Shown one piece after another: positions 1-43,956 of a stretch of DNA of 43,956 nt (positions are counted from its first letter, which is position 1; every line of letters starts with the position of its first letter). Source of the DNA: Planctomycetaceae bacterium (GTDB lineage: Bacteria > Planctomycetota > UBA8742 > UBA2392 > JABWBM01); contig JABWBM010000029.1 in the NCBI GenBank assembly GCA_013360495.1, forward strand, positions 1 through 43,956. Direction: 5' to 3'. The translations under genes and the position numbers were made by a program. The notes below the pieces were generated by a model. The model was not told the origin of the DNA, did not search any database, and saw nothing but the letters and a program-made list of their open reading frames with translations.

Positions 1-222
1 CCGTTCATGCCAAAGGTGGTCGCTATTGATGATGATGTCGCCGCTATCGGGCCGATCGAGCGTCATCAACAGGCGCAGGAGCGTCGACTTCCCCGACCCA
101 CTACGTCCAATGATGGCGAGGCGCTGGCCAGCCGGAACGTCGAGATCGAGCCCGCGTAGCACCGGCGTGCCGCCGTATGACTTGTGCAAGCTGCGGATAC
201 GTATGACCGGGTCTGCGCTCAC
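1..222 (-). CDS. ehuA: EhuA-like ABC transporter ATP-binding protein (partial, N-terminal 74 residues)
   Basis: This is the start of the ATPase subunit of a polar amino acid-type ABC importer. The GTG start lies at 220-222 and the gene runs off the left edge. The visible part has the usual beginning of the nucleotide-binding domain: an [12 protein letters not shown] strand followed by the Walker A motif GRSGSGKST. The GTG directly abuts the TAG stop of the upstream permease gene with no spacer, so translation is probably coupled. Its position after ehuB-ehuC-ehuD and the ectoine biosynthesis genes identifies it as the ATPase for ectoine/hydroxyectoine uptake. The Q-loop, signature and Walker B motifs lie outside the window, so function is inferred mainly from context. 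Confidence 0.85.
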
Positions 223-891
223 CTACGCCCCCCTTACGAGAAGCCGCTTCTCCGTCCAGCGGATCAACGCTGTAGCGGCGAGACTCAACACGAGAAACAC
301 CAACCCGAGCAATGTGTACACCTCGATCGTGCTGCCGGCGCGAGACGCGTAGTTGTTGGATTCCATCAAAAGCTCGCGGAGCGTGATCGCGAACAACAAG
401 GGTGTATCCTTCAACATCGCCACGAGATAGTTCCCGAGGGCGGGAACGATCGGCGGAATAGCCTGAGGAAGGATGACGGAAATCCACGTCCGCGCGCGAC
501 TCATGTTCAGCGCTTTCGCCGCGTCCCACTGGCCACACGAAACGCCTTCGATGCCCGACCGGTACACTTCTGACACATAACAGGCATAGTGAACGCCGAG
601 CATGACAATGCCGATGGTGAGCGTGCTCGCCCATGGTTGACCAGAGAGCAAGAAATACACGAAGAACAGTTGAATCAGCAGCGGCGTCCCACGCACGAAT
701 TCAACAATGAGTGAGATCGTCCTCGATAAAACCCTAAGCCTACTGCGGCGCAGAATGACCAGCGGCAAACCGAGCATCAGCGCGATCATCATGCCGCCAC
801 ACGTCGCGAGCAACGTTGTCACCACTCCTCTGCCGAGGACGGGCAGCGCGTCCCGGGCAACCATCCAGTCCCACGGCACTTCAAGCAACAT
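223..891 (-). CDS. ehuD: EhuD-like ectoine/hydroxyectoine ABC transporter permease
   Basis: This is a membrane permease of the His/Glu/Gln/opine-type ABC importer family, about 222 residues. Hydrophobic segments include TTLLATCGGMMIALMLGLPL, an LLIQLFFVYFLL helix and a C-terminal helix near YTLLGLVFLVLSLAATAL. The cytoplasmic EAA-type coupling loop is clear (GQWDAAKALNMSRA, then ILPQAIPPIVPALGN). I chose the ATG at 889-891 because a GGGAGG ribosome site (897-902) precedes it; an upstream in-frame start at 927 has no such support. The gene overlaps the end of ehuC by 11 bases. It should pair with EhuC to form the transmembrane channel. Confidence 0.85.
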   Translation of the reverse strand: MLLEVPWDWMVARDALPVLGRGVVTTLLATCGGMMIALMLGLPLVILRRSRLRVLSRTISLIVEFVRGTPLLIQLFFVYFLLSGQPWASTLTIGIVMLGVHYACYVSEVYRSGIEGVSCGQWDAAKALNMSRARTWISVILPQAIPPIVPALGNYLVAMLKDTPLLFAITLRELLMESNNYASRAGSTIEVYTLLGLVFLVLSLAATALIRWTEKRLLVRGA

Positions 892-1546
892 GGGCGCCTC
901 CCGCTCTGATGCCGCGGCTGGCGGCAACCTCTATCCGGCGAACCACAAAGGCGGTCAACGCCGCGATGGCGAAATAGAACGCCAGCGAAATACCGAATAT
1001 TTCCGCGGTGCGCTGCGTGCTGTTCTGCAGCACACGGCCATGATGAGCCAGCTCCTCGACGCTGATGAACATGACAAGCGCGGTATTTTTGAGAAGTTCG
1101 ATCTGAAGATTCCCGTAAGGCGGCAGCATGCGGACAAGCGCCTGGGGAAGGATGACATACCTCATGCGGGACCAGCGCGACATATTGAGCGCGGTCGCTG
1201 CCTCCCATTGTCCTCGTGGAATGCTGGTGATGGCGCCGCGAACGATTTCAGCTCCATAGGAAGAGTAGTTGAGTCCCAACCCCAGCACGCCGACAGCGAA
1301 CGCTCCGAGTTCGATTCCAAAGTAAGGAAGAACGTAATAGAGCCAAAACAATAATATGAGAACTGGCAGCCCTCGAAATACGTGAACGTAGAGAGCAGCA
1401 AGCCCTCGCAGCAGAGCGTTCGGCGCGACTCGCCCGAGCCCTGCGAGGGTCGACAGGACGAGGACGGCCAGGCTGGATACGACGTACACTTTGAGGGTGA
1501 CCCAAAGTCCCTGTGTCAAATGTGGAAAGAGATCGAAGAATGGCAC
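881..1546 (-). CDS. ehuC: EhuC-like ectoine/hydroxyectoine ABC transporter permease
   Basis: This is the second permease of the importer, 221 residues, a normal length for EhuC. It begins MPFFDLFPHLTQGLWVTLKV, has the expected hydrophobic helices, and carries the EAA coupling motif GQWEAATALNMSRWSRMRY followed by ILPQALVRMLPPYGN. A GGGAGT sequence just upstream of the ATG is a plausible ribosome site. It lies 36 bases after ehuB and overlaps ehuD by 11 bases, so all four ehu genes look like one translationally coupled unit. Substrate is inferred from linkage to ectABCD. Confidence 0.85.
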   Translation of the reverse strand: MPFFDLFPHLTQGLWVTLKVYVVSSLAVLVLSTLAGLGRVAPNALLRGLAALYVHVFRGLPVLILLFWLYYVLPYFGIELGAFAVGVLGLGLNYSSYGAEIVRGAITSIPRGQWEAATALNMSRWSRMRYVILPQALVRMLPPYGNLQIELLKNTALVMFISVEELAHHGRVLQNSTQRTAEIFGISLAFYFAIAALTAFVVRRIEVAASRGIRAGGAHVA

Positions 1547-1582
1547 GGTACTCCCATAGATTCATCGCGACGCTTTGAGCCG

Positions 1583-2467
1583 TCACTGGTTCCCCGTGAT
1601 GTCGCTGGCTTTCACGTTGCCCGGCAACTCGTCTTTCGTGAATCCGAAACGCGCAATCAACGCGATGTGCTCCGGCGTGCCGATAAACTTCGCCAGCTCG
1701 GCGTTGAAGGCGTCGAGAAATTCGTGGTCATCTTTGCGAAATCCGAACGCGCCATAGTTCTTCGCGCGCCCGTCAATCTTCGGCTGCCGGAACGGCTCCG
1801 CGCGCTCGAGTCCGTCGCCCGCCTTCTTCAAGAGGTCAAGAACGGTGAGCGCTGTTCCGGAAAATGCGTCGATATGCCCGGTCTTCACGCCTGTGAGCGC
1901 TGTGGCGTTATCCGGGAAAACCATCAATCGCGAATCCGGTACGCCCAAATCTTCCGCGAGCTTCAATTCGACCGTGCCGTTCACTACGCCGAGTTTCGCG
2001 TCGCCCTTGGCTACCACGTCCTCAAAACTGTGCAGATTCTTTGGATTGCCGCTTTTCACCAGAAAAGCCTCACCAACGCCGTATGTCGGGTTCGAAAATG
2101 AAATGGTTTTCGCCCGTTCAGGCGTGATGTACATGCCGGCGGCGATCAGGTCGTAGCGCCCGGCGCGAAGTCCCGGAATGAGCTGTCCAAAATCCACAAG
2201 CTTCGCTTCGATACTCGTCACACCGAGGCGTTTGAGAATGACGCGCGCAATTTCAGGCGCTTCGCCCGTTACCTCACCTGTTGCGGTATCGTAATACCCA
2301 AAGGGAGCCTCGTTGGCATAGGCAATGCGGATCGTCCCCGTACGCTTGACCCGCTGGAGCGTCGTCTCATCATTTCTTGAATCGCAAGACGCCACGCTCA
2401 GCACCGTCACGAACGCCATCAGAGGAAAGATTTTTCGCAAAAACAAAGCTCCGAAATGAGAGGTCAT
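1583..2467 (-). CDS. ehuB: EhuB-like ectoine/hydroxyectoine-binding lipoprotein
   Basis: This is the extracytoplasmic solute-binding protein of the ABC importer (SBP_bac_3 fold). From the ATG at 2467 the protein has 294 residues and an N-terminal lipoprotein signal: a basic start, a hydrophobic stretch and the lipobox VASC, with the lipidated Cys near residue 28. The mature part shows typical family features such as GTIRIAYANEAPFGYYD, GQLIPGLRAGRYDLIAAGMYIT and NPTYGVGEAFLVKSG. In-frame starts also exist at 2506 (ATG) and 2530 (GTG), but neither has a clear ribosome site and both would bury the signal peptide behind a long leader. It follows ectD after a short gap and starts the ehuBCDA group. 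Confidence 0.85.
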   Translation of the reverse strand: MTSHFGALFLRKIFPLMAFVTVLSVASCDSRNDETTLQRVKRTGTIRIAYANEAPFGYYDTATGEVTGEAPEIARVILKRLGVTSIEAKLVDFGQLIPGLRAGRYDLIAAGMYITPERAKTISFSNPTYGVGEAFLVKSGNPKNLHSFEDVVAKGDAKLGVVNGTVELKLAEDLGVPDSRLMVFPDNATALTGVKTGHIDAFSGTALTVLDLLKKAGDGLERAEPFRQPKIDGRAKNYGAFGFRKDDHEFLDAFNAELAKFIGTPEHIALIARFGFTKDELPGNVKASDITGNQ

Positions 2468-2539
2468 GCGGGACGTGGATCGAACTGACGCGAGGGTGGG
2501 GTTCATAGCTACGCCGGTCTTGTCTGACACTTGAACGTA

Positions 2540-3436
2540 TCACAGCAAATCCACAGGAGTTCCGTCGCGTTCACCAAGGAATGCCGGACGCGGCGCGATC
2601 CCCGCAAAAGGATCGACGAGGGCGTTATCGACGCTGTTGTATACGAAAAATATATTGTCGCGCGGGTAGGGAGACAGATTCCCCGCCGAACCGTGCATCA
2701 GATTGCAATCGAAGAACACCACGGAACCAGCCGGCCCCTTGGGCGCCACGATCCCGCCGCGTTCTACCAACATTGTCAGCGCATCGTAGGATGGTGTGCC
2801 GTAACTTTGCTGGCGCAGCGACACCTTGTAATGATTCTCCGGTGTGTCGCCGACACATCGAATGTAGAGTTCATGGGACCGGGGAATAACCATCAAGGAC
2901 CCGTTGAACTCGTTGTTGTCGGAAAGCCAGATCGCCGCGCTGACCGCCCTCATGCGCGGCATACCGTCTTCCATGTGCCAGGTCTCGAAGTCCGAATGCC
3001 AGAAGAACTCGCGCCCTTCGAAGCCGCGCTTGTAGTTGATCCGCGATTGATGCACGGAGACGTCGCTTCCGAGGATTTGCCTCGCGACGCCGGCAAGGCG
3101 ATGATCCTTCACGAGACGCTTGAAGACAGGGCTCAAACGATGGACTCGAAACACTGAGCGCACGGTGTCGTTATTCGGCTCGATGACGACCTCTTCCCGG
3201 GCGCGATCGATGCCGCCATTGGCGAGACGGTCTGCCTCGTCGCGCCATGCTCGCACGTCATCATCCGAAAACAATTTGTCGACGAAGAGAAAACCGTCAC
3301 GTTCGAAACGCTGCAGGTGCTCCGCGGGCAGTAGCCCTCGCCCATCGCCCCACAGCACAGGATCGGCCCGATCTCCATATCCCCACGCCCCCGATACACG
3401 GGAGAAGTAGGGATCGGTCTGACTCATCGTTTTCAT
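2540..3436 (-). CDS. ectD: Ectoine hydroxylase EctD
   Basis: EctD is a non-heme Fe(II)/2-oxoglutarate dioxygenase that converts ectoine to 5-hydroxyectoine. The 298-residue product matches the family length. The EctD signature FFWHSDFETWH...EDGMPRMRAVS is present, with Fe ligands His147, Asp149 and His248 (in NLMHGSAGNLS). The downstream PYPRDNIFFVYNSVDN segment is also characteristic. A GAGGG sequence lies about 11 bases before the ATG at 3436; an internal ATG three codons in is a possible alternative. The gene follows ectC after 126 bases without a gene, which could hold its own weak promoter, and precedes ehuB. Confidence 0.95.
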   Translation of the reverse strand: MKTMSQTDPYFSRVSGAWGYGDRADPVLWGDGRGLLPAEHLQRFERDGFLFVDKLFSDDDVRAWRDEADRLANGGIDRAREEVVIEPNNDTVRSVFRVHRLSPVFKRLVKDHRLAGVARQILGSDVSVHQSRINYKRGFEGREFFWHSDFETWHMEDGMPRMRAVSAAIWLSDNNEFNGSLMVIPRSHELYIRCVGDTPENHYKVSLRQQSYGTPSYDALTMLVERGGIVAPKGPAGSVVFFDCNLMHGSAGNLSPYPRDNIFFVYNSVDNALVDPFAGIAPRPAFLGERDGTPVDLL

Positions 3437-3471
3437 GAATCCGCGCCCTCAGCGGCTAGTGGCTCGCGCCA

Positions 3472-3500
3472 CCTTTATTTTGGGATTTCGATTTGTCCAA
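3472..3500 (-). promoter_or_regulatory. Possible weak internal promoter before ectD
   Basis: Within the 126-base ectC-ectD gap, the minus strand reads TTGGAC (3500-3495), a 17-base spacer and TAAAGG (3477-3472). This fits sigma70 spacing but the -10 is poor. The gap is wider than elsewhere in the operon, so separate control of hydroxylation is possible. No direct support. Confidence 0.2.
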
Positions 3501-3562
3501 GTCTTCAAACGCTCCCGTTGGTCGCGAAAAAATCTACCCCGAACGATAGCCGTCAATGACCA

Positions 3563-3958
3563 CTACCCCTGAACTTCGTTCACGAGCGGATAAGCGCCGG
3601 TTGCATCATGCACTTCCGCGCCAGACACAGGCGGGTTGAAGACGCACACCATGCGCATCTGTGTCTCCGCACGAAGAATATGACGGTCGTGTGCATCGAG
3701 CGCATAGACGGTACCAGGCACGATTGCATAGTTTTCGCCGGAATCCACATGGGTGATGCTTCCCCTGCCCTCAACGCAATACACCGCCTCGAGGTGATTG
3801 GCATATCGCATTTCGAGACAAGCGCCGGCATGCACCAGCGTATCGTGCAGCGAAAAACCCATGCCATGCTTGCGGAGAAGCAGACGCCGGCTCGTCCATC
3901 CGTCCTGTTTCACTTCGTGCTCGGTGCCGAGCACATCGTCAAGTGATCGCACGATCAT
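3563..3958 (-). CDS. ectC: L-ectoine synthase EctC
   Basis: EctC closes the ring of N-gamma-acetyl-2,4-diaminobutyrate to give ectoine. The 131-residue product is a small cupin of normal length. Family features include the start MIVRSLDDVLGTEHEV, the GMGFSLHDTLVHAGACLEMRY metal-site region, HLEAVYCVEGRGSI and the C-terminal HDRHILRAETQMRMVCVFNPP. The ATG at 3956-3958 overlaps the TGA of ectB in an ATGA arrangement, so the upstream extension of the open frame to 4243 is not used. The tight overlap implies translational coupling with ectB. Confidence 0.95.
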   Translation of the reverse strand: MIVRSLDDVLGTEHEVKQDGWTSRRLLLRKHGMGFSLHDTLVHAGACLEMRYANHLEAVYCVEGRGSITHVDSGENYAIVPGTVYALDAHDRHILRAETQMRMVCVFNPPVSGAEVHDATGAYPLVNEVQG

Positions 3959-5244
3959 GCCATGACCTCCTGAGTCCTGGTCGTACGGGGAGAATCCTTC
4001 CTTGCCGAAAGAACCTGATCGATACATGTGTCGATGGTGTTGAGCCCACGCTGTAAATCCGATTCGTCGATCGTGAGCGGCGGCAGCAACTTCAGCACTT
4101 CCCCCTGAGATCCGGATGTTTCCACGAGCATCCCGCGCGAGAATGCCGCGGCGGAAATCGCCGGCGCGACGGAGCTGTCGCCGAACGCCAATCCCTGAAT
4201 CATACCCCTGCCGCGCCATTCGCCCCCATAGCGGCGCGCGCACTGCCTGAGACGATCCTCGATAATCGCGGCCTTGAGACTTACGGCGCGACTCAGAGAG
4301 TCATGGGACCAGAACAATTCGAGGGCTTTCGCCGCCGTTACGAAAGCGTGGTTGTTGCCACGGAATGTGCCGTTGTGCTCGCCAGGCTTCCAGATATCGA
4401 GTTCCGGCTTGAACAACGTCAGCGCCAACGGAAGCCCGAACGCCGAAAGCGACTTTGACAGGCAGATGATGTCTGGCTGGATGCCATACTCCTCGAAGCT
4501 AAAGAAGAGACCGGTACGCCCGCATCCCACCTGCACGTCATCAACGATCAACAGAGCCTTGTGCTTTCTTGCAAGCGATTCCAATTCGCGAAGCCACGAC
4601 CCGGACGCTACGTTGATGCCGCCTTCCGCCTGCACGGTCTCGACAATAAACGCCGCGGGAGCGTCGAGGCCGCTACTGCCATCGCTCAACATCGTTTCGA
4701 TCTGCGCGATGGTATCGACGCCTTCGCCGAAGTATCCGTCGAATGGCGCGCAGAACGTGTGGCCGAGCGGTACTCCCGCTCCATTGCGCTTCATCTCGTT
4801 GCCGGTGACGGCGAGAGAGCCGAGCGTCATGCCGTGAAAAGCGTTGGTGAACGAGATGACGAGGCTGCGCCCGGTGACCTTCCTCGCAAGCTTGAGTGCG
4901 GACTCGACGGAATTCGTTCCTGTCGGGCCGGGGAACATCACCTTGTAGTCCATTTTTCGCGGCTCAAGGATGATGCGCTCGAAGGCTTCGAGCAGACGGC
5001 ATTTCGCGTCGGTCGTCATGTCGAGGGAATGCGCGATACCGTTTCCGGAGATGTAGCTGACAAGCGCGTCTTTCAGCGCCGGATGGTTGTGTCCATAGTT
5101 GAGCGACCCCGCGCCGGAAAAGAAATCCAGGTACTCGGCGCCTTTTCCGTCCCAGAGCTTGCTCCCCAAAGCTTTTGAAAACGTCGCCGGAAAGGTGCGG
5201 CAGTAACTTCGAACTTCCGATTCTCTTCGCGCGATAACATTCAT
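3955..5244 (-). CDS. ectB: Diaminobutyrate-2-oxoglutarate transaminase EctB
   Basis: EctB is the PLP-dependent class III aminotransferase that makes L-2,4-diaminobutyrate from aspartate semialdehyde and glutamate, the first step of ectoine synthesis. The 429 residues are the expected size. Recognisable landmarks are FFSGAGSLNYGHNHP, the phosphate-site PGPTGTNSVESALKLAR, NAFHGMTLGSLAVTGN, the Asp pair in LLIVDDVQVGCGRTG and the Schiff-base lysine in CLSKSLSAFG (Lys264). The ATG overlaps the ectA stop (ATGA, 5241-5244), and the stop overlaps ectC in the same way. Confidence 0.96.
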   Translation of the reverse strand: MNVIARRESEVRSYCRTFPATFSKALGSKLWDGKGAEYLDFFSGAGSLNYGHNHPALKDALVSYISGNGIAHSLDMTTDAKCRLLEAFERIILEPRKMDYKVMFPGPTGTNSVESALKLARKVTGRSLVISFTNAFHGMTLGSLAVTGNEMKRNGAGVPLGHTFCAPFDGYFGEGVDTIAQIETMLSDGSSGLDAPAAFIVETVQAEGGINVASGSWLRELESLARKHKALLIVDDVQVGCGRTGLFFSFEEYGIQPDIICLSKSLSAFGLPLALTLFKPELDIWKPGEHNGTFRGNNHAFVTAAKALELFWSHDSLSRAVSLKAAIIEDRLRQCARRYGGEWRGRGMIQGLAFGDSSVAPAISAAAFSRGMLVETSGSQGEVLKLLPPLTIDESDLQRGLNTIDTCIDQVLSARKDSPRTTRTQEVMA

Positions 5245-5810
5245 GACAGTCCTTTCGTCGCTTCAAGGATTCCAATTCGATAGAGCTCCTCGGCCTCATG
5301 CTTTTCGTCGCCGAAATCATCCTCCGTAAAACCCACGGAGACTTCGAGTGACGCTCCATACCGCTCCCCAAACGACCTGAACAAGCGCTGCGATGGGAGA
5401 TTGGAGGGAGTGACCGTGGCCTCGATGAACTTCAATCGCAGGTCACGCGCCCTTGAGGCGCACTCGCGCAGGAGACGCGTCGCGAGGCCCAGACCCCGCG
5501 CGCGTTCGGCTACAACCACCTGCCAGATGAAGAGCGTATCGCGGCGGCGCAGCGACGGCAGCGCCAGAACCGCGCCGGCAAGCTCGCTTTCGATTTCCGC
5601 TACGACGGACGTCGCGCCAAAGTGCTCACCGATCATGAGGTAGGCGTATACGGAATTTTGGTCGAGCACACCTGACTCCTTTACGAGTCTGTGCATTCCG
5701 GGTCCGTCCTTTGCGCGTGCCTCTCGAAATCTGACATCGGGTCGCGCGGCAGATTTCCCGCCCATGACGGGGTTTGCGACGACAACCGTACCGCTCGCTG
5801 GGTCAAGCAT
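5241..5810 (-). CDS. ectA: L-2,4-diaminobutyrate acetyltransferase EctA
   Basis: EctA is a GNAT-fold acetyltransferase that transfers an acetyl group from acetyl-CoA to diaminobutyrate. The 189-residue product shows the family pattern FREARAKDGPGMHRLVKES, LDQNSVYAYLMIGEHF, FIWQVVVAERARGLGLATRLL (acetyl-CoA-binding loop) and EATVTPSNLPSQRLFRSF. The ATG at 5808-5810 gives a slightly long N-terminus; an internal ATG at 5765 is possible but has no better ribosome site. It is the first gene of the minus-strand operon and faces a divergent MarR gene. No aspartokinase gene (ask_ect) is present in the visible part. Confidence 0.95.
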   Translation of the reverse strand: MLDPASGTVVVANPVMGGKSAARPDVRFREARAKDGPGMHRLVKESGVLDQNSVYAYLMIGEHFGATSVVAEIESELAGAVLALPSLRRRDTLFIWQVVVAERARGLGLATRLLRECASRARDLRLKFIEATVTPSNLPSQRLFRSFGERYGASLEVSVGFTEDDFGDEKHEAEELYRIGILEATKGLS

Positions 5811-5874
5811 AAAACATCCGGGTTACGCCATTCGAATCGCGGCAAACACTCGCATCCTGATTCAAGAAAAAAAT

Positions 5875-5896
5875 GATTCTATATAGAATCGTTCTA
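5875..5896. promoter_or_regulatory. Overlapping palindromic operators between ectA and ectR
   Basis: A perfect 16-base palindrome, GATTCTATATAGAATC, lies at 5875-5890. It overlaps a second inverted repeat, TAGAA-TCG-TTCTA, at 5884-5896. The region also contains a TAGAAT -10-like hexamer on both strands: plus at 5884-5889 with TTCAAG 17 bases upstream, and minus at 5881-5876 with TTTCAA 16 bases upstream. EctR-type MarR proteins are known to repress ectoine operons from a pseudopalindrome overlapping the promoter. This is therefore the likely site where the divergent MarR protein controls both directions. Confidence 0.6.
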
Positions 5897-5993
5897 ATTG
5901 AAAGTATTTGTTTGGCGTGATCGAAGAGCGGAACGTTTTGCGTTGTTTCAATGGTGATTCGTGATAGCGTTACCGTCCTTAACAGGCTCGACG

Positions 5994-6554
5994 ATGAAGA
6001 AGCGTGCCAAGCCGAAATCAAGTGCTCTCGACCGGGTTGCGCCAGCGAACCGGCGGAACGAGATTCCGGCGTCAAAGCCGGACCTCCTGATTTTGCAAGC
6101 GCTTCGCCGCATCATCCGGGCGGTCGACATGCATTCACGAAAACTCACCCACAGCTATGGAATCACAGGCCCGCAGTTGGTGTGCCTCAAGACGCTCATT
6201 GACGAGGGCCCGATGTCGCTTACGACGCTCGCGCGGCGGGTCCATGTCGGCGGCAGCACGATCACGGGAATCATTGACCGGCTCGTCGCCAAAGGGCTCG
6301 TGCTGCGCGTCCAGGACGCGGGAGACCGGCGAAGAAGCGTCGTCAGCGCGACAAAGAAAGCGTCCGGTTTTGTGTCCAAAGCTCCGTCTCCACTTCAGGA
6401 AACGTTCGCCACACGCCTCGCCAAGCTCCCCGAGCTGGAGCAGGCGGCCATCGCCATGTCGTTGCAGCGTATCGTCCACTTGATGGAAGCCGAGGATATC
6501 GACGCGGCCCCAATTCTTCACGGCTCCGAACGGCTTGCGGACGATCCCGCGTAG
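5994..6554 (+). CDS. ectR: MarR-family regulator, probable EctR
   Basis: This winged-helix regulator is divergent from ectA. From the ATG at 5994 it has 186 residues; a GTG at 5961 in the same frame would add 11. The MarR core is clear: LLILQALRRIIRAVDMHSRKL helix, GITGPQLVCLKTLIDEGPMSLTTLARRVHVGGSTITGIIDRLVAKGLVLR (helix-turn-helix) and the wing arginines in VQDAGDRRRSVVSAT. The position and the palindromes at 5875-5896 point to an EctR-like repressor of the ectoine genes, relieved under osmotic stress. The basic N-terminal tail (KKRAKPKSSALDRVAPANRR) is longer than in the minimal family. Confidence 0.85.
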   Translation: MKKRAKPKSSALDRVAPANRRNEIPASKPDLLILQALRRIIRAVDMHSRKLTHSYGITGPQLVCLKTLIDEGPMSLTTLARRVHVGGSTITGIIDRLVAKGLVLRVQDAGDRRRSVVSATKKASGFVSKAPSPLQETFATRLAKLPELEQAAIAMSLQRIVHLMEAEDIDAAPILHGSERLADDPA

Positions 6555-6750
6555 AGACAGACAATCGACTATGCTCGCCAGCGACCCCTGTTGGCGGTCT
6601 TTGTTCGCGACCGGAAACGACTGTCACGAATGGCGTCAGGGCTTCCACGGACACCGCCATTCCCAAGCGTGGGAAGCATCTTCAAAAAAGCATCAGGGCG
6701 CGTGATTGGACCCCTTCCCCCCACCGAGATGCGCGACTCCCGAACTCTCC

Positions 6751-6944
6751 ATCACGATATCAGGACTGCTGCAAAGTCCTCTTTTCCGTCATTCCCGCGA
6801 CTCGCCTCGGCGAAGCGCTTTGGCGTAGCCGTGAGGCGGGAATCCAGAACTTACCCCGGACATTGCTTGGCTCTTGAGATTGTTAATGCTCGAAAATTCA
6901 GGGTTGCTAATTTTCATGACTTTGCAGCAGTCCTGATCACGATA
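6751..6944. repeat. MITE-like element with 19-bp terminal inverted repeats and 9-bp flanking direct repeats
   Basis: The 19-base arm ATCAGGACTGCTGCAAAGT (6759-6777) is perfectly repeated in reverse complement at 6919-6937. The direct repeat ATCACGATA occurs at 6751-6759 and 6936-6944, so it overlaps each outer end of the arms slightly and looks like a target-site duplication. Inside is a REP-like core beginning GTCATTCCCGC and ending GGCGGGAATCC, of the type also found at other spacers in this window. No protein is encoded, so any mobility would need a transposase in trans. Confidence 0.65.
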
Positions 6945-7103
6945 GGGTGCGGTAACTGGTTGTCGGCGCTTCTTCTCCCTCTCCCTGCTAGGGAGAGGGC
7001 CGGGGTGAGGGTTTCATTGAAAAATCACCCTCACCTGCTCGCTGCGCTCGCTTCCCTCTTGCGGAGGGATTTCCAGCGTCATCGACAACCAGTTACCGCA
7101 CCC
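6945..7103. repeat. Inverted-repeat element with 21-bp perfect arms
   Basis: The arm at 6945-6965 (starting GGGTGCGGTAACTGGTTGTC) is repeated perfectly in reverse complement at 7083-7103. The interior carries the CTCCCTCTCCC...GGGAGAGGGCCGGGGTGAGGG type of sequence common in intergenic repeats, followed by its rough complement. It begins immediately after the direct repeat ending the previous element. No clear flanking duplication of its own is visible. Confidence 0.6.
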
Positions 7104-7183
7104 ATGTCGCATGTCTCGTTGACCTTGCTACCGGAATGAACTAGAGTTCACGTCCCGACTTCGAGAGTAGAGATGCTCTTTGA

Positions 7184-7260
7184 CGGGCCGTAGCGCAGCC
7201 TGGTAGCGCACTTCCTTGGGGTGGAAGGGGTCGGGAGTTCAAATCTCCCCGGCCCGACCA
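7184..7260 (+). tRNA. tRNA-Pro (anticodon GGG)
   Basis: A 77-base cloverleaf can be folded. The acceptor stem CGGGCCG pairs with CGGCCCG. The D arm is in TAGCGCAGCCTGGTAGCGCA. The anticodon stem CTTCC/GGAAG encloses the loop TTGGGGT, giving anticodon GGG. The T arm is GGGAG-TTCAAAT-CTCCC. The discriminator A and CCA end are encoded. The sequence downstream looks like a foreign insert, and tRNA 3' ends are common integration sites, but no integrase or duplicated tRNA end is visible. Confidence 0.95.
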
Positions 7261-7264
7261 GCAT

Positions 7265-7312
7265 AAACCCGTGTGGCTCTTGAACTTGAGAGCCATGCGG
7301 GTTTTGCTTTTA
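7265..7312 (+). terminator. Rho-independent terminator of tRNA-Pro
   Basis: AAACCCGTGTGGCTCT is followed by a short loop and AGAGCCATGCGGGTTT, then a T-rich run (TTTTGCTTTT). The stem has one internal mismatch region. Position immediately after the tRNA CCA end fits its terminator. Confidence 0.8.
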
Positions 7313-7500
7313 TCCCGCAAAAATCGTCGCGTCACCCAAAACGTCACCCATTCTTTCACTTTTTCGCAACCAAAGAGTCCATATTCAGGCGCACTTGCGG
7401 GAGTATTTCGGCCCAATCTGGCACACCGCATTGTCCTATAACGCGCCCAAGTCCGATAGAATGCTGGCTCATGTGGCAAACGACAGAATGAGAAATAGAA

Positions 7501-7995
7501 ATGGGGAAGCACCTCGGCAGCTATATCGAACAGGAGCGCATCCGGCAGGGCCTGCGGCGGTCGGAGCTGGCCACCCATGCCGGGTGGCGAAGCACCAAGG
7601 GCTGCCGGAAAATTACGGCGCTTGAGCGCGGCGAGGAAGTTGACGAGGCGGCGCTGCGCCGCCTCGTCCCAGTACTGAACCTCAACCCTAGTGTCATCGA
7701 AATGCTCTTGGAGCGCGACCGGCAAGACTTACTCGCGGAAATCAAGCGGCAGGAAGTCGGGTTTCAACCCTACATGCTCATTCGGCTATTGGCTGCCGTA
7801 TTCATGCGCGTCGAGATTCCCGTTGACGTAGAGCGCGACGAATTCCATTTGCGCGAGTTCGCCCGCGCTCACGCGGAGCACATCAGGCGGCAGGTCTGCC
7901 TAGCCGTCGGCCCCGTGCGCTGTGTCTGGATCAGCCCCGACGACCCGAATGAATGGGTGGAGGATGCCACGCCGCCGCGTCCGTTGTTTCGATAG
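7501..7995 (+). CDS. XRE-like helix-turn-helix protein
   Basis: The 164-residue protein starts MGKHLGSYIEQERIRQGLRRSELATHAGW, the pattern of an XRE/Cro-type helix-turn-helix, followed by RKITALERGEEVDEAALRRLVPVL which completes the DNA-binding domain (about residues 5-65). The C-terminal two thirds are helical, with a hydrophobic MLIRLLAAVFMRVEIPV segment and a HAEHIRRQVCLAVGPVRCVWISPDDP end that I do not recognise. It is the first gene after the tRNA-Pro and terminator. The ribosome site before ATG 7501 is weak. Role unknown; possibly a regulator of the small island. Confidence 0.65.
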   Translation: MGKHLGSYIEQERIRQGLRRSELATHAGWRSTKGCRKITALERGEEVDEAALRRLVPVLNLNPSVIEMLLERDRQDLLAEIKRQEVGFQPYMLIRLLAAVFMRVEIPVDVERDEFHLREFARAHAEHIRRQVCLAVGPVRCVWISPDDPNEWVEDATPPRPLFR

Positions 7996-8056
7996 GCCGA
8001 GTCACCACGATCAACCGGTTGCCCGCTCTGGAAGCCTGACAGACAATGCGGGCAAC

Positions 8057-8875
8057 ATGCTTCGAGCGCGACTGAAAAGAAAAGCAGAGCAATTGGAACT
8101 TCCGGGTCATCTCGGTCCCGGTGAAATTGCGAAACTTGTCAATAGCTCAAGAACGGCTGTTTCGGCGGCCATTCATCGCCATGCTTTGGATTATTACATC
8201 GGCCAAAAACCGGAGAAAGACGGTCGTGTTCGCATCAACCTGAAAGACTTTTCTTTCGCGCTGCGAAGAGCCAACCCTACTTTCGATTCTCAGGTTTATG
8301 CACTACAGGAAGAATTGAACATCAAGGCAGATGCTCTGGAGACGACACGTCAACGGATTGTGAGAGCAGCAGAGCGTTGTGGCGCTGTCGAACCATTCAC
8401 TGTCACACAATGCGCTGACATTCTGAATATTTCAAGAAAGCTGCTCACCAAGACTCTCAAGGCCCATCAACCCCGATTGGTTACATTTGATCTTTGTCCG
8501 GTACTAACGCGAGGCCCAATGCCGATGGTCTGGAGCGACGAGCTTGCATTGTTCACCTGCCGGACGAATCAACCGCTACCGAAGTCCAAGGTGAGCGATT
8601 CGACAATCAGATGTCTCGATTGGATCAAGGGCACCCTTGTTTGTTGTGCGTCCCGGCACGGCATTCGAGAGCCATACACTATTTACGACGTTATGCGCAT
8701 CCTCAAAATCAGCAAGCAAAGAGTAACTCGCCCGCTCTCGAACGGCGAGGCACCCTTGATCGCATTCGACGTTGGCACCGGCAGTCGCAGGATATGGCGT
8801 ATCTGGAACGACGATCTCTCTTGGCACCTTATGCTCGGAAATCGTGACCGATGGAGGGATGTCGATGGACATTGA
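8057..8875 (+). CDS. Tandem helix-turn-helix repeat protein (first of a pair)
   Basis: I do not recognise this 272-residue protein. It contains three copies of a unit of about 55 residues (about 16-70, 111-167 and 204-258). Each unit has an HTH-like helix pair followed by a short wing and a W..DL helix. The two clearest copies start EPFTVTQCADILNISRKLL and EPYTIYDVMRILKISKQRV, each followed by P.L..FD and a W-x-x-D/E-L pattern. The first copy, GPGEIAKLVNSSRTAVSAAI, is more divergent. The ATG at 8057 is chosen over the extended frame to 7922 because the extension overlaps the preceding gene. The end overlaps the next gene by 11 bases. Codons are more A/T-rich than in the flanking genes, suggesting transfer. 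Confidence 0.6.
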   Translation: MLRARLKRKAEQLELPGHLGPGEIAKLVNSSRTAVSAAIHRHALDYYIGQKPEKDGRVRINLKDFSFALRRANPTFDSQVYALQEELNIKADALETTRQRIVRAAERCGAVEPFTVTQCADILNISRKLLTKTLKAHQPRLVTFDLCPVLTRGPMPMVWSDELALFTCRTNQPLPKSKVSDSTIRCLDWIKGTLVCCASRHGIREPYTIYDVMRILKISKQRVTRPLSNGEAPLIAFDVGTGSRRIWRIWNDDLSWHLMLGNRDRWRDVDGH

Positions 8876-9638
8876 ACTGCGCGAAGGTGATGTCATCGAG
8901 GACGTGCTGCGGTCACGAATTGAGCGGCTGAAGCTGAAAGAGCCGTTCACGACCGCGCAGGTCGGATCAATCCTCAGTATCCGTCGAGAAAGAGTTAATA
9001 ATCTCCTATGGGGAAATCCTCCACGATTGCAAGCATCACGAGTCCCGACAGGGAGAAGCCAGTCTATCCGCTGCACAATTACGTTTCACGACTTGTTGAA
9101 GTACATGGAGGAAAACGATCCGCGTATTGCCATAAGAGAACGTCAGTATCGTGTCTCTGAAGCTATCGGTGAAGAACGTCTTGAAGCTGAGTATGCGCGA
9201 CTAATGAAACTTACCAATGACCTCGGCTTTCATGAACCACTCACCGTACAGGAAGTCGCCAAACTTTTCGGTAAATCTTTACCGCGTGTGTATGAGGCGG
9301 CGCGTTCCTATGGACCGACTCGTTTGCTCCCTTGGTTTGACCCTACACCCGCGATTTTTGGGAAGACGGTTTACAGATTCTGGTTACGGGGTGTCGCATT
9401 TTACGCTTGCATTGCCCATCTGGACGAACGCGAACGACACGAAGCCAGTCGAAGAAAGAAGTTTGATCTTGCATGGCATAAACAAGAGCTTTCAAAGAGA
9501 GCAGCCGAACTCAGCTTCAGGGAGCCATATACTGTGTCTGAGGCAGCTACCATTCTTCGCGTCAGTCATACCATGATGCACAGAGCGGTAAGCCTTGGCT
9601 TCGATTGCCATCTCCGCTCCCACTGCTTCGAAGCGTAG
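8865..9638 (+). CDS. Tandem helix-turn-helix repeat protein (second of a pair, possibly truncated)
   Basis: This 257-residue protein is related in design to the preceding one. Its three units start at about residues 25 (KEPFTTAQVGSILSIRRERV), 123 (HEPLTVQEVAKLFGKSLPRV) and 219 (REPYTVSEAATILRVSHTMM). The third unit ends soon after its helix pair with HLRSHCFEA and lacks the wing and W-containing helix, so the C-terminus may have been lost. GGAGGG at 8853-8858 sits six bases before the ATG at 8865; an ATG at 8859 would be too close. The gene overlaps its neighbour, so the pair is probably co-translated. Function unknown; DNA binding through several wHTH units is inferred. Confidence 0.6.
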   Translation: MDIELREGDVIEDVLRSRIERLKLKEPFTTAQVGSILSIRRERVNNLLWGNPPRLQASRVPTGRSQSIRCTITFHDLLKYMEENDPRIAIRERQYRVSEAIGEERLEAEYARLMKLTNDLGFHEPLTVQEVAKLFGKSLPRVYEAARSYGPTRLLPWFDPTPAIFGKTVYRFWLRGVAFYACIAHLDERERHEASRRKKFDLAWHKQELSKRAAELSFREPYTVSEAATILRVSHTMMHRAVSLGFDCHLRSHCFEA

Positions 9639-9735
9639 TCGGCATCAATGCTGACGTTTCCGGCTCTCCGGGCGGCAAAGGCGCCACGGAACGCGCCCGC
9701 GGATTTTTGGGAATACATGGCACCTTCGAACGTTC

Positions 9736-9741
9736 TATAAT
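9736..9741 (+). promoter_or_regulatory. Consensus -10 element giving a probably leaderless transcript
   Basis: A perfect TATAAT lies nine bases before the ATG at 9751. Transcription would start at or within a few bases of the ATG, so the mRNA would have almost no 5' leader. No convincing -35 hexamer is visible at the standard distance. Confidence 0.4.
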
Positions 9742-9750
9742 TACAGAATC

Positions 9751-10251
9751 ATGCTCGGCTCCGTTGCCAGTCTCGTCGCCTCGCTCACGCTCATCGTGCT
9801 CCCGGTAAGCGCACCGTGCGTGTGCCACAGCTTCACGTTCTTCGGCGGCCTGCGGTGTAGCGCTGCGGGCGGCGGGAATTGCGAGGAACAAGCGAACGAA
9901 GTGGAACAGCAATGCTGCAGTCATTGCGGGAATGCCGCTCAATCGAATGCGGGCTCAGACCCGGTTCCCTTGAGTTCAGGCAACCCGTGTGAACATCAAG
10001 GACATGCCCCCAATCCTCATTGCCCCAATTCGAAGCACCCGGAAATTCACAGCCTCACGCTTCTCCAGCCCGCGCCAATGGCATTGATCGACGTAACACG
10101 AACAACCGGCAACGATACTGCACGATTCGTTTTGCTGGTCTTTTCCGCCTCATTCTCTTCTCCCGTGACAAACGCTTTGCGCCATGACAGCGCGCGCATC
10201 CTCGCCCCGCCACCATTGCGATTCATCGAGCCGGTCCGGCTGTTAATCTGA
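9751..10251 (+). CDS. Cys/His-rich exported protein of the metal-associated cluster
   Basis: The 166-residue product has a signal peptide (MLGSVASLVASLTLIVLPVSA) and then clustered cysteines and histidines: CVCH, NCEEQ, CCSHCG, CEHQGH and HCPNSKH. The C-terminal part has a second hydrophobic run (FVLLVFSASFSS) and ends PPPLRFIEPVRLLI. Exported Cys/His-rich proteins of this size are often found beside metal-efflux genes, and the next genes encode an outer-membrane protein and an HMA protein, so metal binding or sensing is inferred. I cannot name the family. The start is fixed by the signal peptide; a TATAAT lies directly upstream and there is no ribosome site. Confidence 0.55.
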   Translation: MLGSVASLVASLTLIVLPVSAPCVCHSFTFFGGLRCSAAGGGNCEEQANEVEQQCCSHCGNAAQSNAGSDPVPLSSGNPCEHQGHAPNPHCPNSKHPEIHSLTLLQPAPMALIDVTRTTGNDTARFVLLVFSASFSSPVTNALRHDSARILAPPPLRFIEPVRLLI

Positions 10252-10282
10252 GAGTCGGGTTTCTTTGGTCGCCGCTGCTGCA

Positions 10283-10358
10283 GTAGCGTCATGCCTATGG
10301 CATGACGTCTTTGAGCCTGCGGGGAAGAGAAGACGTCACGGCATAGCCGTGACGCTAC
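10283..10358. repeat. Inverted repeat of the GTAGCGTCA family
   Basis: Two 29-base arms (10283-10311 and 10330-10358) are inverted copies with four differences. Each arm is itself a small hairpin (GTCATGCC-TAT-GGCATGAC in the left arm), and the four differences fall in pairs that preserve base pairing inside each arm. The same GTAGCGTCA-type core recurs at 11333, 12424, 13172 and 33411. Confidence 0.6.
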
Positions 10359-10366
10359 AAGACTGG

Positions 10367-10386
10367 ATTCCGGCTTACGCCGGAAT
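10367..10386. repeat. REP-like palindrome
   Basis: ATTCCGGC-TTAC-GCCGGAAT forms an 8-base-pair stem with a 4-base loop, followed by GACA. Similar palindromes occur at 18772, 20989, 30471 and 35665. Confidence 0.6.
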
Positions 10387-10416
10387 GACAAGTGGTATAT
10401 CAACAAGGATCAACCA

Positions 10417-11331
10417 ATGACTCATCGTCACTGAATCGTCCGGGGGGCGCTGCTCCTCATCGCCGTGGCGGGTCTCGCCGCGAATCTCTCCGCCCATGAA
10501 ACGCTCTTCGGGCGCGGGCCGCGCACCATGTGGAAGGGCGGCTTCGAACTGGAAATGGAGACCATGTTCGAGCAATCGAAGCGTTTCTACGAGGGCGACA
10601 ACACCGTCGCCAACCCTGACAACATGCGCATGTATGAAGCCACGTGGTCACCAGGGATAACCTACGGTGTGACGCGAGACTTCGCCGTCAAAGCGGAATT
10701 TCCCTTCATGTACGGCGTGATGACGGGCGAGTCCATGGGCCGCCACTCTCTCCTGAGCATCGGCAACTGGGAGGTGGGCGCCGCCTATCGCATCGATCCT
10801 TTGATCTTCGGTGGACCGCTGGTGTTCGAGGGAGGGAGCTGCCAGCTTCGTCTCTTTGGAAAGGCCGAACTGCCGACGGCTCCGGAACGGGAGAACGGCA
10901 TCAGCTTCGGCGAGGAGACCTTCACCTTCCTCGGTGGCGGCGCCATCGCCATTGGCACGGCGCGCCATTACTTCTGGGGCGAGGTGTCGGGCGACATCTC
11001 AACGGAAAAGGACGGCACGGGCATGGGTCCCGCGCTGCAGTCCCACGCCGCCTATGCCTGGCGCATCCAGGAGCTCAAGGACTACCGCGAGCTTGACATC
11101 ATCCTGCTCTTTGAACTGGACGTAGAGGCGCGCTCGAAGGGAACGATGAACGGCGATGACGACCCGGACAGCGGGCATTTCACCACGTACCTCGGGAGCG
11201 GTGTTCAGGTCAACTTCACCAACCTGATCTCGCTCAAGACCGGCTACAACGTTCCGCTCTACCGGCGCTACAACGGCGTGCAGTTGGCGGATGATGGCAC
11301 GTTCATGCTGATGTTCAGTTATTTGTTCTAG
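10417..11331 (+). CDS. Outer-membrane protein of metal-efflux type with an in-frame UGA in its signal peptide
   Basis: The ATG at 10417 follows a good ribosome site (AAGGAT). It opens MTHRH, then TGA at 10432-10434, then in the same frame IVRGALLLIAVAGLAANLSA. That is a complete basic-hydrophobic signal peptide if the TGA is read as an amino acid. The mature part (HETLFGRGPRTMWKGGFELEME...) has alternating beta-strand pattern and ends in the aromatic MLMFSYLF typical of outer-membrane beta-barrels. It resembles the transporter-like proteins beside RND metal-efflux genes. The TGA may be recoded, as proposed for the neighbouring HMA gene, or may be a nonsense mutation or sequencing error. Starting at the GTG at 10465 would delete most of the signal peptide. 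The mature frame is intact for about 280 codons, so it does not look decayed. Confidence 0.6.
10467..10479 (+). promoter_or_regulatory. Possible SECIS-like hairpin after the outer-membrane gene UGA
   Basis: GGCG-GGTCT-CGCC can form a 4-base-pair hairpin whose loop starts 36 bases after the UGA and contains GGUC, as in the E. coli fdhF SECIS loop. The stem is short and the spacing is at the edge of the usual range; G+C-rich sequence gives such hairpins by chance. Confidence 0.2.
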
Positions 11332-11332
11332 G

Positions 11333-11405
11333 CGTAGCGTCACGCGCCCTCGCGTGACGAACCAATCAAAAGATACAACGTCACGCGAGGGCGCGTGACG
11401 CTACG
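11333..11405. repeat. Perfect 27-bp inverted repeat of the GTAGCGTCACGC family
   Basis: The arm at 11333-11359 (CGTAGCGTCACGCGCCCTCG...) is repeated exactly in reverse complement at 11379-11405, with a 19-base loop. It begins two bases after the outer-membrane gene stop. In RNA it would form a very stable hairpin between this gene and the HMA gene and may attenuate or stabilise the transcript; no T run follows. Confidence 0.75.
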
Positions 11406-11423
11406 AAGAAAGACGCGGTCACT

Positions 11424-11813
11424 ATGCAACGCTTTCAACATACGATTCTGATGGCCATGTTCATCGCCGGCTTCGCCGCGTGCATGAATATCTCCGTCGC
11501 GAACATCGATCCGCCCGCGGATCACAAACCCGTTACGAACGTGCCCACCGATCGAGACGCGATATACAAACTCAAAGTTAAGGGCGTGGACTGAGGCGAG
11601 TGAGCGACGGGCCTGATACAGGCTTTTGAATCCCTGGATGGGGTTCGCGAAGTTCGAACGGATATCACCGAGGCGATGGTCTATCTCCGCACGGAACCGG
11701 GAACGGTGCTTGTGTGGGAGGACGTCGCGACAGCCGCCGTGTCCTACGGTTATGGTCTCGCGGCGCTGGAGCTGGCCGACATCCCGTGGGAAAAGCTCTC
11801 GGGCGGCGAGTGA
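11424..11813 (+). CDS. HMA/MerP-like metal-binding lipoprotein with UGA-x-x-UGA in place of CxxC (candidate selenoprotein)
   Basis: Reading from ATG 11424 to TGA 11811-11813 gives 129 residues if two in-frame TGA codons (11592-11594, codon 57; 11601-11603, codon 60) are read through. The N-terminus is a lipoprotein-like signal (FIAGFAAC, Cys20). The rest is a single heavy-metal-associated domain: YKLKVKGVD, [UGA] G E [UGA], ATGLIQAFESLDGVREVRTD, AMVYLRTEPG, then ATAAVSYGYGLAALEL. Against MerP (PGMTCSAC...) both UGA codons fall exactly on the two metal-binding cysteines. The frame is otherwise clean before and after. Two hairpins follow (11611-11623 and 11628-11646). Selenocysteine, or cysteine inserted by a UGA-reading tRNA, is the best reading. 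Independent nonsense changes at just these two codons would be a strange coincidence. The protein probably sits in the periplasm and handles a soft metal with the adjacent outer-membrane and Cys-rich proteins. Confidence 0.75.
11609..11646 (+). promoter_or_regulatory. Candidate SECIS hairpins after the HMA UGA codons
   Basis: Hairpin one is GCCTG-ATA-CAGGC (11611-11623), extendable by two G-U pairs to 11609-11625. Hairpin two is GAATCCC-TGGAT-GGGGTTC (11628-11646), with 7 pairs including one G-U and a loop UGGAU that has G in second place. The loop of hairpin two begins 31 bases after the second UGA. Bacterial SECIS elements lie inside the coding region just after the UGA and usually have a G among the first two loop bases, so this arrangement is compatible. 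Confidence 0.4.
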
Positions 11814-11876
11814 CGGGGATGAGGACAAGCATCCGCCCTCTGGCATTGCGGGCCGGACGAGCTATCATTTCACCCC

Positions 11877-12233
11877 ATGACCGACCGGGTGCTCAACCTC
11901 GTGATCTTTGCCGGCGTACTCTGCGTCGTAGCAGGCGGAGCTGCTGCCGTCGGTTCGCTTTTCGGCCCGGCGCGCCGTGGCAAGACCAAAGAATCGCCCT
12001 ACGAGTGCGGTTCCCCAATCCTGAACGAAACGCGCAAGAAGTTCGACGTGCGTTTCTTCATGCTGGCGATGATCTTCATCCTCTTCGACATCGAAACCGT
12101 ACTCTTGATCCCCTACGCCGTTCAGTACGAACGCTTCGGCGTGGCCGGCCTCGTAATCGCCGGCATCTTCTTCCTCGGCCTCGTGGAATCGCTCATCTAT
12201 GCCTGGAAGAAGGGCGCGCTGGACTGGAAATAG
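11877..12233 (+). CDS. nuoA: NADH-quinone oxidoreductase subunit A, isolated
   Basis: NuoA is a small membrane subunit of respiratory complex I. The 118-residue product has three transmembrane helices and the family signatures SPYECGSPIL and KFDVRFFMLAMIFILFDIE. The conserved Cys loop and the acidic helix (FDIE) are present. A normal nuoA is followed at once by nuoB. Here the next sequence is a spacer with inverted repeats and an unrelated minus-strand gene, so complex I genes must be split or elsewhere. It sits 63 bases after the HMA gene on the same strand and could be co-transcribed with it by chance. Confidence 0.93.
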   Translation: MTDRVLNLVIFAGVLCVVAGGAAAVGSLFGPARRGKTKESPYECGSPILNETRKKFDVRFFMLAMIFILFDIETVLLIPYAVQYERFGVAGLVIAGIFFLGLVESLIYAWKKGALDWK

Positions 12234-12583
12234 CGCCTGAAGCGCTTCTCAGGATTACCTTCGGATTTACGTTGCTCTCGCGCGTTTGGCAGGGGCGTCT
12301 TCACTTCATCAATCTGCTGCAAATCATCTCCGGAAACGCTCTCATACCGGTTCAATGAAAGAAATCGGTTCTTGCCGTCATTCCCGCAAAGGCGCAATGC
12401 GATACGATTAGCGGCAGGAATCTTGTAGCGTCACGCGCCCTCGCGTGACGGACTATGGAAAATGTAGCTTGTAGAGAAGACGCCATGCGAGGGCGCATGG
12501 CGCTACCTCCTTAATCGTATCGCATTGCCCGAAGCGCGTGGAAGCTCCAGCCCCGAAATCCTGCGGCCAGCGAGCGTCCATAG
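12234..12583. other. Spacer between nuoA and a minus-strand gene, with an inverted-repeat element
   Basis: No gene is supported. The stretch contains the element at 12394-12528 and about 150 bases after nuoA with nothing recognisable. Confidence 0.6.
12394..12528. repeat. Inverted-repeat element: 17-bp arms around two opposed GTAGCG cores
   Basis: GCAATGCGATACGATTA (12394-12410) is perfectly complemented at 12512-12528. Inside, GTAGCGTCACGCGCCCTCGC (from 12426) faces a reverse-complement relative ending GGCGCATGGCGCTAC (to about 12506). The outer arms are not related to those of the other elements in the window although the core is shared. Confidence 0.65.
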
Positions 12584-12961
12584 TCAACGGTGGCAGCTAT
12601 CCACTCGTTCATACACGATCGTGTAATAACCTTCATGGTGAATGGTTCTGTCGCGGTGTTCATACCGGCCCGGAACCCACTCGCGACGAATGCGCCGCAC
12701 TTCGACTCCGCATTCTCTGGTGATTGTGACGCGGTCTTCAAAGTGCCCCGGAATCCATACCTCTTCGCAAATCACTTCATCCCAGCACGGCACCCAAACC
12801 TTTTTCTCCACATAGCGCGTTTGATGACGGGATGAACTTCCGTGGTGATGGTGGGAACTCGATGTGAATCCCGCGCGCACGGAAACGCGCTGTCCGGCAA
12901 ATACCGGTGCCGCGCCGGCGCAAACGAAGAGGGCCACGATTGACAGGGTGCGCAGTTTCAT
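12584..12961 (-). CDS. Small exported protein with repeated W(V/I)PG motifs
   Basis: The 125-residue product has a signal peptide (MKLRTLSIVALFVCAGAAPVFAG), then a Ser/His-rich stretch (SSSHHHHGSSSRHQTRY) and a C-terminal half of charged aromatic repeats: KKVWVPCWDEVICEEVWIPGHFEDRVTI followed by RREWVPGRYEHRDRTI. This pattern matches periplasmic/cell-surface YXWxPG-type repeat proteins of unknown role. Two cysteines flank the first repeat. It stands alone, with repeat elements on both sides. Function unknown; the His-rich stretch could bind metal, which is speculation. Confidence 0.7.
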   Translation of the reverse strand: MKLRTLSIVALFVCAGAAPVFAGQRVSVRAGFTSSSHHHHGSSSRHQTRYVEKKVWVPCWDEVICEEVWIPGHFEDRVTITRECGVEVRRIRREWVPGRYEHRDRTIHHEGYYTIVYERVDSCHR

Positions 12962-13120
12962 ACGGATTCTCCTTCTCTCTCCATGGTTGGTAAGCGTTCA
13001 CCGCATCGCTGCGGCGCTTACTACCATAACGCGGAACCCGGGCTTGCTCTCACGCATGACTGGATCTTCTCCGCCAGAGAACTGGCGGACGCGCCCGCGT
13101 CATTGCCGGTTCGTTGAGCC

Positions 13121-13268
13121 TAGATCGTTTCCAAGGTTGATTTGCAGAAGATTCACAGCGCGTAGCTCTTGTAGCGCCCTGCGCCCTCGCAGGGCGTCTT
13201 ATTACTGGTCGGTCCGCCCCGCGGGGCGCGGGGCGCTACAAGAGCAAATCAACCTTGGAAGCGGTCTA
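13121..13268. repeat. 148-bp MITE-like element whose end supplies the histidine kinase stop codon
   Basis: The 25-base arms at 13121-13145 and 13244-13268 are inverted copies with two mismatches (TAGATCGTTTCCAAGG... versus TAGACCGCTTCCAAGG...). Inside is a second inverted repeat, CTCTTGTAGCGCCC / GGGCGCTACAAGAG, and a GCGCCCTCGC core as in the other family members. The last three bases, 13266-13268, are the TAG stop of the minus-strand histidine kinase gene, so the element has joined, and perhaps trimmed, that gene's 3' end. Confidence 0.7.
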
Positions 13269-14951
13269 AGGGCTGGAGATACTTTGGGATGCGTCCTCTT
13301 GCGGGAGCTTGAGCGCGAAGGTCACGCCGCCGGGGCCGTCGTTCTCGATGAACAAATCGCCGCCGTGACGTTTGGCGACGCTGCGGCTGATCGCAAGGCC
13401 AAGGCCCATACCGCTTTCGCCTTTGGTGGTGAAAAATGGCTCGAAGATTTTCTCACGCGCCTCGGCGGGAATCCCCTCGCCCGTATCGTGTACGCGCGCC
13501 CATGCGTTCGCGCCGTCCGCGCACGTGGCGAGCATCAATACGCCGCCGCCGGGCATGGCCTCCGCGGCGTTCAAGACAAGGTTGATCAAGACTTCGCGGA
13601 TTTCCGACGCGCTTGCGACGATAAGCAGCGGTCGCGCGCAAAGCTCGAGACGCAGCTTGATCGCTCGTTCCTGCGGCCGTGCGTCCCATGTCGGGCGCGT
13701 CATCTCGATCGCGTCGCGGGCGAGATCGTTGAGGTCGACGGCCGCGCTCCCAACCCCGGCCCGCTCGCGCGCAAAGGTCTGGATGCGCCGCACGGTGGCG
13801 GCCGCCCCCTTGGCGGTGGTTTCGATCACTTTAAGCGCGTCGCGCACCTTTTCCTCGTTGCCCGCGTCGCGGTTGAGCACTTGCACGTAGCCGAGGATAG
13901 CGGTGAGCGCGTTGTTGATGTTGTGGGCGACGCCGGCGGCGAGCTGACCGACTGTGCGCATTTTTTCGGTTTCGCGGAGCGCCGCTTCCGCCGCGTGGCG
14001 GGCGGTGACGTCGCGGCTGTTGAGCACGAAGCCTTTGACGTTCGGATCGTCGAGATGATTGGCGCCGACCGATTCGAAATACACATAGGTGCCGTCTTTG
14101 CGGCGCACGCGATATTCGGCGTTGACGACGACGCCCGGTTTCTGAATCGCGCCGAAGAAGATGCCGAGCAGGCGCTGCACGTCCTCGGGATGCACGAGGT
14201 CAAAGGCAAGCCGCCCAACAATCTCGTTGTTGGCAAAGCCGAGGATCGCCGACACCGCCGGGCTGGCGAATCGGATGACGCCTTTGCCGTCGAGCACGCC
14301 GATCATGTCGGACGAATGCTGCACCAGCGCGCGGAATCGCGCTTCGCTCGATGCAAGCGCCTCATTCGTTTGCTTGCGCTTGATGACGTTGAAGAAAATT
14401 TCGCCCATCAGGCGCATCAACACGATCACATCCTCGGGCCATTCGTCACGGTCGTCGATGGACGCGAGGCCGACGACGGCATCCATCCGGCCCTGGTCGC
14501 GCACTGGAACAGCGACGAGTGAGCGCAGGCCGGCATGTTGCATCTCTTCCTGAGTTTGCAGCGCGTCGGGCGGGTACATCGACAGACGCGGGATATTGAC
14601 GAGGTTGTTGCGTTCGAGTTCCTCGAAAAACCAGGGGAAGCGGTCGAGCGACATATTCTGGTGGCGTTTCCGGTCGGTTACGTGACGCCCTGAAGCCCAG
14701 CCGTAGGTGCTCGAATACTTTTCGTGATCCTGGTTGATGGTCAGAAGGAATACGGCGTCGACTTCGGCGAATTCGCCGATGGCGCGCAATGCCTCGTTGA
14801 TGCCGTCATCGAGACGCGCGATATCTATGTTGATGAAGCGCGTCGCGATCGACGTGAGCAGGCGCTCGAACTCATAGCGCTTCTCGAGCGCTTCGGCGAA
14901 TCGTTTCGTTCCGGACGCGCCGGGCGGATTCTTTGCGCGATTGGGCGCCAT
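13266..14951 (-). CDS. Cytoplasmic GAF-PAS sensor histidine kinase
   Basis: This 561-residue soluble kinase has no membrane segment. A GAF-like domain spans about 28-193 ([20 protein letters not shown] is typical), a PAS domain about 203-320, then the dimerisation/phosphoacceptor helix with His343 in [20 protein letters not shown], which fits the NtrB/HisKA_4-like class. The ATPase domain has the N box ([11 protein letters not shown], 456-466), G1 (DTGEGIP, 489-495) and G2 (GMGLGLA, 514-520). An AAGG ribosome site lies just before the ATG at 14951. No response regulator is adjacent, so it is an orphan. Its stop codon lies inside the inverted-repeat element at 13121-13268. The signal sensed is unknown. 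Confidence 0.9.
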
Positions 14952-14976
14952 TGTGCCTTACATCATACATAACGAA

Positions 14977-15007
14977 GGCGGCGGGTGTCCGCCAGGATCC
15001 CGCCGCC
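14977..15007 (-). terminator. Strong hairpin between the BshC-like and kinase genes
   Basis: GGCGGCGGG (14977-14985) pairs exactly with CCCGCCGCC (14999-15007) over a 13-base loop. No T run follows on either strand, so termination is uncertain; it may protect the transcript end of the gene ending at 15077. Confidence 0.4.
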
Positions 15008-15076
15008 CTGTGGTATGTGTGTACGTCCCGTACCGCGTTGTCTGGTTCGTGCACACACCGATTCGTAGCCCGTCCG

Positions 15077-16372
15077 TCACTTCCCCACGAAAAGCAGGTG
15101 ATGACGTCCGTCCCCGGCCTCGATCGACCCTGCCAGTTCGGCGGGAAAACCGGGACCGTAAAAATTCAGATAGTGGATCAGGCTCATCGCGTCGCTCTGC
15201 GTCATGTTGCCCGGCGCGAGGTAGGCGCGCGCGCGTGTCAACTGGCTGAACGCGACCTCGCGTTCGCGCCGCTCGGTCTCGCGCGCGGAGTGTTTCAACC
15301 GGTCGAACTGTCCGTCGAGCTGGTTGGCGAGCTTGTCGAGTACGGCGGTTCCGCGCTGTTCGTAGCCCGCGAGGTCGAGATGATGCTCGAGCGCGAACAC
15401 GCGATTGAGCAGCTTCTCGCGCGCGTTGCCGATGCACCCGCCCGCGTCCGCGGGGAAAAGTCCGGTGGCGAGCTTTGCGACCTGCACGTCATCGCCGAGC
15501 AGCGTTTCCGGGTCGATGCCGTATTTCGCGAGCCAGCGCTCCACCTTGCCCTCGACAATGGTGGCAATGTTCGCCGGGAAGGGGATCACCTCGCCGGCGA
15601 ATGCGTCGGCGATCTGCGTATCGATCGGCGCGGTCTCGCCATACTCGGGGCGCACCAGGCATATCACCGGGATTTGCTCGAACAGTCGCGCGAGACGCGC
15701 GCGATAGCGCGCGCGCGGAGTCGCGGGCGTCGCCACCCTCGGCCCTGACGAAACCATGTCCTGCAACGAGCACACCACGCGCTCCCGCACGACGAGCGCG
15801 GTCAGCAGCCGCATTTTCCAGAGCATGGGAAATTCTATCCATGTGTCTTCGAGCGTGGCCTTCACCCATGGCGTAAAGCCGGTCTCCGGCAGCGCCTGGA
15901 GAATGCTCGCGATGGCTTCGTCCCTTTCGTCCATCGCGAAGCGTGTCGAATGGGCGTTGCCGTCGCGATCAATCACGAAGCGCGGCGTCACGTCCAGTTC
16001 CGCGGGAATTCCGGGCCAGAGCACGATGCCGCAGGGGCCGATGCTGCGAGCGTGGAGAATGTCCATGAGCTTTATCGCTGCGATCACGCGCAGTGTCTCA
16101 GCCATGCTCGGAATCGCTGAATCTTCGCTCAGTGGCACCGCGATGCCATACACCTGGCCGGCTCGCATCCCGTCAAGCATACGAAATGTTCCGCGAGGGG
16201 CAGAGCAGAGGCGCGAGACCTCGCGCAACATGGTATGGACCGAAGAAGTCATGCGGCGCTGACGTCGTGCAAGACGCTTGGAGGCAAGTTGAAAGTCTTG
16301 CAAACGCGCGCGCGGAGCGCTTCCCTTGCGGGAAGAGTCTTTGGCGCGGTTGAGTTTCCGGACTCGAAACAT
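15077..16372 (-). CDS. Divergent BshC-like protein
   Basis: The 431-residue product resembles bacillithiol biosynthesis protein BshC in its overall layout. There is an N-terminal segment (AGQVYGIAVPLSEDSAIPSM...IKLMDILHARSIGPCGIVLWPG) in the place where BshC has GQQ..LFGGPLYTLYKA and VFW.A.EDHD. A core strand/helix ends in VERWLAKYGIDPETLL. Then comes a long coiled coil (REKLLNRVFALEHHLDL...LDKLANQLDGQFDRLKHSARETERREREVAF) and a final YLNFYGPGF. The catalytic-type GQQ and EDHD motifs are not preserved, and it is shorter than BshC (about 530). It may be an inactive or repurposed relative. The ATG at 16372 has a GGAG ribosome site; a TTG further upstream is less likely. No other bacillithiol genes are visible. 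Confidence 0.45.
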   Translation of the reverse strand: MFRVRKLNRAKDSSRKGSAPRARLQDFQLASKRLARRQRRMTSSVHTMLREVSRLCSAPRGTFRMLDGMRAGQVYGIAVPLSEDSAIPSMAETLRVIAAIKLMDILHARSIGPCGIVLWPGIPAELDVTPRFVIDRDGNAHSTRFAMDERDEAIASILQALPETGFTPWVKATLEDTWIEFPMLWKMRLLTALVVRERVVCSLQDMVSSGPRVATPATPRARYRARLARLFEQIPVICLVRPEYGETAPIDTQIADAFAGEVIPFPANIATIVEGKVERWLAKYGIDPETLLGDDVQVAKLATGLFPADAGGCIGNAREKLLNRVFALEHHLDLAGYEQRGTAVLDKLANQLDGQFDRLKHSARETERREREVAFSQLTRARAYLAPGNMTQSDAMSLIHYLNFYGPGFPAELAGSIEAGDGRHHLLFVGK

Positions 16373-16800
16373 CGGTTTCTCCGGCTTCCATTGTTGCGCT
16401 GGCAGGGATGCTGGCAAGAGCCAAACGCCAGGACATGGGCTTCCCCTTCCTTAAGTGTTGATTTTAAGGGAATTTGGGTCGGTAAAAAATTTCCACGTGT
16501 CATTTGTGCGATTTCTTGAAAGCGTGTGGAAATGTTTTGTGGAAATCGTCGTAACGTGTTTCTATCAAACTAGTTATAACTCATTCGTGACACATCCGTC
16601 CGGATCATAACCAAGACGATTCGTCGCCTATCCTGCGAATTTGTCTCAAGCCCGAACTGCCATCGCGCCGATGACCCCGGCGGGGCGTACCGGCCCTGTT
16701 CACCGCATGAGCCGCACGAAAATGTTTGCTGCTATCGGAACATGAACAACGCACGGCACGCCGAAACACCGAACAACGAAGACAATGGAGTAGAAACGAT
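16373..16800. other. Divergent promoter region, A/T-rich
   Basis: This gene-free stretch separates the minus-strand BshC-like gene from the plus-strand LysM gene. The part from about 16450 to 16590 is clearly richer in A/T than its surroundings, as expected for divergent promoters. GTGTGGAAATGTTTTGTGGAAATCG contains a direct repeat of TGTGGAAAT (from 16523 and 16536) that could be a regulator site. I could not fix -35/-10 pairs with confidence. Confidence 0.4.
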
Positions 16801-17619
16801 ATGTCGAAGAACCTCAAACTCCTCGTATTCGCCGGCGCCGCAATCGTCATGTTGAGCTTTGGCGCTCTCATGATCTTTTCGGACGGTGACGAGGGAAATT
16901 CCCCGCCGCCATTGACAGCGGCTCAAACCCAACCCGCGCTTTTGGTATTGCCACCTTCACCCGTGGTGACACCATTGCCGGGCGAACTTCCCGTTCCAAC
17001 AACAGAAGGCACCGGCACCCCGAACTCTCCGGCGGGGAGAACAACGGCTCCGAAACCCGTGGAGCAACCCAAGCAGCCATCCGCTCCAGGGCAAGTCGTC
17101 AGCTATGAGATCCAGTCCGGAGACATGGTTTCCAAAATCGCATCCAAGTACGGCTGCAAACGCAAAGACATCTACGACCTGAACGAAGGTCTCAACGATC
17201 AGACGGCCACACGCTTGCAGGTCGGCCAGAAGATCAAGGTCCCCGACATGCGAGGCATCGGCGGCAACACCAAGGATGGTGGCAACACCGCCAATATTTC
17301 GAACAAGACATCAGACTCGACACCAACCGTCAGCACCCCGACTCCGCCGCAAGCGCCCGAACCTCCCGCGCTCACCGGCTCACGCACCCATAAGCTCAAG
17401 CTGGGAGATAACATTTTTGCACTAGCAACCTACTATTATGGCAGTCCCGTACACTTCAGACTTATCCGCAGCGCGAACCCTGATTGGGACTGCACGCCTG
17501 CCAATAGCGAAAGTGTTGGCCGCGAACTTGTGATCCCCGCCCTCAAAGGCGAAGGCAAATCGACCGTCAGCAACGAATCAACGTCGACCAGCCACAATCC
17601 AATCCCGTCGCGCGGTTAA
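16801..17619 (+). CDS. Membrane-anchored protein with two LysM domains
   Basis: The 272-residue product has one N-terminal transmembrane segment (LKLLVFAGAAIVMLSFGALMIF, about 5-26), a Pro/Thr-rich linker, a first LysM domain (about 100-149: SYEIQSGDMVSKIASKYGCKR...LQVGQKIKVPD), a Ser/Thr-rich spacer and a second LysM-like domain (about 197-248: HKLKLGDNIFALATYYYGSP...RELVIPAL). It should sit in the inner membrane with the LysM domains binding peptidoglycan in the periplasm. The ATG at 16801 is preceded by GGAG at ten bases and is the natural start before the membrane segment; an upstream frame to 16726 is not needed. A terminator follows. Confidence 0.85.
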   Translation: MSKNLKLLVFAGAAIVMLSFGALMIFSDGDEGNSPPPLTAAQTQPALLVLPPSPVVTPLPGELPVPTTEGTGTPNSPAGRTTAPKPVEQPKQPSAPGQVVSYEIQSGDMVSKIASKYGCKRKDIYDLNEGLNDQTATRLQVGQKIKVPDMRGIGGNTKDGGNTANISNKTSDSTPTVSTPTPPQAPEPPALTGSRTHKLKLGDNIFALATYYYGSPVHFRLIRSANPDWDCTPANSESVGRELVIPALKGEGKSTVSNESTSTSHNPIPSRG

Positions 17620-17649
17620 GCGCCTCGGCGAACATAGACAACAAACTTC

Positions 17650-17695
17650 AAGCCCCGGTGTGTCGTCTATCGCGCCACCGGGGCTTGGTGTTTTT
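17650..17695 (+). terminator. Rho-independent terminator after the LysM gene
   Basis: AAGCCCCGGTG (17650-17660) pairs with CACCGGGGCTT (17676-17686), followed by GGTGTTTTT. An 11-base-pair stem with a T run is a strong terminator, and it may also serve the convergent gene ending at 17739. Confidence 0.9.
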
Positions 17696-17738
17696 AGGCC
17701 GGTTTCATGCGAGGAATCGCCTTTGTACGATTCGCCGC

Positions 17739-18677
17739 TCATGGGCGCGCGAGCAACCTCGCAAGCCGGACTTCATCGCGCTTGATCGTCAGCGTCTTGA
17801 AATCGTTGAGGTACACCAGTCCGGGCTTGGCTCCCTTGGGTTTGCGAACATGCTTGCAGCGCGCGTAATGAACGTCGGCGCGCAAGCTGTCGCGCTTCGT
17901 GGAAAAATGCAGCGCGAGTTGGCCGCAATCGAGCATCGTCTCCAATGGCGGCGTCTGATCTTTTTTGTTCCGCAGGATGACATGGCTTCCCGGCGCGTCG
18001 GCGAGGTGAAAGAACCAGTCGAGCCCGTTGGCGATGCGCGTGGTGAGGTGATCGTTGGCGCGCGCGTCACGGCCCACGAGGATCTCCCACCCCTCGATGC
18101 TCGTGTACGTGCGCGGCCTGATCGCCCGGGGCAGCGAGGCGAAGGGGCCGGCATCCTCGCTCTGTCCCTTGGCGCCGGAGCCTTGCCGCGCGGGAGCGAG
18201 GATCGCCGCGATGTCGGGAAGCGCCACGAATGCTTCAAGCTCTGCATCAGGCACCGCAGCCATCCGTTGTTCGATGACCGCGAGCGCCGCGAGTTCGCGC
18301 TCGAGTGTCGCGATGCGCGAGGCCGCGAGCTGCACCCCGCGCTCGCCTTTGCGCGCCTGCAGGAAATAGCGCTCCATGTTTTCCTTGGGCGTGAGCTTGG
18401 GGTCGAGCGGCACGGTGGACGCGATGGTATTCCCCTGACTATCGTAGCCGGACAAGCTTGCTTCACTCGCGCCGCGCTTGAGTGTGGCGAGGTTGGTCTT
18501 GAGAAGTTCGCCGTGGGCGCGGCCGGCGACGAGCACCTCCGCGCGTGCGAGATCCTCGCTGGCCTTCTCCCGCGCGCGCTCGAGCTTCGCCCGCTGCCGC
18601 GCGATGGTGGCGGTTATCCGCGCCCGGAGCCCGGCTTCGGGGCTTGCGGCTTCGTTATTATCGGGATGATCTGCCAT
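17739..18677 (-). CDS. NFACT-R domain protein lacking the NFACT-N domain (RqcH-like)
   Basis: The 312-residue product has a coiled-coil region (about 20-150: ITATIARQRAKLERAREKASEDLARAEVLVAGRAHGELLKTNL) and a C-terminal NFACT-R (DUF814) domain (about 190-300) with the hallmarks WEILVGRDARANDHLT, WFFHLADAPGSHVILRN and HYARCKHVRKPKGAKPGLV. Full-length RqcH, which binds peptidyl-tRNA on stalled large ribosomal subunits and adds alanine tails, is about 550 residues and starts with NFACT-N and HhH domains. These are absent here, so this is either a natural short form or a partner of a separately encoded N-terminal part. Start at ATG 18677, ribosome site weak. Confidence 0.8.
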   Translation of the reverse strand: MADHPDNNEAASPEAGLRARITATIARQRAKLERAREKASEDLARAEVLVAGRAHGELLKTNLATLKRGASEASLSGYDSQGNTIASTVPLDPKLTPKENMERYFLQARKGERGVQLAASRIATLERELAALAVIEQRMAAVPDAELEAFVALPDIAAILAPARQGSGAKGQSEDAGPFASLPRAIRPRTYTSIEGWEILVGRDARANDHLTTRIANGLDWFFHLADAPGSHVILRNKKDQTPPLETMLDCGQLALHFSTKRDSLRADVHYARCKHVRKPKGAKPGLVYLNDFKTLTIKRDEVRLARLLARP

Positions 18678-18771
18678 GACTATCGCGGCGGATCATACCA
18701 ATCTTCGTCCGCCGAACCGCCTTCGCTGTAGGGTCATACCAAACCCAAAATGGTTGTTGGATTTATCCGTC

Positions 18772-18791
18772 ATGCCGGCGCAAGCCGGCAT
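18772..18791. repeat. REP-like palindrome
   Basis: ATGCCGGC-GCAA-GCCGGCAT with a following CCAG, in the 209-base gap between the NFACT-R and sugar dehydrogenase genes. A second half-copy (TCTGGATTCCGGC) lies about 30 bases further on. Confidence 0.6.
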
Positions 18792-18886
18792 CCAGCGACT
18801 ATGAGAAATCGCTTGTCACGTCTGGATTCCGGCAGTATCAGGCGTGCTCGATGCGGCCGATGAAACGCTGATAGCGCTCGGTGAGT

Positions 18887-20245
18887 CTATTTCTTTTCTT
18901 CCGCCGCTTTGCTCTTCCACTCGATCATGATCACACGGTCGTTCTTCTTGTTGTCGCCGTCGTAGGTGGTGGTGGAGAGATAGAGTTTGCCGTCGGGGCC
19001 AAAGGCCATGTCCGCGATGCCTGCACCCGGCAAGCGGTCGGGGCTCGGCATCGAGAAGAACTGCTCGCGGCTCACCACCTTCGTGCGCGACTCATCGAGC
19101 GTGACGCGCCAGATGATCGAGCCGAGGTAAGCCGCCACAAAGAGTTCATGTTTGTATGCGGCGGGGAAGTTTACAGCCCCCGGTTCGAAGGCGATGCCTG
19201 TGACCGACGGGCAACGCGCCCACGCGTCGATCGGGTCAGCGTAGCTTCCGGGCGCGGGCTTGAAGTGTGGCTTCATCTTCGCGTTGTGGGGATCGTCCAT
19301 GCGTCCGCGGACCAGCGGCCAGCCGAGGTTTCCGCCCCGCGGGATGATGTTGAGTTCATCCCAGTCGTTTGGCCCGTTTTCGGTGCCGAAAAGCGCGCCC
19401 TTTACGGGGTCGAAGGCGATGCGGTAGGTGTTGCGTAGCCCGTAGGCGAAAATGGATTTCTGTTCGCGACCGGCGCCTTCCTCGACAAAAGGGTTGTCGG
19501 CGAGCGCCTCGCCCGTTTGGCTGACGCGGGCGATCACACCACGCAGATTCTTGTAGTTCTGCGCCTCCCATGACTTGCTGGCGGTGGCGACCGTCGCAAC
19601 ACCGTCTTTGCCATTTTCGCCGTTGGAGAAGTAGAGCATGCCGTCCGGGCCAAAGACTATGCCGCCGCCGTTGTGGTTCCAGCCGGCGCTGAGGATGTCG
19701 CCCGGGATGACCACCTCGCTGGTCCCGGCCTTAAGCGTTTCGCCTTCACGGGTGATGGGGAAGCGCACGATCTGGTTCTTGGTGGGCTGCTTCTCCGCAC
19801 CGATGGCTTTAAGTGTGTAGTAAATATAGAGCCATTCCTTGCCGCTCTCTTTGTCCTTCCAGCCGGTGAGGCCGCAGAGGCCGCGCTCGCAATATTTGTC
19901 GTCACTGGCGCAATCGGCGAGCGTGACGAGCGGCTCCGGCGCTGGTGTCCATTGGTCGTCTTTTCGTTTCGCCCAGAAGACCTTGCCAGTTTCCTTCTCG
20001 CCGTAGACCATCTCGCCGCCGGACAGGAAAGCAAGAGCGCTCAAGCGCCAGCGGCCATCGACAACGACTGTGGCTGTGAAGCCTTCGGGAAGGGTGGCTT
20101 TTTCGACGGGGCGGGGCGTCGCGAGCTCATTCTTGTTCTGCAAAAGAAGAAACGCGCCGAAACCCGACAGAAGCGCGATAACACAGACGAACGTCACAGT
20201 TCGGAGGGGTGGAAGGACGATGCGCATGACTGTGGCGCCTTTCAT
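18887..20245 (-). CDS. PQQ-dependent sugar dehydrogenase (YliI/GSDH-like), membrane-anchored
   Basis: This 452-residue protein starts with an uncleaved or signal-type hydrophobic segment (VTFVCVIALLSGFGAFLLL). It then has the six-bladed beta-propeller of the glucose/sorbosone dehydrogenase family: WNHNGGGIVFGPDGMLYFSNGENG, IFAYGLRNTYRIAFDPVKGALFGTENGPNDWDELNII, GNLGWP and GAGIADMAFGPDGKLYLSTTTYDG. The conserved HNGGGI..GPDG.LY and RN..R..FDP patterns are the PQQ/substrate site. The ATG at 20245 lies six bases after the pseudopilin stop; a second ATG at 20227 also fits. It trails the secretion-like operon and may be co-transcribed with it. Substrate unknown; other members oxidise aldose sugars. 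Confidence 0.85.
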   Translation of the reverse strand: MKGATVMRIVLPPLRTVTFVCVIALLSGFGAFLLLQNKNELATPRPVEKATLPEGFTATVVVDGRWRLSALAFLSGGEMVYGEKETGKVFWAKRKDDQWTPAPEPLVTLADCASDDKYCERGLCGLTGWKDKESGKEWLYIYYTLKAIGAEKQPTKNQIVRFPITREGETLKAGTSEVVIPGDILSAGWNHNGGGIVFGPDGMLYFSNGENGKDGVATVATASKSWEAQNYKNLRGVIARVSQTGEALADNPFVEEGAGREQKSIFAYGLRNTYRIAFDPVKGALFGTENGPNDWDELNIIPRGGNLGWPLVRGRMDDPHNAKMKPHFKPAPGSYADPIDAWARCPSVTGIAFEPGAVNFPAAYKHELFVAAYLGSIIWRVTLDESRTKVVSREQFFSMPSPDRLPGAGIADMAFGPDGKLYLSTTTYDGDNKKNDRVIMIEWKSKAAEEKK

Positions 20246-20250
20246 ATGCT

Positions 20251-20973
20251 CTATTCTTCCTCCGCCGGTTCCTCGGGCAGATCGGCGTCGATCTTGGGCC
20301 ATGAGGTGACGTCGTCGCCCCGGCCATACTGATTGATGCCGTCCTCACCGAGGCTCCAGATGCACCAGCTCCGGGCAGCCGAAATCTTTGTCTCGGGATC
20401 GACGATGTATTCGAGTAGTTTGTTGAGGTCGATCTGCTGGATCGCGCCCTCGGCGTTGGTGACGGCCATCGGCGTTGCGAGCATCAACGGGTCGTTCCGC
20501 GCCTCGTCGAGATTGACATAGATGAGAGGATGTCCCCAGCCGTCGCGGATTTCGAAAAGCTTCAACGCGCCTTCGACGTTGGCGAAGTTTTCCTGAATAG
20601 CGTCGTTATCGACGTTGGACTGGTATGTCTGGAGAAATTCGTTGTCAATCTTTCTACCACCTTCAATGGATTGGGAGCGCAGCGCCATGACCAGCGTTTC
20701 GATGCCGGTATTCGTGGAATTAGGGTCCATGATGACCGTGCCAGTGGCCATGTAACCCGACGTAAGCTTGTAGAGGTTCCCGGGCGGGAAAAACTTCATG
20801 TGGTCGTTGAAGCGTTTGAGTCCCGAATCGAGCGTTTTGATGGTCAGATCGGTCTCGGCCTCCTTCGATTTTCCAAAGACGTCGAATACCGCGATAGCCA
20901 GCACGCCTACGAGGATCGAGAGGATGCCGATCACCACCATCAGTTCGATCAGCGTGAAGGCGCGAGACGCCAT
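20251..20973 (-). CDS. GspG-like pseudopilin
   Basis: The product (240 residues) begins MASRAFTLIELMVVIGILSILVG, a type IV prepilin leader and hydrophobic helix with the Glu at position +5 of the mature protein. The cleavage residue before Phe is Ala rather than the usual Gly. The rest matches major type II secretion pseudopilins: KEAETDLTIKTLDSGLKRFNDH, GLWG/DGWGHPLIYV and a C-terminal SLGEDGINQYGRGDD. It is about 90 residues longer than a typical GspG, with an inserted middle and an acidic tail (EEPAEEE). I start at ATG 20973; an ATG at 20991 falls in a REP-like palindrome, and a longer frame to 21153 is unlikely. It is the last structural gene of the operon. Confidence 0.8.
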   Translation of the reverse strand: MASRAFTLIELMVVIGILSILVGVLAIAVFDVFGKSKEAETDLTIKTLDSGLKRFNDHMKFFPPGNLYKLTSGYMATGTVIMDPNSTNTGIETLVMALRSQSIEGGRKIDNEFLQTYQSNVDNDAIQENFANVEGALKLFEIRDGWGHPLIYVNLDEARNDPLMLATPMAVTNAEGAIQQIDLNKLLEYIVDPETKISAARSWCIWSLGEDGINQYGRGDDVTSWPKIDADLPEEPAEEE

Positions 20974-20975
20974 GC

Positions 20976-21022
20976 GATTCCGGAATGTCATTCCCGCGCA
21001 GGCGGGACACGAAGTGCGCGGA
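20976..21022. repeat. REP-like sequence upstream of the pseudopilin start
   Basis: ATTCCGGAATGTCATTCCCGC followed by GCAGGCGGGACACG gives small palindromes like the REP-like sequences in other spacers. It occupies the gap between the TPR gene stop (21150) and the pseudopilin start, so the intergenic distance here is about 176 bases. Confidence 0.45.
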
Positions 21023-21149
21023 GCAATCCAGTCCTCGCAACGGTTGTTGGTTAGCTCTGGATCCCCGTTGCATTCGGCGTAACGCTTCGCTTGCCTCATG
21101 TCGCGGGGATGACGTCGCGTAGCGACGGGTTCTATCGAACAAGCAGTCA

Positions 21150-24100
21150 TCAATCCTGGTCCTCCCGGCGGGCGAGATTGCTATCCAGCACCCACTCGCA
21201 TTCGTCGACTTTCAATTCACCCGTCGCCCCGGTCGCGCCATAGACATAGAAGCCGATGGCCATGACGCCCTCGCCATCCTCGGCGACGTAGTTGGCGTTG
21301 TCGAGGGGCTCGCGTTCCTCATTGCCCAAAGCATTGAGAAGATTGATGGAGATTCGATAGCCGTTGAGCTCGATTTCATAGCGGATCGTCGAGCCGTTGG
21401 GCTCGGGAACGAAACGGTCGATGGTCAGTTCGACGCGGTCGCCGGCTTTCAGCTTGTCGCCGCCGTATTGGCGTGGGTCGATGATGACCGGTTTGCCGTC
21501 GCGCATCAGCGAACGCTCGGTCTTCTCTGACTCCGCGCGCACTTCCCAGACGAGGTTATTTTCAGCGTCGAAGCCCACCATCAGCGACCAGTCGAATGCT
21601 CCGGTAAAGCCGCCCTCGGCATCCGCAAGCCGTGTGAGGTGGACGCCTCGCGTCGCCGACGAATCGCCGAGTGCTGGGATCACCACGCGCACGCTCGCCA
21701 CCGATGCGAATTTTTCGCGCAGGCCCAAGCGCGAAACGCGCATGTCTTCTTGCTGGTTCCGAACAGCCGCGACCAGCGCCCCACCCTCGACGCGTGTGGC
21801 ATCGACGAAGCCCTGATCGGCGCCCTGCGGGAAAAGCTGCCAGCGGTTGCCGAGGTTATGCGCCGTTCCGGTGCGCTCGAAGGTGTCGCGCTTCCTCACT
21901 TGACGCTCGTTGGCGGCTATCGCGCTCAGGGTTTCCATCGCCCAGCGGAAGCTCTCGGAATCCTTGAAAGCCTTCATCGCTTCGCCGTCGCCGAAGTAGC
22001 GCGGGTCCTGACCAACGGTCCTCACGCGCTCCAATGCGCGGCGCGCCTCTTCCAGCAGCGCCGCCTTCGATTCGCGTTTGCCGATTTCGTAGCTCGCGTA
22101 GGCATAAATGGTGAAAGCCTCCATCGGCGGGGCGGAGGCAGCGAGCCGCGCCGACTGCGCCGAGCCGGCCGGGCGTGGCGTCATGCCAAACTCTTCGGCG
22201 TCCTGCATCCCGCGTTGCGAAAGCTCGCGCGCACGGTGCAGGTAGCTCAGCACCAACGCGCCATCATTGGTCAGCCCGGCAAGCTGAACATAGAGGCCCG
22301 CAAGCCGCACGGTCACAGCGGGCTGGCTCGGGTTGACGTCGAGACTCGCCGAGTAGTGGGCCGACGCCTCGCGAATGCTGCGTGAAAGACCGAGCAATGC
22401 GCCCGTCAGAGCCGCGCGGCTTTCGTCATCGAGGGGCTGGTTTTGCAGGCTCTGGATTTCGGCGTTGTGAGCTGCGGCGCGTTCCATCATCAGGCCGCCA
22501 AGACCGTTCATGGCAGCCGCGAAACGCGGGGAGCCGCGCAACGCAGCGTTGTAGTGATTCTCAGCCATGTCGAGCACGCCCGCGCGCTGATAGAGCGAGC
22601 CAAGGGCGTAGTTGAGGCGCGGGTCCTTCGGGTTGGCGATGAGTCCCGCGCGGTACGAATCGAAAGCGTCGGGAAAGCGGCCGGCGATTTCATGGGCGCG
22701 GGCATCGGCGAGGAAAGGTTCGGCGCAGAGCGGGTCGAGCTGCTTGGCGTAGGCGAGCGCCGCGTGGACTTCCTTCAGGTCGCCCTGCGAGCCAGTCATT
22801 TCCGCGCGCGCATGACCCCAGAGACTCAGGACGCGGGAGCCAATGGGGGAATAGCCGATACTCCCCGTGAGCGCCGATGGCGCGCGAGCGGCAGCGAGCA
22901 ACGCCTTGAAATTGGTGTTCTTTTCGATGGTTTGCAACGCCTCCTGATACTTCGAGCTATAGAGCAACATCGACGCGAGAAGATAGTCGGCCTCATCCAT
23001 CGTCGTGGCGTCGCTCGAGAGCTGCGCGAAAGTATCGAAGGCCGATTTGAGTTGATCGCGATGGAGCAGGGCGCGCGCCTTGAAGAGCAAGGCGCGGTCG
23101 CGCGTGGCTTGGGGGTTGCCGTCGGGATAGGTGAGCACGGGAGCGCCGGACGATGAGTCGCCGTCAATGGCCTCGACAAAGCGGTTGGCAAGCTCCAGTT
23201 CCTGATCGACAAGGCCCAGCTCGCGATAGCATTCGATCTCGAGCAGCGTCGCCTCGGCGAATGTCGCGCCCGCGACCTGCAGGTGCGGGATCGCGTCTTC
23301 ATAGAGCCGCAGGCGCTTGACCATGATCCGTCCGGCGCGCAGGCGGAACTCGAAGACGTCCGGCTCGGGCACCTCGTTACGAATTGCGTCAAGGTAGACG
23401 GAAAGCTCGGCGTCGACATTCTCTCGCCCCTGATGCAATTCCGCGAGGCGCATATACACCTCGGCGTCGCGCGGAGCGCTATTGCGCGTGAACGCATATT
23501 GGTTCTGATAGAACACCGCATAGGCGGATTGCTCGACGTCAGAGAAAGCGTCGGGCTGGGCGTCGAGATTTTCAATCTGGTCGCGGAAGGCAGCGTCGAA
23601 CTCGATCACCCGCGCAAGGCGCTCGGCCAATGGCTTTGCGAGCACATACTGCTCCCAGATATCGACCCAAGTCTGCGGGTAGCGGAGAATTTTGAGCTGA
23701 TCGAAGGAGACGGTACGGGTTTTGAGGCGGTCTTGAGCCGAAGGTAAATCCATCTGCTGATAATGGAGCACGGGTTTCCCACTCGCTTGCTTTGGCTCGC
23801 GGTAGTATTGAAGCATCTTGTCGTAGGCCTGTACGTCATATCGTTTCACCAGCTTCGATGTCGGCCAGCGTTCCAATTGACGTTGCAGGAAGCGCGCGGC
23901 CTCCGAGTGTCCGGGTATTCCGGCAAGCTCAACTCCCGTCGGTCTGATCTCGATGGCCTTGTCCGAATCGGGCGACTTGATCACCATGTTCCGGCAGGGT
24001 TTCCATTGGCCGCCCGGACCGAGCAGACGCTCGACCTCTGTTACCGGCTCGAGCATGGTGAGCGCGAGGACTCCGGAATCCGGTGCGCCGGAATCCTGCG

Positions 24101-24170
24101 CCGTGGAACGTCCGCCCGGCTGCGCGAGCAACGCAATGACTGATACGACGATCAAAAGTCCCCGGCGCAT
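21150..24170 (-). CDS. Large exported TPR protein of the pilus/secretion-like operon
   Basis: The 1006-residue product has a signal peptide (MRRGLLIVVSVIALLAQPGGRSTAQ). Its middle (about 200-700) is a run of TPR-like helical repeats, for example YAVFYQNQYAFTRNSAPRDAEVYMRLAELHQGRENVDAEL, PRLNYALGSLYQRAGVLDMAENHYNAALRGSPRFAAAMNGL and HYSASLDVNPSQPAVTVRLAGLYVQL. The C-terminal 250 residues are beta-rich and look like a concanavalin/LamG-like sandwich (FDWSLMVGFDAENNLVWEVRAESE, YEIELNGYRISINLLNAL, MAIGFYVYGATG). It should be periplasmic or outer-membrane-associated, acting as a scaffold or carbohydrate-binding component. It starts three bases after the preceding gene's stop, so it is part of the same operon. 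Confidence 0.75.
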   Translation of the reverse strand: MRRGLLIVVSVIALLAQPGGRSTAQDSGAPDSGVLALTMLEPVTEVERLLGPGGQWKPCRNMVIKSPDSDKAIEIRPTGVELAGIPGHSEAARFLQRQLERWPTSKLVKRYDVQAYDKMLQYYREPKQASGKPVLHYQQMDLPSAQDRLKTRTVSFDQLKILRYPQTWVDIWEQYVLAKPLAERLARVIEFDAAFRDQIENLDAQPDAFSDVEQSAYAVFYQNQYAFTRNSAPRDAEVYMRLAELHQGRENVDAELSVYLDAIRNEVPEPDVFEFRLRAGRIMVKRLRLYEDAIPHLQVAGATFAEATLLEIECYRELGLVDQELELANRFVEAIDGDSSSGAPVLTYPDGNPQATRDRALLFKARALLHRDQLKSAFDTFAQLSSDATTMDEADYLLASMLLYSSKYQEALQTIEKNTNFKALLAAARAPSALTGSIGYSPIGSRVLSLWGHARAEMTGSQGDLKEVHAALAYAKQLDPLCAEPFLADARAHEIAGRFPDAFDSYRAGLIANPKDPRLNYALGSLYQRAGVLDMAENHYNAALRGSPRFAAAMNGLGGLMMERAAAHNAEIQSLQNQPLDDESRAALTGALLGLSRSIREASAHYSASLDVNPSQPAVTVRLAGLYVQLAGLTNDGALVLSYLHRARELSQRGMQDAEEFGMTPRPAGSAQSARLAASAPPMEAFTIYAYASYEIGKRESKAALLEEARRALERVRTVGQDPRYFGDGEAMKAFKDSESFRWAMETLSAIAANERQVRKRDTFERTGTAHNLGNRWQLFPQGADQGFVDATRVEGGALVAAVRNQQEDMRVSRLGLREKFASVASVRVVIPALGDSSATRGVHLTRLADAEGGFTGAFDWSLMVGFDAENNLVWEVRAESEKTERSLMRDGKPVIIDPRQYGGDKLKAGDRVELTIDRFVPEPNGSTIRYEIELNGYRISINLLNALGNEEREPLDNANYVAEDGEGVMAIGFYVYGATGATGELKVDECEWVLDSNLARREDQD

Positions 24171-24173
24171 GTT

Positions 24174-24701
24174 TTAGCGGCCCTCCCGGTCGCGGAAGTC
24201 GTAGGGGTTCTTGCCCTCGTCGCGCACCAGGTCCACCGGGCGCTTGTCGCGCGGGGCTGCACGGTTCTGCAACTCAAGCGAAGGCGCGTCGCCCACCGTC
24301 ACATCAAATCCGGGGACGTCGGGAATCGCCGGCGCGTCGAGGGAGAGCGGCGGCATGGGGAAAACGGCCTCGCCATCGCGGGCGAAGAGGTCACGCGCTG
24401 CAACAAGCTTAGCCAGGTCGGGGGCGGGGAGGCGCTCGTCGAGTTTCTGGCGTATAGCGTCGCTCTCCGCCGAGTCGTTGGCTTCCGGAACGGCCATCGC
24501 CTGCGAGAGAAACGTCGAGATGCCGCCCGCGTCGTACTTCCCGGCCATGTCCTTGATGGCGCGGTCGCGCACGACGTTGAAGTCGGGCGCGGTGTACTGC
24601 GTCGCGAGCGCGAAGTATATGGCGACCGCGATGGTAAGACCGAAATAGGTCTTTTCCCGTCCGGGGTAGAGGCGCTTGATATAGCTGACTCCCAGTCGCA
24701 T
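24174..24701 (-). CDS. Single-pass membrane protein of the pilus/secretion-like operon
   Basis: The 175-residue product has one N-terminal transmembrane segment (TYFGLTIAVAIYFALATQYTA, about 18-38) and a periplasmic remainder with a Pro-rich end (PMPPLSLDAPAIPDVPGFDV...NPYDFRDREGR). I find no known family. Its place between the PilO-like and TPR genes, and the Pro-rich tail typical of PilP/GspC-type proteins, suggest it links the inner-membrane platform to an outer-membrane partner. This is inference only. Confidence 0.6.
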   Translation of the reverse strand: MRLGVSYIKRLYPGREKTYFGLTIAVAIYFALATQYTAPDFNVVRDRAIKDMAGKYDAGGISTFLSQAMAVPEANDSAESDAIRQKLDERLPAPDLAKLVAARDLFARDGEAVFPMPPLSLDAPAIPDVPGFDVTVGDAPSLELQNRAAPRDKRPVDLVRDEGKNPYDFRDREGR

Positions 24702-24713
24702 AGCATCCTTCCT

Positions 24714-25760
24714 TTATCTGCGCCGCGGCGGGCGGTCCTTCGGGTTGGTTTCCTTGTCGCCGGTGCCGAAGGGGTCGTCCTCCTCCGGCTTTTCGCCCGC
24801 GTCTTTGCCCTCGAGGCGCGCGAGCGCCTGCTTGAGCGAGCGTTCGGGCAGTTCCGCCTCGGGTACCACGGAATACGCGACAAGCGTGACGTCGAGCGGG
24901 ATCTGGCGCGTGTCGAAATCCTCGTTTTCTCCCTTGCTGAAAAGGTCTTCAATACCGATCTTGAAGTTCTCGACGGCGAGCCCGCGCCCGTGCATGCCGT
25001 CCTGTTCGTCCTGTTGCAGGTCGCCGAGGAATGCGAGCAGCGCAGCTTGGGTCCCCACCGCCTTGACGGTAAGACCGATGGTGCGAAGAGGCTGGGTGCC
25101 GCCGGTAGTTCCGGATGCGGTTTTCGCCCCGCGTTGGGCGCTCGGGATACGTTGTTCGAGAGTATTCAGCGCGCCATCGGCGAGGAAGGAAAGCTCGGTC
25201 ACGCGCGAAACTTTCCAGCGCTCAGCGGCCCCTGCCACGCGCCGCAGGATGTCGAGGCGCAGCAGCTTTTGCTTGAGCGTCGTTCCGCCCTGACCGCCCT
25301 CGAGCGTGAAGTCAAAGCCCACGGTCGCTGGCTGACTCTCGCGGCCGATAATCACCGGCTCCCAGTACCGTGTATAGCGCAGGCGGTTGCGCACGTCCTC
25401 GAGGCGGCGCATGTAAAACTCCGAGCGCATGTCCTTGTCGGCACCCTCGCCGAGCGTGTCGATGTTGTAGTCGGCCGCCACCTGAAACGCGAGCGCGTTG
25501 GACTGCGCGGTGACCAGCTCGCTCATGGCGTTACGCTTGGCGCGCAACTTGACGATGGCCGCGTTGGCCGGCATGCCATAGGTTTCGACATCGGCGAGCA
25601 CGTCGCCGATATGCTGATCGAGTGTGGAGCGGGCGCTCTGCTGGTCGCTCTTTGTCTGCGTCTTTACCGGATCGACTTTTTTATGCGCGTAGATCGCGAA
25701 GGCGATGCTGACCGTCAGCATCGCGATGAAGCGCCAGTGTTTGGTGAGGAGCCGCATCAT
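24714..25760 (-). CDS. PilO/GspM-like inner-membrane protein
   Basis: The 348-residue product starts with a short cytoplasmic end, a transmembrane helix (WRFIAMLTVSIAFAIYAH, about 9-26) and a coiled-coil-like stretch (DQQSARSTLDQHIGDVLADVETY). A ferredoxin-like periplasmic part follows (TIGLTVKAVGTQAALLAFLGDLQ is the typical PilO/GspM core strand-helix), then an acidic/basic tail (EEDDPFGTGDKETNPKDRPPRRR). The ATG at 25760 overlaps the previous gene's TGA (ATGA). It should pair with the PilN-like part of the upstream fusion protein, as PilN and PilO do. Confidence 0.65.
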   Translation of the reverse strand: MMRLLTKHWRFIAMLTVSIAFAIYAHKKVDPVKTQTKSDQQSARSTLDQHIGDVLADVETYGMPANAAIVKLRAKRNAMSELVTAQSNALAFQVAADYNIDTLGEGADKDMRSEFYMRRLEDVRNRLRYTRYWEPVIIGRESQPATVGFDFTLEGGQGGTTLKQKLLRLDILRRVAGAAERWKVSRVTELSFLADGALNTLEQRIPSAQRGAKTASGTTGGTQPLRTIGLTVKAVGTQAALLAFLGDLQQDEQDGMHGRGLAVENFKIGIEDLFSKGENEDFDTRQIPLDVTLVAYSVVPEAELPERSLKQALARLEGKDAGEKPEEDDPFGTGDKETNPKDRPPRRR

Positions 25761-27490
25761 GATCCTGCCTCCTCCGGCTGGGGTTCCCGCGCTTCGCCGA
25801 AGAGCTCTCCCGCATCGCGCAGCTTGACGGTGATGGTGGCGGTTTTTCCGCTGCCGTCGCTCACGTCGGTGAGGACGGAGGGCGTCACGCTCTCCACCAG
25901 CTCGTGGGCCTTGAGCGTGTCACGGATCGAACCATAGAGTTTCATGATGTCGGGCGAAGCGTTTGACAAAAACAGTTTGATCGTTACCACCGGCTCCGGG
26001 TTTGCCGATGCGGCTGCACCGGGAACCAGCCCATAGAACGTGAGCATCGCGTCCTTCGGCCAGCTCGCCGCGAGATCGTTATACAGGCGCACGGCGTCAA
26101 GACCGGGGCGGCGCGCTTCGCACAGTTCGTAGAGGCGTTGTTCGGCGATCAACAACTCGCGGTTCACCTCGGCCATGGCCATGACGCGATCCTGCACCGA
26201 AGCGCCGGGCGGGAGCGGGCGCGGCGCGAGGGCGAGGTGATGGGCGGTGTAGCCGGCGGCGAGGTCGCTTGCCTGACGTTTGACCTCGGAGGCCGCCGTG
26301 CTCGCATGGCTCGAGAACACCAGCGCGGCTGCAAGAGCGGCGACAAGCACGAGCATGCCCGCGTAAAGCCAAACTGTGCGTTGGAAAAAAATCCTGCGCA
26401 GAATCAGCGACGGCGGCTCGAACACCAGCGTTCCGGCTGCGCCATCGGCAGCGATGCGCGCGAGCCCAAGCGGGATGGCGAGGGCATAGGCGTAGCGTTT
26501 GAGCGTCGCGGCTGCCGTCTCGTCGAGCTTCGACGTATCGAGGCCGGAAAGCGGATTGAGCGTATCGACGGTTTTCCGGAAACGGCTCATCAGGAATTCG
26601 CGCATGCCGCGGATGGATGCTCCCGGCCCGCAGATGGCGATGCGTCCGGCGTCCAGCCCTGGCGCCTGTAATTGCGCGCGTCCCATGGTGATCACGCTGT
26701 TGAGCTGGGCGTAGAGGCGCGCGGCCGCGTCCTGCGCCGCGAGCACGACGCGATCGCCGGATACATTCTCGTTGGCCACGCCAGGCTTGATGTTCACGCG
26801 CGAGAAGAGCCCTTCGCGCGCCTGATGGTGGTCGGTGCCGACATCGGTGGCGATGCGCTCGACGATCGCCTCCACGCCGGTGTTGAGCGTGCGCGCCAGT
26901 ATGAGATTTCCGCCCGACACGAGGATCACGTCGGTGCTGGTTTCGCCGATGTTGGCGACCATCATCGTGCCTTCGTAGGTCAGGTCACCCGACATCAGGT
27001 AGCACTGGTAGAGCGCCACGGGGTTCGGCACGAAGCCCACACAGGAGAGACCGGCGTGTTTGAGCGTTTCGGCATAGTGCTCGACAAGCGCCTCGCGCGC
27101 GACGCCAATCAGCGCCATGGGCGTGCCGTCCGGAGCCTCGATGCGTTGATGGGACGCGAGCATCTTCACGTCGCCGCTCGTCATGGTGTCAACTTCGAGG
27201 CGGACGATGGCGCGCACGGACGCCGGGTCGGACGAGCCGATGGCTGCCATGCGGAACATCACGTCGCGTCCGGGGATCGAAACGATCGCGCCTTTGCGGC
27301 GCAAAGACGACGGCGTGCCGGCGAGCGCCTTGGCGAGGTCGGTGGACGCACCGTGGGTGGCGGGGCTGTCGGGCGTATGGTCATAGCCGGGGAGGATGGC
27401 GGCGCGCCCGGCGTAGTATTCCATACCGGAACGTTCGATCTCGACCATGACGCCGAGGGACTTGGTGATGTCGATGCCGGCGCCGCTCAT
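25757..27490 (-). CDS. PilM-PilN/GspL-like fusion protein
   Basis: The 577-residue product has an N-terminal actin-like (PilM/GspL cytoplasmic) domain, about 1-350: GIDITKSLGVMVEIERSG, SIPGRDVMFRMAAIG, VANIGETSTDVILVSGGNLILARTL and AICGPGASIRGM. A single transmembrane helix follows (VWLYAGMLVLVAALAAALVF, about 373-393), then a periplasmic PilN/GspL-like part ending in EPVVTIKLFLSNASPDIMKLYGSIRDTL. In type IV pili PilM and PilN are separate; here they are fused as in GspL. The ATG (27488-27490) overlaps the FHA gene stop (ATGA), so I reject the longer frame to 27556. The stop also overlaps the next gene. Confidence 0.8.
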   Translation of the reverse strand: MSGAGIDITKSLGVMVEIERSGMEYYAGRAAILPGYDHTPDSPATHGASTDLAKALAGTPSSLRRKGAIVSIPGRDVMFRMAAIGSSDPASVRAIVRLEVDTMTSGDVKMLASHQRIEAPDGTPMALIGVAREALVEHYAETLKHAGLSCVGFVPNPVALYQCYLMSGDLTYEGTMMVANIGETSTDVILVSGGNLILARTLNTGVEAIVERIATDVGTDHHQAREGLFSRVNIKPGVANENVSGDRVVLAAQDAAARLYAQLNSVITMGRAQLQAPGLDAGRIAICGPGASIRGMREFLMSRFRKTVDTLNPLSGLDTSKLDETAAATLKRYAYALAIPLGLARIAADGAAGTLVFEPPSLILRRIFFQRTVWLYAGMLVLVAALAAALVFSSHASTAASEVKRQASDLAAGYTAHHLALAPRPLPPGASVQDRVMAMAEVNRELLIAEQRLYELCEARRPGLDAVRLYNDLAASWPKDAMLTFYGLVPGAAASANPEPVVTIKLFLSNASPDIMKLYGSIRDTLKAHELVESVTPSVLTDVSDGSGKTATITVKLRDAGELFGEAREPQPEEAGS

Positions 27491-30420
27491 GGTTTGTTGA
27501 ACTCCTTCGTCAATTCGCCGGCTGCCTTCGTGATCGCGTCCTCCTCGGCCTGCCATTGGTCGAAGGTCACGGGGAAGGACGCCGCATCGCGCAGGCTCTC
27601 GCGTGTCTGTCTCGGCAACTGGGAACTGATCGCGAACCCGGTCAGTTCCTCGCCACGCCGCTTCAGCTCGCCGGCGATCTGCATGAGGTTCGCGCTGCGC
27701 TTGTCGAGGTAATCGGCGAGTAAATTGCGCGCCACATCGAGCAGGCGCGCGCGTGCAACCGTGGCGCTATAGCTGTAGGGATAATCGCGCACGATGCTGC
27801 GAAGTTTGAGCTCAGCCTGCGCGAACTCCGCGCTGGCGAGATGATCGAGGGCTGAGGCGAGCTTGCTCTCGGATTCGAGCTGCTGGCGCGTGGCGAGCAG
27901 TTTCAGGCGCGCCTGTTCGCCCTTGGCGCCGATGGCCGCAAGCGTGTCGCGCGTCGCGCGCAGGCTCTCGAGCGATGCGATGATTTTCGCGAACGCGTCG
28001 CGCGCTTTTGCGTGCGAACGCGGGCTGTTGAGCGAGTCGCCGAGATTGTTCGCCGAGATCGTTCTGTCGCTGCTCGCGATCGCCTCATCAAGCGCCACAC
28101 GCCATTCGTTCACATTCGTCACCGAGCGCAAGAAAAGATCCTCGCTGCCCGCGAAGGTGCTGCCGTGGGTCACGAGGTCGTTGAGCTCGATCTGCTTCAC
28201 GCGGCAAGCATTGGCGGCGTTGGCGAACGCTTGCACCGCGATCACCGCGGGCTGCTCGTCGAACGGGTGGCTTGCGAGTAATTCGAGGGCCGCCAGCATC
28301 TGCTGCAAGGGCGCTGCCTGTGTTCCGGTGGCTGTCGCCAGCAGGTTCTTGTAAAGGTTGTCGTCATAGTCCGCGAGGTGGAAGGTGACGCCGATCTCCG
28401 GGCTGTGAGAGAGGAAGCTGAGCGTCCCCCCGCTGAGCATCACATGCGTGTCGGCGCTGAAGGCGTAGCGGTTCTGGGTGTCCGCGCAACGGACCATCTG
28501 CGCCACGTTGCTCGTGACTTCCCTGCCCCAATGCAATGGCCGGCCGTCCTGCAGCACGACGACGCCTGATGGAAGGAAGCGGTCGCTCGCCGCGCCCACG
28601 AGACGCAAGGCCGAGAGCGATGAGCCGAGCGGATCGCTTGCGGAGATGGCGATCTTGCCGTCACAAACGACGGTGATATCGCGCGCTTTCTCGGATTCCG
28701 GGTCGAAGACGTGGAAAGTGATGGACAGTTTGCCGTCGCGCGCCTCCGCGACCGGTGCGTCCACCAGCCATTCGTGGTGTGGGACCGTTATTCCCGCCAT
28801 CGACGGCGTCGTCAGCTCGATCGCCACCGACGACAGCATGGGCGAGGCTTTGCCGCCCCGCTGGTCGAGGAACGCGAGCGTGCCATCGTCGGAGAGTTTC
28901 ACCTGCAGCGGATTTCCAGAAGCAAGGGCGAAAGGCTTCGCCGCTTCGTTCTTCACCACCTTGGCTTGATCGAAGAGCACCACGCCCGCGCGTCCGGTGA
29001 CGCCAACGCCCATGCGACCGAGCCTCGCGCCCGTGGGCGGGACAAAGGTCGACGTGATCTGCGTCCAGTTGCTCAAACCGCTGGTGTAGCCGCGGCAGTC
29101 ACGGCGCATGGGCAAGATGTCCTCCTCGCTGACGAACCATTCCACGAAGAGAAATGCGCTCGCGCCATCGCGGGGAGTCTTGGCCCAGACACTCACGTCG
29201 AAGCCGCCGCTTTGGGGCACGAAAAACGGTTCGCGGCAGACCCAGAAGGTGCGCGAGCGTGATTGGGTGAAGCGCTCGACGCGCATCACCTGACGTCCGC
29301 CCTTGCCCGAGTCAGCGACGCCGACGACGCTGTCCTCTCGGGCTGTCACGAGCGATTGCCAGTGGTTGATGCGCCCTTCGCTGCCGGGCTTGCCATCGGT
29401 TTCAAAGCTCGGGTTTTTGGCAAGCAGGCCGCCGGGCAGGACGGGCAGGGTATTGTCGCTTCCGCCGACGCCACCAGGGCCGGCGGTCGTTTCTTTGCCC
29501 GCGAGCACGACGAAGGCGCCGATGGCGCCGAGCACGACGAGCGCGCCCGCGATTTCCATGATACGCACCAGCAGTTTCCCGCGTCCGGTGCCGGCAGTAT
29601 CCACCTCGATCTTGGCGATGCGTTCTTCTTCGTTCTCGGCTGGCGCTTTATCGTCATCCGTCTTTTCTGGGGCGGAGCCGGATTCCAGCTCGACATCTTT
29701 GACGTCATCAACCTGTTCGCCCACATCCGCGTCGTCATCTTCGAGCTTGATGCCGCTGTCAGAACCCGGAAGCGAGAAGCGAAAAATCTGGCTGCCAATA
29801 TGGATGCGTGCGCCATCTTCGAGCACCATCTGCTCGATGCGCTGGCCGTTGACCTTGGTGCCATTGGTGGATTGAAGGTCGACGAGCACGATATCGCCGT
29901 CTTCGTTGCGCTCGAAGCGCGCGTGGCGGCTGCTGGCCTGCTTGTCGTCTTCCAGGACGATGGTATTGCCGGGCTTGCGGCCGAAGGTGATAGGCAGGTT
30001 GTCGAGCGGGATGAGCACTGAGCGCAGCGTTCCCTTGAGCAATTTAAGGCTCGGCACCGTGGTTGGCGGAGCCTCGCTTTCGGTTTTGTTTTTGACTTTC
30101 GTGTTCAGCGTATCGGCAAAGGCGGGTTCCGAGCCGCCATCGCCTGTGGAAAAACGCAGCTTCAGGCCGCCTAGTGAGATTTCGTCGCCATCTTTGAGGG
30201 CAGAGCGCTTGATGGGTTTGTCGTTCACCTTCACGCCGTTACGGCTCTCGAGGTCTTCTATAATGTAAGCGTCGTTCTCCCTGAAGATGCGGCAATGCTT
30301 GCGCGAGAGGCGCTTGTCGTCGATTGCAAGGCTCGCGTGGTCGGCGCTGCGCCCGATGACGATTTCGTCGTCAAGCGGAACGGGCGGGTGGTCACCTGTG
30401 GGATATTCAAGCTGTGCCAT
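27487..30420 (-). CDS. Double-FHA transmembrane protein heading the pilus/secretion-like operon
   Basis: The 977-residue product has two forkhead-associated domains: about 20-91 (IVIGRSADHASLAIDDKRLSRKHCRI...DLESRNGVKVN) and 144-215 (ITFGRKPGNTIVLEDDKQASSRHARF...DLQSTNGTKVN). Both keep the GR, SRxH and NG phosphothreonine-binding residues. An acidic linker leads to one transmembrane helix (about 287-308), then a long extracytoplasmic part with a galactose-binding-like sandwich (NPSFETDGKPGSEGRINHW...VSVWAK) and a C-terminal helical region. FHA domains read Thr phosphorylation, so a Ser/Thr kinase elsewhere could control the machine. It starts the operon at 30420; the upstream spacer has a REP-like repeat. 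Confidence 0.85.
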   Translation of the reverse strand: MAQLEYPTGDHPPVPLDDEIVIGRSADHASLAIDDKRLSRKHCRIFRENDAYIIEDLESRNGVKVNDKPIKRSALKDGDEISLGGLKLRFSTGDGGSEPAFADTLNTKVKNKTESEAPPTTVPSLKLLKGTLRSVLIPLDNLPITFGRKPGNTIVLEDDKQASSRHARFERNEDGDIVLVDLQSTNGTKVNGQRIEQMVLEDGARIHIGSQIFRFSLPGSDSGIKLEDDDADVGEQVDDVKDVELESGSAPEKTDDDKAPAENEEERIAKIEVDTAGTGRGKLLVRIMEIAGALVVLGAIGAFVVLAGKETTAGPGGVGGSDNTLPVLPGGLLAKNPSFETDGKPGSEGRINHWQSLVTAREDSVVGVADSGKGGRQVMRVERFTQSRSRTFWVCREPFFVPQSGGFDVSVWAKTPRDGASAFLFVEWFVSEEDILPMRRDCRGYTSGLSNWTQITSTFVPPTGARLGRMGVGVTGRAGVVLFDQAKVVKNEAAKPFALASGNPLQVKLSDDGTLAFLDQRGGKASPMLSSVAIELTTPSMAGITVPHHEWLVDAPVAEARDGKLSITFHVFDPESEKARDITVVCDGKIAISASDPLGSSLSALRLVGAASDRFLPSGVVVLQDGRPLHWGREVTSNVAQMVRCADTQNRYAFSADTHVMLSGGTLSFLSHSPEIGVTFHLADYDDNLYKNLLATATGTQAAPLQQMLAALELLASHPFDEQPAVIAVQAFANAANACRVKQIELNDLVTHGSTFAGSEDLFLRSVTNVNEWRVALDEAIASSDRTISANNLGDSLNSPRSHAKARDAFAKIIASLESLRATRDTLAAIGAKGEQARLKLLATRQQLESESKLASALDHLASAEFAQAELKLRSIVRDYPYSYSATVARARLLDVARNLLADYLDKRSANLMQIAGELKRRGEELTGFAISSQLPRQTRESLRDAASFPVTFDQWQAEEDAITKAAGELTKEFNKP

Positions 30421-30640
30421 AGGTGAATGGAGTCGAACATCGGGGCACTACGAACCGTCTCAACGTCATTCCCGCGGCTTGCCCCGCCGTAGCTTGAGCG
30501 AAGGCGAGAGGCGGGAACCCATCTTATCTTTGCAACCTCCAAAATGAGCGTGATAGGGTTCGTTCCTAATAGCTCGTTGCCGTTTTCCAACCCTTTGGGG
30601 TCTTTTATGGTACGCGCCGCCGCTAGCTTGGGCAACGGTT
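30421..30640. other. Spacer with REP-like repeat and probable promoters
   Basis: Contains a REP-like sequence at about 30469-30520 (GTCATTCCCGCGG...GAGGCGGGAACCC), with the promoter region for the FHA operon on the minus strand and possibly for the plus-strand ORF at 30641. No gene supported. Confidence 0.5.
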
Positions 30641-31111
30641 TTGCGTGTGGATGCGGATATGGCGGCCGGAAACTACAAGATCAATTTCGAAGAATGTACA
30701 TGCTGAGGTGAACCCCCACATGCGGACTCCGTGAGAGTCCAGATTATCGAAGACGGCGTGATTGACCTTGGCAGACGTTATCTTCAGCAGCTCGATATCA
30801 TTGTTGGCCGAATTTTCGCAGGTAGCGAGACGCTTAGATATCCAGATATTCGATTCGTTAACGGAGAAACGAGAGAGCCAATCATATATTGGAACCATCT
30901 TGTCGGGCCTGATGGAGATTTTGAAATCCGACTTTTTGATCTCGAGGATGTTGTGCAATCGACGCAATTATTCGGATTGTTTGTCAAGCCGGGTGTCAAT
31001 TCAGGACTTGACGCCGAAAGCGCGGAAATAGCCATTGAAAAATACTTCGACATTACAGACAGCGCTGTCAATCGTCATGAGATCGAGTTGGACATTGGCC
31101 CAATCAAGTAA
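30641..31111 (+). CDS. Small acidic protein with an in-frame UGA (candidate selenoprotein, unknown family)
   Basis: A plus-strand frame runs from 30641 (TTG), with other starts at GTG 30647 and ATG 30659, to TAA 31109-31111, interrupted only by TGA at 30704-30706 (codon 16 from the ATG). Before it the frame reads MAAGNYKINFEECTC, after it GEPPHADSVRVQIIEDGVIDLGRRYLQQ and on to a clean C-terminus ENDING in ELDIGPIK. Base composition shows purine-rich first codon positions on both sides of the TGA, as in coding DNA. A SECIS-like hairpin follows the UGA (30724-30740). Without recoding the protein would have to start at GTG 30731, inside that hairpin, with no ribosome site. I do not recognise the family. 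The sequence is more A/T-rich than its neighbours, which suggests transfer; an immunity-type role is only a guess. Confidence 0.4.
30724..30740 (+). promoter_or_regulatory. SECIS-like hairpin downstream of UGA at 30704
   Basis: GGACTC-CGTGA-GAGTCC forms six perfect pairs with a five-base loop that carries G in second place and a GU dinucleotide. The loop begins 23 bases after the UGA, and the hairpin is 17 bases long, like the minimal upper stem-loop of the E. coli fdhF SECIS. It lacks the bulged U seen in fdhF. Confidence 0.4.
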
Positions 31112-31167
31112 TTGGTGATTGCTGTATCCGCTGTTACCGGCTTCTGCGGCGCGGGATGGGGTTGTCC

Positions 31168-32400
31168 CTACAGTTCAACAAAAGGCAGCGCGGTCACGCT
31201 TTCGCTCAATGGGAGCGTGATGTCTCCCGAGTGAATGACATACCCGTGCGCTGCTACCCCGCCGAAGTCTTTTTGGAATGCATGGATCCCTTTCGCCATC
31301 GCCGGTATGGGTGTCGCTGAAAGTTTGACTTCAACCGGAACGAGTTGGTTCTCTGTCTCGATGACAACGTCTACCTCCATGCCCGTCGACGTTCGCCAGA
31401 AATACATTCGTGGAACAATGCCGCGGTGAACCAGCGCCTTGCGAATTTCCATTACAACGGCCGTTTCCATGATCGCCCCACCCAGCGGTCCGGCTGCCGC
31501 ATGTTCGGCCGACTGCAAGCCTGTAAGGTAGCACAGCGTTCCCACATCGGTGAAGTAGACCTTCGGAGCCTTGACCAGGCGCTTGCCGAGGTTGGCGTGA
31601 TAGGGGCGGAGGATAATCACCTGAAACGACGCTTCGAGCACCGAGAGCCATGCCTTCACGGTGTTGAGGGCGATGCCGAGGTCGCGCGCCAGGTCAGCCA
31701 GGTTCAGGAGTTGGGTACTCCGCGCCGCAAGCGCCCGGAGGAAGTTTTGGAATTGCGTAAGATCGCCTACCTGCCGCAGCGATCGCACATCGCGCTCCAA
31801 GTAGGTTTGCACATAGCTCGCATGCCAGAGGCGGCCATCGCGCTTGGGATGCGCTACAAGTTCGGGGAAATTGCCACGCAGCAAACTTTCCCATAGACGA
31901 CGGTATGAAAGGGGACGTTCCGGGGGTGTTTGTGCTGTGCGCTTCCTCTCCCACGGGAGGGAGCGGTTTGGCGCCGATGCGGTCTCGCGCTGTGAGAGCG
32001 GCAAAAGTTCCAGCACTGCTGCTCGCCCGGCGAGCGACTCGCTGACTCCCTCCACCAGAGCGAGATTTTGCGAACCGGTGAGTAAATATTGTCCGGGTGT
32101 TGCGCGGGAGGCGTCGATGCGCTCCTTGATGTATGCAAGCAGTTCCGGCGCATATTGGATTTCATCAAAAATGACCGGGGCTGGGTTGAAATCGAGGAAC
32201 GCGCGAGGATTTTCAACTGCGGCGATCCGAACGTCCGGCGGTTCGATTGAAACGTAGCGATGACTCTTCCCAAAGACGTGCTTGAGAAGCGTGGTCTTCC
32301 CGCTTTGACGCGGCCCCGTCAGGACGAGCGCTGGGAATTCCCTTGCCACGCGCCGTGTCACGGGCGCGATGGTTCGTTCGACATAGCTCTGCGTCGCCAT
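31168..32400 (-). CDS. AAA ATPase with DUF4143 (nuclease-like) domain
   Basis: The 410-residue product is a member of the AAA_14/DUF4143 family of ATPases. The Walker A motif is GPRQSGKTT, Walker B is PVIFDEIQY, and the sensor strand is QYLLTGSQN. The C-terminal DUF4143 domain has VYFTDVGTLCYLTGL and the PD-(D/E)XK-like ending STGMEVDVVIETENQLVPVEVKLSA, where the E-V-D-V and E-V-K residues fit a nuclease-like fold. Family members are common, often mobile, and of unclear role. ATG 32400 is used; the frame extends to a TTG at 32412. An ATGCATTTAAAATGCAT palindrome lies upstream. Confidence 0.85.
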   Translation of the reverse strand: MATQSYVERTIAPVTRRVAREFPALVLTGPRQSGKTTLLKHVFGKSHRYVSIEPPDVRIAAVENPRAFLDFNPAPVIFDEIQYAPELLAYIKERIDASRATPGQYLLTGSQNLALVEGVSESLAGRAAVLELLPLSQRETASAPNRSLPWERKRTAQTPPERPLSYRRLWESLLRGNFPELVAHPKRDGRLWHASYVQTYLERDVRSLRQVGDLTQFQNFLRALAARSTQLLNLADLARDLGIALNTVKAWLSVLEASFQVIILRPYHANLGKRLVKAPKVYFTDVGTLCYLTGLQSAEHAAAGPLGGAIMETAVVMEIRKALVHRGIVPRMYFWRTSTGMEVDVVIETENQLVPVEVKLSATPIPAMAKGIHAFQKDFGGVAAHGYVIHSGDITLPLSESVTALPFVEL

Positions 32401-32414
32401 AGAACGTTGCAATT

Positions 32415-32431
32415 ATGCATTTAAAATGCAT
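32415..32431. promoter_or_regulatory. 17-bp palindrome upstream of the AAA/DUF4143 gene
   Basis: ATGCATTT-A-AAATGCAT is a perfect 8+8 inverted repeat starting 14 bases before the ATG, in a locally A/T-rich spot. It may be an operator or promoter-overlapping site, possibly for autoregulation. Confidence 0.4.
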
Positions 32432-32475
32432 TTTTGCAAGACTTTGAAGATGGAAAAAGGAGCGAGTACAGGGCT

Positions 32476-33267
32476 TTAACGACTTCTGCGACGCGGGACT
32501 GGCTTGAGGCGCTTCTCGCTGCCGCCGAGAGAGGCAAGGCGTTTTGCTGCCATGCGCTGAACGCCATTGATCTTTTGCGCGGGTTTCTTCGCCGATGCGC
32601 GCGGCTTTGCTGAAGTTTTGGATTTTCCGGGGACGCTGGGGCTACCCGCTGACGCCGGCGGCTCAATGATACCCGCTGTTGCGAAGGTCTTGAGCATGAA
32701 GTCGAGCTGATACTCGGCGTCGGCCTGGGCGTCGTGGGCCTTCTTGTTCTTCTTCACGCCGAAGAACTCGCGCATGTCGGTCATGCTCGAATCGATATGC
32801 TCCTTGGCGCGCATACCGCCCCACCACGACTTGAAATCCATGCCCGAATAGTGACAGGGCCAGTCCACGCGGAACTGATCATAAAGCAATTGCACCCGCG
32901 CCCAGTCGAAGGTGATGCCGTGGCCCACGAGGATCACCTTATCCACGCCGGGCCTGGCTTTCAGTCCGACGATCCAGTTATGGAAACGCTCGACCCACTT
33001 GGCCGGCGGCTCGCCGAACTCGCAGATCGTCTCCCACGCGATGCCCGCGACCTTCAACGCGTCGGGGTCGGGCGCGCCGTTGAACTGAGGCGCGATCAGG
33101 TTGCGGGGCAGATCGGGGCGTGGCTGCCACACGGGAAACGCCTCGCGATACTCGAGGTTCTTGCCCCAGACTGCGACGGCGCCGAACTGGGTCATGTCGT
33201 GATGCCCGAGCCGATGGCCCGAAGCCTCGACGTCCATCATTACGTAGCAGTCTTTACGCGCGCGCAT
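32476..33267 (-). CDS. DEDDh-type 3'-5' exonuclease
   Basis: The 263-residue product has the exonuclease fold of the DnaQ/ribonuclease T group. Motif I is MMDVEASG (Asp-x-Glu), motif II is LVGHGITFDWARV, and motif III is KKAHDAQADAEYQ (His-x(4)-Asp). These supply the four acidic residues for two metal ions and the general-base His. A basic, Lys/Arg/Ser/Pro-rich tail (about 200-263: SKTSAKPRASAKKPAQKING...RRRSR) is added, possibly for nucleic-acid binding. The substrate (DNA or RNA) cannot be told from sequence. ATG 33265-33267; the ribosome site is weak. Confidence 0.85.
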   Translation of the reverse strand: MRARKDCYVMMDVEASGHRLGHHDMTQFGAVAVWGKNLEYREAFPVWQPRPDLPRNLIAPQFNGAPDPDALKVAGIAWETICEFGEPPAKWVERFHNWIVGLKARPGVDKVILVGHGITFDWARVQLLYDQFRVDWPCHYSGMDFKSWWGGMRAKEHIDSSMTDMREFFGVKKNKKAHDAQADAEYQLDFMLKTFATAGIIEPPASAGSPSVPGKSKTSAKPRASAKKPAQKINGVQRMAAKRLASLGGSEKRLKPVPRRRSR

Positions 33268-33596
33268 AATTCAATCCAGAGTTGTTAACGGTAGAAAAAG
33301 GACGACGGCTTTTTTACCACGGAGAAGACGGGGCAACAGGGGGAAAGGCGAGGAATTTGCACAAGGCCAATCCGCGTCTCTACGTCACGTGCAAAGTCCT
33401 CGTTTCTTGCGTAGCGTCACGCCGCCGCCTGCCCCCGCGAAGGCGGGGGGCGTGACGGACCTACCATTGATAGTGCAAGACTACAAGAAAAAGCGACTTT
33501 GCACGTAACGTGCCCGCGCCTCCCGTAGCCTTGACCGCGTTCACGGGATGACTAGGCTACCCGGCGCAAGCTTTCCCCCTTTAAGAAAGACCAACC
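33268..33596. other. Divergent spacer with an inverted-repeat element
   Basis: No gene is supported. It holds the inverted-repeat element at 33384-33510 and the promoters of the exonuclease (minus) and lipoprotein (plus) genes. Confidence 0.6.
33384..33510. repeat. Inverted-repeat element with imperfect 27-bp arms and a GTAGCGTCACGC core
   Basis: The arm from 33384 (CGTCACGTGCAAAGTC...TTTCTTG) is matched in reverse complement at about 33484-33510 with a few mismatches, perfect over ACGTGCAAAGTC. The core is GTAGCGTCACGCC...GGGGCGTGACGG and contains a GCCCCCGC/GCGGGGGC hairpin. Confidence 0.55.
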
Positions 33597-34025
33597 ATGA
33601 AACCCATATATATCGCGCTCTTGGCGTGCATCCTCGCCGCCTGTGGAACCAACGGGGTGAATACCAACACCGCGTCGAACGCCCCCGCCCAGCAGCCGCC
33701 CGCAAACCCCCTCGCCACGTCGAGCGCCGACGCCGCCAAGTACCATGGCCAGATCGTTACGCTGCGCGGCGCGTTCGACCGGGGGGCCGAGCCCGGCGTT
33801 CGTGGCCGCTACGCTTCCATTGCCGGCGTATTCTTGGGCGATGGCGTTCCTGTGGAAAACCACGATGAATGGGTGGAGAAGGCCAACGGCAAGACGGTCG
33901 AGGCCGTCGGACGCATCATCAAGTCGACGCCAAGCGAATACGACCCGGACAGGCCCGAATTCACGCGCCAATGGATCGTGGCGCCTCACCTGATCGACAT
34001 CACCGCCATCAAAATCGTGGAATGA
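33597..34025 (+). CDS. Lipoprotein with OB-fold-like domain
   Basis: The 142-residue product starts with a lipoprotein signal (MKPIYIALLACILAACGT; lipobox LAAC, Cys16). A Pro/Ala-rich spacer (APAQQPPANP) leads to a small beta-rich domain, KYHGQIVTLRGAFDRG...VEAVGRIIKSTPSEYDPDRPEFTRQWIVAPHLIDITAIKIVE, that resembles OB-fold lipoproteins. The ATG follows TAAGAAAGACC. The next gene is another lipoprotein on the same strand 173 bases later. Function unknown; binding of a ligand or cell-wall attachment is possible. Confidence 0.7.
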   Translation: MKPIYIALLACILAACGTNGVNTNTASNAPAQQPPANPLATSSADAAKYHGQIVTLRGAFDRGAEPGVRGRYASIAGVFLGDGVPVENHDEWVEKANGKTVEAVGRIIKSTPSEYDPDRPEFTRQWIVAPHLIDITAIKIVE

Positions 34026-34198
34026 GTCCAACCCAACCGTTTCGAGCCGGAGAAGGCGTTGATCCTCCGCCGCATTCTGGTGGGAATTCAGGCCTTTTTC
34101 CATTCAGCCCCCACCCCGTCCCGCCGATCAGACGATGGATACGGGCGCGCGCCCGTAGACAACCTTTGGCGGAACTTTGAGGGACAGGAGAATATTCG

Positions 34199-34957
34199 AT
34201 GAACCGGATTGGATTGTTAGCACTTGCCTCGGTCGCGGCCACGCTCGGAATCGGTTGCGTGAGCACGACCGCCCATGACCACCTTGTCGAACGTGTCAAC
34301 AACGAACAAGATCTTAACACCGCGATGAGAGAAGAATTGCTGCGCGTACAGAATCAGCTCGCCGATGCCGATAGGCAAATTCTCGAATATCAGGAAGCTC
34401 TCAAGGCTGCTCAAGCCAAGCCTGCCGACACCTCGCTCGACGTCAGCGCACTCGACGCCCTGATGGCAGAGATCCGCAAGGAATTGGGTGGCACGACGGG
34501 TGGCTGGGACCTCGCCTCCAACGGCGCCGTCGGCACGCGCCTCGACGACAACAACGAATTGCTCTTCAAGTCGGGAAGCTGGACGCTCAACGACACCGCA
34601 AAGAAGAGCCTCGACAAGATCGCCGGCGACATCAAGAAGTTCCTCGAAGGCCGCCCCGATTTCGTCGTGCGCATCGACGGCCACACCGACTCCGACCCGA
34701 TCAAGAGCCTCAAGAAAGAGGGCATTGAGAGCAACCTCGAGCTTTCCTTCAACCGCGCCAACGCCGTGCTCAAGCACCTTGTTGCTGCCGGCGTTCCGGA
34801 AGCGCGCTGCTCGGTGATGACCTTTGGCGAACACCGCCCGGTGGCCAAGGAAAAGAAGAACAACCGCCGCGTGGAGATCTGGGTCTCGACGCCTGAAGGC
34901 TTTAGCTATAGCAAGAGCATGGCTGAAGGTGGCTCAAGCACCGTCAGCAGCAAGTAG
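34199..34957 (+). CDS. OmpA-family peptidoglycan-binding lipoprotein
   Basis: The 252-residue product has a lipoprotein signal (MNRIGLLALASVAATLGIGC, Cys20), a coiled coil (about 30-75: RVNNEQDLNTAMREELLRVQNQLADADRQILEYQEALKAA) and a C-terminal OmpA domain (about 120-235). The latter has LLFKSGSWTLNDTAKKSL, the peptidoglycan-contact motif VRIDGHTDSDPI, the LSFNRANAVLKHL helix and KKNNRRVEIWV. It tethers the outer membrane to peptidoglycan, like Pal. A strong AGGAG lies eight bases before the ATG. It is closed by a terminator at 34984. Confidence 0.93.
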   Translation: MNRIGLLALASVAATLGIGCVSTTAHDHLVERVNNEQDLNTAMREELLRVQNQLADADRQILEYQEALKAAQAKPADTSLDVSALDALMAEIRKELGGTTGGWDLASNGAVGTRLDDNNELLFKSGSWTLNDTAKKSLDKIAGDIKKFLEGRPDFVVRIDGHTDSDPIKSLKKEGIESNLELSFNRANAVLKHLVAAGVPEARCSVMTFGEHRPVAKEKKNNRRVEIWVSTPEGFSYSKSMAEGGSSTVSSK

Positions 34958-34983
34958 TATTTCCCCTCTCCGCCAGAGTGAAG

Positions 34984-35016
34984 AAGGCCGCCTATCCGGG
35001 CGGCCTTCGGCGTTTT
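34984..35016 (+). terminator. Rho-independent terminator after the OmpA-family gene
   Basis: AAGGCCGCC (34984-34992) pairs with GGCGGCCTT (34999-35007), followed by CGGCGTTTTAG. It also lies just before the convergent gene ending at 35021 and could serve both. Confidence 0.85.
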
Positions 35017-35020
35017 AGGA

Positions 35021-35497
35021 CTACTTCGCGTAGCTTGAAAGCAGTAATTCAAGATTGATGGCCAGCAGCTTCTGCCAGCCTTTGAGCATGGCAGCCAACT
35101 TCACGGGGTCATCCTTCACCGTCGAGGCCAACACTTCAGAGATCCAGCTTCCGATCACGCCGACCGTGGCGATGAACGCTGACGCAGGAGGCCGCGGGTT
35201 GACGCGGTCGGGCATGCCCGCCACGAAGGTGCAATATTCATCGCTGAAGTTCCCTGCCGACGACTTCATCACGAAGTCCGAGAGCTGCACGCCGAAGCTC
35301 GCCGATGCGTCAGGATCGTCGCCGAAGAGATGCTCTTCGCCTGCACCCTTGAGCAGATTGTTCTGCACCGCAGCCATCAATGAGCCGATATTACCGACGA
35401 GAATCATCATGCTCGCCTGCACGGCCGCAACGTCCGCGTCGGTATAACCAAGCACGGCCTTCATAGCTGCTGCGCGTTGTGATGGTGTCTGTGCCAT
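35021..35497 (-). CDS. Protoglobin-like single-domain protein lacking the proximal histidine
   Basis: The 158-residue helical protein follows the layout of the protoglobin/globin-sensor fold: LGYTDADVAAVQASM, NNLLKGAGEEHLFGDDPDASASFGVQLSDFVMKSSAGNFSDEY, FVAGMPDRVNPRPPASAFIATVGVIGSWI and the final helix LKGWQKLLAINLELLLSSY. Protoglobins have G-x-x-H-x-R-I-G-L-P-P at the heme-binding F helix; here the aligned segment is GMPDRVNPRPP with Asp97 at the His place, so it probably does not bind heme in the usual way. Start at ATG 35497; the frame extends upstream to 35659 but the extra part is repeat-derived. Assignment rests on pattern only. Confidence 0.45.
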   Translation of the reverse strand: MAQTPSQRAAAMKAVLGYTDADVAAVQASMMILVGNIGSLMAAVQNNLLKGAGEEHLFGDDPDASASFGVQLSDFVMKSSAGNFSDEYCTFVAGMPDRVNPRPPASAFIATVGVIGSWISEVLASTVKDDPVKLAAMLKGWQKLLAINLELLLSSYAK

Positions 35498-36037
35498 GGG
35501 ACTGCGGATACTATGTCTGTCCGCCCCCTCGCGCCACGCTTGATCGTCGGTGCATGCGACGTGCCTCGGAGACCCGAACGACACGGAGCGCAAAACTCCC
35601 AGCGAGCGGCGCGTGCTTCGCGACCGAGAGTAATCATAAAATGCAGATTGGACTGCCAATCGTCATGCCCGCGTAGGCGGGCATCCAGTCTTCTCTTTGG
35701 CTCTGATTCCCGCGGGAATGACGGGCCCGAAATCCCGGTCGATCGCCCGAGCGAATTCGATGCGGCAAGCAGGCGTGAAATATTTTCCTTCGACCAACCT
35801 GTCGCGGCGTCATGTTATCATGTTCGATTTGCTATCACGGTGACAAGTTTTCGGATCGTTTTTGCTCCAAAAATCAATTTGTTCGATCGAGCATAATTTC
35901 CTTAAAAGTTTTTTCTGTGCATATCTTGATCTTCATCACAACGAAGCCATTATCCCGCCCTGTTGGGTAAACCTTGGCTATGGGGTGGGTGGTACTCCCC
36001 GAATTATTTTTGACGACTTCGCTGCAGGAGCGTTCCC
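35498..36037. other. Spacer with REP-like palindrome and A/T-rich promoter region of the giant gene
   Basis: No gene is supported. A REP-like palindrome, ATGCCCGC-GTAG-GCGGGCAT, lies at 35665-35684. From about 35780 the sequence is notably A/T-rich, as expected for the promoter of the gene at 36038, but I cannot fix -35/-10 elements. Confidence 0.5.
35665..35684. repeat. REP-like palindrome
   Basis: ATGCCCGC-GTAG-GCGGGCAT followed by CCAG; same class as the palindromes at 10367 and 18772. Confidence 0.6.
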
Positions 36038-39000
36038 ATGCGTTCACGTATCGCGCTGTGCCTCGTTACGTTTGTATCTATTTCACTCAATGTGCTGATC
36101 GCGCAGACGGTTGATAGCGTCCGTGATATCGACGGCGCGACGCCCGCCGGTCTTGGCGGCACATGGAATGTCGAAGGCGACGCGCGCGCGTCGTGCGTGG
36201 TGGGGGATGTGCTCTACCTCGGCGGCTGTTTCACCAAGGTGAACGGCATCGCGTGCAAGAACCTCGCGACGATCAACTTGAAGACCAAGGTCGTTTCAAG
36301 CTGGTGCTCGCATGTGGACGGTGAGGTGTATGCGCTGGCATCCGACGGCGAGAAGATTTTCGTCGGCGGAAAATTCGCGTGTTCCTTTAACACAGGCGGT
36401 GGCGACGCTGCCACCGTCGTCAAGCGCAACAATTTGATCGCTCTTAATAAGGATGGCACAGCCGACCTGCGCTGCCCGGGCGTGGGCGGCGAGGTGAAGG
36501 CGCTCACATGCGCGGGCGGCATTCTCTATGTCGGTGGAAGCTTTCGCCGCGTGGGGAACCAGCCGCGGCAAAATATCGCGTCGATGAAGTGCTCGGGCGA
36601 TGCGAGCGAGGTGATGAAGGTGACGGAGTGGGCGCCCGCCGTTGACGGCGCGGTGCATGCCATCGCCGTGGACGATGAGAGCGGCGACATCTTCATCGGC
36701 GGCGCGTTCGACGCGGTGAATGGTCAGGCGTGCGGGAAGATGGCGGGCTTTACGGCGAGCGGCGCGTGCAAAACCTGGGATCCACAGTTCGACGGCAATG
36801 TGCATGCGATCTGCTTTGGCGGCGATGGCGAGAAGCGCGCGCTCTACACCGGCGGCGAGTTCACCCATGCGCGCGGAAAAGAACGCAATCGCCTTGCGGC
36901 ATTCGTCCCGGGCGAGGAGCGGAGCGGCTGGGCATTGTCGGAATGGAATGTCGGCGCCGATGGCCCGGTGTACGCGCTCGATACATATGAAGACGGCGTC
37001 GCTATCGGCGGCGATTTCGACGAACTCGGCGGCGAGCCTGTGGAAAACGCCGGCATGGCGCAAGGCGCCTCTTATGGTTCCTCGGCTGCGACGTCGTCGC
37101 CCTTCGCGCCGACAACACTGCCGCCACCGGTTGTTCCTCCGACGGTTTCGTCGCTGGTCATCATCCCCGGCGGCACGATTATCATTGCCGGCGGGCCGAC
37201 CGTAATCGCAGTGAGGGTCATCGTATACCCCTTCGGGAAAATCCTGCGGGTTCGACTGAATTCTCCGACGGGGCCGATTCTCGTCTTTAACGCAACGCAG
37301 GATTTCGGCACGCTCAACATTGGACAGACGTCGGCGCCGAGACGTTACTACCTCGTCAACGAGTCCATCTCGAACCAGAACATCAATGTTTCGAATCTTA
37401 TCAAGAACGGTACGAACCCCGGCGATTTCATTTTGAATACAGGAACGTTCGGCACAGGCGGCGTCATTCCCTGGCAGCAGAACAGGTGGTTCGAAATCTC
37501 CTTCGCACCGACGGTCTCCGGTTTCCGAGAGGCCAATGTTCAGTTCACCCACGACGCATTCACGCCGTCATCGCCGTTCAAAATTCATCCGGTGGGGACG
37601 GGGGCTGGAACTTCGGGAAACATAGTCGTTCATGAAACCTCTCCCACAGGAACGATCGTCGTCAATGACTCTCCGCCGGCCAACGGGCGCATCATCGACA
37701 ACATTCCCGTCGGGACGTCGAGCGCCCCACTGCGCCTGTATATTGTGAATAGTGGCGCCACAACGCTTGGCGCATGGGGCTTGCAACTGTCGGGCTCAAC
37801 CCAATTTTCACTGAACTCGGGCACCTTTGGTGGAGACATTCCCCCCGGCCAGAACAAGTGGGTAGAAGTGACGTTCAGTCCGATCAATACCATAACGCAG
37901 ACGGCAACTGTACAGTTCTTCCACAGCGCGGGGAACACATCGTCGCCGTTCAAGATCAATCTTTCAGGGACGGGCATCATACCGAACCCGGGATTAGTGG
38001 TAACGAGCGATGAAACCAATCCGCCAACCGTCATTCCCTACAACGCACCCGCGACGGGCGGACGGGATTTCGGCCAGTGGGCGATCAACATGGGCTCGAC
38101 GCCCTCGGTCACTTTCACCATAACGAATGACGGCACTGGAACGACGACGGTGGGCGTGCCTGCAATCAATGGGGGCAGTGCGGAGTTTCTTATCTCAGCG
38201 CAATCGTTCCCGGCGACGCTTGCGCCAGGCCAAAGCGCATCGTTTACGATCAGATTTCATCCTTGCGACCCGACGCCGGTGCTGACCAAGTCGGTGGAGT
38301 TCACGCACAACGCCACGAATATCGCTCCTTCGCCTTTCAAATTCGCGGTGAGTGGTCAGGGTGTATCGCCAACGGGCGGGGCCGGCGGCCTTCCATCGAG
38401 CTTCTTTTCGACATTTTCAACCACGTCGGCAGGTGGGGAGCTTGGCACACACGTGATTAAAAGGGTCGGCGATATCATTTACGTCGGAGGGAATTTTGGG
38501 GGAACGAATAATCTGTTCGCCCTTGACGTTTGCGCAGGCGGACTTCCGGGTTGGACATCACCGTCGATTGACGGCCCTGTATACGATCTTGTGGTCTTTA
38601 ATGGCCGCGTCTATTTCTGCGGGAGTTTCTTATGGATCAACGGCGAACTCTCTCCGAATCTCGCGTGCGTCGACGCAAACACCGGCGCTTTCGTTCCATG
38701 GATAGATACGGGCACATTGCTGATTTTAGGCGGCGGTGCCGGCGGGACGACGATCTCCTCGTTAACAGCTTCCGGATCGTATATTTATGCTGGTGGACAA
38801 TTTCGTTGGACAATTCCTAACTCCGGAATTTTCTGGGATGGTTTGCTTAAGGTGGATGCTAATACTGGTATTCCGGATTTGAATTTTCCATCAATGCCCT
38901 CGCCATCGTTAGGAAATTGGGTTAACGCCATGACGTTAAGCCCATCCGCGACAGAGTTATTCATCACCGGACGTTTCAATATTGTTGGTACCACACCAAG

Positions 39001-42000
39001 ACAAAACCTCGCAAAAATCACGCTCTCCACCAATGCCGTCAGTACGACCTTTCCGGAAATCATGACCGGCGGCGAAGGCTTTGCGGTTTCCTATCTCAAT
39101 GGAAAAATCTACGTCGGTGGAACATTTACGGATGTCACCGGCCCTGTTGACCCGAGCGGACTCATAAAAATCGACCCCGCCACTGACACCGTCGAAAACT
39201 GGAACGCGAATCTCGGTGGAATGCAGACGGTCAAAGCGATTAGACGACAAAGCGGGATGATCTTTATTGGCGGCGATTTCGATTCCGTGGGCGGGCTGTC
39301 CCGACTCAATCTCGCAGCGGTGGACGAAATCGACGCATCGCCGGAATACTGGAATCCGGAAGCCACCGGCGGCGCGGTCAACGCGCTTGAATTCGGGAAT
39401 GCAGCGCTTTTTGGCGGTGGACACTTCACCGACATCAATCAGAATGGTCCCGGTGGTCTTGCAAGATTTCCGTTTCTTTACCCCATAGACCAGCACGTCT
39501 ACGAAGATACCGCGACAGATCCAGAGATAGTCAATGGAGCGATGCCAGCGAACGGCCGCGTCTTTGGGACTTGGAGTCTTGACGATGGCCCGACCCCAGC
39601 ACTCGCTATCGTGGTGAAGAATGAAGGGCTAGGAAAACTCGGGTTAAGTATGCCAATCATCGAATCGGGGGACGCGGCAGATTTCGTTCTCGATACGACC
39701 AGTTTCCCGCAGTTTCTTAATCCGAAATCTTCGGCGTCGTTCACGTTAGCGTTCGATCCACAGTCCGCTGGCTCCAAGCTTATCACCGTTCGTTTTGATT
39801 TCGGTGATTATAACAATCTTTCACCATTTACCTTCCAAGCGAGCGGCACCGGAGCGCTGCCGACGATTCAGGTGACCGACGCCAGTATGAATGTAGTCGT
39901 CAACGGGAGCGCCCCTGTCGGCGATCGCGATTTCGGCGATGTCAATGTCGGTTCGCCTTTCTCTCAGACCATGATCACGATTAAAAATACCGGAACCGTT
40001 CCGTTGCAGCTTGGCGATCCCCAGTTGGATGGCGGAGACACAGACGATTTCGGTATTAATCTATTCGGATTCCAGACGCCGCTTGATCCATCGGATATAG
40101 CGGTATTTTTCATGAATTTTGATCCTCAAACGGTAGGCGCGAAGCTCGTCCAAGTTACATTCACGCACAATGCTTCCAACACGACGACGCCTTTCCGCGT
40201 GCTCTTCGGCGGCAACGGTATCGGTCCCGCGGTTCCCACACTCAACACCATTGGCAACAAAACAACTTCGGAAAATACGCTGTTACAGTTCACTGCATCA
40301 GCCAACGATCCCGATTCGGGCGAGATTCTCCGCTACACAGCAGATGACGGCGCGGGCGGGCCGCTACCCGCAGGCGCCAGCATCAATGCTTACACCGGCA
40401 AATTCACCTGGACGCCCGATTTCAGCCAGGCGCAGGGCAGCCCATACACCGTGCGCGTAACCGTCACTGACTTTGGTGGCCTCTCGGATAGCGAATCGTT
40501 CACCATTTCCGTCAACAATGTGAATCAAGCACCGGTGATCAGTTCAAGCGGCAATCGTACCGTCATTGTCAATCAATTGCTGCAGTTTGACGTGACGGCG
40601 AGCGACGCCGATCCAGGCAACGCTCTCACGTTCTTTTTTAGCAACTTGCCCTCAGGCGCAAGCTTCACGCAAACCGGACCAACGTCAGCGCAGTTTTCGT
40701 GGACTCCCATCGCCGGGCAGGTTGGTGTTTACAGCTATGTCGGTTTGAGCGTTACCGATGACGATCTGTCATCGCCGCTCGATGACACCGACATCATCGC
40801 CATCACCGTCACGACGACGCCGAGCACCGTGATCGCCGCGTCAGGCTCCGGCCAGACGGCCGCAGTGGGCGAGGACTTCACCTCCCCCCTGCGCGCGCAG
40901 GTGGTGAACGTTAACTGCGATCCCGTCGCGGGCGAAACCGTGACCTTCACCGTCACCGGCGGCGCTGCCAATTTTGCGGGGGCATCGTTCACTGCAGCCA
41001 TCACCGACCTCGGCGGCTATGCGACCGCTCCAAGCCTCACCGCGGGTCCTGCGGCAGGGGCGGTCACCGTGACCGCTTCCGTCTTCGGCGGCTCCAGCGA
41101 CGACTTCAATCTCGTGAGCGGTTCGGCCACGGGCGTCGCCGCGCGCGCGACGATCACCAGCGGCCCCGTCACCGTGGGCAGTCCGGTGAGCATCGCGTTG
41201 CAGGCCGTCGACGAGGGCGGCAACGACGTCACCGACTTTATTGCTACCGTTGACGTCGTCATCTCCGGCGCGGGGAACTTCACAGACGAGGTCACGTTCA
41301 TCGCCGCCGATAACGGCTTCAAGGCGCTGACCGGCTACGTCACCTTCCTCGTCAGCGGCAATCAGGAGATCGTGGTCACGCCTCAGTTCATCGGCGGCAT
41401 CGTGACTCAAACCGTCGTCCCCGTGTCAGTTTCCGGCGCGAGCACCATCCGCATTATCGAGGGCGGTGGCGAGGACGTGGCGCGTAATTCCGTGGCCGCC
41501 ACGTTGCCGCGCTATCAGGTGATCGATGCCTATGGCAACGCGGTTGCGGGCGCATCGGTGACGGCGCAGGTGATCGCGGGCGACGCGCAGTTCGCTGAGC
41601 GCGACACAGGCGGTCTCAATTTCCTTGGCACGTCCTACACCACGGCGGCAGATAACGACGGCATCCCGGAAGCGTTCTACATCTACGCCGAGGATGGCTA
41701 TGAGCCGATCGTCGTCGAGCTTTCCTGCCCGGGAACGTCGCCCGTCGAGATGGAGTTCACGCCGGTGGACGCGTTCCCCTCGCCTTACGGCCTGCGCGAT
41801 GGCGCGACGTCGACCATCAGCAGCACGTCCTTCGCGTGGTACAACGGCGCTGCATATGACTCGATCGAAGTCCTCGACCCCGACAGCGGTAACGTGATCG
41901 ATACGCTTGGCGGCTCGGCGGAGAGCTACGTCGCGGGTGGGCTCGAACCCAACGAGCCGGTCGCCATCTTCGTGCGAGGCGTGGTGGGCGGGGTTCCGTC

Positions 42001-43956
42001 TATAGCATCCGGCGTCAATACGGCCTTCGCGCTCTGCCCGACGCCCAGCGCCGCCAATGTCGAGATCGTGCGCGTGTATGCCGACAAGGTGGAAATCCGC
42101 ATCAGCAACTTCCCCAATGCGTTCACTGGTTTTGGAACCGTGGGCGTCGAGCGCGCCTATGAGTCCGACTTTTCCGACGCCTTTGACTTCGGCTATTTCA
42201 ATTCGACGCACATTGTCGACGACCTCGTGGATCCCGCGAAGGAAGCCTATTACCGGGTGCGATTCAAGAACGGCGACGACATCGTCACCGCGACGTATAC
42301 GGCGGGTTCCGTTTCGCCCGATCCGCAACCGGCGGGGATCGTCACACCCACGGGCGAGGACATGCTGCTCTCGCCGGGCCAGCAGCTCGGCCCCATCGAC
42401 GTGCAGGTGGTGGACGAAATCGGCGAGCCGTTCCCAACGGTGACGCCGCTCACCGTGACCTTCGCGGTGGTCGAAGGCTATGGCTCCGTCATCACCGCGT
42501 CGGGTGGTCCCACGGTGGTTACGCAGACTGATATGAGTGGCCTTGCGCGCCTGCCCTTCATCACGGGCATCGCCGATGGCGAATTCGTGATCGACGCATA
42601 CACCATACTCTTTGGCAAGATCGTCAACCTGCGTTTCCACGGCCATGTAGTGAGCGGCCCAGTGAGCGTCGAGGTGATCAGCCCGGGCCCCTTCGCCATG
42701 GACGTCGGCCAAACCTTGAGCGGCATCGAACTGCAAACCTATGACAGCCAGAACACACCCCTCGGCCCGGCCCTGATCGATCTACGCCTCACGCTGCCCG
42801 GCTCGGCCTTCGACACCAACCACCCCGACGTCATCGACGACACCACGGCGCAGGTGACCGCCGACAGTTCAGGCTACGCGCAAGTTCCCGATATCATTGG
42901 GCAGACCCCAAGCGCCGGCATGCTGGTGGCGACGCTGATGCACCCGACAGAGCCGGGGCTGCCGCTCGACACGCTGCCCATTAACTACAGCGTACTATCG
43001 ACGAACATGGCTTCACCCGCCGTGACCAAGCTCGATGGCGACGGCCGCAAGGTGCCGTTTCAGGAGATCGAGGACGAATCCGGCGAGTGCGAGGGCGAGC
43101 ACGCGGGTGCTACGCGCCCCATCGAGGTGCAAGTGACCAACAGCCTCGGCCAGCCCATCGCAGGCGCGACCGTCCATTTCTACGGCTGCGACGCCGATGA
43201 GGCGCAGCCCGAGCGCAACCCCATCGTTCGCCAGCTTCCCTTCGACGCGGGCGAGGAACCCGACGAGCGCGGCAACGACCAGTCCTATCTGCTTGGCGGC
43301 TTCAAAGTCAACGGCGCAGCGTACCCGGTTGCGTATGCCAAGGCTGTCGCGCTCCCCGACGGCAAGGTCGCCGTGATCGGCGGGACGGGCAACGCGAGCA
43401 ACCCAACCGCCGACCTCAAGGGCACCGTGATCATCGACGCCATGGACTGCTTCCTGAGTGCCTATGAACTGCACGATTGCGCGAGTCTCGCCCTCGTGCC
43501 GCGCTATGGCCATCAGGCGCTCTTGCTCGACGACGAGCGCATCCTGATCATCGGCGGCATCGACTCAGCTGGCGGGCCCGCGCCGACGCTGATCTGGGAT
43601 TTCGTCGATAACATCATCACTCCCGTGCCGTCACTCAACGCCGACTGGTCCTTCGGCTCGGCGTTGGTGTATGACAGCGGCGACAAGGCGCTGCTCGTCG
43701 GCGGGCGCACGGCAGCCGGGGCGAACCTGCCATTCGCGGTTTCGATCGACATTTCCAGCGGAACATTCGGCAACGTGGTGTCGCTCACCTCGCCGAATAT
43801 CCGCCGCGAATCGTCGATTGTGTACGACGAATTCAACGACATGGCCTACGTAATCGGCTCGACCGTGGGTTCGACGGATCTGCACAACGTCGCGCGCATC
43901 AACCTCGCGGGCGGTACAACCATTTCCATCACGAACCTGCCCGGTTGGATCCCGCA
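36038..43956 (+). CDS. Giant secreted multidomain protein (propeller, choice-of-anchor D and Ig-like repeats), 3' end beyond the window
   Basis: The frame is open from ATG 36038 to the right edge, at least 2639 residues; AGGAG lies eight bases before the ATG. A signal peptide (MRSRIALCLVTFVSISLNVLIAQ) is followed by a first propeller-like region with repeated VYALA/LYVGG.F motifs (about 30-340). Next come several choice-of-anchor D/ASPM-like Ig domains (PFKI..VGTG, DFGTLNIGQTS, GRDFGQWAIN, GDRDFGDVNVGSP), a second propeller (IYVGGNFGG, YFCGSFLWING, IYVGGTFTDV, IFIGGDFDSVGG), and two Ig/cadherin-like domains (NKTTSENTLLQFTASANDPD, NRTVIVNQLLQFDVTASDAD). Big_1-type Ig repeats follow (AQVVNVNCDPVAGETVTFTVTGG, YQVIDAYGNAVAGASVTAQV), and finally Kelch-like blades (LPDGKVAVIGGTG, DDERILIIGGIDS). 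It is probably an adhesin or surface-layer protein. A sorting domain may lie beyond the edge. Confidence 0.85.
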   Translation, partial: MRSRIALCLVTFVSISLNVLIAQTVDSVRDIDGATPAGLGGTWNVEGDARASCVVGDVLYLGGCFTKVNGIACKNLATINLKTKVVSSWCSHVDGEVYALASDGEKIFVGGKFACSFNTGGGDAATVVKRNNLIALNKDGTADLRCPGVGGEVKALTCAGGILYVGGSFRRVGNQPRQNIASMKCSGDASEVMKVTEWAPAVDGAVHAIAVDDESGDIFIGGAFDAVNGQACGKMAGFTASGACKTWDPQFDGNVHAICFGGDGEKRALYTGGEFTHARGKERNRLAAFVPGEERSGWALSEWNVGADGPVYALDTYEDGVAIGGDFDELGGEPVENAGMAQGASYGSSAATSSPFAPTTLPPPVVPPTVSSLVIIPGGTIIIAGGPTVIAVRVIVYPFGKILRVRLNSPTGPILVFNATQDFGTLNIGQTSAPRRYYLVNESISNQNINVSNLIKNGTNPGDFILNTGTFGTGGVIPWQQNRWFEISFAPTVSGFREANVQFTHDAFTPSSPFKIHPVGTGAGTSGNIVVHETSPTGTIVVNDSPPANGRIIDNIPVGTSSAPLRLYIVNSGATTLGAWGLQLSGSTQFSLNSGTFGGDIPPGQNKWVEVTFSPINTITQTATVQFFHSAGNTSSPFKINLSGTGIIPNPGLVVTSDETNPPTVIPYNAPATGGRDFGQWAINMGSTPSVTFTITNDGTGTTTVGVPAINGGSAEFLISAQSFPATLAPGQSASFTIRFHPCDPTPVLTKSVEFTHNATNIAPSPFKFAVSGQGVSPTGGAGGLPSSFFSTFSTTSAGGELGTHVIKRVGDIIYVGGNFGGTNNLFALDVCAGGLPGWTSPSIDGPVYDLVVFNGRVYFCGSFLWINGELSPNLACVDANTGAFVPWIDTGTLLILGGGAGGTTISSLTASGSYIYAGGQFRWTIPNSGIFWDGLLKVDANTGIPDLNFPSMPSPSLGNWVNAMTLSPSATELFITGRFNIVGTTPRQNLAKITLSTNAVSTTFPEIMTGGEGFAVSYLNGKIYVGGTFTDVTGPVDPSGLIKIDPATDTVENWNANLGGMQTVKAIRRQSGMIFIGGDFDSVGGLSRLNLAAVDEIDASPEYWNPEATGGAVNALEFGNAALFGGGHFTDINQNGPGGLARFPFLYPIDQHVYEDTATDPEIVNGAMPANGRVFGTWSLDDGPTPALAIVVKNEGLGKLGLSMPIIESGDAADFVLDTTSFPQFLNPKSSASFTLAFDPQSAGSKLITVRFDFGDYNNLSPFTFQASGTGALPTIQVTDASMNVVVNGSAPVGDRDFGDVNVGSPFSQTMITIKNTGTVPLQLGDPQLDGGDTDDFGINLFGFQTPLDPSDIAVFFMNFDPQTVGAKLVQVTFTHNASNTTTPFRVLFGGNGIGPAVPTLNTIGNKTTSENTLLQFTASANDPDSGEILRYTADDGAGGPLPAGASINAYTGKFTWTPDFSQAQGSPYTVRVTVTDFGGLSDSESFTISVNNVNQAPVISSSGNRTVIVNQLLQFDVTASDADPGNALTFFFSNLPSGASFTQTGPTSAQFSWTPIAGQVGVYSYVGLSVTDDDLSSPLDDTDIIAITVTTTPSTVIAASGSGQTAAVGEDFTSPLRAQVVNVNCDPVAGETVTFTVTGGAANFAGASFTAAITDLGGYATAPSLTAGPAAGAVTVTASVFGGSSDDFNLVSGSATGVAARATITSGPVTVGSPVSIALQAVDEGGNDVTDFIATVDVVISGAGNFTDEVTFIAADNGFKALTGYVTFLVSGNQEIVVTPQFIGGIVTQTVVPVSVSGASTIRIIEGGGEDVARNSVAATLPRYQVIDAYGNAVAGASVTAQVIAGDAQFAERDTGGLNFLGTSYTTAADNDGIPEAFYIYAEDGYEPIVVELSCPGTSPVEMEFTPVDAFPSPYGLRDGATSTISSTSFAWYNGAAYDSIEVLDPDSGNVIDTLGGSAESYVAGGLEPNEPVAIFVRGVVGGVPSIASGVNTAFALCPTPSAANVEIVRVYADKVEIRISNFPNAFTGFGTVGVERAYESDFSDAFDFGYFNSTHIVDDLVDPAKEAYYRVRFKNGDDIVTATYTAGSVSPDPQPAGIVTPTGEDMLLSPGQQLGPIDVQVVDEIGEPFPTVTPLTVTFAVVEGYGSVITASGGPTVVTQTDMSGLARLPFITGIADGEFVIDAYTILFGKIVNLRFHGHVVSGPVSVEVISPGPFAMDVGQTLSGIELQTYDSQNTPLGPALIDLRLTLPGSAFDTNHPDVIDDTTAQVTADSSGYAQVPDIIGQTPSAGMLVATLMHPTEPGLPLDTLPINYSVLSTNMASPAVTKLDGDGRKVPFQEIEDESGECEGEHAGATRPIEVQVTNSLGQPIAGATVHFYGCDADEAQPERNPIVRQLPFDAGEEPDERGNDQSYLLGGFKVNGAAYPVAYAKAVALPDGKVAVIGGTGNASNPTADLKGTVIIDAMDCFLSAYELHDCASLALVPRYGHQALLLDDERILIIGGIDSAGGPAPTLIWDFVDNIITPVPSLNADWSFGSALVYDSGDKALLVGGRTAAGANLPFAVSIDISSGTFGNVVSLTSPNIRRESSIVYDEFNDMAYVIGSTVGSTDLHNVARINLAGGTTISITNLPGWIP

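Follow-up and report, generated by a model that had tools for sequence, protein, structure and literature searches.

The window (the whole 43,956-nucleotide stretch of DNA analysed here) carries two adjoining genes that yield complete products only when in-frame UGA codons are read through (Table 1). The first specifies a predicted outer-membrane beta-barrel resembling COG4313 channels, with one UGA in its predicted signal peptide. The second, directly downstream, specifies an HMA-type lipoprotein interrupted by two UGAs. Only the lipoprotein gene had been singled out in the original prediction; the probable recoding of the neighbouring channel gene is new.

Table 1. Features of the recoded gene pair (positions are those of the window)
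Feature	Position	Strand	Remarks
Predicted outer-membrane beta-barrel gene, COG4313-channel-like	10417..11331	+	one UGA read in predicted signal peptide
UGA, channel codon 6, in predicted signal peptide	10432..10434	+	
SECIS-like channel hairpin CGUGGCG-GGUCU-CGCCGCG	10464..10482	+	loop 36 nt past UGA; window alone p 0.095
UxxU HMA-type lipoprotein gene	11424..11813	+	frame read through two UGAs
Lipobox Cys20 codon TGC	11481..11483	+	invariant in 16 aligned sequences
UGA1, predicted Sec57	11592..11594	+	in-frame TGA
UGA2, predicted Sec60	11601..11603	+	in-frame TGA
Hairpin HP1 GGGCCUG-AUA-CAGGCUU	11609..11625	+	loop 20-21 nt past UGA1
Hairpin HP2 UGAAUCCC-UGGAU-GGGGUUCG, predicted SECIS for UGA2	11627..11647	+	loop 31 nt past UGA2

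When the two internal TGAs of the lipoprotein gene are translated as selenocysteine (Sec, U), the frame gives MQRFQHTILMAMFIAGFAACMNISV...YKLKVKGVDUGEUATGLIQAFESLDGV...SGGE and is terminated by a further TGA (11811-11813). The product is composed of a lipoprotein signal with a lipobox Cys, a linker and a predicted HMA domain, of which U57 and U60 take the metal-binding places. Compared with the Pfam HMA model (PF00403), the window protein scored 20.3 bits (E 7.3e-4), short of the gathering score of 24.8, which a sister-family protein (L048) exceeded with 31.8 bits; the MerP model TIGR02052 was absent from the 10 NCBIfam matches of the window protein (E up to 10). An AlphaFold2 model built from 16 sequences had an HMA-like fold (pLDDT 82.7), and a Foldseek search of the PDB with this model placed copper chaperones best, with CopZ (6ff2) at rank 2 and MerP (1osd) at rank 6, HMA domains of metal ATPases also being among the matches. 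The original prediction, that the read-through frame encodes a lipoprotein with an HMA domain and that the TGAs at 11592 and 11601 lie at both metal-binding Cys places, agrees with the frame (lipobox Cys20, linker), with the predicted fold and with the 16-sequence alignment described below; its reading of the lipoprotein as a candidate Sec protein is supported.

To place these codons among relatives, 392 planctomycete genomes were searched with a profile of the lipoprotein family, and 45 matched at E 1e-6. The best match contained two in-frame TGAs in 16 of the 392, namely the genome of the window itself, 14 of the 16 genomes of a sister family and a distant planctomycete (G020); in the remaining 29 matching genomes it had one stop or none. 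The other two sister-family genomes (G010 and G011) gave no match to the lipoprotein family profile. An earlier search for relatives had matched 24 of 99 at E 0.01, and 16 of those 24 best matches likewise had two in-frame TGAs. When the 16 lipoproteins, picked for carrying two TGAs, were aligned, both TGAs fell at the identical two codons, and no variation was seen at the lipobox Cys or at either U. The homologues that the original prediction called for therefore exist, with UGA at both places in 15 further genomes. Seen in the window alone, two stops in a short ORF of a draft assembly could be attributed to a pseudogene or a sequencing error, an explanation of negligible probability given the identical two codons in 15 further genomes and the covariation of the hairpins that follow them (see below). 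The twin TGAs are thus real and not a product of chance, since the same gene with both of them recurs in the sister family and in a distant planctomycete, and the lipoprotein shows the hallmark of a selenoprotein: an in-frame UGA that is conserved, in 16 sequences, where a functional Cys would stand.

A Cys form of the UxxU lipoprotein was not found in the order, where Cys/Sec pairs were seen only with other HMA proteins. Genome G048 has a Cys-type lipoprotein that matched weakly (E 2.1e-4), and no match to the channel profile. In a protein database the family profile gave seven matches, of which five stop just before UGA1 (P0003-P0007), one begins past UGA2 (P0002) and the last (P0008) is a Cys-type two-HMA protein; since only fragments of UxxU lipoproteins were recovered in this way, similar genes may be hidden. 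Single-protein searches in which Cys was put in place of Sec rendered 48 candidates, none at E 0.001, and 59 stretches, none of them related. Matches to a DNA pattern in Opitutaceae, Nioella, Bifidobacterium and Alphaproteobacteria (4 of 18 stretches) were dropped because no HMA-like frame was present there.

The recoding would be local, as had been proposed: elsewhere in the window TGA is a normal stop, closing frames of at least 250 codons 22 times, a count in which overlapping frames were left. In the host genome, a 3.42-Mb draft that is 91.8% complete, the cut-off was passed by selA with 558.5 bits and by selB with 345 bits; of selC, a contig end retains the 3' half of a tRNA-Sec-like gene, and a search of this incomplete assembly for selD found none over the cut-off. 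In the sister family, SelD was over the cut-off in all 16 genomes, every best match having one in-frame TGA, and a tRNA-Sec with a TCA anticodon was found in 15 of the 16. Of the machinery that the original prediction proposed to look for, the host assembly thus has selA, selB and a part of selC, and selD and selC are present in 16 and 15 of the 16 sister genomes, respectively. The tRNA-Sec genes were located by a sequence pattern because the Rfam tRNA-Sec model matched ordinary tRNAs, also in all 14 control genomes; in the window itself, the Rfam scan rendered one ordinary tRNA.

These results also bear on whether UGA might specify another residue, be it Cys through a tRNA-Cys with a UCA anticodon (the alternative decoder named in the original prediction), Trp through near-cognate readthrough, or whatever a general reassignment would dictate. 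The first UGA places do align with Cys of other HMA proteins, and a Trp would fit well into the channel's signal peptide; however, the tRNA-Cys found has the anticodon GCA, the TCA tRNA-Sec is present in 15 of 16 sister genomes, and TGA acts as terminator not only of the long window frames just mentioned (overlaps unfiltered) but also of 8 of 15 channel genes, all of which makes any such decoding very improbable.

The 69 bases that start at UGA1 align without gaps in the 16 sequences and form two consecutive hairpins, HP1 (columns 18-24 with 28-34) and HP2 (columns 40-44 with 48-52), both of which RNAalifold finds unprompted. In the 16 sequences, 93.9% of the cells were paired, both sides had changed in 5 pairs, and the covariation score of 0.256 was matched by none of 500 shuffles, slid registers giving 0.04-0.10. 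Adding three distant loci (19 sequences) left 92.6% of the cells paired and raised the changed pairs to 7 and the score to 0.358, again matched by 0/500 shuffles. Compared with synonymous-codon shuffles, the mean z was -2.85 for the joint region, -2.40 for HP1 and -2.63 for HP2, while five control places in the same lipoprotein genes ranged from -0.47 to +0.27. When the window was considered alone, 0/500 synonymous shuffles were as stable as HP2; neither HP1 (p 0.138) nor the joint region (p 0.134) was better than such shuffles, and simple folding rendered z values of -0.50 to -2.24.

According to an excerpt of the published bacterial SECIS model (PMC13188914), the loop has 3-9 nt with a G in its first two places, the stem has 4-16 bp, and the UGA-to-loop distance is 16-37 nt. 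Judged by loop, stem, loop G and spacing (the energy rule (iv) was left out), a fitting hairpin followed UGA2 in 16/16 sequences, with single p values of 0.005 to 0.155 and a combined value of 1e-8 that overstates the case because the sequences are related. Loop columns 45-46 of HP2 have a G followed by G or U in 19/19 sequences, and the required spacing is likewise kept in 19/19, whereas HP1 agreed with the model for UGA1 in 7/16. In the locus of G037, which has Cys at place 1 and UGA at place 2 only, HP2 is retained. HP2 is therefore the predicted SECIS element of UGA2, which we infer it to serve; HP1 may serve UGA1.

The channel gene starts at ATG 10417, and its predicted signal peptide with the first mature residues (MTHRHUIVRGALLLIAVAGLAANLSA-HETLFG, signal peptide at 10417-10494) includes the UGA. 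The barrel was modelled with a pLDDT of 79.4, and its best Foldseek match was the COG4313 channel of PDB 4rl8 (TM 0.70 by query length, 12% identity). A TGA in the signal peptide is present in 12 of the 15 channel genes of the order (the window's own and those of 14 sister genomes) and absent in L048, L057 and L058; the channel profile search accordingly rendered one TGA in 11/14 sister genes and none in three, the match in the window starting right past the TGA. Its presence is kept but its exact place is not, since the UGA and the mature His are 16 codons apart in nine genes, against 10 codons in two others and 21 in the gene of the window. In-frame stops other than this UGA were absent from the 15 channel genes of the order. 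Conservation of the channel UGA is therefore strong.

A hairpin that fits the SECIS model follows the channel UGA in 11 of 12 genes, nine of them with a CGUG loop, and none was found in L047. Four of the 12 reached p < 0.05, with a combined value of 1.6e-4 over what are related sequences; as controls, four offsets gave combined p values of 0.89, 0.03, 0.99 and 0.25, and the three genes lacking the UGA gave 0.33. A looser test of the whole region also placed 4/12 genes at p < 0.05, two genes folding worse than their shuffles. A SECIS element for the channel UGA is thus moderately supported. The three of 15 channel genes that have no UGA count against the reading as a Sec codon. The moderate hairpin support and a GTG in the window 11 codons past the UGA (10465, ORF 10465-11331) would suit another arrangement, in which the UGA goes unread and closes a short leader peptide, the channel starts later, and the lipoprotein is the sole selenoprotein. 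Such an arrangement is, however, quite unlikely: L059 and L060 have only 9 codons between the UGA and the mature His, in L051, L054 and L056 the first ATG, GTG or TTG past the UGA is a GTG halfway along the hydrophobic stretch, the positively charged beginning of the signal peptide is encoded ahead of the UGA, and in many genes the channel start follows purine-rich bases that resemble an SD.

The channel and lipoprotein genes adjoin in 14 sister-family genomes. The three-gene cluster of the original prediction is therefore upheld for these two, which form a conserved unit, and not for the ORF at 9751-10251, which lies outside it and matches no family. This ORF, upstream of the channel gene, is rich in Cys and His, has a hydrophobic start and rendered no Pfam or NCBIfam match. 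Between the two conserved genes, the window has a perfect 27-nt inverted repeat (11333-11405) with related copies at 12425, 12481 and 13171, which suggest an interspersed repeat; farther on, an open frame of 2639 codons (36038-43954) runs off the window end.

At least 7 of the 14 sister loci (L047, L049, L050, L052, L053, L057 and L060) have a gene for a MerR-type regulator ahead of the channel gene, and none was seen among the five ORFs scanned upstream in the window. The regulator of L049 scored 124.4 bits with the mercury MerR model (cut-off 150.85, not reached) and 122.7 with a zinc regulator model. All 14 sister loci have an additional HMA gene downstream, of CxxC type in nine, UxxC in four and UxxU in one; a search within 8 kb in the window found no such gene. 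In L058-L060, more UxxU-type HMA genes lie about 1.0-2.0 kb past the UxxU gene, with UxxU (GATUxxU) or UxxxU (GMSUGIKU) spacing. In the second HMA genes with U of the sister genomes, no hairpin clearly surpassed its shuffled versions.

Outside the order, five genomes matched the channel profile. An HMA lipoprotein gene follows the channel gene in four of them, with UxxU in G020, G039 and G055 and CxxU in G037; none was seen after the channel gene of G043. In G055, a MerT-HMA fusion is encoded upstream of the pair, and the channel gene has an in-frame TAG. MerT was found in 0/17 genomes of the order, and MerA over the cut-off in 0/19 genomes, 15 of them in the order. A mer operon was consequently rejected for the order (MerT 0/17, MerA over cut-off 0/15), and a role in mercury handling is suggested by the distant relative G055 only.

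Taken together, these observations make it probable that all three UGAs of the gene pair specify Sec, that two selenols of the lipoprotein would hold a soft metal, and that synthesis of the channel would require selenium. SelB with Sec-tRNA would read UGA2 through HP2, and UGA1 may be read either through HP1 or by the same complex as UGA2. The lipoprotein, for which a signal peptide is predicted, would be exported and lipid-anchored; its affinity for Hg(II), Cu(I) or another soft metal of this kind would exceed that of a CxxC site, and it would act like MerP or CopZ with selenols in place of thiols. The channel may be its partner and carry the metal, or a ligand of the metal, through the outer membrane. 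Since a MerR-type gene precedes the pair in several sister genomes, transcription would be induced by metal, and translation would depend on selenium.

A Sec-containing UxxU lipoprotein might instead work in redox chemistry, its two Sec forming a diselenide that reduces extracytoplasmic disulfides or peroxides, in which case metal binding would be secondary. UxxU and UxxC are known in thioredoxin-like and Prx-like selenoproteins, as excerpts of PMC2398784 and PMC9312934 describe; the fold predicted here is nevertheless HMA, not thioredoxin, and the lipoprotein gene is adjoined by MerR-type regulators and further HMA genes in sister genomes and by the MerT-HMA fusion in G055, so that a primarily redox role seems unlikely.

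Within the preferred soft-metal reading, the Sec of the channel should be cut off with the signal peptide on export, and it is therefore read as a selenium gate. Lacking Sec-tRNA, the ribosome would halt at codon 6-13 and no channel would be made. More tentatively, and with a probability that we place a little short of even, the channel UGA might be a disposable password, served by its own SECIS, decoded only when Sec-tRNA is at hand and then cleaved off, so that the channel would appear only when its partner can be made, the tandem SECIS hairpins decoding the partner's two UGAs.

The predicted lipid-anchored UxxU site was encoded by UGA wherever it was seen in the order (15 genomes), and it would allow the gain of two selenols over two thiols in soft-metal capture to be measured. 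With its UGAs nine bases apart and a pair of covarying hairpins after them, the lipoprotein gene offers a natural test of how SelB acts when Sec codons lie close together. No catalytic purpose is evident for a Sec codon that lies in a signal peptide; if that of the channel is read, UGA recoding would serve there as a nutrient gate and not for placing a reactive atom. No paper that treats Sec within bacterial signal peptides, or this UxxU lipoprotein family, came up in the literature search; either subject might be mentioned by Haft and Gwadz (2023) or by Haft and Tolstoy (2025).

UxxU metal-binding selenoproteins as such are known already. The remark in the original prediction that selenoproteins of the HMA/MerP type may have been predicted before was correct, since the family NF041115 (UxxU_metal_bind, metal-binding (seleno)protein) exists and is listed, in excerpts of PMC9312934 and PMC13188914, as a putative mercuric reductase with UxxU and two Sec. 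Both it and the window lipoprotein are HMA-like with UxxU at the metal-binding places; however, the window protein covers 31 of the 74 model positions with 20.5 bits (cut-off 95), and it further differs as a lipoprotein that has a linker and whose gene is conserved beside that of a channel. Judged by cut-offs, it would thus fall outside both NF041115 and TIGR02052. With NF045683 (MerT/CopZ fusion-like heavy metal transport selenoprotein) and a GOS selenoprotein listed as MerP, it would share the use of Sec in proteins named for heavy-metal transport, but it has no MerT fusion and no NF045683 match. The partner channel resembles the COG4313 channel 4rl8, its best structural match, yet the two are only 12% identical, and to our knowledge no signal-peptide UGA has been described in the COG4313 family. 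The likeness to MerP and CopZ lies in the predicted fold; in an order where neither MerT nor MerA was found over the cut-off, the window lipoprotein differs from them by a lipid anchor and by predicted Sec at both metal-binding places.
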